Source: Dillenia suffruticosa (lineage: Eukaryota; Streptophyta; Magnoliopsida; Dilleniales; Dilleniaceae). From it: a stretch of DNA of 64,000 nucleotides. The translations under genes and the position numbers were made by a program. Location of the stretch: assembly GCA_033439265.1 (NCBI GenBank), contig JAVTVX010000002.1, positions 16,891,674 through 16,955,673 of the forward strand, in the 5' to 3' direction. Below are positions 1-64,000 of the stretch, one piece after another (position 1 is the first letter of the stretch; every line of letters begins with the position of its first letter). Under the pieces are notes generated by a model, which saw only the letters and a list, made by a program, of their open reading frames with translations, was not told where the DNA came from and did no database searches.

Positions 1-323
1 ACACAAGAAAATTGAACTGTGCTCCTTTTCACATTGCTTTGAGTCTCATCTTTTGAATAGTTTGTGTTAATTTGGTAATTGTTTTCCATTTCTTCTTTAA
101 TGCTGATTAATGGCCATCGCCTTATGATTCTTGTAGGGGTGATGTAAATTCTTTCGGTCAAAATTTGTGCTGATCTGTTTTGATATGTTTTTGTGTATGT
201 TGAATGCTTTTCTGGAAATTATACTGCATTTTTAAAAATTTGCTTGTGAAACTCTTCATAAATTATAATAATGTTGTTTACTTTTTTGCATTTTCTTTTG
301 TATCTTCATTGCAATGAATACAG

Positions 324-1862
324 AGTCGACCTATATTTAATAAGAGCACAAGGTTTGAGGACATGAGACATGCTGAGGATGACAGGGTTCCATTTCGGAG
401 GCCACCTTCTAAAAAGTACCATCCTTTTCCTTTTCTCCATGACTTGGGAATTCCTTTTTACGGTTGCTTCTATGCATGAGGGCTTTTACCTTATTTCTCT
501 TTATTTCAGTTTTCCCAACATGATTTCTTTGATTACTTTCCAGGCAAACAAATAAAGCTTCGGGGTTAGATAATCGAGATGATGATCTTGATTTGGGTGA
601 ATTCCCACAGTAAGTTTCCATTTTAGTCAACTTGCCGTCTGATAACCTTAATTACCCATCCACATGCTGGAAGTTATGTGGCCAATTTGTCTTCTTTGGA
701 TGTTAATTTGGACTTTGATGCAGGGAAAAAAAGTCCAGCCAGTCGTCTTCTCGGCTACATGCTTCAAGACCAGAAGCAATGCCATTGGATTTTGTTGTGC
801 GTCCCCAATCTAAGATTGATCCTGATGAAATAAGAGCCCGCGCAAAACAAACAGTACAGAATCAGCGCCGCTTGAAGGTTAGTGTTCTTAGTATGAAAAC
901 AGATTTGAATTTTTTGTAGGTATAATTTATGAATGTAGCAATTCTGGTTTGGCCATATATATTTGGGATTGTTGTCAAGGTGGCTAGTTTGCTAAAGTGC
1001 ATTGTGATATTTTGTGGGCTGGCTTGATTGAACCCTGTCAAGGTGCTTGGTTTGGTTGGCGGCAGGGAATTTTTGTGATTTTAGCACTTAACTTAAATGG
1101 TGTTCTCCTGGAGATTTGGCTGTTAGAGGCATTATGAAAGGAAGTTTTCAGGAAGAAATATGGTTTGGAAGAGGGGACTTTGAAAGCTGTTATGTGACAG
1201 TTTGGATTACTATTGGGTGGAGGTGCCACATAGGAAAACAAATTTTGGCATGATTAATGGGTCTTGCACTTATTGAAAGTAGAGGTTTGCTGACCTGTTA
1301 ACAATTGCAAACTCTCATTTTCTTTTGTAATTTCTAAATTATCATCTGACTTTCACGTAACCAGCCCCTAAGTTGACATTGATTTCCTATTTTCTGGTAT
1401 CGCTTTTTTGTGGCCTTAAGACGTTCTCCCAAGTTTATGTTTCCAAGTGGCTTTCTTATACTTAAAAATAAGATCCGATTTTCACAACCAAGAATATTGC
1501 TGCTCCGTTATACATTGGATTGTATTTGCCTGGCTTTTGCCCTCCTTGAACTACATAATTTGGATCTTTACCACTAATATGTTTTTGGCTTTTCTTGCAT
1601 TAAGATTGGTCCATTATAATGCTCTTCTTTTTTGATCTTTGGATGCTGAAAAAGGTTTCTTTTCAAGGCAATTTTATTTTTTATTTATTATTTTTTGTTG
1701 AAGATAAATTAGATTCTCATTTTTGTACAGGTTTGGTAATTGTTCTGTTGGTTTGCATTGCAGATGAATAAGAAGCTACAGCAGTTAAAAGCACCCAAAA
1801 AGAAGCAGCTTCAAGCTACAAAACTAAGCGCGGAGGGAAGAGGCATGGTCAAATACTTGTAG
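324..1862 (+). CDS. 3' part of an unrecognised plus-strand gene (four exons)
   Basis: Four exons join in one frame: 324-415, 544-609, 724-877 and 1764-1862, each bounded by GT donors and AG acceptors, ending in TAG at 1860-1862. The gene begins left of the window. The readable 136 residues are hydrophilic. They include an acidic patch (DNRDDDLDLGEF), a Ser-rich stretch, then MPLDFVVRPQSKIDPDEIRA followed by a strongly basic, probably helical tail (QNQRRLKMNKKLQQLKAPKK) ending GRGMVKYL. I see no catalytic motif, membrane segment or signal. The basic tail suggests a nuclear or nucleolar protein, but that is inference and I do not recognise the family. A polyadenylation-type AATAAA lies at 2085-2090, 220 bp past the stop. 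The exon structure is more secure than any function. Confidence 0.7.
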
Positions 1863-3187
1863 TTCTTTTACATCCACAGTGAAGGGCAAAAAAGGAAGAA
1901 GAGGAAGAAGGTCAATAAGTTGGACTGACTTTGCATATATAGTTTAAGAACATTCAGTCTCTCACTTTCAGATAGCTTCCATTTTTGGGTGTAACGGTTG
2001 CTCATTTTGGCCTCGTGGAAAAAATGACAGGAGAAGGATCTCTGCTTGCTCGATTCTCACTGTTTAGTGGTCTTTAGTAGGCACAATAAAAAGTTACTTT
2101 CTCATGGCTTTGATTATTACACTCTAAAGAAGCATCCGATTTGATTAGGTTGACAATTTGTTTTTCGAACTACATGTAACTAGGTTATCTTTGAGCTTGA
2201 TGGATCAAAATGCTCCACAATGAAGGGATTGCCCCTCTTCTTGAAAGGGCTAAAGTTGGGGGCAAAGCTTTTCTCTATTGAGAGTGTTGGTCCATTCATG
2301 CAACTTGATGAGATACAATTGCCAAAATGAAACTGCTTAAAGTAATTAAAAAAATATATATCTTATTTGAATTGTGGGTTTTATTTCTGTTGATGTGGTA
2401 CTTGGTTAAGTTGCTACCCGGGTATAGCTTGGCCCGTGTTCTGCATCTTGTTGCACTGCAATTTAGTGAAAATGGCAGAATATAGCTAAGCTAATGAATC
2501 GAATTACTAGGGTTTTTCTTCTTTGAATGTAGGGAGATGGTGTGGAGAGAGACTCAGGTTTTTAAAATTTTTAATACTTGTTAGTTTCTCGATCAATTTC
2601 TCTGTCTGTCCAGTTGATTTCCTCTCTCCATCAATCTCTCTCTTCAATTTTGGAACAAGGAAAGGCGGCCTTGGGGAGAAGGCCCCTATAGGCATTTTAC
2701 ATCAGGTATATTGACGAAACTTAGAGCACCACTGAATGGTTGTAAGTTTATGTCATGGTAGGAAATATGGCCTTGCAGAGGGTCTGATGGTGCAACGGAA
2801 GTGTATACTAGCGCATATATTTTTTGACAATAGCAAAAATATTTTAGTTCCTATATCTGTACGGATCAATGACTGAGTTGAGAGTTTCATTTTTGAGATT
2901 GGGATGATTTAAATAAACAAACATCAAAGTAAATAATAATAACTAGTAAATAATAATAATATATAAGAAAGTAGCCCTCAAGTTGATGAAAAAGAAAAAT
3001 TATGATCTTAAGGTCTAACTCTCGTGATAATACAGCTTTGTTTAGGAAAGGTTAGCTAGTAAAGGATTAATTCTACTATTGTGAGATCTATATCAGATTA
3101 GGCATTTGAAACCTTGCCATATTTACACTGTCAAATTGCATGCACTTGTGCTTTATTTGATTGTCATTTGCAATTCGCTAGAAATGA
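1863..3187. other. 3' UTR and intergenic DNA
   Basis: The first ~230 bases are the 3' UTR of the preceding gene, with AATAAA at 2085-2090. The rest is AT-rich DNA. Open frames near 2507-2714 on both strands have no recognisable domain, and I see no gene. Confidence 0.5.
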
Positions 3188-3410
3188 AAGGTCTGACCCA
3201 GCAGTTGATCGAGTGGATAGGTCATCCGGTCCCTTAAGCCAAGGTCACGAATTCGACTTGCGACTTGGGCATAGAGTAACTACGTTGGGGAGACCTCTAT
3301 CCTCCGAAGGGAGATCTCAAACGGATCATTTCGGATTAGTCGGGATGAAATTTCGGATATCGACAATCGGAAGTGTCCTGTTCACTGCAAAAACAAAAGG
3401 GAAGGTCTGA
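3188..3410 (+). mobile_element. tRNA-derived SINE with target-site duplication
   Basis: The element body is 3197-3401 (205 bp), flanked by perfect 9-bp direct repeats AAGGTCTGA at 3188-3196 and 3402-3410. The head has a degenerate RNA polymerase III box A around TTGATCGAGTGG (3205-3216) and a box B-like GAATTCGACTT near 3250. The 3' part carries the block GGATTAGTCGGGATGAAAT, which I know from other plant SINEs, and ends in an A-rich tail (CAAAAACAAAAGGG). A 98-residue open frame runs through it, but it is explained by the SINE and is not a gene. SINEs of this kind need LINE enzymes to move. Confidence 0.8.
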
Positions 3411-6150
3411 TGCATCGCTTACTGTAGAAGGAAACATCTAATACTATGTGTATTTCTTGAAACTTGTACAACTCATCCATTAAATAGTTGGTTCATGTCG
3501 TCTTAGAGAAAGTCATAAACTGTCGACTGAATAATTATTATTTTAATAAAATAGAAGATTACAACATAATGAAAGCTTTTTGAAGGCCATAGGAAATGAT
3601 TTAAAATTTCTTTTGTAGTGTTTTCACGACTTTAATTTTTTCAATTCCGTGATGAACTAGTGGTTAGTTTAGCAAGGAACACTATGGGAAACGGAGTTTG
3701 TCCTTGGTACGCAGTTTATTCAATCGGGGTCTGGTTAAGTTCTTTATGAAGAAGAAATACATCAAGCAATCTTATAGCATGTTTTCTCTAAACTTTAAAG
3801 CCCTAATAAAATTGTATAAATAGATTATACTATCATGTGTTGTCAACAACCGTAACATGTACGTGTGCATGTGCATGTATTTCCCAACTGTAAAAGGGCT
3901 TTTCTTTTTTTTTTTTTTTTTAAATTTTATATTCTTGTGACGCTTTGCAAGTATAGTCATCGTTATCATGCCATGAGAAAATATTGTAATAGAAATGATT
4001 TTGTTGAGTATAAACCGAAAAAGCAGATGCAACTGTTGCTCATAATTCTTCTGTTTCTCTAAATTTTACTTTTATCATGAATCTAGGGTAGGTCGATTAT
4101 GTCCGTGCATTGAATCTTGGCCGGCCTTTTTCTGATGTGTGAAGTGTGCCCCGTCTTTTTGCTGTTGATTCAAGAGCATTCATGCTTGAGAATACACAAG
4201 TGAATAATAAATATGAAGCCATCAGCTGTATAAGCTCCCCCCCCCCTCTTTTGTGGTTTCCAGCAGAGTATATAAACAAATTATAATATGGGTCTGTGTT
4301 TGAATCAGTGGTTTGTGGTGCAGAAACGTGGTTTGTTGACTTTGTGGAAAATGTACACAACCTTGTTTAGAATTTTATTTCAGTGTAAATCTGAACTTCA
4401 TGCAGATTCTTGAACAACCATCTGACCGTCTTGCAGAAACTAGAATTTTATGTTGTTGCCTGTCTTAGATCAAATCACATTACTGTTGCTAAACGTTAAC
4501 GGGAAAAAAAAAAAGGAAAGGAAAAGAAGAGAAATGATTATAGAAGAAAGCTAACACAGAATTTCCCCCGGTCAACCTCAACACCTAGAAATGAGAGGTC
4601 AATGCAAAAGGACAGGATAATTGCGAAGAAGTCTGGTGTCACTGAATTCATAAATCTCAACAGATTTTGAGAAACCAGTTCAAATCCCGAAGATTTTGAC
4701 AGACCTGTTCAAGAGGGGTTGATCGAAGCATGAGTATACCAGAAGTATCATGGGGATGATCTCTCCCACAATAGTATTATATCGATCCATTTTTTTTTTA
4801 TTGTATAAAAATTTAAATCTAAAATTATCAGTATCATGCTTTTTTTAACAAGATAACATGGTGGTACATATTCCTACTCTCTCATACAATGAGTCGATAT
4901 CTCGGTCTCCTTTAACTACATAATTCAGCTCCGTAAAAGTTTTCTTTACAACATCAATTTTTTATTACTTTATGATAACTAAGATTCCATCTTTACAGAT
5001 ACATAATGATCTCTCTTAGTACCAAAGTTGAAGCAGTCTCTTAGTAACACACGAAATTTCAAGGGCGATGAAGCCCAAATCGCGTCTCGTCTGCTTATGT
5101 AGCTAGGAGATTCTCAATCGGTGCGTCTAGAGGTCCTCTCGGAGATTTGTTGGGGCCTTTGGCTCCTCGTCATTCTCCTATGGTCCGGTTGATAATTTTC
5201 TTCAAGAAGCAAAGTTGCAACCTTCTAGTTTTCGGAGTTTCGGATGATTTTGGGAGGTTGTTTCATAATCCATCTTGGGGCTTGTTTACTTCGTCATGGT
5301 GCGTTATATGGATTATTTGGTTATGCTTGTTTAAAGCCTACTTCGGGCCTTGTCTTGGGTGCTCTACTATTTCCCTATGCTTGGGCTTTGGAGGGTTTTG
5401 CCCTCATAGCGAAAAACGAAAAAAGAAGTCTCTATAAGACAGTCTTGTGATATAAATCTCCTCCAATCTGATGATTATAGATTCAAATTCGTGTACAATA
5501 AAAAAAAAGAAACAAAAGATTCCAGAGACAACTAAGCGGTTGCATCTCTTTCTCAATTTCTCTTTCTCAATCCCATACCCATAACAGGGGATTCAAATCT
5601 TATTATAACTGAAAAGTAGAAAAGAAAAGATTTTACGACTCTATTAATATATGAAAATTTAACATACATACAAATAAAGGATTTACTAGAGATTTTATTT
5701 TTCTAACAAATATTTTTATTAAAAAATGTTTTTCAAACCTCTCTGCATAAACACACCCTTATATTTACATTTATGGTTCGATTTTCATAATTTTTTTTTA
5801 AAGAGTGTGTGAGATTTTAAAAGTGTTTGAAAATGTAGTGTTTTTTTTTTTTATTTTTTATTTTTGGTTTCACTGTATTTTTGAATTTAAAACATTTCAT
5901 AGTCTACTTACCAGCAACAAGTAGTTCGATAAATGACTTCTAAAATCAATTTCTAAATAATTTTGCCTTAATTTTTTCATCAAGAAAATATTCAGATAAA
6001 CAAATGTAGAAAAATAAAAATAAAAATGTAGTTCCCAAAAAGTTACTTTTGAAGAAATAAGCAGAGCCTGGCCTGCGGGCCGTCCGGTTCTAATTACGTC
6101 TACTAAAAGCCTTCATTCATTGGGCAGCGACCCCCGCCCCGTCTCATAGA
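3411..6150. other. Intergenic DNA, no gene seen
   Basis: AT-rich sequence with poly-T and poly-A runs, for example near 3904-3922 and 5840. A moderately G/C-richer block at about 5040-5450 contains a 96-residue open frame on the plus strand with no recognisable domain; it could be an old repeat. No tRNA, rRNA or gene signal was found. Confidence 0.45.
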
Positions 6151-6333
6151 GAAAATAAAAACGGTGTCGTTTTATGAGGCTTTTGCGTGTGATCTGGCTG
6201 GCGTTCAATTTCCGCAGTTTCTCAGTTTCCTTTGGGACGCGTTTTCGCCTAACCCGCCATCTTCGTCGTCCCGCCCGCCCGCGGACCGCTTAAACGAAAC
6301 TCCGTCTGCTCTGACCTTCTCCCTCTCTCTAAG

Positions 6334-6616
6334 GTATCTGATCATTTTGTTTGACGACATAATTGCAACAGTCGATTGTGGTATAATTTTGGAAAGACTT
6401 GCACTTCATTTTCATCTACGTTCTAAAATTCGCCCATAGCTTTTCCCTTTTGTTATGTTTTGGGCTCGATTTTGGAGAATTTGATTTTTCTCTGTTATGA
6501 TTGTTGCTGCAAATCGTGGGTTTGTGTTTGTATGTCGGCCTTTTTTTTTTTTTGGATTTAGCTGTTTTACCATGTTTGTTCTTTCTCAATGAATAATACG
6601 AGGGGATGTAACATAG
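6334..6616 (+). other. Possible 5'-UTR intron of AE7
   Basis: A C/T-rich leader ends at a good donor, AAG|GTATCTG (6331-6340). A possible acceptor, AACATAG, ends at 6616, twelve bases before the AE7 start codon. An intron in the leader is plausible, but only a transcript could confirm it. Confidence 0.35.
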
Positions 6617-6628
6617 TTCAAGGTGGCA

Positions 6629-9600
6629 ATGGTTTCGGGGCTAATAAATGCGAATCCTGTCGTGTACGAGAAAAAGGAGCGTAGAATACGGGCGGCATCG
6701 GCTGATGTGGATGAGTATACTGTCGAACCTATTGACCAACAAGAAATTTTTGATATCCCTTTTTTCAACATTAACTCTTTTTTTTCTTTTGATGTTTCCT
6801 GTGGAAGATGTGTTGAGTCACGACATGATTATGGAAAACCAAACCAACTTTCGTGCTGCGTGCTTAGATTGTTGATGTTCTGTTAATCATATTATGATAT
6901 TCTAAGTACCATGTATTTTCATAATTTGCAGAATATGTGTCAATGCCATAGCAGTTGGGCACTTTCAGTTTGATCATTTGATTGTGAGAAATTGTTTTAA
7001 AGCTCTTTCTGCTTTCTTTGACGTGTGAAATTATATTGTCATGGTTTCTTATGAAAAGATGGCATAAGAATTAAAGCATTGCATTGCTTTAGAATTTCAG
7101 GTATGTTCTCCTTATGCAAATAGCATATTTTCATTTTTATTGATTGATCTTATGTTTTAAACGGTGTTGAATCAATTGTTTTCTTCCCCAAAATAAGTGC
7201 TCTTTGTTTGGATGTTTTTGTGTGTTATGATGGGAAAAGCTTGACTCCGAACAATTTCAAAGAAAAGTGAAGGAGGGAGTAAATAACTTTGGCCAAACAC
7301 GCGATGTGAATGAAAGGCAATTAATGGAAAGGAAAGAATAGTCAATTATGATGACTATAGTATAAGGGCATGTGTACTTTTCTTATTGATCTTCCTATTG
7401 GAACTTTTACTTCTGTCTTCTGCCACCAACTCTGAGCAAAAAGAAAGATTCAGAGCTCATAAATTAGACCATTTTCTCCTTTCCTTTTCACTATGTCAAA
7501 TGCCGCAGACGGCATAGTATTAACAGCTCATTGCTCAACGTTTCATTTCCCCAGCCTCTCTTAGAGGCGCAGCAAGTCCTCCAGCCTAGCAGTCATAAAA
7601 GGGAATTTAAAACCTAGCCTGAGCAGATTAAGAGTTCAGCCTGTGTTCTATTCTTTTGTAAACTGCAATGACTGGTTCCTCTAGATGTTGCAGGTGATGG
7701 TTGTATTTAATGCATTTTTGACTGCTTACGATCCATTGACTAAGGAATATAATTTATGATACACAAAGCCTCATTTGACTATTTCTTTGTAAATATTTTC
7801 TATTTTTTACTTACCCTTGAAAATTGTGAATAGTGAAGTGAATTCTTCATATATCCTAGTCATATACTCATCTCTTCCCCAAATTTTAGACCTGTTTACT
7901 TATGAATATAACCATTGAAGTGCTCTCACTAGCAGACCTTTTCTAAATTTGTTGTCTCTCCTTTCTTTCCTGTTTGCCATGAAAGAATGTTACAAGTGAT
8001 GTCAAAGTTTCAAGTCCCGCAAAGCTGGGGTACGTCGTGAAAAGAAAATGTCTAATGCTACTCATGTATCCGAGAAAGGTAACATGAACTTTATACAGGA
8101 AGGGAGGGAATTGTAATCACCGATAATGTATTGTTGACACATAAATGGTCCTTCTTGTTGGATTTTTTTTTTATTTTTAATTCTTTGGGGAAGTGTGGGA
8201 GGAGATTGGACTGCTTTTGTTCAGTCTATCTACTGTCATTGTGAAAGTGAAGCAAATTGTTTTATATGACATTCCATGAGAGGGAAAAATGTTGGACTTA
8301 GCTTTCTTGTTGAGCTCATGTGGTGACCTCAAGCACATCTAGGCAAACTGTGTTGAAATTACCAAATGGATTGCTTTAGAGCTAATTGACAACAACATCT
8401 AAGGGGTTCCTCTTTCCTTTTTTTTTTTTTTAAATTACATATTGAACTTTTTCTCTCTCATATTCCCTAATTGCACAAAGGTAGAGATTCCTAGACCCTA
8501 CTATAGAACCTTATCCCAGTGCCTCATGTTTGTTAAATGGACATTTAGACTGGATTGCATTGACTTTCTTGTGGCCTCATTAGACAAACTAAAGCCAATA
8601 TGCACTTTCAAATAATTTGTTCTAGAAAGATGTATGTTGGCCCCCAACCTTTAGTTGTTAAATTATGGTGTGTGATGGTCTAACTACAATGAAAAGATTT
8701 TCTATAGTATTCACGGTATGATGACCTGGTAGTGTGGTTTTTTTTTCCTTAATGCTCATACATCATATTAGAGATATAAAAGATCCAGAGCATCCTTATT
8801 CACTTGAAGAACTAAAAGTCATAACAGAAGATGCCATCGAAGTGGATGACAAGCACAGTTATGTTCTGTAAATATATACCCAACTGTTTTTCATAGTTCA
8901 CTTTTGAAATATCTGCGGCACTGTTATTCATCAATACACTATACTGGTTTTATGCCTTTTCCTTTTTTTTTTTCTTTCGATTTAGGGTAACATTTACTCC
9001 TACAGTTGAGCATTGCAGTATGGCTACAGTAATTGGACTTTGCCTGCGAGTGAAGCTTATGCGGAGCTTGCCTTCTCGATATAAGGTAATCCCTTCCTTT
9101 CATTTCATAAGCTTAGCTGATAATATTCTCTTTAATTTCCTTCCGGATGCAATCAGTTTTTTTGCCCCTTCTTTTTTTGTTTGTGGGTTTGGGTTTGGTG
9201 AACTGCACACCTGATGCTGTGCCCAAACTAGTCATTTGAGTATGTTTGTTTGCTTGGAATCTTTATTTCTTAACAAACCTTACTGATAAAGTAGCTTCAG
9301 CTCTTAATTACTTGTTTACTTGTTGATTTTGCTTCTGATATACCTTTTTGAGAGTCTTACTAGTCCAGGTTTCTTTTTCTATAAGTTGTTCATTGATCAT
9401 CTTATTAAGACATAAGATATTTCTACTTTGTGCTTATTTAATTTGGAAAGGGAAGGCCTCTTCCTAAGTCAAGGCTTTTAACCAGAGATTAAAATTGCAG
9501 TCACAATTGCTGTGGGGGTCGTGATTGCAGTTGTAATGGTATAAGGTATAGCGGGTTTGCTGTTGTGGAAATTGCCCATTGCGGAGGAATTGGCTTTTCC

Positions 9601-12600
9601 ACTTTGTGGAGGTGTCACAGTAATATCATGTCTTGCAATGGCAGCTGCGGTGGTAATATATGGTCATGGTCAGAGCAGCTGCCGTGGCCCATTTGTTAGT
9701 TCTATGCTGCTAGCTGGTTTAAAGTTAGAATTGATGCTGAAAATCTCTTGCATGTGATGAGAGATTCCATTTTTTTGGGATATTTGGAATGTATGATAAA
9801 ATGAAACAGTAAGGAAATTAAAAACAGATATTTCCTTATTGTCCTGTTCTTTGGGCTAATGAGAAATCTTTTTAATGTTTGAGTGGAGCACTGGATTATC
9901 CAAAAAAATGTGCATACTCTTCTGGTAACAAAGTTTAGAGGTAGCAGAAGCTATAAAATATATGACGTCTGCTACGATTTCCTTTTTATTTCTTGTATTT
10001 TTGTTGGAAAAGAATGCATGAATTTACTTTATCCCATCGACTCAATTTCTTAGAAGAGGTTCGTTTCTGTCACTTTTTTATGGTGTGTGACCTTTGGATC
10101 TTTTAAAAGATTTAGCTTTGCAGATATTGAAATGGACCAGAAAACTCCTTTGTTTTAATTTATGTTTTTGTGCTCCTGTGAATTAAATGGTGGAATTTGA
10201 ACGGAGAAAATATAAGTACTCTTAGAGACAAATTAATTTAAGTAGCAATTTTTTTTTTTGGTGATACAAAGGAGATTCAAGTAGCAAATTATTCCACTAA
10301 TGATGATTCAAAGACAATATGAAAATAGATGTCTACTAATATGAAGAGTATAGGTAAGGAGGTTTTTGGTATATCTAAGAGTCAGGTCCCGATAGACAAG
10401 GAGTTATGGTGGTGGAACGAAGAAATACAAATTACTATCAGAACGAAACAAGAGTGTTATAGGAGTCTCAAAGATAATAGTAGTAGTGATGCATATGAAA
10501 AATATAAAAGTGCAAAAGAAAAATAGGTGAAAAGGTTATCCACGAATCAAAAAGTAAGGTATGTAATGAACTATACAAAAAACTAGAGACCAAGATGGAG
10601 AAAGAGAGATCTACAGAGTTACCAAACTAAAGGAGAGAAAGAGAACATATCTAAATGGTGTTAGATATATTAAAAGTGAAACTAATAGTATACTTGTAAG
10701 AGATGAGGACATAAGAAAGCTCGAGATACCTGTAGAAAAAGTTAATAGAGATTTTAAATGTAAGATTCGTCCCTATAAAGTTAAAGATGGAGAAAGAGAG
10801 ATCTACAGAGTTACCAAACTAAGGGAGAGAAAGAAAACAAATCTAAATGGTGTTAGGTGTATTAAAAGTGAAACTAATAGTATACTTGTAAGAGATGAGG
10901 ATATAAAAAAGTGTTGGAAAGACTATTTTGATAATTTTTTTAATGTTAAAAGTACAATAAATATAGGAAATATTGAATACCTATAGAAGAAGTTAATAAA
11001 GATTTTAAACGTAAGATTCGTCCCTATAAAGTTAAGGAGGCTTTAAAGAGGATGATGAATAATAAAGTCATAAGACTTGATGGAATTTCCATTAAAATGT
11101 CGAAATGCTTGGGTGAATTTGGTATAGTAATGTTAACGGATCTTTTCAACAAAATTTGGCAAACCATGAAAACGTCCAAAGCATGGAGAGAGAGCATGCT
11201 TTTATCCCTATATAAGAATAAAAGAGACATACAAGATTGCTCCAATTACAGAGAAATAAAACTTATGAGTCATTCCATGAAGTTATGGAAGAATGTTGTT
11301 GTTGCTGTTTTGTTCTCCTATCTTCTGTTTTCTCTAACACAATTTTACAGAAAAGGAGGTTCTTGAGATTCTAGTATGCTGACTTTGGTTATGAGCAGAT
11401 TCTAACTCATGGAGGAATTTATTATCTTCAGACTTATTGAAAATTAAACTCATGTCCTTTGGATAAGTGCTAATCTCCTGTATTGTATTCTTACCTCAAT
11501 TTTATTGATGGTAGAAGTGGGGATAGAGAAATATTAGTGACTGATAAGCTGGTGAGTCGACATGATGTATTGAAAGCCGCGGCATGAGTGTGCTAATGTT
11601 GATCGCATGATCTACATGTGATCAAAATGTTATGACTATATTGGAAGTTTAACTTAAAAGATTGATTGCAGCATTATGTAACATATGAGAGGTTAGTCAA
11701 GCAGATAGCTTGCATTGATGACTATCTGGTTCCATGTTAGTGATGTGGGAGTGTTGATGTAATGCACGTGATGAGACAAGCTGCATGCTGTGAGTGAACA
11801 GGCAAGTATCCCTTCTGATTAAAGGATGGATCCATGCCATATTGCACTACCAGAAACCTAGGTTGCACGGAAACCAATATGGAGAAATAGCATTTTATAA
11901 GAATATAGGAAATGGAAACGTGAGAAAATGCATAAATATAAAAAATATAAAAAATATAAAAAATATAAAAAATATAAAAATTTTTATATAAATATTAATT
12001 ATTTTATAAAAATAATAGAATAATAATTTTTTTATAATAAAAATCTAAAATGATCAAATATTTAACTGTTAATTATAAGATAAAAAATATAAAAAAATAA
12101 AATTGTAATTAAATAACCAAATGATTCATTAAATGTGGGAAAATATGTAAATATAAAAAATATAAGGATTTTTGTATAAATATTAATGAATTTAACTTGT
12201 TGAACCGTTTCGAAAACTGGAAACGTTTTGGAAACTGGAAATGTTAGTATTGAAAAGCTTCTGTGCATCAGAACCAGAAACTATAAGACTTTATCCTAAG
12301 CTACTTGCTAGTTCTATATAGGAGCTGTTCATGTCATCCCCTGCATCATATTGTTGGGAAAATCTTTCGTTTTTGCTTTTCCTCACCTTTTTAAACACAC
12401 TTCCCACCCCCCCCCCCCAAAAAAAAACCATTTTCTTCTTTGGACTTTCAAGGGATGTTTCTTTCCTTTCAGGGAAAACACTAGCTTTCTTTTAGATTTA
12501 AGTCCGAATCATTTTGAAATCATTAGATGTGATCATGGATTTTACCTATGGACCAAGGTTGGTTATTATGCATGTACGGAGAAGATTAACAATTTTCCTA

Positions 12601-14494
12601 CTATAGTGCCCCCTGTTGCAATAAGGGTCCCAGTAGATCCTATATGAGCTGGAAAATAGGAAAGAAAAAGTGGTCACCCACTAAGATGGTAGTTAAAAAA
12701 TTTATTGAAGGTTACTTTCATGTGGAGGAAATTTTGTAACTTTAGGGCTTGAGAGGCTTCCAGTTCCACCCCTAGGGTGATCATTTTTTTGGGGGGGGGG
12801 GTTAAGTGTTACAAGGTATTGACAGTATTATAGGTTCCCAAATATGGCAAAACGCTTCAAGCCATGAATAGCTCCATTTTTTCTAGTGATAAGGCAAAAA
12901 ATATGCATAAGGTGGGGATCTCCTGTTGTATTTTTGATGGAGCTGTATAAATGCTGATACAGATGGTGCATATGTTAGTAGACGTAGGAATGAGTGGACC
13001 TGGGAACCGAAGATGATGATGGCAGTACTAGAAGGCCCTAGTTTGTCATAGCAGTTGGTGTTTGTAGGAGGATGCATACTTTAGAATGTGAATTTTGATT
13101 AACATTGTGAAATTGGATGTTTCTTGGAACGTAATTCCTGCTTATGTAATCTTGACACTTCAAAATGGAGGCTGTGTTATGCATCTAGCACTAAGTTGGA
13201 TATGATACTTTCTTAATTGGTGTTTCATGTCAATATGTCCAGAGATGTATTTAATTGTTTAGTACTTTTCAAACTAAAGATACTTTTAAATACTTCATTG
13301 ATACCACTACTGCCTGGTTTTTGGAATTTATGCATTCATGGTTGTAGATATGATAATTTTTTTAGCTAACATGAATTGCTCTTGACGAACGATATTGATG
13401 GCCTATTTGCTAAGTTTGAAATATGTCTGGGCATAGATATAAAGAATGAGCAGTTTGTTATAATGTAAGGAGAATTATACATTATGCAGTTTCTGATATT
13501 TGTCAGATTGTTATACAAGTGTTATTTTGTCTGGGTTTTTCATCCCTGTCCATGCTTCATGGTTGTATTAGATGTAAAGCTTCAAACTATGGATGTGCTT
13601 GGCATGCAGTGGCATGGTTGTGCTGGTGATGGTCAATTGTGTATTGTTATATGAGCCACTTACTTTGCCCCTTTTATTGTGATTTGGAACTTTATTGACT
13701 CAAACAACCATGAAATGTAATGCCTTTGTGGGTAGTCGATATTTTTAATTCCTTTTTTCATGTCTGCAATAATTGCCGCTGCATATAACCACTGAGGACT
13801 CTGATTTTGCTGGAAATTCTTTTTGCTGATTAAAAAGGTTTCTGGAATTCTGATATGAGTTTGCGTCATAATTTGTCCTATTGACTCAACCAACATGATG
13901 AATGTCCTTTTTTTTTGGGTTTAGGTGGATATTAGGGTAGCACCCGGAACCCATGCAACAGAAGCTGCAGGTAATACCTTATGTCCAAGAATTACTGACG
14001 ATGCTTTGCTCCATGCACGTTATATAGTAGCTTATCATGAAGTTGGGTAATTAAGTCTGTTTTTAAATACCCTCCCATTATGAGTTGACACCTTACATAA
14101 ACTCAATACCATGTTGTTGGAGAGCAAGGCTTGGATCATCCAATCATGTTAGTGATGTCTCCTCTTGTTCACTTCAGTTTCATCTCCTAAGAAGGCATAC
14201 TCCTATTAAACCAAACATATACTTGGCCTAGCTGGAGAATATATCTGATTGAAATAGTCCGTCCTTGATTAACCTTTATAAATTTGCTCCGAGCAGCAAC
14301 GACATAGGATCCTAGCTCAATGAAGCATTTCCCATATGTTGTCCCATTTGATGAAGTTTGATATTTTGACATTTGTCATACTTTCTCATGCAGTAAATAA
14401 ACAGTTGAATGACAAAGAACGGGTGGCTGCAGCTCTGGAAAACCCTAACCTGTTGGATATGGTTGATGAGTGCTTGGCCCCCTCTTATGCTTAA
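6629..14494 (+). CDS. AE7: AE7 / MIP18-family cytosolic Fe-S assembly protein
   Basis: Five coding exons: 6629-6752, 8762-8867, 8986-9085, 13925-13970 and 14394-14494. They give a 158-residue protein, the usual length for plant AE7. It begins [19 protein letters not shown] and contains [18 protein letters not shown], the conserved block [20 protein letters not shown] (Cys at residue 87, the family's conserved cysteine), [10 protein letters not shown], and a tail ending [17 protein letters not shown]. In Arabidopsis AE7 works in the cytosolic iron-sulfur assembly targeting complex with CIA1 and MET18, delivering clusters to nuclear DNA-repair and replication enzymes. ATG 6629 is chosen because homologues start MVSGLI; an in-frame GTG lies two codons upstream. 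Intron 1 (2.0 kb) looks like a U12 AT-AC intron. Intron 3 (9086-13924, 4.8 kb) holds an RTE LINE and an AT-rich repeat. No damage is visible, so the gene looks functional. Confidence 0.95.
6753..8761 (+). other. U12-type AT-AC intron (AE7 intron 1)
   Basis: No usable GT donor lies near the end of AE7 exon 1. The exon boundary fixed by protein homology ([14 protein letters not shown]) falls at ATTTTTG|ATATCCCTTT, close to the U12 donor consensus ATATCCTTT. The 3' end carries TTCCTTAAT at 8745-8753, an exact match to the U12 branch consensus TTCCTTRAY. It is followed nine bases later by the dinucleotide AC (8760-8761) and exon 2 (AT CAT ATT AGA). Joining G to AT restores the Asp codon and the frame. 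Confidence 0.9.
10312..11312 (+). mobile_element. RTE-clade LINE, internally deleted copy
   Basis: This lies in AE7 intron 3, in the sense orientation. The translated remains match the start of an RTE reverse transcriptase [23 protein letters not shown] early on, then [20 protein letters not shown] and [20 protein letters not shown]. The reading frame is broken by several stops and shifts, and the RT core after MKLWKN is missing. At about 11295 the sequence passes straight into a TTG-rich run (TGTTGTTGTTGCTGTT). That run resembles the tail of the better-preserved copy at 57577-59585, so this copy may be joined directly to its own tail. Confidence 0.85.
10593..11036 (+). repeat. Imperfect tandem duplication inside the LINE
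   Basis: The segment beginning AGATGGAGAAAGAGAGATCT at 10593 is repeated from 10785. Unit 1 spans 10593-10784 (192 bp) and unit 2 spans about 10785-11036 (252 bp). Both end in GTAAGATTCGTCCCTATAAA plus a few bases. Unit 1 lacks roughly 60 bp present in unit 2. Retroelement ORFs do not normally carry this, so it arose during or after insertion. Confidence 0.8.
11931..12247 (+). repeat. AT-rich dispersed repeat, copy 1
   Basis: Over about 300 bp this aligns with the sequence at 33481-33770. Both have CATAAATATAAAA or similar at the left, then TTTTTATATAAATATTAA, TTATAATAAAAAT, AATTATAAGAT, ATTCATTAAATATG, and a right end of repeated GGAAACTGGAAA-type or related motifs. Copy 1 has a local expansion of the 8-mer AAAATATA at its left end. 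It may be a MITE: a weak inverted match exists between TTGCACGGAAACC near 11861 and GCTTCTGTGCATC near 12260, but no clear target-site duplication was found. It lies in AE7 intron 3. Confidence 0.6.
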
Positions 14495-15262
14495 AGGAGA
14501 ATCTGTTGGAGATTACTGAATATTTATGTTCTACACTTGCAAAATACGCAGTTTTGATTTACTAATGCTTCTATGCAGAGCGGTCAAGTGAGTATGTTTT
14601 GGTATTATATTGAACCACAAAAGAGATGCTTTAATGTATTTTGAACCCTCTATAATAGAACATGTTGGACTGAACATTGCTAAAATAGAAGCAGCAAGTT
14701 GATGAACTTTCAAACTTTCAATTTTAGTCTCTCTCTTCAATTTCCAAATATTTCTCAAACACAATTTAATAACACGATCCTTCACACAATTGAAAGGGTT
14801 TTTTTTTTTTTTTTAAATGAACAACTGAATTATTGGTATATTTATTTAGTAAAACTGATAAAATTTTTAGAATTTTACAAATTTGAAGAACGGAAAGAGG
14901 AATATGAAAAATTAAACTTGCATCAAATTAATTTTTACGTATGATATCAAATCAAAATCAAAATAACTCGATATGTAAGAAAATAATCATCGAAATTTTA
15001 ATTTTGATATTAAAATTAAAATTAAATCTTATTTTGGGTTTCAATTGGAAGTTATATTTATTTTAATGGGTTCGACTGATCACTTTGCCAACACTTTGAA
15101 CACACACTCTTGATCTTGGTCAAAATGTTGAGAAAGGTATAATATATACTTCATATCTTACCTTTAAAATTAGTAATCTTAGATAATTGTTTTGAATTTG
15201 TTATTTTTGGATAAATGAAGATATTAAATATTAGCAATGTAATAATTTTTTAAGGAAACAGA

Positions 15263-15303
<41 letters not shown>

Positions 15304-15544
15304 CTTTCAACGTAGTCCTTTTATCTCAAACGATGGGTTCACAATTTCAATTTTAGTACCAAAATTACAAATTGGTCCTGTGGATACTTTGTTTGTTCTT
15401 TTTTTTTTTTAATTATTATTTTTTATTTTTAATAAAAGGCCAAAACGGACGTATATTTAATCGATTTTTAGGACAAATTGATAAACCCTTACACGGATCA
15501 TTTCGCTGCTTGCAGGGTTTTGGTGAGAGAAATCGAGAAAGAAG
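14495..15544. other. AE7 3' UTR and DYW2 upstream region
   Basis: AT-rich sequence with no gene. A pure (AT)n microsatellite occupies about 15268-15300, some 245 bp upstream of the DYW2 start codon, in the likely promoter region. A second T-rich tract lies at 15401-15440. Confidence 0.5.
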
Positions 15545-17473
15545 ATGGCGTCGTCGCTGGTAGCATTACGGCGAACGAGTACTACAACGCCTCTCTCTCT
15601 CCTCTTCAAGGTACGATACTCTCATTGTCACTCTCACTCTTTCTCTCCTAGCTTTCTTTTCTTCTTCAATTACAATAAGCCCAACCCAACCCTAATCCTA
15701 ACACTCACAAAGCGCACTGCCTCTTCTTTGTCAATCAAAACCCTAACTACATCCTCCACTTCTGCTCTTCCCGATGACTATCAACGACCTCAACAGCCCC
15801 CTTCCTCCTCCAGTCAGCCTAGGGTTTATCAGGATCAGAGAAACAATCCCAATCCCATTCACTGGCAAAACCCTAATCATAATCAGTTCAACTCTGCTAA
15901 CAGGAACTATCCTCCACCTGTGAACCCTAATTACCAGGTCCAGAACTATCCCCAACCCAGAAATTTTCCCGATCAGCCGTTTCCCAATCGGAACTATCCT
16001 CCGTCTGGAAACCCTAATCCGTATCAAAATTATCAGAATCAGAATCAAAATCAAAATTTCTATCAACCTGGAAACCCTAACCAGTATCAGGGTCAGAATT
16101 ATAATCAACCTGCTGGCAACCATAATCAGTGGAACCGTCACGTTCAGAGCTATCCCCCGCGTGTGAACCCAAATCCAAACCCTAATCAGGATCAAGGTTA
16201 TTCACAACCTGGAAATGCAAATCAAGGGGGCAATCAAAATCAGGGTTACCTACAACGTGAAAATCCTAACCAGACTGCTTATCAGAAGCAAAGCCCTTAT
16301 CCTAGTCAAGGACAGGGTCAGGTTGCAACCAATCAGTCTCCAAGTGAACCACCTGTGAATGTCGATTTGATGAGTTTGTGTCAAGGGGGTAAGATTAAGG
16401 AAGTTATTGAGGCTTTGAATCAAGGTGTTCCTGCAGATGCCAATTGTTTTTATGCTCTGTTTAGTTCTATTGGCAATCCGAAGTCTCTTGAAGATGCAAA
16501 GAAAGTGCATGACTTTTTCTTGAGGTCTTCATTTAGGAGTGATCTGAATTTGAACAACAAAGTGATCGAGATGTATTCAAATTGCGGGAGTATGACGGAT
16601 GCTCGTCGTGTGTTTGACCATATGCTTGATAGGAATATCTATTCTTGGCATTTGATGATTAATGGGTATGCTGCAAATGGGTTGGGAGATGATGGTTTGC
16701 ATCTGTTTGAGAAAATGCGGGAGACAGGGTTAAGACCCACGGGGGAAACTTTCCTTGCTGTTCTTGCTTCATGCGCCACCGCAGAAGCTATAGAAGAGGG
16801 GTTTGTACATTTTGAATCAATGAAAACAGAGTATGGGATAGATCCTGGAATGGAGCACTACTTGGGGCTCATTGGGGTTCTTGGAAGTTCTGGTCATCTT
16901 GCTGAAGCCAAGGAGTACATTGAGAGAATGCCTGTGGAACCCACTGCAGAAGTTTGGGAAACGTTGAGGCATTTTGCACGAGTTCATGGGGACATTGATC
17001 TTGAAGATCATACTGAGGAGTTGATGGTTTCTCTTGACCCGTCAAAAACTGTTGTTAAAAAGATTCCCACACCACCTCCAAAGAGGTATACTACGACAAA
17101 CATGCTTGAAGGGAGGAGTAGACTGCATGAGGTTCGAAATCCAACTCTATATAAGGATGACGAAAAGTTGAAGGCATCCATGAAAGAACAAGTTTATGTG
17201 CCGGATACTAGGTATGTTCTTCACGACATTGATCAGGAGGCAAAGGAGCAGGCTTTGCTCTATCACAGTGAGCGGTTGGCTATTGCATATGGACTGATTA
17301 GCACTCCTGCAAGGACACCTCTTAGGATCATCAAGAACCTCCGTGTGTGTGGTGATTGTCATAATGCCATCAAGATCATGTCCCGAATTGTTGGGAGAGA
17401 GTTGATTGTTAGAGACAATAAACGGTTTCATCATTTCAAGGATGGAAAATGCTCTTGTGGAGATTACTGGTGA
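15545..17473 (+). CDS. DYW2: DYW2-like PPR protein, organellar RNA editing factor
   Basis: A single-exon gene of 642 residues. The first ~50 residues are basic and Ser/Thr-rich ([20 protein letters not shown]), fitting an organellar transit peptide. Residues about 80-265 are a low-complexity Asn/Pro/Gln/Tyr region built on NPN and YQ units. From about residue 271 a few PPR motifs follow ([40 protein letters not shown]), then an E-like part. A complete C-terminal DYW deaminase-type domain ends the protein, with HSE at 574-576, the zinc pair CGDC at 602-605, and the terminal DYW. The short PPR tract with a full DYW domain fits Arabidopsis DYW2 (At2g15690) and relatives MEF8/MEF8S. DYW2 associates with NUWA and E+ PPR proteins to edit mitochondrial and plastid C residues. 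The family assignment is firm; DYW2 rather than a close paralogue is likely. The first ATG in a good context was used. Confidence 0.9.
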
Positions 17474-19734
17474 GGCTGCCAAATATTTAGAACATTTGAT
17501 GGGTCTGCCATGGGATTATTTTGTTTGTGTAGTTTATCCTGATATCCAACAGCTAAGATATATAGGTTGCTATTGATCGAAAGGTTAGGATTTCTACTGT
17601 TGGGAAGGGACAATGTGATATCCACAGCATCGTGATGTATATTATACTTCTTCTTCTTAACTTTGAATGAAATATTTTCTTGCAATTCAACTTGCTTCTG
17701 GTCTTCTTATTCCGTTCGTTGTTGTTTTAATATCTAGGGTTGCCTATTTTTCATTTAAACGTCAAGAAGTGCGGTGCTCAGGTGGAAGACGCATGCTTAT
17801 ACTGAGATTTATGTCTACATGCATTTGTATTACTTGTTTGGTATATTTTCTTGTTAAAATAAAATAAAATCAACAATGCTAGGATTGCACAATGCCTGGG
17901 ATATCACTTTACTGTTATAGTCGAAATCTTTTCCTTTCCTTTTTACTGTTTCCTTTTAATGGTATTCAAGAAGTATAGCAAGAGGAACAACCCTACTTGA
18001 TATTTGCACATCACTGAACATAGACCATTATCTTTCAAGGTCAATTACTCTGTGGGGATTGACTTTGCTCACGAATTGGTGGCCCTCATGCGATCTGATC
18101 AAACTAAATATAAACTCTGTAATAGATGATAATTGATTGACAAGATTATTACATTACATTAAGAGGTTGAAGATCACCTAGTCGCAACAACGTTCACAAT
18201 CATTTTAGAGAGGAGGCGCAATAAGTTATGGAGAAACTCTCCAAAATTGCTTCAAAAAGAAATTGATTTTGGGATAATTCGTCCAAGTGCTCGAAGGCTT
18301 ATTCCTATGGATTCAAGCCAAGTGCTTGAAGGATTATTCCAGAGGTTTCAGGTTTTAAGCATAACTGTACGCATAAGTGCACTCCCCTCACAAATTCCTT
18401 CAAGGTGATGACAAATATTGCAAAGGAAGATGAAACATGAGCAACGATTAGAAATTAGAAGTAACAAAGGGTTGGGAAGATGAATTAAGACTTTAAACAA
18501 GTTTAAAAGGTTGAAAAATTCAAGATGAAGCATTGATTTTTCGGAGTTAATGGGGATGGTTGAGATTTGTGGTGCAGACAGGAAAAACAAAAAAGATGGC
18601 TCAAAATTAAGGATATACAAATATCATTGGGGTTGAAAATAATTGAGGTTAAATACCCCTCAATAAATTTCATAGAGTTTGAATCGGATTAATCGAATAA
18701 AATTTGAATACCGATTCATGAAAACAAAAAAAAAAGACCATTGAGGTTAAATAAACTCTAGTCATGTGCACAGTGGGTTGAAAATAATCAAAATGGAACT
18801 TCAATTGTGAGGGACAAAAACCAATCATAGGCAATAATGGTGATGGTGTCGCGATGGTGCTTTTCCTACTGCAATTGGGTGAGATTGATGATAAATTTGA
18901 GTTTTTGATAATTTAGAGATTATGTTGAAAGTTTAATTGAAGAGAAAAATTCAGAAAAATTAAAAAATTTCATAGAGGGAGGAGATGCACTTCGCAGGTT
19001 GCAGAAGAAACAAAGGAAAAATAAAAAAGAAGGGGGAAAGAGTGTGTGTGTGTGTGTGATTTTTTTAGGGGGAAAAAAATTATGCGAACATGCAGATTTT
19101 CTTTGTGTTCTATGTGTTTTTTGTTAACGGCAGGGGCAATTCGTTGGAATCTTAACTTGATCCCAACTTTCAAAACTTGATTTTCACGTTTTTATTACTT
19201 GTTTGGAAAGTTTATTTTTTAAATTATGTTTGTTAAGATTAAATTCTTGAATCTTGTCCATCAGGGACAGCTCAAGCGATAGAATCTTTCCATTTTTATT
19301 ATTCCTTTCCCAATTCAAATCTGTTTGATTGCATCTCATTGTATCAAAAAAAAAAAAATTCTTGAATCTTAAAATACGTAACAATTGAGTTTTTGATTTG
19401 ATAAAATTAATAGTTCGAATATTATGTATTGATATGAAAACTTTTTGTTGACGTGTTATATGTGTTATATGTCACGTTAGTATCCACTTTAACAACCAAG
19501 TATGATGCATCAATACATAACAACGATATCATTTATGGTATCAGTCCAAAAATCTAATTGTTTCATATTTTAAATTTCAAAAATTCAATCATAACAAAAC
19601 AAATTTTAAGGATTTTGAGTCAAATTTTAGGAATTTTACATGTAATTTTTCCCTTTTTACTATTTTTTTTAATGTTTTTTAAGATTTTAAAATATTATAT
19701 AAAAGAATTTACATTTTGTCTTTCTAATTATTTT

Positions 19735-19776
<42 letters not shown>

Positions 19777-20395
19777 TACAAATCTATTAAGTCAATAATT
19801 GACACATTACCTCAACTTACATTTGCATGTTTATAATCAGGATACAAAACTTCCTTCTTTGTTTTCTTTTGTTCTCCATCTGTTTCCATTACAACCTCGG
19901 CCATGGCACACAATCTTCTTGTGCTTGAAGGTGAAGTTTTGGATTTTAGTTTTTCTAGAAAATGAATTCCGTGATTGAGATTGATTAGGCTTAGAAAGGG
20001 GTTAATGGATAATCGCATTTGTTATTATAAAATTTTAGTGCTTTAGAAATGTAATAAAAAATTTAGGGCAAATTCTTGGTTTTGTGATAAAATGAGAATT
20101 TGAGGAGCAGAACTTCATTATTATTTTTGAGAAAAGAAAAAAGAAAATGAGATTGAAATTGAACCTGGAGTTGGAGTTGGACTTATTAATTAAAAATTTA
20201 GAGCAATTTCACAGAAAATTATATGATATTAAAAAAATCTTAATATGCATCATGAATGTTCTGAGCAGACGTGAGAATTTTGTGAGGCTCCCAACCCTTT
20301 GGTTGGGCATGAACAAGGGGGTTAGGTCTGTTAGTGGGACCTAGTTTGAGTTGTACCCCAAATCGAAATTTTAGACAATACACGATTTGTGGAAT

Positions 20396-20432
<37 letters not shown>

Positions 20433-21086
20433 TGTATATTTATATTTACATTTATGTGTAAACTCAAAAGAATTTATATATGTATGTATGTTCTGATTTT
20501 AAAATTAAAAATTAAATAAAATATTTGTTTTAGATCCTAAAGTTACTATTATTTTTAAATTATTTAGTAATTTTTTTTTTAATTTTAAACGTGATAAGTA
20601 AGATTTTACTCGGCTCATAATGCCTTTTATTTTATATTTTTCAGCCGAGTATTTGACATCCGCCCGCCACAGAGGGATTGAAAGTGCAAGTCTCTCTTTC
20701 TCTGGCCCATTTGCATCGCTATGAACGCCAACAACCAATAACCCCTTATAAACCTACACAAATAGTCTGATCACGTCACGGATTCAACATATCAACGTCT
20801 CCGTCTGACCTTTTTTTTTTAACTAAAAATTCAACGAATAGAGCAGTTTCAATTTCAACATCAATTGTTTCGGCAATAGCGGCTTCTCAACCCACGCCTC
20901 CCCCCTCCTCACCTCTTTCTCACTTTCCAGGTGACATGGTCTGCTCAATAACAATTACATTCATCGCTCAATAGTGGGTGCTCATTAATTTTCAATTCCT
21001 ATTGAAATTGAAAAATTTTATGTTTTTGAATGTGATTGCAGTTACCCTAGAAAGTTGATCCCAGAATTCGATTGTACCGTGTACTA
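17474..21086. other. Intergenic region between DYW2 and PMK
   Basis: 3' UTR-like sequence runs to about 17870. The rest is AT-rich with an (AT)n microsatellite at 19738-19773, a (TATG)n microsatellite at about 20403-20437 and a SINE fragment at 18645-18735. C/T-rich DNA at 20660-20940 probably belongs to the PMK promoter and leader. No gene seen. Confidence 0.5.
18645..18735 (+). mobile_element. 3' fragment of the dispersed SINE family
   Basis: The block GAATCGGATTAATCGAATAA followed by AATTTGAATACCGATTCATG and a run of A matches, in the opposite orientation, the 3' ends of the SINEs at 34.7, 35.2, 51.4-51.7 and 52.9 kb. The tRNA-related 5' half with boxes A and B is absent, so this is a truncated copy. 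Confidence 0.65.
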
Positions 21087-24000
21087 ATGGCTGTGTAAGC
21101 TGATCTCTGTGTAAACTACCTCATTTTATTTTCTGGGTATTGTCAAAATTTGTCTGACGTTGTTGGTTTTTGGAAAAATTAGAGTTGCATCTGCTCCTGG
21201 GAAGGTTTTATTAACCGGGGGTTATCTCATTCTGGAGAGGCCCAATGCTGGTGTTGTTCTAAGCACAAATGCCCGGTTTTTTGCCATTGTGAAGCCTATT
21301 CGTGATGATGTCCCTGATGATAGCTGGGCGTGGGTATGCTGACCATTCTACTTACACTTATGTTAAAAAAATTATTGGGTGTTATTTTTACTTTGTTGGT
21401 TTTTTTGTTAGGTTTGTTTAGTATGATTTATGTGGGTTGGATTTACGAGAGGCCCTGTAGGTGTTTGATTATTTTGTGGAGAATAATGCACTTTTGTGTA
21501 CTAAGAAACTGAACTGAGCTGTGGGATTAAAGCGAATAATCCACTAGTAAAGATGGTCTTTGATGGTTATAGTAATTTTTATTGTCTGCCTATGGTGTCA
21601 TCTTATCCTTCTCCTTGTATGAGGTTTCATGTTTCTTGGAATTATGCCTTGCCATTATATTTGGAGTTAGACATTCCTTGTCCCTGACCTCTCATCGTTT
21701 CCAAAAAATACACATCAGTGGTTCCTAGTATTATGCTTAAAGTAGCTGATTACTGGTGGAAGCAATACTGGTTATAGGATTTGGGAGTATTACTAGTATT
21801 TTTTTACACAATTTGAATTAAAACGAAAGGATGTTTGTTGTTGTTAACAAATAACAGGTGTGTGAGTTGACCAATTATTCAATTTGTTGCCTATCATATG
21901 CATCACATTAGTTATGTAGTTGGTCTATTTTACAGAGGAGAAAAGTGGTGGGCTAAGATATTTCAAGATCAATATGAAAATTTTTCATTTCCTAGGTGCG
22001 TTGCTTGCAAAACAATAAATGGAAGAGTAAACCACATTTTGATCTTTGTCCAGGGCCTTGATTTTTAGGATATCTGATGTTCTACATCTTGTGCTTTTGT
22101 CAATAGCTCATGTGTGTTCCCTTGAGAGTGGAACCTACATATTTCTGTATGCTGGGATTGGATAAATATATGTCTAGAAATTGTCACCTTTGGACTTTTA
22201 GGATTACTTATCTTCAATGATGAAGCTTTTATCCTGACCTTTTCATCCTTTTATCAAACATAATTCATAGGTTATAGAGCTGACGCACATGAATAATTAT
22301 GTCAATTTCTTCACATTTTGTTGTTATTATGACATTTTATTAGCTTCTTTTCCTTTCAGGCATGGACAGATGTGAAATTAACATCCCCTCAGCTTTCTAG
22401 AGAAACTGAATATAAAATGTCCCTGAAGCATTTAACACTTCAGTGTGTATCTTCCAGGCAAGGTTTTATTGTTCAATGACAATTTGTTTTTTATGTTGTA
22501 GTTACAGATAAAGTACACTTCTTGTGAAATGATGTTTTCTGCTGATTGTATATATTTCATTGTGCATATGATGTATGAAGAACACTTCAAATATAATTTC
22601 ACAGAAAAACTCTGCTGACCCAAAGTGTCTTCCAGTGGGGTTCTTGATCCGAATATTGCTGCTTAAGATACAGGAAATAATCAATTGGTCAAGATTATGC
22701 TTACAATTATTGGCTTGATATTGCAGTGAATCAAGAAATCCTTTTGTTGAACAAGCTTTGCAATATTGTATAGCAGCTGCATATGCATTGCTTGACCCTA
22801 GTAAGAAGGAAGTTTTGAATAAATTACTTCTGCAAGGTAGCGCTTCATATGTTTACTTCTATTATAAGATTGGGGCGTGATATAACTTGGAAATATCTGA
22901 TGTTGCCATTGCACATTCATGCAGGCCTTGATATCACAATTTTAGGTTCTAATGACTTCTATTCATATCGAAATCAGGTAAGTTTATCCTTCAAGCCTTT
23001 TCTGGCCTTTGGTGCTTGTTGTGTGTATTGTTATACTTGTTTTTCTTTTCTATAACTTTCTTGTGCCTGTATCTGATCAGTTACCCTGAATTCTGAGGGC
23101 TCTACTATGAAACTTTCCTTCCAAACTCCTTGTTCCTCTCTCTCCCTCTCTCTTAATCATAAGATAATAAATTAAGTTGACACTTGCTTGGTTAAACTTT
23201 CACTGTTATTTAGAAACACATTAAATACCAAATCAGAGAGCAGAAACATCTATCAACATGGTTCTTTTCTTCGTAAAGATGGTTGCTTCTATTCCACCTT
23301 GATGACACATTTTTGAGGTGCACAATCTCAAGAGTCATATGCCTTAGCCATCTTGTCTGTTCTATATGTTGGATGAGCTAGAGCTCATGATTCTCTTTAA
23401 AAGTTTGATCAGTTTTACAGGTCTTATTTACATGTCTTCTACTCAGACTCATATAGGTTGCACACAGTTTTATATATCCTTGTACTATGTTTTGTTAATT
23501 GTGACTTATCTCCATTTATCACCTTTGCTTTTTGTGGTAGAGCTTCTAGGTACAAAATATTGATGCATCTAATCATTTCTAGGAAAAATCTCTCTCTCTG
23601 CTTTTAGTCTTCAATATAGTACTAGACTGTGCTAGCCTTTTAAGTTGATCCTACTTGTTGTTTATCCTTTGTATTTAACAATTGATAACCATTGATCAGT
23701 GCAAAATTTTTAAAAGCATGCAGAATTTTGCTTGAACAAATTCTCTACAATAGTTATTTAATGCTATAGAAGTGGAATTATTATTATTTTTTCTATTGTT
23801 TCTTTATGTTGCTTTTAAGTTTTAATGTCCTATGCACAGCACAACTTCACAATTGGTTGAGATTTATGAATTTGGAAGCCTAGATGAGAAAAATTACATA
23901 TTTGAAAGGCCCATAAAAGTAAATGGGATATTTTAAAGCATAATTTAATAAAAGAAGTAACTGCATCATGAGTGCCTGTTATTTAAGTTCTTGAGCATCT

Positions 24001-27000
24001 ATCTGAACGTCAGTGGTTCTCTTTGGCATGGAGCTTTGAAGCTAAATGTGCTTACATTATTTGTTAAAGAATGTCTTTCCTTTTCAGATTGAAGCACGGA
24101 AACTTCCTTTGACACCAGAGTCATTGGCTTCCCTTCCACCCTTTACATCTATTACCTTTAATACAGATGAATCTAGTGAAGGAAATTGCAAGCCCGAAGT
24201 TGCAAAAACGGGGTTGGGTTCATCTGCAGCTATGACAGCCGCTGTAGTTGCTGCTCTACTTCATTACCTTGGGGTAGTTAATCTTTCCTCAACTAAAGAT
24301 CCACACCAGAAACAGGAGGTTGGTGGTGACCTTGATATTGTGCACATAATTGCCCAGAGTGCACATTGTATTGCTCAAGGGAAAGTTGGCAGTGGGTTTG
24401 ATGTCAGTTCTGCAGTTTATGGAAGCCAACGCTATGTTCGGTTTTCACCAGAAGTACTTTCTTCTGCTCAGGTCTCTCTCTCTCTCTCTCTCAAAAAATA
24501 ATTGATTTCTGCATCAACGGAATCTGTTCCAAAATTTGTTTTTTCTATATTTGAATTTTATACAGAGATATTCCATTACTCCAAATCTAAAACTGGAGAA
24601 AGTAGTTATGCGAACAATAATGGCACATAAAGAAAGTAAAATAATACAAGAAGCTAACCAAGTTGAATTGAAGTCCTCATATGCTACCTTTTCAGGTTGG
24701 TGGTCCAGGACATGAATTTATAATTGTCAACACAGCAGGATTACAATTGTGTTGATGAAATCTTTTTTCATATTCTTTTCTTTCTACTTTGTTTTTGTAT
24801 GTGAAAATGAAGAGACTACTGAATGCTTCTACAGACATAATTAGAAGTTGATAGGCTCTAAAAATATTTCTACTATGGAGCTGTAGGTTGCAGCTAATGT
24901 GACAACCTCACAAGAAGTCATTCTTGATATCCTGAAAGGAAAATGGGACCAAGAGAGAACAGAATTTTCTTTGCCGCCATTGATGACTCTGGTAAGAGTG
25001 TTAACAATATCTTATATTTGCTACTACTTTTTTTTTTTTTTTTTTTTTCTTTTTTGCTAGTCTTTCTACATGCATGCTTGACTGAACATATGACAATGTT
25101 TAGTTGTTTTTATGACTAATGGGTATGAGCTTAGATATTGTTCAGATTTTTAACAACAGATTGTCCTGTCTCTAATTAATAGATCAAATTGTGATAATCT
25201 CTTCCTCCTAGCTTGCCTAGAAATACTTGCTCTTCCAAGACCTGCCAAACCTACTACATGTTTTTTAAACACTTCTTGTCCTTGCCTCAAAGTGAATGAT
25301 AAAGAACATATGGTCTGCACTGACGATCTTCAGAATATTTGGTGATAGGCTCCCTCATTTCATTGATAAGGCTCTACATTATGACTTTGGAGGTCTATTG
25401 CAGAAAGCAATCATCATTGGTGAGTTACTATCATAACCAACTAGGCTGTAAATTATAAGGTAATGGGATATTAAAGTTCTGACTTGGTGAGTGATCCTCA
25501 CAGTCCTTGAAAGTGGAACCACTTAAGGAAAAGTTGCACTTGGGGTAGTTGTGAGTCTTTCCACTTTTGTGCACAATTCATGCGACCCAGAGTTGATTTT
25601 TGAGCCATTTCTTTTTTATTTGTCGGATAAAGGATAGCTTGACATGTTCTCCTTTTTTATCGTCCCGAATTAAAAGATTCAAGACTTTCAAAGTTCTTGT
25701 AGTCTTGAATAATTGGGCTGCAGATATATGTAGAAGGACAAGGCTACATTGAGTTAAGGAGGCCTTTGATCAAATCATAAGAGATGCTTTGAATGGTGCA
25801 TGATGCAGTCCTTGAAAGACTTGAATGATTAATTGCGACTATTGGATTTTTCTTTTTTCTTTTTTTTTTTTTCTGGGGTGGGGTTGCCTAAATGTTAATG
25901 GTAGTATATAATTCTGGGAGCTAGTGCATTCAATTGTGGTGTTCTTTAGCTTGTGAGGTAAACAATATTTTGTGGTTTTGGAAGTTATATTTCTCGTAGA
26001 AAAGGGAATTATGCTGATATCTCTCCATGCTTAGTTACTTGAAGAAACAAATAAAAAATTGTGCACTGGGGGGGTTGTTTTGTGGGGGTTATCTCTTCTT
26101 GAAATTCTTGATTTGAAGACATTCTTTTTGCCGTATAGATTTCATAGATTTTCTATCTTGTAAATGTTTGTAACCTTGTTCATGGGTGCATATGTTACTT
26201 GGTGCCATTTAAATCTTTCAATGATAAGTTCTTACTATCAGGTAGATGAGTGTATGATATCTACGATATTAAAGTTGCAGCTTTCTACAACTTAGATGAA
26301 AATCCAAAGAGTTGCATGTAGTGTTCCTCAAAAAACTGACCCGTGTAAAATTTTCTGATAGTGGAAAAGTGCTGCTAATTGTAGATTTCCAAAACTACAA
26401 GCCTTTCACAAAATATCAGTGGATTGCATTGAAAAGAAAAATTGATGATTTGATAACCTGTTGGTAAACGGTAATATTGAGAGAGTGTGTGTTGTCATTG
26501 AAGCCAAGAGATCTTGTAAATGCTGACATGTCAACAGATTTACAATTTTATTGCTCTTCCCTACTGGTAGCAGTTCCTTTCTCAATTCCAATTCAACATT
26601 GTTCAAAGTATGCTCCCTTCCTTGCATCAACCAGCTGTTTTGTGGACTACTTTTGCTTTTATCTTCTGCTTCATGTACTTCCACCTTCTGACTGCTTGCA
26701 TCTTCTTCACAGTCACTGTCCTCCCACTTGAGAACTCATTTTCCTAGCCTTGAGGAATAAAAAGGGAATGGCACAAGAAAATCCAAACTGAGCCTGGCAG
26801 GGGTGTGCTCATTCAGAAGCTGTCCTCATTTCTCATTTGAGGCTGGACATTGCTCCCCTTGAAGACAGCAAGTTTTTGCAAATGATAATTAGACTATACA
26901 AATTTTTGTGGGAATCTTTTTTAGTTAGAACTGATATCTCTACACCAATACAAAAAGCACACCCTTCTAGTGATATATCCATGAGCTTAAGCTTTAGAAG

Positions 27001-30000
27001 CTAGACACACAAATATGGAGAAATCCTCACCTAAGTGATTAACCTAGGAAAATCTCTTCTAGTAACATTTTCCAAATATGTTGCCATTAATAGCCTTTGC
27101 CATTGCCCATGCGACACTTTGGGCAGCTTCCTTAAAGAATGCTGTTGTTGTCAGCAACCTGGAATTAAACCTTCATTTACAGGAGCAGATAGGTTATCAT
27201 ATAATGGCTTTCTCTTGGCCATGGCTTTTCCATTGCCTGATATATCCTCACACGCCCTGTATTATTGTAGATGTTTTAAATCATGCTATTGCTTTTTGCA
27301 GTTACTAGGGGAACCAGGAAGTGGGGGATCATCTACAGTATCAATGGTAGGTGCTGTAAAAAAGTGGCAGAAAGCTGATCCACAGCATTCCCGAAGTGTC
27401 TGGAGGAGGTTGTCTGAGGCAAATACATCACTGGAAATGCATCTCAAAGCTTTAAGTCAATTAGCTAAAGATCATTGGGATTCATACAAATTCATCATCA
27501 ACAGCTGCAGTGTTCACAGATCAGAAAAGGTGTTTCTTGAATGATTCCGTTTCTTTTAATAAATGGTACAGAGATAATCATTTATTGCTTAAAATTTTGA
27601 AAAAAGAAAATAAATAAACAAAACAAAAATGCATAATAAATCTACTATGGGAAACAATAACAAACTAAGACTTAATTCTAAATTTAGACTTAATCCCAAA
27701 TTTTGGAGTTGGTCGATTGATACCAATATAAAAGGAGAAAAAAAAAAGTCGAACATGATTTTATCCTAAATCATTAACCTACATATCCCTCGTAATGGAA
27801 AAATCTTGTATGACTAATAAGTTGATTCTGAGACATAGTTACCGCAAAACTCAACTAGTTCAAATTTTCTTATGCCACTTATTCCTATTTAAAGTCATAT
27901 TCTCAATTAAATTTTTGACACTTATATCTTTACGGATAACTTGTATCCATGTTTTTAAAGTCCTACCCCAATGATTTGTTAAGTCTCTTACATTTAAGGT
28001 TTCGCTTCTCCTAAATTGTGCGTTTTAAGGTTTTCGTTATATATGTTCAAATCACCTTAAGTGATACTCTGTTATCTTTTTCACAATTGAATTTACTCCT
28101 AACTTAGTATGTATTTTTTCGTTTCTAATTATATCTTTTCTAGTTTTATCACATATCTATCTGACTATTTCATTTCAGTTATAGTCATTTTATACTCTTG
28201 TTGTTTAATAACTCAACACTTAGTTCCATATAATAATGCCAGTCTTATTGTGGTTCTATAAAACCTTCAACTGCAATGCATAGTGCTATTGCAAAGAAAT
28301 CTAGATACATTTTTCCATTTCATCTAATCCACTTGGATCCTATTATTCACATCCCCATCTATTCTTGGAAGCGAAATCTACTTTCTTTTTTGGCTGTTGT
28401 AGCAGGCAACAAGTTTTTCTTCTCCTCTTTCTCGTGGCTAAGGAGGAAGTTTCTTCCTGGACTCAGAAACTATAGCTGTATCTACATGTTCACAGTGTTG
28501 TGATGGTCTATTTACAAAAAAGTAAAAAACAAATAATAAATAATAAATAAAATCACATTCTACAATAATGTTGTTCAAGAAACCCAAATCTTCACCATGT
28601 GGCAACAGTCACCTATATATTTGTAATTTCTCCATTTAGTTATTGTCCTTGAAATGTGTTTCTTATTTGCAATGCATGCATTAACAATTGTTCAAACCAT
28701 TGTTTCACAAAGAGTTCAGCATACATCACCAATACAATTCTGAGGGATTGAAAACATTAATTGCTAATACAGAAAATAGAGCTTTTCCCATGGGGAATTT
28801 TATTCCGAAAAGGGAGTACATTTCTGGGCAAACACAAAGCCTAACCCTAGTGTTTATTAAACTTTGCAAACCATAGATATCTATTCCTTAGAACTGGGGG
28901 TTTGTCACACTCAAGTGCATGATTTCAAACCTTGAATCCACACTTTATGATTTTGAATCTACACATTGCCCATAATGTGCAAAGCAGCATTAAACACTAC
29001 TCAAGGGGTGAAACTAAATTTAGTCAATGTTGCAACTGCTGAGGTCTTTTATTGTGCACATTTTTTATCAGCTTATTGATGCTGAGATATCTACCAGGCA
29101 ATTAGATTGTAGCTGAAAAGGAGCTATATAATTTTTCTTATATTTAAAAAAATACAAGTAGCATAGAACAAGTAGTTTCGTAAAGATGGCCTATGTTTGA
29201 CATGAATATTGTACAGCTTTGGGTTCACTTAGAAGTTTGGACGTATATTGTTGCTTCTTTATGGCATCATCACCTTTATAATCTGAGTCTGGTAATCATT
29301 TTTCTGTTGGTGATCATCCCACTAATCATCATTGCATAAATAGTGGATGGAGCAAGTCATTGAACCAGGCCATGAAACAATTGTCAAGGCCTTGCTCGGA
29401 GCAAGAGATGCTATGCTTGAGATTAGACTCAATATGCGGCAGATGGGTGAAGCTGCAGGGGTCCCAGTAGGTTTCTTTCACTTTATTCTTATTATTTTTT
29501 CAGGATTCTTGTCACTTTTTCTTCATATAGAATGTCAGATATGGGGATTTGGCTTGTCCTTGCTGTCATGCTAAATGTGCATTGATATATTGCTGGAAAG
29601 TAGATTATTCTCTCAATTTATTTTGGTCTCTTCAAAAACACTATGGAGTACTTCATCTCATTCGGATGCATTTTGTCATTGAATGTTTGGTTTTGACAGT
29701 AAGCTGGTAGTTGCAAAGATTAAGGTTACAATTACAAGGTCAGAACAATGAATTCACTGTGCATGCCACATTAATAACATAGTACCAAACCCTTTTTAAG
29801 TATTCAAAGGATGATAGAATCATTAGAGGAAATGAGATAGAAAAGGGTAAGATGGTGATTGGTTAACTCATAAAAATTAAATGCAGGTTAAAGATGTCTT
29901 TATAAGTGTTTCTTCAGTGTATTAGTAATACCGAAATCAAGAGTGCTTTTTAGCATCCCCTTATAGTCTTATCCTTCAAACTGGCTGCTCTAAGTAATTC

Positions 30001-30575
30001 TTGTCATTGTTGGGATGATTCTTATGGCAGGTTGTTGAAGTTCGCAATAACTCCAAAATCTATCCATTTTCCAAATTTTTAGACTTTTCAACATGACCAG
30101 TAATGTGAGACATTTGTCAGAACCTTTCATTTCTCACATCTTTAATTTTGTGCAGAGGCTCAAAAGGCACTTTTGACGTCTAAATTTATATTTTATCTTT
30201 TACATTTCTATATGATCCTGTAGATATCATATATCCACATTCTCTAATATGTATAACTGCATAAGAACACATCTCTGCATAATAATACATCATATTCGGT
30301 ATTTGCAGATTGAACCAGAATCACAAACAAAGCTTTTGGATGCTACTATGAGCATAGAAGGAGTTCTTTTGGCTGGAGTTCCTGGAGCAGGCGGCTTTGA
30401 TGCAATTTTTGCTGTCACATTGGGAGATTCCAGCACCCAATTAGCCAAAGCTTGGAGTTCACTCAATGTTCTGGCCCTGCTAGTGAGAGAAGATCCTCAT
30501 GGTGTTTCCCTAGAAAGTGGAGATCCACGGGCTGCTGAAATTACTTCTGCAATCTCCTCAGTACATATTGGATAA
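21087..30575 (+). CDS. PMK: Phosphomevalonate kinase
   Basis: Ten coding exons: 21087-21094, 21183-21333, 22360-22457, 22727-22836, 22925-22977, 24088-24471, 24887-24991, 27302-27529, 29344-29466 and 30309-30575. Phases agree throughout and give 508 residues, close to Arabidopsis PMK (At1g31910). The enzyme phosphorylates mevalonate 5-phosphate to the diphosphate with ATP, in the mevalonate route to isopentenyl diphosphate. GHMP-kinase motifs are visible: ASAPGKVLLTGGY at residues 5-17, the ATP-binding loop GLGSSAA at 182-188, GSGFDVSSAVYG after it, and the C-terminal GVPGAGGFDA at 443-452. The first exon codes only MAV minus one base. Intron 3 uses a GC donor. Intron 8 contains an antisense RTE LINE fragment. 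AATAAA at 30716-30721 is a likely polyadenylation signal. All motifs are intact, so the gene is probably active. Confidence 0.96.
22458..22726 (+). other. GC-AG intron (PMK intron 3)
   Basis: Exon 3 must end TCT TCC AG to join T GAA TCA AGA (SSESRNPFVE). The next bases are GCAAGG, so the donor is AG|GCAAGG and the acceptor TTGCAG. The nearest GT donor, seven bases on, would break the frame. GC-AG introns are a known minority class handled by the major spliceosome, usually with an otherwise strong donor. Confidence 0.9.
27785..28265 (-). mobile_element. RTE-clade LINE, 5'-truncated antisense fragment
   Basis: On the minus strand the sequence starting at about 28265 reads like the region after the RTE reverse transcriptase core: TTATAGAACCACAATAAGAC, then a decayed version of YRTTIRLALLYGT. 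It parallels TCTATAGAACCATAATAAGA at about 59203 in the intact copy, and the resemblance continues to about 27785. It has many stops and shifts. It lies in PMK intron 8, antisense to the gene. The 3' boundary is uncertain and no TTG tail was seen. Confidence 0.75.
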
Positions 30576-31024
30576 TTTAATTTCCCCATTTCCCTGTTCA
30601 AAATTTTGGGGTTATCATCTTAAGAGCACATAGTGAAGGTGATCAGCATGTGGATGAACTTCAGTACTAAAATTAGGTGGAACTGGCACAAGCAACGAAA
30701 ATTCTCTTATTCAGCAATAAAAATTGTTCCTTCACCTGTTGTATCTTTGGATCTCATCCAATTGTGTGTAATATGAGGGACATGGTTGACTCTCATGTTG
30801 GTTGTGTCCAATTAGCATAAAGGTCCAGGCCTGTAAAGAATGCATCTATTTTGCTGACTCTCATGCTTGACCCTAGCAAACTTTTTTTGGACAGCTGATC
30901 AGGGGATCGAGTCCTTTCATGAGTTGTGTGCAAAAATGGCCAAGCTTAGTACCAGTAATGGCATGTTTCAATATTATTGTGCATGTTTTCAGTTGGAAAG
31001 AGACGTGATTTCGGATTCTTCTTT
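30576..31024. other. PMK 3' UTR and convergent gap
   Basis: The PMK 3' UTR with AATAAA at 30716-30721, then a short AT-rich spacer to the end of the PPR pseudogene, which runs towards PMK on the other strand. Confidence 0.6.
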
Positions 31025-32144
31025 TCACCAGTGATCTCTACAAGGGCAAGTTCCATCTTCAAATTTGTGAAACAGGTTTTGATCTCTAACAATAATGGTC
31101 CTTTCAAAATATTGTTGACATTAATTTAGCATATGTATGACAATCGCAGCACATTCTGAGGTTTCTGACAATTCTCATAGGAACCCCAGCGGCTTTACAT
31201 AACGGTGCAAAGGCAATGGCCAGCTTTTGGCTATGATTGCTTAGTATTTGTCTTTTCTCTGCTTCATCTACATCAAGCAACACCAGCAATGTATCCGGTG
31301 AATAGCCCTCAAATTTTAACCGCCACTCCATTTGGTAAAGCACCTCATAGACGCCTTCACACAGTGGACGAGACATATCTTGTTAAACAAACTTGAAGAT
31401 TTTAGCATTCACAATGACCATGCTGAAACCGGGCACGTGTCAAGCCCTTGGAGGCCATTTCCTTCTGAGTCTTAGCCACATCCTCCCATCTTTGAGCTTT
31501 TGCATGCATATTTGACAACAGCAAGTAATTGCTTGCATTAAGTGAATTGAATTGGAATAGTTCAGGGCTGCAATCTCCCCTATTTCCAAATTTTGGTCCA
31601 TCCTAAGACACTTCCTTTGCTCATCATATCCCTAAAAAGCCTAAGACACTTCCTCCACAACTTCATTAGCATGGGCTGCAATTATAGCAGTTCAAGAAGC
31701 AACAGTCTTTTGATCCATCTTCTCAAAAGCAACACAAAAGTTGTGCATCTCCCCATATTTTCCATACATGTTGATCATGCTATTCTGCACAAACTCATCA
31801 TCTTCGAGTCCAAGCTTGAATACATGAACATGGATTTGCATTCCCCCCTCAACTGCCCCTAATCCAGCACAGGTCTTGAGAACAATGGGATAAGTGTAAT
31901 TATCCGGTCTAAGGCCTCTCTTTAACATGTCATCATAAAGGAAGATTGTTTCTTCAAGATTGAAATCCTTCACATTTCCTTTCATCAAAGCATTGAATTC
32001 AAAGGAACCAGGGTCTTCAATTTGCCTAAAGATTGAGCAAGCATAGTCCATGTTGTCCCATTTTTCAAGAGCACTAGTGACCACAAGATTGCTTGCACAA
32101 ATAGAACTTGAAAATAATCCCAACTTCAAAATATGGGTACAAAT
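31025..32144 (-). pseudogene. PPR-DYW pseudogene, At1g31920-like
   Basis: Read on the minus strand, the N-terminal part (32144 to about 31690) keeps PPR repeats closely like Arabidopsis At1g31920: THILKLGLFSSSICASNLVV, MDYACSIFRQIEDPGSFEFN, LRPDNYTYPIVLKTCAGLGA, FVQNSMINMYGKYGEMHNF. An in-frame stop replaces the Trp after KTVAS, and further stops follow. Then comes a jump of roughly 250 codons, removing the middle PPRs, to the E region (QNLEIGEIAAL). The DYW domain is recognisable ([39 protein letters not shown]), with a one-base shift after STIF. The remaining end reads ERTIIVRD and finishes CRDHW-stop at 31025. The first ~40 codons are missing too, so this host gene is clearly dead. Its position next to PMK and XLG3 matches Arabidopsis. 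Confidence 0.9.
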
Positions 32145-32168
32145 AGAACTTGTTTGAGCTATAGCAAT

Positions 32169-32241
32169 GGGGGTGTAGCTCATATGGTAGAGCGCTCGCT
32201 TCGCATGCGAGAGGCACGGGGTTCGATTCCCCGCACCTCCA
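32169..32241 (+). tRNA. tRNA-Ala (anticodon CGC)
   Basis: The 73 bases fold as a complete tRNA. The acceptor stem GGGGGTG pairs with CACCTCC, including the G3-U70 pair that marks alanine tRNAs, and the discriminator base is A. Box A is TAGCTCATATGG. The anticodon arm is CTCGC-TTCGCAT-GCGAG, giving anticodon CGC for GCG codons. The T arm is CGGGG-TTCGATT-CCCCG, containing box B. CCA is not encoded, as usual in nuclear genes. There is no intron. It sits 24 bp beyond the 5' remnant of the PPR pseudogene. Confidence 0.97.
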
Positions 32242-33480
32242 AATTGCTTGTGTAACCATGCCTGTGTTTTTTTAACACCGTCATAAGAACTAGATTTTTT
32301 ATTACAAAGCTCACATAAGCACTAGAGGTACTAAAAGAAAAACATGCCAAGTGAACAAAAATTAAAAGAAAAGGACAGAGAGAAACTCAACTATGGAGAA
32401 CAAAGTTGATGATCTCAGATTGATTTGAAGTGGGTACTCATCAAATTTGCAGAAAGCGACGGTTTTGCGAATTTGAAAAGAAAAGATGTTAACTTGGGCA
32501 ACTAGGACGAATGTTTAATGTTAAAAAAATATAGTTTGGAAGTGTTCAAGGTTCAAAGCCTCACAGTTGTTATTTTCTTGTTAGTCGGAATTTGGATCTC
32601 ATCCAGGACACTGGAAACAGAAGTCTAGCCAGCTTTTGTGCACACATCATGGGGACTAGACTAGTGGATAGGATATTATTGCCTTTAGAATATAGGTGGA
32701 AAGAGTAAATGTGCCATAATTGCAATACAACCCTGACCTGAACTCCACACCACCAAAATTTGGGCTAAAAATGCAAAATGAATGGCAAAATGTACACAGA
32801 TCTACCATTCCTCTGGAAAAATATTAATTTGCATCATGCTAAAGGTGTTATCCTGTTCCGTACTAAGCGCTTAAATTGGAATCAAATTGAAATATCTATG
32901 ATACTAAAACAAAGAGAAAATAAATTTAACAAATGGAATCAAATTCGATTTAAAATCACTAATTCACTCTCGAAAGGACAAATAAGGCAGAAAAACATTA
33001 AAGCAAGAAAAAGGGCTTACCAAGAAGAAGAAACAAAGTAAAATAGCTATTGAGAGGAAGAGAAAGAGTGGAAGCATACAGGAGCGCTTTGGGTGCGACA
33101 ATGGCCGACTGTGCTGGCGGAAAATCTAGAGAAAATACCCACCATATTCTTCCTCATATTTTACAACCTTATAAGAACCATTTCGTTTTTGGCTTACTAT
33201 TTTGAAAATTGGTCTGTGTTTTGCCCTTTGGAACACCCCTTCCCCTTCACTAGTCTCCAGATTCCAGAGAAAGAGAGAAGATGACAAGTTGCCTTGACGT
33301 GATGGTTTTTGTTTTTGGTTTTTTTTTTTTTTCGTTTCGTGTCTCACTCCCTCCACCTCTCGCCCGTCTTAATTTCCTACGTTTACGATTAACATTTGAC
33401 AAATTACGTAATTTTGAAGATTTCATTTTTATTAAGTCCCAAATACATATTATAGTCCTGTAAACGAAAACCTCGTTAAA
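32242..33480. other. Intergenic, no gene seen
   Basis: No coding signal on either strand. A short T run follows the tRNA (TGTTTTTTT near 32263-32271) and could serve as the RNA polymerase III terminator. The block at 33080-33300 is somewhat richer in C/T and may once have been a promoter or leader of the dead PPR gene, but this is a guess. Confidence 0.4.
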
Positions 33481-33770
33481 TACATGAATATAAAAAATAT
33501 AATAATTTTTATATAAATATTAAATATTTTATAGAAACAATAGAATAATTTTTTATAATAAAAATTTAAAATGATTGAATATATAATTATCAATTATAAG
33601 ATGAATAATAAATAAATAAAAATTATAAAAAAATAAATAATTCATTAAATATGAAAAAATTATAAATATAAAAATTATAAGAATTTTTATATAAAAATTA
33701 ATTAATTTAGTTTTTTAAAATATTTTGAAAATGTTTTGAAAGTAGAAAATATTTCAAAATCGGAGAAAAA
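33481..33770 (+). repeat. AT-rich dispersed repeat, copy 2
   Basis: The second copy of the repeat described at 11931-12247, in the same orientation and colinear for nearly its whole length. Shared pieces include TTTTTATATAAATATTAA, ATAGAATAATTTTTTATAAT and ATTCATTAAATATG, and both end in TTTTGAAA or TTTTGGAAA motifs. It contains no open frame. Confidence 0.6.
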
Positions 33771-34014
33771 TTATTGTTAGGGAAGGATTTTGTTGTTTCC
33801 TTTTTAAGTAGAATTTGTCATGTAGCAAAGGCAGCTACACTATGAAAAGTAGTTGCCATGTTTTATTCTACTATTATGTGGAAACGATTATGGGGATTAT
33901 GTGTTTCCCCCAAGAACTTTACGTGGGGAGCTGCTGGTAGATGCCTATCTTACAGGTATTTTAAGCACTTTTACTTATTGGTTATCCTTTATATTGTGTC
34001 CACTACAACTGATT

Positions 34015-34395
34015 TACTTGAAGAATGGCAACATGCTCAACAACAATCCACAGATGGTCAGAAAGTTAAGAGGCGCAGCTCTAATTCTGTTGTTTACTCG
34101 GAAACACCTCCAGTTGGTTTCTAAAAGTCGAATATGGATGCAGCCATTTTTGCTCAATCGACAAGTATAGGAGTTGGATGGGTATGGGTCTTGCGAAACT
34201 ATAAGGGAGAATCGCTTGCTGCTGTGTGTAAGAGAATTTCAGGCATTACAGTCTCGAAACTGGTTGAAAGAATAAGTATTCAAGAAGCATTAAGTGGGCT
34301 GAAAGGATAGAATTTTGATAGAATCATTATGGAATCAGATACTAATCTAGTTGCTCAAGTCATTACTCATTTTGATGCCATAGTTAATGCCACTG
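34015..34395 (+). pseudogene. RNase H-like (RVT_3) domain relic
   Basis: The translation resembles the plant RVT_3 / RNase H-like domain: DLLEEWQHAQ, then SNMDAAIFAQSTSIGVGW, LRNYKGESLAAVCKRISG and DRIIMESDTNLVAQVITHFD. The frame is interrupted and no promoter or full gene surrounds it. This domain is found at the end of plant L1 LINE ORF2 and in stand-alone genes, so it is either a LINE tail or a small decayed gene. Confidence 0.7.
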
Positions 34396-34710
34396 ATTCC
34401 ATGTCTAATCTTCATTATCAGACTTGCTTTACTGATTTATTTTTCTGTATCAGACTTGGTTTACTGATTTTATTGCATATTTCCTTTTGATTTCAAACAA
34501 CAATTGTGTAAAATTTGAAGTCTTATTGGGCCGATCATCCTGCTTATAAATAAGTAGGGTTGGGTTTAGTACCAATAAACTCATTGTATATGTCCAATAG
34601 TATATAAACTTCAAAAATTTTATGATACAATGCAAAATGTTTTAATAATCTTTTTTGGTATGTATCGATACATTTTGGTAAAACTTAAAAAAAAAAAATT
34701 TGTCTTCTTC

Positions 34711-34910
34711 CTTTTTTTTTTTTGGCATAAATGGATAATTTGCTATCGATCAATATCCGGATTTCGTTCGACTAATCCGATCTGAATACTGTAGGGGTCA
34801 TTTAGGGGTTGGTTCTCTCAATTATTTTTCTCTATTTTAAGAGCTTGAACTTGAGATTTTTAATTAAGAGATAAGGTGTCTGACTATTCAATCCAAAAAA
34901 GTTTGATATC
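34711..34910 (-). mobile_element. tRNA-derived SINE copy
   Basis: Antisense SINE with its poly-A tail seen as the T run at 34711-34723. On the minus strand, a box B-like AAGTTCAAGCTC follows a box A-like region near the GAATAGTCAGACACC block. Then comes the family core CTACAGTATTCAGATCGGAT. It is the same family as the copies at 35.2, 51.4-51.7 and 52.9 kb. No clear target-site duplication was found. Confidence 0.65.
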
Positions 34911-35140
34911 TACTTTTTTTTTAGTTGATTAAAGTTGTACGGTAGTTATCGTAAAATATTTAATTCAAAATAAAAATATTATACTATCACGTCTAATTAA
35001 GATGGAAAAATATATGTTTTTTCTTTTTTAAATATGTTTATTTTATACTTAAAAACATGTTTTCAAATTTAGTTTAATAAAAGATGAAAAAATAGTTATC
35101 TATGTATTCACTGTGCTGTGTTTATTAGATTTTTTTTTTT

Positions 35141-35350
35141 CTTTTTTTTTTTAAGAGGGGAAAGAGGGCCAAGCAGCCCAATAATAAATTTATTAATCGG
35201 TATCTGAAATTTATCTGATTAATTCGATCTGAATACTGTAGGATCTATCGAAGGATTGGTTTTATCAAAATTTTTTTTTTCCATTTCGAGAGTTTGAACT
35301 CGAGATCTTTAGTTAAGAAAATAAAATATTTGATCATTCAATATAAATGA
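35141..35350 (-). mobile_element. tRNA-derived SINE copy
   Basis: A second member of the family 430 bp to the right, again antisense with a T run on the plus strand at its left end. Box B on the minus strand is CTCGAGTTCAAACTCTCG, close to GGTTCGAATCC. The core CTACAGTATTCAGATCGAAT is shared with the 34.7-kb copy. Its ends are less clear than those of the copies further right. Confidence 0.65.
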
Positions 35351-36650
35351 GTTTGGTAAAAACCTCTTCTTTTGACTCGAAGAGCTTGTTTGCCCGGATC
35401 ATCATGCTGCAGAAGGCTGAGAAGGCTTTCAGGTGGGGAGCTGAGCAAGTGCATTCTTGGTTGCTCGGTGTGACTAATGTTGGCAAGATGATCAACACGG
35501 TTGTTGCCCTCTCTGCAGTGCGGATAATCTTATAAATCCTAAGCATCTGCATGAAAAACTTGCACATAGAGGGTGTAACTGAGGCACTCTATTTAGGTTT
35601 ACCTGGTATACCTGAATTAAGGACTCTCTCGCTCTTAAGAGTCGGCCACTGAAAGGTTGACATTCGTAAGCGGGACTATTTGGAACAGTGGTTGAAACGT
35701 CATTTGCTATTTATTTGCATCTGGGCCATGATACTTTTAAAGATTAAACTAAAAAGGGAAATGGAAGTCAAAAGTTTTAGTTTGTAAAATTACAATCGGA
35801 CCGTTGAGTTGGTTTAATAAGATATTATGTTAAATTTTTTAATTAAAATTTTATATTTAACTTATTATTTAGGTATATGATTATATATTTCAATCGATAT
35901 AATATTAAAAAAATTCAATTAGGTTGTCACCTTTTTGGGTCAACCACTTTGCAAAAAGGTATTGGGTCAATATGGCAATTGTTGGGGGCCCAATTGTCCA
36001 AAAAGGACATATCATTGTCCACGCTGTCCAACTTTACTTTTTTTTTTTTTTTTTATAAAGATTTCAAATTAGGATCATTGTATCACTCACTAGGTTGAGC
36101 GGTCCAACTTTACTTCTGAAACACAAAATGTTTCCTTTCTTTTTTTTTTTTTTTTTTAGTTTATTCTGTTTTGGTACGTCAGTATCACAATATTATTAAA
36201 ATAGCAAGCAATTCTCAAAATTTCCAGGATTATATATATTATACCAAAAAAAAATAATAATAAGAAAGAAGAAAACTTAGTGAAGAACAGGAACAGGTGG
36301 GCGAAAGGCGAGGGAAGCAAAGAAATCACAGGATTTTGGAACTTGGTAGGGCGCGTGGAGGAAACGTTCCCTAGGTGCATATGCTACACGAATTATTGGA
36401 TACAAAAGAGAATGGAAACAAATTTAGATTAGGCGGCGTATGCTACAAGTATGTCTTATATTTTTATTAGCATATAAAAATAAAATAAATTAACTTAAAG
36501 TTAAATTTTACAGTTATATTTATTTTTCTGATGTAATAAATTTGATTGTGAAGTTGAATTATTTACTTAATTTAGATAAATAAATATAATGTTTTAAATA
36601 AAAGGGTTATAAAGTTTATATGTTTATTTATGTTTTTGAGAGAGAGAGAG
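35351..36650. other. Intergenic, AT-rich
   Basis: Open frames of 60-77 residues at 35334-35567 on both strands have no recognisable domain. Poly-T runs lie near 36042 and 36140. No gene seen. Confidence 0.45.
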
Positions 36651-36807
36651 AGAGAGAAACCAGGTGAATTAAATTAGAGAGAAAGGACATGAAAGAGATG
36701 TGGGACCCAGTAAGCATTTTCGATGTGGTGCTCCCAGTGCGACACCAGCATCTCTCTCTCTCTCTCTCTCTCCCCGGGGGATACAAAACAAAAAGAGGGC
36801 CACTCTC

Positions 36808-36850
<43 letters not shown>
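36638..36850. repeat. GA/CT microsatellites in the XLG3 leader region
   Basis: (GA)n at about 36640-36656, (CT)n at 36751-36771 and (CT)n at 36811-36849. Such pyrimidine tracts are common just around plant transcription starts. The XLG3 start codon is about 950 bp downstream, so at least one leader intron is likely between them. A second short GA run ends directly before the ATG. Confidence 0.7.
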
Positions 36851-36851
<1 letters not shown>

Positions 36852-37794
36852 CGGACTGAGGACTAAGACGAGTACGAGTGGTTGCTCGCTGCTTTGGTTT
36901 CAGCAACTCATCTGTCTCTTCTTCTCCATTCTCTTTCTCTCTCTATCTCGGCTTCTTTTATTTTCTGCTTTGGCAATGGCGGTTTTAGCAGCTGTTTTAT
37001 CTATTTCGAGAGCTTCGATCTCAAAGGCTCTTTATAATTTTTCGGGTTCCAGCTCCAAGGATTCGCTTTGAATTTGTTCCTTTCTGGGTATTTTGACTTC
37101 TCTCTCTCTCAACTTTTCTTTCTCATTTTAATAATAAAAAAAAAAGATGAAGCGTGAATTATTAAAAAGGAATTTGTTTTTATTTTCCAAGTTCTTTTTA
37201 GCCGAGACCGGTTCTTCCCAAGTTTGCGTCTTTTTTTTATTATTATTTTTACATCATTTTTGACTAAGGAATATTCAACTTTTAGACTTGGAGATATCTT
37301 GATAGCTGATAGAGTTTCTTATTTTAATTTTCTGGTGGCTTTGAATCCCTGTTCAAAATTCATATTTTTCTTGGGCTTCTTTTGATTGCATTTGGAGTTA
37401 ATTTTGTTTACGTCTTTGATTTTGTTCAAATTTGAAGGCTTTCAAAATGGGTGACTATGGTTTGACTTCTGGATAGCTACTTGTTTTGTGCTGACTTGAT
37501 TATCTGAATACGAATATGTCCTAAAGCCCCAAAAAATTAAATTCCTCTGCTGATTTTCAGAGGTGGGTATTTGAATTTTCTGCATAATTTTGCATTATCT
37601 CAACCGGGTTCTGTCATGAGTTTTATGTGGTCTCAATGTTTGATGGCTATATGGCAAGCACAATGAAACTCTTCGATGGGCACACAAGTCAAATTTGTTC
37701 AAATTTAGAGGGTTTTTGAACTTGGTTAATTGCTAGTGCTTTGAAAGATATAGCTTCTTAGTTGTTGTTGTGTTTGTGAGAGAGAGAGAGAAAA

Positions 37795-40700
37795 ATGGAG
37801 AATGGTGGAGAGGATAACTGGAGGGAGATGGTAAGAAAGATGCTTCCACCAGGAGCTTTTCTGCCAGAGGAAGCCGATAACCTTGATTACTCAATTGCAC
37901 TAGAGTACGAGGGCCCACCGGTATCCTATGAACTTCCTAGAGTTGAGCCTCTCGAAATGAAGAGTCCGGTTATTCCTACAGCATCAATTGTGGAGACATT
38001 ATCAGATTCTCAGAGATGTGCTGCAGGAACTAGTCTCCCAGTGATTGAACCGATCCCTTTACCGGTATCTTCTATCAGTGGAGTTGCAAGTTCACATGTT
38101 CAAAGTCCAAGGGCATCGGGAAGCTCGGAGTCTGAAGTGTCAGTCTTGCAGAATCCTGATTTTTCTTCAGCTTCTCCTTCAAATTCGCCAGGATCTGTCC
38201 ACAAGCCGCCTTCTAATCCTCGGAGACATGTGGTAAATGAAGCAAGGAAACCCCAAGTTGTCACTTTCAATACAGTCAATAGTTCTGAAAGGAAAGAGGT
38301 TGAGGTGGTCAAGCCAATTTATCCTGAATATGTTGGGGTTTCTAAGGAAAAGAAGAAGAAAAATAAGAAGAAAGTATGCCATAGATGTGGAAGACGGAAG
38401 TGGGAAACTAAGGAATCGTGCTTGGTTTGTGATGCTAAGTACTGTAGTAATTGCATACTTAGAGCGATGGGCTCAATGCCAGAAGGACGTAAATGTGTAA
38501 CTTGCATTGGCCAGCCAATTGATGAATCCAAGCGTTCAAAATTAGGGAAGCATTCTAGGGTTTTATCCAGGCTGCTAAGTCCCTTGGAAGTCAAGCATAT
38601 AATGAAGGCGGAGAAAGAATGTTCGGCTAATCAGCTTCGACCTGAACAGATCATTGTAAATGGCTTTCCTCTGAAGCCAGAGGAGATGGCTGAATTGCTT
38701 GGATGCCCATTACCACCACAGAAGCTCAAGCCTGGTCGATATTGGTATGACAAGGAATCTGGCCTTTGGGGAAAGGTGAGTTCATGTAGTCTTTGATATT
38801 GTAAATTGTATTGCTTTCTATCTTGTCCTCCTTATGTCTCAAACATTCATTTTCATTTTCATCTCTTGTCAGGAAGGAGAGAAACCAGATAGAATTATAA
38901 GCTCTAACTTGAATTTCTCTGGCAAACTGAGTCCTGATGCAAGCAATGGGAACACTCAAGTATATATGAATGGCCGAGAAATAACTAAACTTGAATTAAG
39001 AGTGCTAAAGGTTAGGCCTTTAAATGATTGTGTCAAACTATCTATTATTGCTCATAGTATTTTCTATTTTCCATTTTTCTATGATAATTTTTTTCCTTAA
39101 ATTTAATTTTTACTAATTTTAGAAACCTAAATCTTTTAATTGCATGATCAGTGAATGTTCTGATGAACAACATTTAGGTTTTCAGTTGAGTGTATATAGC
39201 CAAATTGAGATCGCAAGTTGATGCAGTCCAAACAATATAAGAATATAGACCATCATTTTTCCTTCATTACCTAATTGTTATTAAACTAGAAGCACACAAA
39301 CTCTCTCCCTTACGCCTCCTAACTCCTTTACTTTATTCATTGTACTGAAGAGGCTTGGCATAATTGTAATGCAGGTATGTGGTTCTTTAGTTTTGTTGAT
39401 GTGCAAGCCATAGTCTGAACTTGCAGACCATACACCTCGAATTTCTAGAGTCAAGCTGTTCTTTTCTCGAGTCACAAGCAAAGTCTGATCATTTCAGACA
39501 ATCTTATATAACCAAACCTAAGTGATTAAGCCTTAGGTTCTGTGAACAGTCTTATTTTGTTCTTTAATTCTTCATATAAGTTTTTCCGGTCAATAAGAGC
39601 GTGAATTGTGGTGACATCAATCAATCAAATTCAAATCATGACTTGTTGATGAAGACAACTGCCCCATTAATTTTTTATCTTCTTCAATCGTATGTTATGA
39701 TACATTGTCATTTCAACATGATATTCCTATCTTAAAAAAGTAAATACTGTAGGTTTCTTGTTTTATGATATTATGTGCCCTCAGTGATGGGATATTTGCT
39801 TTAATTGTCATGATAAGCAGATTTTATTATGATAAAATTGGTTATACAATCTAAGTGAATCAGGATAGCTTAACTAACTATTTACAGTAGTCTGATACGC
39901 TATTCATTTTCCCATTGTATGTGGACTTGTAATCGGTGTGGAAGACCTTTGTCAATTTGGAGTGAGAATTGATTTACAGTGAAAAAGTGTAACAGAATAG
40001 GACAGGAGAGCAATTGACTGCTTTGTTTGAGATGGTAGGGTGCCAACTGTGTTACCAATCTGCAACATGATTCCTCAAGTAGGTCATATTGAGCATTATT
40101 TTCTTCAAGGGGAATATGAGGTTGCAGGGATGGTTTTAAGCCTTAAGCAGGGCCGATGTGGTGTCTTACGTTAGACGTTAAGGTGGCAAGATGAGGTGCC
40201 TCAGAAGTGATTGGGTTTCTGAGAGTCATATGTCCTCTTGGCTTAAAATGTCTTATGGTACTCTAATATGAGCTTCAAGTTGAGAACTCATGCCCACATG
40301 ATTTAAAAAGATTAAGGAAATCAAGGGGAGCCTGGCTATACAGATTAGGACGGGCTTGCAAAGATTCTTCTAGTGCCACACCTCTAACCAGTGTAATATA
40401 TTTGTCTCTTTTCAATTGATGGATGTGATAGAGTATATGTGCTTGGTTTAAATCTAACCATGATGGTTGTTCTTGACCTAAACATAGTCCAGAACCTGCA
40501 AGGAGAAGGATAGTAGAGAAGAAGAACTGGAGAGAGAGGAAGAAGCAGAAGCAGGAGGAGGAGAAACATAATTTTTTTGGGGGTGAGAGAGAGAGAGAGA
40601 GAGAGAGGAGAAGGTGAAATTAGAGACCAAAGGCAAAGAATGAGATAGAGATTTAGAAGAGACGAGGTAGAGGTAGAAAGAACTTGTGATGGAGAATTTT

Positions 40701-43700
40701 TTTTTGGAGGGGGGGGGGGGGGAAAATCATATCTCAAATAAAACTACTAATGGTAGGTTTTGTGGGGGTGAAAAGAACTTATCTGCTCCAATAATATCAT
40801 GACGTGGTGTGTACAAGCTAATTACATGTTTCTTCTAATTTTGGACCCAAGATAGATAATATGTGATTGGTTTGTACAAACCATGTCATCGTGTTGTTGC
40901 CATACATAAATTACACTAAATTATGGATTTTGGCCTATTTGCAGTCATCCCCTAATTCAGGAAGGAAACATAGAACAGATCTAGATAAGAAATCCTAAAT
41001 ATTTTTCCAAGTTTGTCGTATTCTTCGAATTTTTAAATATCTAATAATATCTTGAATAATGTCTAATAAAATTCCAATCTTATATTCATTCTTTGATTAT
41101 TTCTTTCACTTTCTAATAACTTCTCATTTTTTAAAGATGCTGCATAATAAACACATTGGTAATTTTGCCACTCTGGACCCTTTTTGATTGTTTCATGGTC
41201 CCCTTATACTATCATTATGATGACAAAGCCTCCAGAAAAAAAGGTTTACAGAGATAACTTTATTTCGCTTGCCCTAAACTGCGGCTTGCAGTGTCAACAC
41301 ATGCTCATATGCAGAGTAAATCTATTATTTTCTTGTCTGTTTTGGATTAAAGATCAAACTGTTTTATGATCTGAGATATGTGAGCTCAACATGAATGACA
41401 TAAATTACTTTTCTTTTGCAGTTGGCATTGAGAGGTTCTTAATGTTATGAAGGATTTTGTCTAATTTCTGTAGAAAAGTTAGGACAAGGAATTCCATATC
41501 TAGATAAGGGCTCTAACAGGCCCATGATGCATAGCACACCTAAGGTATATAACAAAAAGTTAGTGCTATCAAATTCACTTCCTCTGTGCACCTAGTCAAG
41601 CACAAAATGTGGTTTATCATGCCTTTTGAGGCTGCTGAAGCGGTATTCCCGATATAATGTACAAACATGGGTTTGAAACACTTGCAATGATGTCAAATTT
41701 GTTTCCTCTTGGTTCTTCAAAAGACTTTACTTTGACATATAAGAAGTTGCCAATGTCAGAAAAGAATGTATCGGTGATGAATAATTAGAAGTTTCTAACT
41801 ATATGTACTGTCTTATGTAGGAAATTTTCAAGTTTTTGTACAATATTATTCGCAAGCCATGTTAATCCTTATTCCCTCCTATTGAAGGAAACATTTAACT
41901 TGATTATATTCCTCGATTCACGTCACTGAATAGACATCTAACTTTTTCAAATTAATGCTTGGCCTATTGTATATGGTTATCTGCCTGGATTTGTTTTACA
42001 AAAATTTGGAGTTGATTTTTATATGTCCCTTATGTCTTCAGGTGGCAAATGTTCAGTGTCCACGCGACACTCATTTTTGGGTGTATGATGATGGTCGGTA
42101 TGAGGAGGAAGGCCAGAACAATATCAGAGGGAATATCTGGGCAAAGGTACATTTCATTGAACATGGGAAAATACTCGGTGCCTGTGTAGGGCAGAATTCT
42201 TCTTAAAGGATTGGGAGTGCTAATTATAATTGATAACAGGCATCAACACGGTTTGTCTCTTCCTTGTTCTCCTTGCCTGTGCCCCATGGCCAATCTCATG
42301 GACCAAGAGATGAGACTAGCAACTATGTCACGGTGCCAAATTATTTTGAACCAAAAAAGGTTCAAAAGCTTCTCCTTCTTGGACTCGAAGGCTCAGGGAC
42401 TAGCACTATTTTCAAGCAGGTACAGTTGATTGAATCATACATTTTTTTTGGGGGGGTGGGAGTTTAAAGTTTGAGTAAGTCTGACAATTTGTTAAGTTAA
42501 AATGTTGGTTGTTGTGTCATATTTCAGAAACTCAGGTCCATGCTCTTTATCCTTATATAAAAGGCCTTCATGGGCCAGGTTATTAAATTTCCGAACATAT
42601 ATTTCTTATCTCATCTCATCTCTCTCTCTTTTTATTGGTTAAGCTCGTGTTAAATTCCACTAATACGCATATGCATTCATGTGTGAATGGCAAAAGTGCT
42701 AGGTGCTAATATCTGTTTTCTAGTCATATCTATGTGTATGGTGATAATTTTTATTGTGTGTATCTTGGAGAATTAAACTCATTGTGGATTAATGCTTAAA
42801 CAATTTGTTGAAGACATCAATCCTATTGAGACTTTTTATAAATATGTTGTTGCTGATCCTTTTTCTTTCCTCATACTTTTCCATGTAGGCAAAATTTCTT
42901 TATGGCAACAAGTTTAATGCTGAAGAGCTTCAGGATATCAAACTCATGATCCAAAGCAACATGTACAGATATCTTAGCATTTTACTTGATGGACGTGAGC
43001 GCTTTGAGGAGGATGCCATCTCAAAAAGGAAATGTCTAGATTTCCATGATCAGGTTGCTGAATCTGGTAATTTTTTCAATAATTCTGACTTAAAATATTC
43101 ACATCTCAATAACACTTACTAATTTACAGGAACTTGTCTTTTTTGAATATGTAAGTTGTTCCTTTAATTTTAAAATGTCCATTTCTCATTTAAGATGCAG
43201 AAGTCGATCTTGATGATGCTAGTCAATGTATCTATTCCATCAACCCAAGGTTGAAGCATTTCTCAGATTGGCTTCTGGATATAATAGCCACAGGAGATCT
43301 GGATGCATTTTTTCCAGCTGCAACTCGTGAATATGCGCCATTAGTTGAAGAAGTTTGGAGAGATGCTGCTATTCAGGAAACATACAAGAGAAAAGATGAG
43401 CTCCACTTCCTTCCAGATGTTGCTGAGTATTTTTTGAGCCGGGTATATAAATGGAAAACTAAGACCTTCACTTTATCCTTCATCTACTTATTTCATTTCT
43501 AATGTCTCCTTTTCTCTATGTTTGTACTTTTTAAATCATAAACTCTGTAGATTTAGTTCCAGCAACATTAGGTCATTAGTTAGTGGTGTTAAACTGCTGA
43601 GAATTCACTACATCAACAGACTAAAATTTCATTACTGATGGTTTTCCAAAATAATGCCCACCTTCCTGAATATTTGGTATTTATACCCATAATTTGCCAT

Positions 43701-45560
43701 AAAGGACCGCAAGAGATTTTGACCCCCAACATCTCTACCTTCAATCAAGTCAAAACACCACGGCTTCTACCATGCTTTTTTAGCTGTACTTAGATTATAA
43801 TATTTTTCTTGCTTTTAGGATGTGGATTCCAGTCTCAAAAACCTCATTAGAGCCAAAACTCTAGTTAGTTCTCTGTGATGGAATGCTGTGTTCATGAGGT
43901 GGAACTTCTTGGCCCACTTTTAATGTGAACATGTAACTTGATGATATAAACATTTGACAAAATCACATCTCAATCTTAGCAGTCTTGTGGAAACCTTTAC
44001 AACTGTTAATAGAGATTTAGCTCCTGGCATGGACTATGGAGAGATACAGTAATCCCTGTTGTCAAGACTTCTATTATGTGGTTTCAGGATCCTTCAAATG
44101 TGAGTTGTATTTGAGCAGTTTGCATCTGCTTTAGTGGCCCAGATGCAAATTGGTTGTATTGTAGTTGATTAAATGACTTTCCTCAATTCTTATTATTTGG
44201 ATTAGCATTATTGATGATAAAATTCTAATTTATTTGTCTGCTTCTTAGGCTGTTGAGATATCAAGCAATGAATATGAACCTTCAGAGCGTGACATACTAT
44301 ATGCTGAAGGAGTCACCCAAGGAAATGGTTTGGCCTTCATAGAATTCTCCCTTGATGATCGTAGTCCAATGTCAGAAACTTACACAGATATGGAAGCTCC
44401 GCCGCCGCCACCGACCAGGTAATGTCTTTTACTCATCATCTGCAATCAGTGCCCTAGAAATTAAAGTTGATGGTGTCTTATGCAGTTTCATCAATGCCTA
44501 TGCTCATAAAAAATTCCTCCTGCAATATTTAGCCGTCAGACTTGATGTGCACTAGTGATCTTCTTGAGTTGATATTTATCTACTTTCTTTGATGTGATGG
44601 AAATCTTGATTATTCAGTTTCCTTAGAGTTCTTTTGAATGCACTTGGGAGTTGCAGCCCATACAATTCGGAGCTCTTAAGGTCTTACTAGCTCCAACTTG
44701 CAATGTTGCAAGCTTTCTAGCATGAAACTGAGTGTCAGGTCATGGGAATATTCCTGTTAGGATAGTTTACAGTAGGATTGGTTCAATTTCAATTGAAATG
44801 GAGAGACAGCCAGTGGATGGTGTTCAGAAATAATGTCCTTTTCCTCGATTTTCTGCTAATTAAAGCAACATACCATAAGATTTCCTGTTTCAAGAATATA
44901 TTTGATTCTTTATTTTTTAAGGCATAATTATGTACTTAATTGTTGATAGAGTTGTTTACTCCACTTTTTGTTACCCCCAGATATCAACTTATTAGGGTGA
45001 ATGCCAAGGGGATGACAGAGGGCTGCAAATGGGTGGAAATGTTCGAAGATGTACGTGCTGTTGTCTTCTGCATTTCCCTAGGTGACTATGACCAGATGTG
45101 GCTTTCTACAGAGAATGTTGGCAGTGGAACTCTTGTTCAGAACAAGATGATACATTGCAAGGAGCTGTTTGAGACAATGGTGGGGCATCCATGCTTCAAG
45201 GACACCCCATTTATTCTGATGCTGAATAAGTATGATCTATTTGAGGATAAGGTCAATCGCGTCCCTCTTAGCGTTTGTGAGTGGTTTAATGACTTTTGTC
45301 CGCTACGCCCCCTCCACAACAACCAGTCGCTGGCCCAAAACGCTTACTACTATGTTGCAATGAAATTCAAAGACCTGTATGCCTCCATAACAGGCAGAAA
45401 GCTTTTTGTGTGGCAAGCTAAGGCTAGGGACCGCCCAACCACCAATGAGGCATTCAAATATATAAGGGAAGTTCTCAAATGGGATGAGGAGAAAGAACAG
45501 AATTATAATGGAGGAGAGGATTCTTTCTATGATACGAGCTCCTCACTGTTTATCAGATAA
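37795..45560 (+). CDS. XLG3: Extra-large G protein alpha subunit XLG3
   Basis: Eight coding exons: 37795-38775, 38873-39010, 42042-42146, 42240-42419, 42889-43066, 43195-43442, 44249-44418 and 44981-45560. Phases agree and give 859 residues, near Arabidopsis XLG3 (about 848). XLG proteins are plant-specific G alpha subunits that pair with G beta-gamma at the plasma membrane and nucleus in growth, hormone and immune signalling. The N-terminus has [10 protein letters not shown], a basic NLS-like [10 protein letters not shown] (about 183-193) and a Cys-rich region at 195-237 starting [15 protein letters not shown]. The G alpha-like half has the P-loop GLEGSGTS at 456-463, which lacks the usual Lys, and NKYD at 749-752 for guanine recognition. 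Switch II ([11 protein letters not shown]) lacks the canonical DVGGQ, as is normal for XLGs. [10 protein letters not shown] and [13 protein letters not shown] distinguish it from XLG1 and XLG2. The 3.0-kb intron 2 is the longest. No damage is visible. Confidence 0.96.
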
Positions 45561-48462
45561 AAGTGGAGCTTCCGTAAGATTTGTATGGAATAGCTACATT
45601 TTTATTTGGGTGGTGAGAATGCTAGCAGTGGAGCGGGCCAACTCCTCAGTATGCTTAAATAAGATTGCCAATTTTTCTTCTTCTTCGCCTTCTCCTTCTT
45701 CTTCTTCGTCTTCTCCTTCTCTCTCTCTCTCTCTCTAATGAAGATCATGGTTTTTTCTTAGAGAATAGTGAAAATATCAGCCATCACTCGGAAGTGTATT
45801 GATATATTTATTGAGCTAATATGCAGTAACCCACAACAATGGGAAGGATACCATGGTTAGTGTATGATAAATGAGGGGCTGAATCAAGTTAAAATTTTTA
45901 CATTTTGCCGTGCTAGATTTATCTATCCTAGTTATAATTTTAAAGCATAATGAATCAAATTTCATTTACTATTTTTTTTAACGAAAGTCTATCAAGTGCC
46001 TATTGAAATTGCAAGTGAAACTTCATAGAGCCAAGTTCATGCCCTGCATAGTTCTAATAAAAATTCTCTAAGGCGTGGAGCGCTTGCTCCTTTGCCTTTG
46101 ATCATGTGGCCAGCTAGATCTGATTGAGCAACTCATATTGCACCTGAAACAACTCAGTAGAGACCATTTCTGCATATTGTTAGGATATCATCCTTTCTAA
46201 GTCGTGTAAGGAGGGGACTCTGAGATTCAGTTCATTTAGATTTTGATTCATTTGGTGTCTGACATTTTTGTTCATTTATCCATAAGAGATTATAATTGAG
46301 TACAACCTAAGCAAGGGTCGGCAATAAATTCCCAGGATATTGATAACCATGTACACTCCTTTCTTACACAATTTAGGCTGACATCCAACTAGGAAAAAAA
46401 CTTTCATCAAGTGGGTTTTCTGATTCTCTTCAAACCATCATGGTACAATGCAACAGTAACCAATCTCCTAATGACAACGGTCAAACCATGAGAGGGGATT
46501 CTTCAAGGGCTTCAAGGAATGATTCCGGCTTCAAAGTCCTTTTCAAAAGTGACTAAATAATTATCTAACCTGGTTTAAATTTGCATGTCCATGGCTGAAT
46601 TCTTCTGAAACTAAAAATGTTCAGACATCTATGTTAACTACTTGGGACGATAAGGTCATGCACATACACAGGCCCCCATCATTCTTAACTGGTAAAATTT
46701 CTTTTTTCCCTTTTGGTTCAAAATGTCAGGAAATCTTTTAATTGATTAAAATTAGGGAAAAAAGTTCTTTCTCAACACCGAAGAGGTGAAAACGCTGACG
46801 AACTTTAGGGTCCATCCACAAGAATTAGCATTATCCAAAATGCATGCACTAACCATTTAAGGCAAATAAGATATAAAGAACTGAGCCTCCATATGTCAGA
46901 CACCCCAAGTATGAGGGGCCCAAAAATCCATTATGTACAAAAGAAATGTAAAGATAAAATGATTCAAATTTCAAAAGGCTTGCTTAAATCAGCCATTTTG
47001 AGATTTTGCAGCACAACCCCTGTCCTGGAGCAATTTCATATGCTTTGGAGGGAAGATAGAAAACCTACTTTTATCAAATGAGAATCTTAAGTTAATCTAA
47101 TCTTATTGCATCAATTTTACCAATGTGATTTGCACATATCAAGCCTTAACCAGGCACATCTGTTCCACATTACAACTGAGACGGAAGCTTGTAGGCAAAG
47201 AGCAATACTATCCACTCTGCTCTGCAGTTGGCTTTCCGCATTCCCATTTGTCATCTGGAAGCCTTTATCATACCTTCTGACGCCTGACTTCTAATTAGGA
47301 ACAATAAGCATATTAAAGAAAATTGAGTGAATCATGTGTGTATATGTGAAATTAAAACAGATGCAGTAGAACATCTGTTGAAACAATTATCATCCATATC
47401 ATAGTACCCAGGGGAATGGGGTTTGCTGGAGAGAGAGAGAGTCGAAATTTATACAAATAAAATGTTATTTTACACATTTAGAACCAAAAACAAGATCAAC
47501 ATAGATGTTGTTCAGAAAAAAAGTAAAGCTACAGAAGGTAATACAAGGGCAGCATGCATGTCTAGTACATATCTAATGGTACTTGAAGTGGGATCAGCAT
47601 CTCTGAAAACTGTTGAGAAAAAGAAAGAAGAAAAAAATGCATTAAAAATGTAAAATTCAATTTGTTTTATCTTTAACACATTCTTTTGTGGGGGTTAGGG
47701 GAAACTAATTGAACAGGAATAGCAAATGTCGCACCATTTATGTTACACCCATTTTGTACCCTCATGTAGCTCATGCCTAACAACTTGATATGCAGTGTAT
47801 ATTAAATGATGCAATTGAATTAATGATAATACAAGGTTTGCATATTAAATGATGCAATTGAATTAATGATAATACAAGGTTTGCGTAAAAGAGGATAACA
47901 GGGTTAAATGGGCTGCCTTAGAACCAAGAAAGAAGAAAGAAGAAAATGAACAGTTATTGATACTCTCAGCCAAAGACCACTGATTGTAAGCATATAAAGT
48001 ACTGAAACGCGGAATGACAAAGAAGTGGGAAAAGAAAAAAAAGAGCTTAAAAACATAAAAGATTCAGTAACTAGAGAAGGCTGGAGCAAGAAAAAGCCAA
48101 GAGATACAGAAGGTAAGATCATGACGGTCAACTTATCTCAAATAACAACAATCCCACGGTCTAAGCAATATCAAGACTACATCAAACAAAGTGTTGTGTT
48201 TGTATATATAAATATCCTTTCTTCTTAAATACCTTAATATATGGAAAAGAGGCAGCTTTGCGGCAATGCAAAGAGGTAAGAAGTGCAACAAAATTGAAAA
48301 CAATTGAAGGCAGTACTAGTTGTAAGATACACTAGTGATACCATTATCAACAATAACTGACCTGCGGTGATCAGAGGTAAGCCATGCAGGGCCACGTACA
48401 CTCAAATACTCTTCATCAGTCCCATAAACCCTATATTCAAAGCGCACTGACGTCATGGAGCC
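45561..48462. other. Intergenic, with microsatellite and tandem duplication
   Basis: XLG3 3' UTR, then a mixed TTC/CT microsatellite at about 45676-45737, then AT-rich DNA. The part nearest 48462 is probably the 3' UTR of the minus-strand DUF1644 gene. No further gene was seen. Confidence 0.5.
47799..47884. repeat. Perfect 43-bp tandem duplication
   Basis: The unit starting ATATTAAATGATGCAATTGA occupies 47799-47841 and is repeated without change at 47842-47884. The lack of differences suggests a recent replication slip or local duplication. Confidence 0.95.
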
Positions 48463-49203
48463 TTAATCAGAACTAAAGCGACGATTTGCTCTCCTTGCAT
48501 CACCAACCCTCAACCTCCTCCTGTTTCTAGATGTCCTAAAGTTATCAAATACCTGATAAAAGATACATGATGTCCACCAATTCCCTTTGTCTCCAGGGAA
48601 GTCCTCAAATTCATCTCCAGTATCATCATCTCCATATTCAATCACATAGTCACCCAAAACAACCCCACGAGGAACCTCTGAATGGATAGTGCTCAGCACA
48701 TCTATTATTTCAGAAGACTGCTGGAAGTTCTCCCAATCAAGCTGCCTAGCAGGATCAACTTTAGACGGACAAGCATGAGGGTGCTCTATTTGAGCATGTA
48801 TCTGAAGTTCCATGAATGTTCCTTTGAAGGCGCATCGCTCCTCTTCACAGCAACGATGCTTTTTGTCCAGATGTGCACGGGCATTGTCAACAACCACCCA
48901 ACCAGTAACATCTCCTCTACACAAGGGACAAGTTGGTTTGCAGCTTTCCTCTGACTTTGTTGAGAGGGGATTCTCCACTGTGGTAATTTCAGATGTTGAA
49001 GATGAATTGAACCCAACAGACATACCAAAGAAACTTTGAAACAGTTGAAGGCAATTTGATTGCAAATGGTCAGTGTCACACACAAAAGGGCGACAGCCTT
49101 TCCCATAAGATGAGCATTGGAGAAGTACACTATTATGAGGAAACTCTAAGCATATAGGGCATATCACGTCCTCCCAGTTGGTATTTAAGTGAACATCCTC
49201 CAT
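48463..49203 (-). CDS. DUF1644 zinc-finger-like protein
   Basis: A single coding exon of 246 residues. It starts MEDVHLNTNWEDVICPICLE, the usual start of the plant DUF1644 family, in which a CPICLEFPHNSVLLQCSSY motif is typical. Cys/His pairs continue: RPFVCDTDH, CPLCRGDVTGWVVVDNAR, then H and C residues in LDKKHRCCEEERCAFKGTF and IHAQIEHPHACP, which look like C2H2-type ligands. An acidic patch (GDDDTGDEFEDFPGD) precedes a basic tail (RNRRRLRVGDARRANRR). The biochemical role is not well established; some members have been linked to stress responses. The ATG is preceded on its strand by a probable leader with introns reaching about 50950. Confidence 0.9.
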   Translation of the reverse strand: MEDVHLNTNWEDVICPICLEFPHNSVLLQCSSYGKGCRPFVCDTDHLQSNCLQLFQSFFGMSVGFNSSSTSEITTVENPLSTKSEESCKPTCPLCRGDVTGWVVVDNARAHLDKKHRCCEEERCAFKGTFMELQIHAQIEHPHACPSKVDPARQLDWENFQQSSEIIDVLSTIHSEVPRGVVLGDYVIEYGDDDTGDEFEDFPGDKGNWWTSCIFYQVFDNFRTSRNRRRLRVGDARRANRRFSSD

Positions 49204-50962
49204 TTTAAGATCAACGGGAATGGAGAATCTTCAACAAGAAGTGATAAAAAAGGCCATACAAGAGCAACTTTCACAAGATAAAAGAAGTTGCACTTGCATA
49301 AAAGTTCCTACTTCTAAATGAGAAAGGTGGATTTAACCATAGAATGCAAATGAGTATGGTAAGTACAACCAAATATTCTATGCTAAATCCAAAGAGAGGA
49401 AATTCTCAATCTAGATTATAATGCTGACAAGTTAACCTGCATATGTTAAAAAGGACTGTCAGTAGCAAGAAAAGATGATTTAAGGATAAGGAACAATGAA
49501 GAAGAACAAGCTATTAACAGTCTTTTCACTGTATATTATAACTGCAATGTACTGGAGGTTCTAATAAATAATAAATCGGTAGAAGACCTTAATCTTTCAT
49601 GACACTAAAGCAGGACAATATATTAACAAACACTGTATGATTTGAATAAATAAAAAAGGGAAATGCACTGACAACTCAGGAAAGTGAATATGTGACAAGG
49701 CCCACAAAGAGGGCAGTTAATATTCAGAATTTGATGGAATTCCTCCTCAAAACCATTCACAATGTCAAAGCGGTCAAAGTCCCAAAGTGTATTTCCAATA
49801 GCAGCCAAGACACAGTCAAGTCACGAAGTACCGTGAAGTATCTAAAAGAATTATGAAAATCTGAACACACCAAGTGGTGTATCCAACATGTCAGCAAGTG
49901 TGCAACACAAGTCCTGTCAGACCATTCTGTTGGAAACAAACACCACTTCAATAGCCTAGACGTGCGACACCACATGATGCCATTATGTCAAATATCTCGG
50001 TGTTCTCATACAAAGAACTAGTGTGGATGTGTACACTTCACTTAAAAAGCATAATCAATGTCTAAAGACAAACACTTCAGTTTCTGTTGGAGACGTTTAT
50101 CCAAGGTGATGTCGAAGCCACCAAAATTCGAAGTAAAACACTTAGTGAAGTAAAATTTGGAGTAAAAAAGCCTAATTACTACACTTGACTAATACAAAGA
50201 TACTCGAGCCCTTATGAAATCAAAATCAATTCAAAGCACATAAAGAGTTTCCTAAAATTATTGAAGTACAGAGCCAAATGAAGCAAATATATATACATCC
50301 TATGCAAACTTTTCAGCAATCATCAATAGAAAGAAAGCATGTACATGCTATCGTTAGCAAAAGATGCAAAAATACCAATAAGCCAAAATTTGACTTTTCC
50401 TTGTACATTTGAAGCATCAGTCCCAAATTAAAGGTCTGACTTTAAATAACCTGAGAATTTGTTTTTAATCGTTACTTGGGTCGATTGACCCAAAAAATAA
50501 AAATAAAAATCCAAACTGCACAAAGGGATCTTTCTTCAATTATCTGGGAATCATTTTTTTTCCTTAACCAATAATCCCACAAAAATAAACTAGTAGCAAA
50601 AAAAAAAAAGTTACTTCGACGTTTTGCACAACCTCCCCCCCTCACCCCCGGGGGCGAACAGAAAACATTACTCATCGTAATACTCGAGGAAAAATGATTA
50701 ATCTAAAGAAATTGATTCAGTCAAACTTATCAGCACCACAGAAAATTGCTAAGAATCATAATCAATCAGCATAAAAGAATATATTAAGAGGGAAAATTCA
50801 ATTCCTTAGACAAGAGAGAGAAATAACCTGAAAAGAAATCGGGGACTTTCGAAGAAGTAAGTTTGTGGGGGTCATCAACCGGAGATGGTCTCCGAAGTCT
50901 CTCGATTTTTTCGTCGGAGTAGTTAAAAGCCCTCTCCCTCTCCCTCTCTCTCTCTCTCTCTC
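49204..50962 (-). other. Probable 5' leader and leader introns of the DUF1644 gene
   Basis: No coding frame continues upstream of the DUF1644 ATG. Its likely transcription start is near the (GA/CT)n tract at about 50930-50962. A donor-like TTTTCAG|GTTATTTC (minus strand, near 50828) and an acceptor-like TTGTTGAAG close to 49230 would define a leader intron. Unproven without transcripts. Confidence 0.4.
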
Positions 50963-51392
50963 AAATGTGAAATGAAACATGGCTTTTTTGTTTTTTTAAC
51001 TACATTATTCGAAATAAAGAAGAAGAGGAGGGGTTTGCACAGTGAAATGACGAGAATGACCTTAGTGATTTGCATTGACCGAAGTTCCTCGCCTGTTTTG
51101 GAAGATAAAAGGGGTACCCTTCTCCCTCGTGCGGTGCGGTTCCCTATTTATTTCCAATCTATCACGGTCAAAGCTATTGTTGTCTCTTTTTCATTTTACA
51201 ATAAATATTTATTTTCACCATTTTTTTTTGCTGGTTAGGGTAGGGAAGGAGAAGCTTGAACAGGCAATGCATATTCAAACTGTGCATATTCAAACTGGGA
51301 CTGTGACCCTTGTTAAATTAAATTCTATTAAAATATTGAGTTTTCTGATAATTTCAAACACCAAAAGGGGTTGATAAATCAATTTTGATATT
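50963..51392. other. Upstream region of the DUF1644 gene
   Basis: Mixed sequence with no recognisable gene. It begins at the C/T microsatellite and ends at the dimeric SINE. The promoter of the minus-strand gene probably lies here. Confidence 0.4.
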
Positions 51393-51734
51393 ATATATCT
51401 TTCTAAAGTTTTTTTTTTTTTATTTTCACTGTCGGTATTCAGATTTTACTCGATTAATCCACTTTAAATAATGTGGGATTCATTTTAAACGTTAACTCTT
51501 TTAAATCATTTTTCGTCATATATATTTTTTTTGTTTTTTATCACATGTATTCAGGATTTACCTGATTAATTTGATTCGAGTACTGTGGAGCCCATTTTAG
51601 GGATTGACTCTCCCAAATCATTTTTCGTCATTCTTAAAACTCAAAATCGAAATTTTTAATTAAAAGTGTAGAGTGCCCAATTACTCAAATCAAAAGAATT
51701 TGATTTTTTTCACCATATATCTTTCTAAAGTTTT
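51393..51734 (-). mobile_element. Dimeric SINE flanked by a 20-bp target-site duplication
   Basis: The perfect 20-bp repeat ATATATCTTTCTAAAGTTTT lies at 51393-51412 and 51715-51734, with 302 bp between. On the minus strand a complete family monomer comes first (about 51714-51545). It has a box A-like TTGAGTAATTGGGCACTC, a degenerate box B (AATTTCGATTTTGAG) and the core CACAGTACTCGAATCAAATT. After an A-rich joint comes a second monomer (about 51520-51413) that has only the 3' half (core CACATTATTTAAAGTGGATT) and ends in the A tail. One duplication surrounds both, so they inserted together. Confidence 0.85.
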
Positions 51735-52899
51735 ATCACCACTTACATTTCAACCGTACGAGCAAGCTCATGCAATAGCCTCTCTTTGACCCAAGTAGAA
51801 GGAAAAATGAGCATCATTTGCAAAAATATCTTAGTAATACTTAGGGAAGTATATATTTATTCAGTACACACTTAATAATTTATAAATTATATATTAAATT
51901 TAATGATGATTTGTAAATCGTATACTAAATTCAATGAAATCAATTAATTCGGACAATTTAGAATTTTGCAACAAAGTATAGAAGCCTCCTCCACATCTGC
52001 AGAGTCCCTCACTTTGCCTCCCTTCTTCTGCAATCATTTCTTTTTCTACCATTTAATTGTCATGACCCCATAAAATGCAAGCTGGTGTAGTTGAACTGAA
52101 GAGCAGTCTTTCCATGCCCATCATAAGAGACACTGCGCCTTTGTGTCTATTCTATTCGATTACGCTCTTTGAAGGCTTTCTCAATCTCACCTTAAAAGCT
52201 ACTATGATTCTTTTGCAAGACTTTTAACAACTTGGATTTAAAGACAATTGCAGATATGGCTTTCAACCAGGAGGGTGAATCAATGGATTTTTGTTGTTTT
52301 AAGAAATTTGAGCAAACTTTCTTTGGGGGGGGGTCTTTGTTGGGTCATATGTCTTCCGGTCGAGTAGCTTTTGGATGCTTTGGGAGCATTGTTGCATGCC
52401 AGTTGTGTGTCCCTGCTCGCGCGCGTGAGAGAGGGACAGAGAGGGTTGAAAGATCACTTACTCGTGTGTATAACGGTTCGACGTTAAAATTTCTTAATCA
52501 AAATTTTAAATTCGAATATTTAAAATAAAAAAACAGATATCGGGTGAGTCAACATGTTAACAACCCTATAATGCTCAGTTAAATTAGTAGATTAAATCTA
52601 AATATCGATAAGTGACAAGTATTCACTGAAATCACAAAAAGAAAAAGGAGGTTTGAAAGAGACCGGCTATGTTAGCAGTTCAGAGGAATCAAATTAAATT
52701 TCTTGTTATTCAATCCGACTCCGGAAGAGCTTTGGGCATGCTTAATCTGGACTCGTCCTAAATAAGTGTTGACCGATTATTAATGAATCCTATTTTTTGC
52801 TAAGGAGTTTTTAAGGATTTCAACTGCAGCATATCTATCCCGACGTTAATTTTTGTGCAGATGCTGATGCTAGATTGGATATTACCCGCTTATCTTCGG
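51735..52899. other. Intergenic, no gene seen
   Basis: AT-rich sequence. A plus-strand 98-residue frame at 52232-52528 has no recognisable domain and no good splice or promoter context. Confidence 0.45.
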
Positions 52900-53117
52900 T
52901 TTTGTCTTCTATTTTTTTTTTTGGTATTATACTGATCGATATTCAGAATCATATTCTGACTAATCTAATTTAGTATTTACAATAATCCATTTAAAGGTGT
53001 TACGCTCCCAACATATTTTTTTTAATGCCTAAATCTCGAATTGAATTTAAAAACTTAGTTAAGTGACTTAATATCGTATCTCACTAAACCAACTGTACGT
53101 TGATTTTGCCTTCTATT
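52900..53117 (-). mobile_element. tRNA-derived SINE with target-site duplication
   Basis: The element body is 52914-53103 (190 bp) on the minus strand, between TTTTGTCTTCTATT (52900-52913) and TTTTGCCTTCTATT (53104-53117), a 14-bp duplication with one difference. Box A on the minus strand is TTGGTTTAGTGAGAT and box B is CAATTCGAGATT. The A tail is the T run at 52911-52922. The single mismatch and diverged body suggest it is older than the dimer. Confidence 0.8.
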
Positions 53118-53401
53118 ATTAGTTTGTATTCAAGTCCTTCGAGAATGGAATTTCTGCATCAATACGACTATATAAGATCTTTATATCCTCGCTTGTACGT
53201 TTTAGGTTCTAGTTAATGAATTTATCCTTCTACACAGAGCCAGAGCCAGAGAGAGAGGAAGGGAAGGAGGGAGGGAGAGACCGGGGAGAGTGATGCTGGC
53301 ACCAAATGTTCAACCATATTAAAAAGACAAGAAAGCATTTTTTATAAGCCACTATATTAATATATTTTTAAAGATGATGTAGCACCAGCAGCTAAAGATA
53401 A

Positions 53402-53640
53402 AAATTTCAGAGCTCTTGCATAAAGGGAAGAGCCCTACAAATCGGGCAAACAATCCAACACTCCGAACAGCCGAAGACCCAGATTACATCCCCTTGGACA
53501 CGCAAACAGAAAACAAGGCAAAACCAAATACGGGTAGTAGGAATTATCTCCATGAAGGTCACACCGAGGGCAAAAGAATTCCTCGTTCCATTCTTCAAAT
53601 AGAATTTTGGCTTGGTGTGCTTAAATCGACAAAATTGCAG
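53402..53640 (-). pseudogene. Cys-rich coding relic (tentative)
   Basis: On the minus strand two overlapping frames each show paired cysteines. One has FFCPRCDLHGDNSYYPYLVL and then CFLFACP. The other continues GDVIWVFGCSECWIVCPICR and then ALPFMQEL-stop at about 53408. Together they look like a zinc-ribbon or RING-like exon broken by one shift. It lies just past the 3' end of RPN9, and I could not assign a family. It may instead be chance frames in RPN9 3' flanking DNA. Confidence 0.3.
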
Positions 53641-54056
53641 AAAAGCTTTAAGGAACCTAGAAACTCATGTCTTTAGATTAAAAATAAAAGTAATAGAAAT
53701 TAGGAGATAGGTACGTACATTCAACCGTAACCGGTCCAAATGAAACATCACAGATCCGATACAAATGATTCAACTAATGTAAGAATGCAAAAGTAGCCGG
53801 CCTTAATGACTCACCTTATCTCTTGGCATGTCCTTGTAGATCCTTGGTCCCCCAAAGAGAAAAGGTTCAAGAGGTTGCTCAGTTCACAAAAACATGCACT
53901 AAAATTAATGATGGAATGAAAACAGTACAAAGTTGGACTGGCAACCTAGAATCTTTCTTTCGTTTCTTTTCTTTTCTTTTTTTTCTCCTCCCCTTATCTT
54001 CATGTTTTCCTGATTTCCAAAAAGAAATTGGTACAAGGGAAAGAAACTAAAAGAAC

Positions 54057-57000
54057 TCATGATGCAACTAGATCTGGAGTTTCAGCCTCCACAGATAACA
54101 AAGCGGTATGAACTTTGTCCATCCAATTGTCCAGCCGGTCCCTCAAGGACTTGATTTGTGAGATACCCAAAACTCTAGGTTGCACCCGGGATACATGGAC
54201 TGTACCCTCTACCTGGTCAATAATTCCTTCTATCAGACGCACCTGTGGTTAAATTCTCCACATTGTTAGCAGGCAAAATGACATCAAGTTTCTAAGATGT
54301 ATTTTAATCATGCTTGCCAAATTTTGAGCAAAAGATGTGAAACACTTGACAAACACAAAATAAAATCAAATGAAAAAGAGTATTTCATGCCTTAAAAGAA
54401 AGGAATAGTTGATCTTTGCAGACAAGACAACCATGCTAGAAATTCCAGAGTAACACTAAATCCAAGGAGATCATTCTTTCATTGGTTTGTTTCTTGGCTT
54501 TACAAATAAAGTCTTAAATATTGACAAAGGATAATGGGTTTGTCCTCAAGTTTGCCCATGCTTCTTCTAAGATCAAAGGCTTAAGAAATAGTAAAAGAAT
54601 CAACGTTTGATGGAAATGTGCAACGGTTTCAATATTTGATGTTAATGACCACAAAGGTAAGATTCTTTCTTTATCCCCTGAAGGGGTGCCATGATTAGGG
54701 TTCCAGAAGACAGCCTTGAGAATATTTTGTTTTGCAGTCTGTCTGATCATTTATCCTTGAAACCTTGTATCTATTAGTTTGTTCAAATATCAAATGGCAC
54801 TGAAGGAAGGTTCATGTATCCAGTAATGGACAACTAGGACATCAGTTTTTGTGCTTAAATTGACTCTTTATCTTTCTATCCCCTACTTTGGCAACTGCAA
54901 TAGATCTAAGTGCATATGGCTACCACCATGATTTGATCTAAATTTTGCACGAGTGCCCTCACAAGTAGGCCAGATACAACATAAGATCTGCCTCAACCGA
55001 TGCTGATGTTGTTCAGATGTTTGTTAATCCCACCATAGAACGGGGAAATGGTCTGTTAAAGAGTCCTTAAGAGCAGATCTAGTATCAGTATGTTTCACAC
55101 TTCCAAATCTCGCCAGTATGATGATTTGCATAGATAACTTCTTAAATAATTTCAGAATATCTTTATGGAAAAATTGCAAAAAGGATATGAAAATTACTGC
55201 TACAACAAATAATAATCTCACTTTGTTACTCAGACATGTTGTATCTTAGTGATTTGAAACTGTAATTGCTATCTATGCCACATATTGTGTTCATATCTTA
55301 TATCCACGTCAATGCTCAACAGCCCACAACTAAGGCATGTGTACCGTTGAGCGTGTCTCACTTTTAAACATAACAATATTATGTTGCTACTTGAAGTAAG
55401 AGCCAGGAGAAAACAAGCATTGGATGTCATGTTTCAACAAAGCAGACTGAAAAGCAAAGTTTTATCACTAAAACATACTTCTAAGGATCCATGGAAAAGC
55501 TTGAATAAGGGACTATCACAAAATCTAATAATATCAATAGCACGACTTACAGAAAGGCTCTTCATGAGAAGATACTCCACATCCTCTATGGAAAGTTTGG
55601 TGCGCTCAGTAATAATTCTCAATGGAATTGTTCGATCCTCTGAAGGTCGGCTGAAAAGAAGCCCACAACAGTTATAATGTATCTCTAATAGATAAATTAT
55701 AGAAACTTCCATTTCCAAGTAAATGTAGTATACATACCTGAAGATGATTTCCATTAAGCAGAGGATATGGATCTTTTCCAGTAGTTTTTTCTCATTCTCT
55801 ACTAATGCCGGTTGAGCACTAAGAGCAGCTTTATGTACCTGGCATAATTCTTGGTAACGAACTAGATCACCAGAGTTAAATGCTTGGAGAATATAGTAAA
55901 GCCACTCAACCTTTGTCCCAAGAAGACTCTTAATCTGAAACAGTGATAAAAGGAGGTTATCACCTGATTACATCAGACTGCAAAAAAGTAGGTTTCCACA
56001 ATGTTGGCTTGGGGCTGAATACCGGTCATTTGCAAGAAAGTGCAGAAGGTGAAAAAAAAATATGAATGCCCTAATAAATTCTTCAAAATAATGACAAAAA
56101 GAATAGGGAAAAAAAATGGACACAATACCACATCATTATTTTCATTCCACCGAATGTACAATCTCAAAGAAAAAAGGGAGGCAAGAGCAAAACAACGACA
56201 TTCAAATAAATGATTTCCTAAACCATGAGAATAATAATAAACTTGTGCCCATAGTCATCAGCATATCAAATTAGGAATTTGAAGATTGACTACATTTGTT
56301 GTTTGCCCACTAGAGAAGATGAAATGGCATTTCAATATCTCACTCCTTGGTATGGGGTGAGGAATAACTAAATGAGTAGTTAAGGTGTATACGGTTTGGA
56401 AATCTTCCGAAAGGAAAACTAGCATAGATAGGGTACAGAAGCTACTTTACTTTATGTGCACAATTTGTTACAAAATGACTTGGCATATCTTTGATGCTGG
56501 GGAGCACATATACACTGTGATTGGACACTTGCTTGACTAAATTTTAATTATTTGCCCCTGTTATGTAGTAGGACTTGTGATACTTTGTTGCTTTTCATGG
56601 TACTTATTTTTACTGACGACTTAAATACAATATATATGTGTGTGGTGTGTGTGCGTGTGCGTGTGCCCAACTCACACGGAAGACAATGCGGTTGGAGGGG
56701 CTCATCACCAGGAACCTTTGAGCTTCTGAGGTTTTGCAATGTGCTTAGATCAAGCAGTGGAAATTGAGGAGGGTCTCCTTTTCTATGGAAGCAGAATTAA
56801 GACTCTTTCTTCCCCCCAAGTGTAGCCTTCTTTGAGTTAGAGATGCTTACAGTAGGATTTTAACTCAGGATAATTTCCAAAGGAGAGGCATTTTTTGGTA
56901 AATAGGTCTGTCTCCCGCAAAAGTAAGCTTGAGTCCATGGATATTCTTCCTTGCACCTAAACCCGTTCCTTTTGATGTGTTTGTGGGTGTGGGCAGGGAG

Positions 57001-60000
57001 ATTTTCTCTCTTTTGCACATTTTGTTCATTCAGTGTGTGACTTCAAGCCATGTATAGAGCAAGTTGTGGACTTGGAGCAGTGTGAGGGTATGTTAAGTGA
57101 GGAGAAGAATACTTTGGATGCTCCCACTAGCCATGTTTTGGCAGGTTTGGAGGGAACACAATACGAGGACTTTGAGGGGGTGATGAGCCCCTTAATGAGT
57201 GTTGTGGACACCTATGAGTTCCCCCTTTTCATACTTTTAACCCGTTTAGCGGGTTCACACCACCTTGGTGCTCCCTCCCTTTTGTAATCTTATTGCATGA
57301 ATAAAGTTCTTTTTTCTGAATATGTATATTGACCAACTCACATTCAAATAACAAATGTCAATATTCTTTCTTTTTTGAAAAAAAAAAATGGTAAAAAATC
57401 CTCTCAAAAAACTAAAATGGAGAAGAACTTTCTTTCACACTTGTAGTCCCAAGAACTGAATCAAAGAGTGTCTTCTAAAAGAAAAGATAAATGATATATA
57501 GTAGATTCAAAGCATTGGAAAACTATAATTCAATTTTGTAACAAATGTAGTTAATCCTACACAAGGGCGGCAAAAGTTCTTTTTTCTGAATACGTTTTTG
57601 ACCCACTCACTTGTAGTCCCAAATTTGTAACAAATTGGTCAGTTAACGATGAACCAGAAACAATGTGGAAAGAGATGTCTAATAATATTAAGTGTATAGG
57701 TAGGAAGGTTCTTGATGTATCTAAGGATCGGGCTCCAATAAGCAAGGAGACGTGGTAGTGAAACGAGAAAATACAAATTGCTATCCGAACCAAGCAAGAG
57801 TGTTATAAGAACCTTAAAAATAGTAGTAGTAATACATATGAAAAATACAAAAGTGCAAAAAAAAAAAAAGATAAAAAAGATTATCTAAGAATTAAAGAGT
57901 AAGGTGTATAACGAATTATACAAGAGACTGGAGACTAAAGATGAAGAAAGAGAGATTTACAGAATTGCCAAACTAAGGGAGAGAAAGAGAAAAGATTTAA
58001 ATGGTGTTAGGTGTATTAAAAGTGAGTCCGATAGGATACTTGTAAGGAATGACGATATAAGAAAGCATTGAAAAGACTATTTTGAGAATACAATAGATAT
58101 AGGAAATATCGTGATACCTATAGAAGAAGTTAATAGAGATTTGAAATGTAAAATTCATCCGCATGAAATAAAAGAGGCCTTAAAAAGAATGCAGAATAAT
58201 AAAACCATCGTACCTGATGGCAATTCCATTGAGGTATAGAAATGTTTGGGTGAATTTGAAAGAGTAATATTAATGGATCTTTTCAATAAAATTTGACAAA
58301 TCAAGAAAATGTTCCAAGCATGGGGGATAGCACACTCGTACCATTATATAAGAATAAAGGAAACATACAAAATAGCTACAACTACAGAAGAATTAAGCTT
58401 ATGAATTATACTATAAAACTATGGGAGAGAGTGATAGAACATAAATTGAAATTAAAGATAAGTGTTTTAGAATCAATTTGGATTTACGTCAAAAAGATCC
58501 ATCATACAAACAATTCAATTGTTAAGACATGTGATGGAGATATTTAGAGCATATAAAAGAAACCTACAAATGGTATTCAGTGATCTAAGAAAAGCAAATG
58601 ATAGGATTCATAGAGATGTATTGTGGTTGACACTGATGAAGAAAGAGATCTTTTTGAAATACATTAATCTTATTAGAAATATATATATGAGAGAGTTGTA
58701 ACCAATGTAAGATCTTGCAGGGGTGAGTAATAGCTTTCCTATTAACATTGCGCTCCATCAAGGTTCAACATTAAATCTCATCATTTTTGCAATAGTAATA
58801 AATGAAATCACAAATAACATCCAAGATGAAATATTATGATGTATATTTTTTGCAAATGATATAATATTGGTCGATAAAACTAGAGAGGGTATTAATGCTA
58901 AATTAGAGTTATAGAGGGTCACACTGGAATCCAGAGAATTTAGATTGAGCAGATAAAAAACCGAATATATGAGATGTAAGTTTAGCGGAAATCATCACAG
59001 TGATGAAAAAACGACTACGTTAGAAGGAAAAAAGATACTAAAAAGTGAACGTTTTAGATATCTTGATTCCATTAATAAAAAAAAATGGCAATATAGACGG
59101 GGATATGAATCATGAAATTCAAGCAGATTGGATGAAATTGAGAAATGCATTCGGAATCTTTTGTGATCGCACGATACCATTATATTTGAAAGGAAAATTC
59201 TATAGAACCATAATAAGACATGTATTATTATATGGTACTGAGTGTTAGGCCATTAAAAGTAAAAATGAGGATATATAGGTGAATGCGTGACAAAACTAAA
59301 AGAAATAAAATTAGAAACGAATGAATGCATAATAAATTGAAAGTTAATTCAATTGTGAACAAGATGCGAGAGTATCATATGAGATGATTTGGCCATGTAC
59401 AACAAAGACTCAAAGACGTATTGGTGAGGAGGACCGAGAACTTAAATACAAGAAATTTAGTAAAACGTAAAAATAAACCGTTAAAAATTTGGATGCAAAT
59501 CATCCGTAAAGAGATGCTAGTTAAGAGTTTAGTCAAGGAGATGGCCTTGAATAGTAAACCGTTGAAAACTTGTTGTTGCTGTTGTAAGGGCGGCAAAAGC
59601 TTTCGTCCTATGTATAGCGCCCAAACACCATTGCATGCAGCATTTGATCCCAAGAGATCTTGATGCCCCATCAATGATCTTTACCAACTGAACTAGAAAA
59701 AACCTACCAATTATGTAGTAAAATCAGCACCTAGGATCCTTCTTGGCACTAACATACACATTGGTGCAGGAAAATACAATAGGTTTTACCACCTCAAGGG
59801 CCTTACTAAAGAAGCCAGCTAATGTCATTTCTTGTCAAAGCACCCTAAGTTGAATTCAAAAATTGGTAACAATGCATTCATCACATCTAGCTTTAGCTTT
59901 GGAAATGGGGAACAAGCAGTAGCTCATTCTGAAAGTGATAGCCTTCGGCCAAGGTTCAACTTTTGGCCTCAAGAACGTGAATCGATCAATGCACTCCCAA

Positions 60001-63000
60001 TCCATAAAAGAACCCTTATTCTCATAATAAACAAGAATATAACTTTGCTAGAAAAAATACACAAAAAAAGTGTTTATGAACCATCTCTTTGCGAGAGAAT
60101 AAACCAAACCTTTGATCTACCATTGGAATAAACTCATCATCCCCATGCTTGCAATAAGGGGAAAAACATCAAAAATAGGGATATTTTATATCCCTGCAAA
60201 AGTTAAAGCCCCTCAAATAGCCAACAACTTTCTCCTTGCAAATTTTGAATTTCAAACCATCAGAGGTGCACCGGAAGATCTCACAAGTTGACCAAGATAC
60301 CTTTGAGAGAGAAGAAAAGTGCTCATCTTACAAGCCTAATAATCTTTAAAGTACTGTACACTCTGTTCTTCCAAAAGAACAACTTTTGCTTCTTTAAAAT
60401 ATAAATATCAGGTCACAACAGAAGGCAGTAATGCTTCCCCCGAATAAACAGCAGTTTTATTACATAAAAAATAGTAAGAAAAATATATATAATAAAAATA
60501 ATTGTTCTGGTGCCAATTCTTTTTATTGGGAATGAGGGGAAGAAATGGAAGCAGTTCCTCTTCTCATGGTTGCCCCCCCCCAAAAAAAACACCCATAAAA
60601 TTCACAAGCAACTCAGAAAGCATCCAACAGCGAACAAAAGAAGAGACAAGACAATCTCAGGGCCTTGATAAAGTCAAATCGACAGCGTTGTTCCAAAAGG
60701 GAGTTTGTAAACAAGGAGATAAATGAGCAGTCCAGTTTACTCCACCAAACAAAACCATGTTAAAAAAATCTAAAGGTTCGTCAATAATGATTCACAAACA
60801 ATCCCTGGTGTTTTGCTTCTCAATCAGACATTACGCATTTGATTGCCATGGGCACTACATCGAGAATGAAGCTTCCTTTTCAGTGAATAATTTAATAATC
60901 AAAGTTACAAAAAATTCTCACACCTATTTTAAACTATATTCAAACATCTCCAGCAACAACTTTTAACCATCAACTCTCAAATTAATGGTGGCCATAACAT
61001 ATTGAGGCCAGTTTTCTTAAGGATAAAGGAGCACTAAGGGAGCCCAACAAGCACAAGAAATGAATCTTCATAAAGATACCCCACATCTTTTCAAAAGACA
61101 AGCAGAAGAATACGTCACACCTTTTCAAAAGACAAGCAGAAGAACAACCTACACCTTTTCAAAAGACAAGCAGAAGAACAACCTAAATGTATATATCTCC
61201 TTTCATTAAACACACTCAACTCTACTTTCTATGCGCTTTCTAGCCAATACAAACAAACTAGTGTACAACATCAAATTCTAATACACAGTCCGCAAACTGC
61301 ATTTTGATTGCATTTTGTTTTTTAGCACAAAAATACAACTAGCTTGAATTGATTCTCAATTATGAATCTCCAAATCTGACAAATCCCATCCCCATACTAA
61401 GAGGAGTGGTTAGCATGTGATCAACCAAGTATATTAGGATCCCTGGACAAGGTCAGCTGCACAAAATATTGCTTGTTCATGACTCCCATTGCCCCCCCCC
61501 CAAGCTCTCCCAGGCTTCCTTCCCCACCAGATTAAGAAAAGACTTGATCAGAATTCAAGTCTTGTGTACACAAGCAAGCTACCCATCCTTATTTTTTCCA
61601 GCACATTTCTTATATGTTTATCAATTGCTTGAATGTTCTCTCCATGATGTCATCTTGTCTGCGCATCATTATATCAGTCACAAAGTCGTGCTCAACCATC
61701 ATGCCAGTAACATTCTTCTCACAATCTTCTGTCTGCAAACATTATTGCTTGAGTTCTTATATATCTCAAAATAAAATGACATGCAAGGTGAGGAGGGTTG
61801 TCTTGGAGAATAAGGGCTTCGGGGCCCTTTGAAGGAGATGGATTAGAGGTTGTTTGAGTACAACGTCCTCTTCTATTATTATCAATGGTGAGCCAAAAGT
61901 TGGAACTCGGCCTCTCTAGGTTGAGACAACATGATCTCCTTTCTCCTTTCCTTTTCACTTTAGTAGTGGATCCATTAATAGGATGATTGAAAGGGAGATT
62001 CGAGCCAATATGTTCTCTTGTTTTAGAGTGGGGCATGAAGAGATTTCCACATCTTATCTCCAATTTGCAGAAGATACTATCCTCTTTTTTAAAGAGAACA
62101 TCGAGCCAAAGTATGGTTTCCTACATAATGGATACAATGCCAATTCTTGAGCCAAAGTATCTCACTGGAGTCCTTGAAAATACATTTCTTTTTATTTATA
62201 TAATACTTCTCTTTCTCTTGTGTCCTTTAAGTGGGGGACAGCTCTCGAATCCTTTTCTGGGAGGATCAATAGATTGGGGACTCTCCCTTGTCCATTCCCT
62301 TTCCTCGTCTTCGTCAATTGTCTAGAATTCATTCTGCCCCTTTAAAGATATCTATTCTTTGGAGGCACATTCGATTTCTTGAACTTTCATTTTTTGGGAT
62401 CATAGAGAAACTTTAGAGTATTCCTCCTCATTTTCCCTCTTATAGAGAAATGATCCCTTCCCCAATGTCCGTACCAGGATTTGGAGTCTTGATAATTTGG
62501 GTGGTTTTCCATGTAAAATATTTTTCTATCTTATAAGTCCACCTCAGCACCCTCCTTTTCTTTTAAACAATTTTATCTTGGTAAACTAGAATTCCTTTTA
62601 AGGTTAAGGCTTTTATTTGGTCTATGGTATTCAACAAGATCAATAACATGATCAGCTTCAAAAGAGGAGACTTTTTGAAGCTGTCTTTGCGGATGTTTGT
62701 CATGTGCTTCAACGACTCAAAAATCAGATTTCACATGTTTTAGTATTGCTCTCCTGCATGGGAGTTGTGAAACCGCCTTTTTACTATATGTAACATTAGT
62801 GAACTATTCCAAAAACATCTAGAAATGTCCACTGCATTTTCCTAATGAGGTCAACCATGACTCTTGTCACAAGCATGCAAAATGACTTTTTTCAGATGAC
62901 ATATTAGGCACCCTTGGGCAAATAACTGTTGTGCTCAATAGTAATGTGGCATTCATTATTAATATTTAACCCAAAAAAAAAACAAAGAAACACCCATCTA

Positions 63001-63773
63001 TCCAAGAATTACACCGGATCACTAACTCAAGATAGAGTATGTGAGTATGTCTAAGGTCAAGACTCTGACCAATTCACAGGACCAGCAACAAAGCAGCAAC
63101 TTGTTTGACCCGTTGCAGGAATATAAAGTGCAGCAAAAGCTAGTTGGACTATGATTCAAAGATAAGTAGACACCTACTATCATGGGCAAAACTAAAATGG
63201 AAATATAACCATGAACTCCACACTGTCTGTCTTTTCACCCCTTCAACCATCCTAAGGTGGAAAAAAAAGAAGGCATCCACTAACATACGACATATATGGG
63301 CTCTTTCCAATGCCAGCCGTACACCATAAGCATAAGAAGAATGCATATATTACTGCAACTTAAGGAAACTTCATTTCAATGGAATATCTCCTGGGATGAG
63401 GCAAATCCACAACTAGGTCCCATGCCTACACCAAGATTTATTCTCAAGTCCATGTCATGTGACATAATGCATAACCATGGGTTGATGAATAGGTCTGCCT
63501 GATATTTTGAATTTCAGCCCACTGGTGAACTTCAAGCAAGGTCAAAAAAATCATACATAAAATTGAAACCAAATTGATTAGAAGAATAGCATCTGCATGA
63601 ATTTGTTGACATCAACATAAATCAATATAAACTAAAAGAGTAAAGTAAAAATTTACAAACTCTTATTCTCCACGTAAAGAGAAAGCTCTTACTATTGGGT
63701 GTGCTAGCAGTTCACCGAAGTTGTAAATGTTGTCCCCCAACAATGCAGAAAGAGATAAGTCAAATGCCAAGTC
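54057..63773 (-). CDS. RPN9: RPN9 (PSMD13), 26S proteasome lid subunit, 3' half
   Basis: Four exons on the minus strand: 63693-63773, 55738-55934, 55551-55650 and 54057-54242. They code the last 187 residues of a protein that is 386 long in Arabidopsis; the 5' half lies right of the window. Key stretches are LAFDLSLSALLGDNIYNFGE, VEWLYYILQAFNSGDLVRYQ, FSRPSEDRTIPLRIITERTK and LSIEDVEYLLMKSLSVRLIE, ending VEAETPDLVAS. This is the PCI domain, a helical and winged-helix fold by which RPN9 packs in the lid of the 19S regulatory particle that recognises and deubiquitinates substrates. All phases fit (0, 2, 0). The intron between the first two exons here is 7758 bp (55935-63692) and holds an RTE LINE, an L1 fragment and a short tandem repeat. 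The coding part shows no damage. Confidence 0.95.
56900..57310 (+). other. Unidentified transcript-like segment in RPN9 intron
   Basis: A plus-strand frame of 84 residues (57033-57287, DFEGVMSPLMSVVDTYEF and on) ends in a stop. It is followed by CCCTCCCTTTTGTAATCTT and ATGAATAAAG (AATAAA at 57299-57304), resembling the 3' end of a LINE or of a retrocopied transcript. I do not recognise the protein. The segment is antisense to RPN9. Confidence 0.3.
57563..59599 (+). mobile_element. RTE-clade LINE with 14-bp target-site duplication
   Basis: The element body 57577-59585 is flanked by perfect AAGGGCGGCAAAAG repeats at 57563-57576 and 59586-59599. It ends in a TTG-rich tail (TTGTTGTTGCTGTTGT), typical of RTE elements. 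Pieces of the reverse transcriptase ORF can be read in order: ETW and TRTKQECYKN-like near 57750, KCLGEFERVILMDLFNKI near 58240, MVFSDLRKANDRIHRDVLWL near 58570, and WMKLRNAFGIFCDRTIPLYL with KGKFYRTIIRHVLLYGTEC near 59130-59248. Many stops and shifts make it inactive. No endonuclease region was recognised, so it is 5'-truncated. Its first ~70 bases are not LINE sequence but repeat nearby intron DNA. It lies in the long RPN9 intron, antisense to RPN9. Confidence 0.85.
57573..57647 (+). repeat. Patchwork copy of upstream sequence at the LINE 5' end
   Basis: Three stretches repeat, in order, pieces of 57303-57555. AAAGTTCTTTTTTCTGAATA at 57573 matches 57303. ACTTGTAGTCCCAA near 57609 matches the stretch near 57439. 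TTTGTAACAAATT, then AGTTAA, near 57624-57646 matches the stretch near 57535-57553. The intervening bases are missing. Confidence 0.7.
61082..61184. repeat. Three ~34-bp tandem repeats
   Basis: The unit CTTTTCAAAAGACAAGCAGA plus AGAA and a short variable end occurs three times in a row, at about 61082-61115, 61116-61150 and 61151-61184. Differences are limited to a few bases. It lies in the RPN9 intron. Confidence 0.85.
61790..62760 (+). mobile_element. L1-type LINE fragment
   Basis: Translated pieces follow plant L1 ORF2: KGFGALWRRWIRGCLSTT near 61812, then LLSPFLFTLVVDPLIGMIER and YLQFAEDTILFF (FAED where functional copies have FADD). After a short gap, GDSSRILFWED near 62236 and KVKAFIWSMVFNKINNMIS near 62602 come from the zf-RVT part. 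Several stops and shifts are present. The N-terminal endonuclease, the region between the RT and zf-RVT parts, and the RNase H tail are largely missing. It is antisense to RPN9, in its long intron. Confidence 0.8.
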
Positions 63774-64000
63774 CTAAAATGAATGGTAGTAATAAATTAA
63801 TAGCACAAGATTAGATAAACAAAAATGAGGCAATTATAATCATTTGGAAACCAAAGAATTAATAAGGAGTACGAAAAGCATAATCACCAGCAGACATGTA
63901 ATTTTCTTAAACACGCATCTCAAGAATTAGTTACATAGCCCTAATGCTTCTAACTAGGACACACCCTAGCATTTCCTCCAGACACAAAATGTATATTTTA
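63774..64000 (-). other. Upstream RPN9 intron, cut by the window edge
   Basis: Beyond the acceptor TTTTAG at 63774-63779 (minus strand) the sequence is AT-rich and non-coding to the edge. The 5' exons of RPN9 are expected further right. Confidence 0.7.

Follow-up and report, generated by a model that had tools for sequence, protein, structure and literature searches.

In human cells, intron 1 of FAM96B (CIAO2B) serves as a U12-dependent control: an antisense oligonucleotide against U6atac causes this intron to accumulate and its spliced product to fall, an effect that is not seen with U4 antisense (PMC4010461). Positions of U12 introns can be conserved over long distances, and 20 are reported as shared between human and Arabidopsis (PMC2426677). 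Among charophytes, minor introns have been reported from Chara and Klebsormidium (PMC10639083). One survey assigns 26% of Arabidopsis U12 introns to the AT-AC subtype (PMC7367187), a share of 4.8% from another study is cited in PMC5932401, and among plant introns as a whole, AT-AC introns account for about 0.06% (PMC6310983). The consensus of the U12 branch site is given as TTCCTTRAY (PMC5932401). AE7, the plant gene of the FAM96B family, encodes a protein whose partners in the CIA targeting complex are NAR1, CIA1 and MET18 and which also binds ROS1 (PMC4619598). Here we describe an AE7-type gene in a stretch of 64,000 nucleotides of Dillenia suffruticosa DNA (the window). With a probability that we put at roughly 94%, the Asp codon within its EIFD motif is split by an intron (6753-8761, the first in the coding sequence) of the orthodox U12-dependent AT-AC kind.

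The AE7-type gene and its first intron

Five exons on the forward strand (about 6.6-14.5 kb) join into a coding sequence of 477 nt that encodes 158 amino acids and forms an intact, stop-terminated reading frame; introns 2, 3 and 4 of this gene model are GT-AG. The product carries a FeS_assembly_P (DUF59) domain (PF01883, residues 38-109, E 3.1e-07, 31 bits against a cutoff of 23.5), and its residues 1-110 match the PDB sequences of galla-2 (E 2.1e-32) and FAM96A (8e-22). The conserved HCS cysteine motif is present, with H86, C87 and S88 invariant in four of four aligned proteins (plant, galla-2, FAM96A and L001, a homologue introduced below). The domain and the PDB matches support membership in the AE7/CIAO2B family, in keeping with the name AE7 used in the first-pass annotation. 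By sequence, the gene at 6629-14494 is AE7-type and belongs to the CIAO2B/MIP18 family, a grouping that covers AE7 and AE7-LIKE alike. Its features are as follows.

6629..6752, + strand: AE7 coding exon 1, from the ATG to ...EIF plus base 1 of the Asp codon; part of the intact ORF
6753..8761, + strand: predicted U12-type AT-AC intron 1; 2,009 nt, phase 1, 64.8% A+T; junction from protein homology
6753..6762, + strand: predicted 5' splice site ATATCCCTTT; consensus ATATCCTTT; C at +7
8745..8753, + strand: predicted U12 branch site TTCCTTAAT; exact match to TTCCTTRAY; branch A at 8751 or 8752
8760..8761, + strand: predicted 3' splice site AC; 9-10 nt past the branch A
8762..8867, + strand: AE7 coding exon 2; opens with AT of the Asp codon
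8986..9085, + strand: AE7 coding exon 3, ...HCSMAT... to SRYK; GT-AG introns on both flanks
13925..13970, + strand: AE7 coding exon 4; joins into the 158-aa ORF
14394..14494, + strand: AE7 coding exon 5; includes the stop codon

With exon 1 ending at 6752 and exon 2 starting at 8762, the Asp codon is split as G/AT, and the border of exon 1 and intron 1 reads ATTTTTG/ATATCCCTTTTT. The donor ATATCCCT agrees with the consensus ATATCCTT (PMC2426677) at seven of eight positions, the C at +7 being the exception. At 9-10 nt, the gap between branch and 3' splice site is short; GCTCATAC follows the branch motif, no pyrimidine tract lies in between, and a run of T stands directly upstream of the branch site. 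Three placements of the junction (6752/8762, 6753/8763 and 6754/8764) yield an identical mRNA, with the termini AT-AC, TA-CA and AT-AT, respectively. Minor introns with AT-AT ends have been described (PMC8280824), but the donor of this register reads ATCCCTTTTT instead of ATATCC.

The first-pass annotation had proposed the borders 6753-8761, and these coordinates proved exact, with AT-AC termini at the junction set by homology; the exact branch site that it had named is likewise present, TTCCTTAAT fitting TTCCTTRAY. Its statement that AC ends the intron nine bases after the branch site is right when counted from the A at position 8 of the motif, but the distance is ten from the A at position 7 and 8 nt from the motif's last base. 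The label "textbook" suits the branch site and does not quite suit the donor, in which C replaces T at +7.

Other features of the window were recorded as well. By eye, a possible 5'UTR intron of AE7 lies at 6334-6622 (AAG/GTATCTG ... TTCAAG/GTGGCAATG). Intron 3 spans 4,839 nt and contains an ORF at 11052-11366 without a Pfam match, together with two repeats: 128 nt at 10592-10719 that recur at 10784-10911 (95%), and 62 nt at 10726-10787 that recur at 10977-11038 (92%). The stretch 10592-11366 looks like a decayed remnant of a LINE-type reverse transcriptase. A single-ORF DYW-type PPR protein (DYW_deaminase, PPR) is encoded at 15545-17473, just 3' of AE7. Further along, the region 24046-45560 holds fragments of a GHMP kinase (24046), a PPR protein (31692, - strand) and a G-alpha domain (44940), which bring to mind a neighbourhood of genes for phosphomevalonate kinase, a PPR protein and an extra-large G protein; their order may be similar to that of At1g31910-At1g31930 in Arabidopsis. 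A tRNA gene was found at 32169-32241 on the + strand (Rfam, 65.6 bits) and a DUF1644 protein (PF07800) at 48463-49203 on the - strand.

Junction choice and the weight of the motifs

We enumerated single-junction models between exons 1 and 2, pairing exon-1 ends at 6640-6910 with exon-2 starts at 8600-8860, kept the in-frame open junctions (n = 10,912) and scored them against galla-2. Among junctions with GT-AG, GC-AG or AT-AC termini, 6752/8762 scored highest; the best scores by class were 297 for AT-AC (n = 57), 270 for GT-AG (n = 55) and 251 for GC-AG (n = 24). The highest scores clustered no more than eight bases from 6752/8762. At 3-8 bases downstream lay six junctions with scores of 295-302, and three of these exceeded 297 (302, 302 and 300), mainly because Ile suits the Leu of galla-2 better than His does. 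None of their termini (CC-AT, CC-CA, CT-TA, TC-TC, TT-TT and TT-AT) is a known splice pair, and the L001 homologue has His at the junction, as the AT-AC model predicts.

These scores bear on the possibility that the gene is spliced at a cryptic GT-AG pair, or contains a further small exon, and that the U12 motifs are coincidental. In-frame open GT-AG junctions do exist, but the best of the 55 falls short of the AT-AC score and replaces HIRD by 16 residues (net +12), which bears out the earlier claim that the EIFD border has no acceptable GT-AG solution. The plant, L001, galla-2 and FAM96A proteins align ungapped across the junction, with D42, I44 and R45 invariant in all four, and thus leave no residue for an additional internal exon.

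As to coincidence, the U12 motifs by themselves prove nothing, since pairs of them occur in the window at the level of shuffled sequence. TTCCTTAAY was observed 4 times against 2.5 expected, and the donor-like RTATCCYTTT, with at most one mismatch, 33 times against 32. ATATCC paired with a U12 branch site and an AC end was found three times on the + strand, compared with a mean of 2.3 and a maximum of 20 in 40 shuffles of that strand. Apart from 6753/8761, the + strand pairs were 7851/8761, which shares its acceptor with intron 1, and 48212/50580; the - strand held six (donors 18616 and 17904; three ends at 16374-16380). We treated the two on the + strand, which are at shuffle level, and the six on the - strand as chance pairs. 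The weight of the evidence comes from the fact that both motifs of intron 1 sit at a border set by protein homology. There, their joint chance is about 2.9e-8, the product of about 9e-4 for ATATCC in any of the three equivalent registers and 3e-5 for a U12 branch site followed by an AC end. This value and the human counterpart, a U6atac-dependent intron whose donor core and codon are the same, leave a very slim chance that GT-AG splicing is used here and the motifs are accidental.

Splicing of an AT-AC intron by the major spliceosome has precedents: U2-type AT-AC introns such as SCN4A intron 21 are described in PMC2831892, and 85 major AT-AC introns or related subtypes are reported in PMC8280824. 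We consider this explanation slimmer still for intron 1, given that ATATCC together with an exact TTCCTTAAT 9-10 nt before the end is a U12 signature and that splicing of the human counterpart depends on U6atac (PMC4010461).

A U12-dependent intron 1 would be spliced along the established steps of this pathway. The ATATCC donor would be read by U11 and then by U6atac; U12 would pair with TTCCTTAAT, the bulged A would attack the donor, and joining would take place at the AC that lies 9-10 nt past the branch A. We infer from this assignment that plant AE7 intron 1 depends on the minor spliceosome. Retention of the intron brings in a stop after 85 residues and removes most of the Fe-S domain (38-109); AE7 output should therefore track minor-spliceosome activity, to which the Fe-S supply of DNA-processing enzymes would be tied.

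The first-pass annotation had further suggested that the donor may be weakened by its extra C. In a calculation with human snRNA letters, the U11 duplex of the plant donor, which forms one base out of register, reached -8.3 kcal/mol compared with -6.1 for the consensus, and the U6atac duplex -6.6 compared with -7.1 kcal/mol, with a bulge. Pairing of the human FAM96B donor ATATCCGCC, which has G and not T at +7, was weaker (U6atac -3.3; U11 -5.6, in a different register), and yet FAM96B intron 1 is spliced (PMC4010461). In rice, one of the U12 introns given in PMC7367187 has the donor GTATCCATCA, likewise with no T at +7 (computed -2.3 and -3.4). In light of the pairing energies and the human donor, which is spliced without T at +7, the idea of a weakened donor is unsupported and we dropped it: by calculation and comparison, the C at +7 is unusual, yet weakness does not follow. 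A one-base assembly error in the C/T run may underlie it.

Along the same lines, the gene copy could be an AE7-LIKE paralogue, or its donor could have decayed and be poorly spliced. AE7-like genes occur in plants, AT3G50845 being listed as such in PMC4844363, and for a Physcomitrella U12 intron with an extra C in its branch site the authors suggest poorer splicing (PMC5932401); here, it is the donor that carries the C. Decay is countered by the intact ORF, by a computed U11 pairing that is not below consensus and by the human donor that is spliced with G at +7. Taken together, we regard a paralogous copy or a decayed donor as unlikely.

The human counterpart and a GT-AG intron two bases away

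The reverse primer used in PMC4010461 for unspliced FAM96B RNA reads ATCTTCGATATCCGCCGCT on the sense strand and can be parsed as ATCTTCG/ATATCCGCCGCT, that is, Ile-Phe, the G of an Asp codon and then ATATCC. On the donor side, which the primer covers and where the cut is placed by the U12 motif, plant intron 1 and FAM96B intron 1 are identical in codon, donor core and phase. Both are intron 1 in genes of one family and lie in the Asp codon of the IFD motif, in phase 1 as given by ATATCC. They differ in that the human donor goes on with GCCGCT and the plant donor with CTTTTT, and in that splicing was shown in human cells. Because codon, phase and donor core match, intron 1 is very probably orthologous to FAM96B intron 1 and so was probably present before plants and animals diverged; such an age accords with the U12 positions that human and Arabidopsis are reported to share. 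The comparison at this place covered two lineages whose intron is of the U12 type, human by its donor side only, and gain by plants and animals independently would have to reproduce the codon, the phase and the ATATCC donor, which makes it very unlikely. The 19 fly U12 introns of PMC2831892, which are listed under CG numbers, include no galla gene by name, as would fit loss in the fly. In view of the minor-spliceosome-dependent human intron with ATATCC in the matching codon, the plant intron is less odd than the first-pass annotation had claimed. It documents a U12 intron in an Fe-S targeting gene, apparently kept since before the plant-animal split.

Relatives of the gene were sought in other sequence collections. 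Among prokaryote genome contigs, one of 60 pattern matches was confirmed; in viral contigs, none was confirmed among 13 matches to a single-protein pattern and 42 to an alignment pattern. The confirmed relative, L001, is an AE7 homologue at 4748-5357 on a 603-kb contig from the MAG of a bacterium, Crocinitomicaceae isolate M30B20. Its neighbours (kinesin, RabGAP-TBC and E1 dehydrogenase) and its introns mark this contig as eukaryotic. The leader of the E1 gene looks plastid-like to us and the contig may come from an alga; the ORF carrying this leader had no match in Pfam. A U6atac search of the MAG gave no match, as did the search of 14 control genomes (0/14), and is hence uninformative.

L001 has two modelled introns. 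The second, TATGAT/GTGAGT...TTTTGCAG/CATATA, interrupts the gene at the same Asp codon as the plant intron, but it is a U2-looking GT-AG intron of 72 nt in phase 0 and lies exactly 2 nt further downstream. Of two randomly placed introns, one would land within 2 nt of the plant position with a chance of about 2%. In the plant gene, the phase-1 split of GAT and an exon 2 that starts with AT, like the intron, allow the border to slide by 2 nt without a change in the mRNA. To turn into a phase-0 GT-AG intron, the slid intron would then need a U2-type donor context and two substitutions, by which AT becomes GT at the start and AT becomes AG at the end. We tentatively raise the idea, doubtful as it is, that the AE7 junction reveals a U12-to-U2 route in which a 2-nt slide is followed by conversion, with GAT/GTGAGT...TTTTGCAG/CAT of L001, the one sequence on which it rests, as its outcome. 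This route is at odds with the rarity of AT-AC conversion (79 single-subtype clusters comprise 5 AT-AC and 74 GT-AG) and with the view that a switch to GT-AG U12 comes first, both from PMC2831892, where the orthology of clustered introns is described by the same phase. Alternatively, the intron of L001 may have been gained independently.

If slide and conversion did occur, comparisons that demand identical phase would overlook changes from phase-1 U12 to phase-0 U2 introns. Phase-0 U12 introns are under-represented and phase-0 U2 introns are in excess, and such a route could add to both. The AE7 position, with a U12 intron in plant and human and a U2-looking intron 2 nt off in a third lineage, offers a test site for AT-AC to GT-AG conversion.

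AE7 intron 1 compared with described U12 introns

Among the main texts of open-access papers, we found none that mentions AE7 together with "minor spliceosome", or AT1G68310 together with U12, and FAM96 and CIAO are absent from the main texts of PMC3728624 and PMC8280824. Database lists or supplements may well include the AE7 intron of Arabidopsis already, and AE7 intron 1 belongs to a well-known class of introns. A close parallel is the fourth intron of CBP20 in land plants, a conserved U12 AT-AC intron with TTCCTTRAY and about 65% A+T; its length ranges from 76 to 2,733 nt (PMC5932401), compared with 2,009 nt and 64.8% A+T in AE7 intron 1. The two differ in gene and position. Compared with the U12-type AT-AC introns of Arabidopsis (IAOD and ERISdb, as presented in PMC7367187), AE7 intron 1 has the same termini, donor core and branch motif, and differs from them in the C at +7 of its donor.
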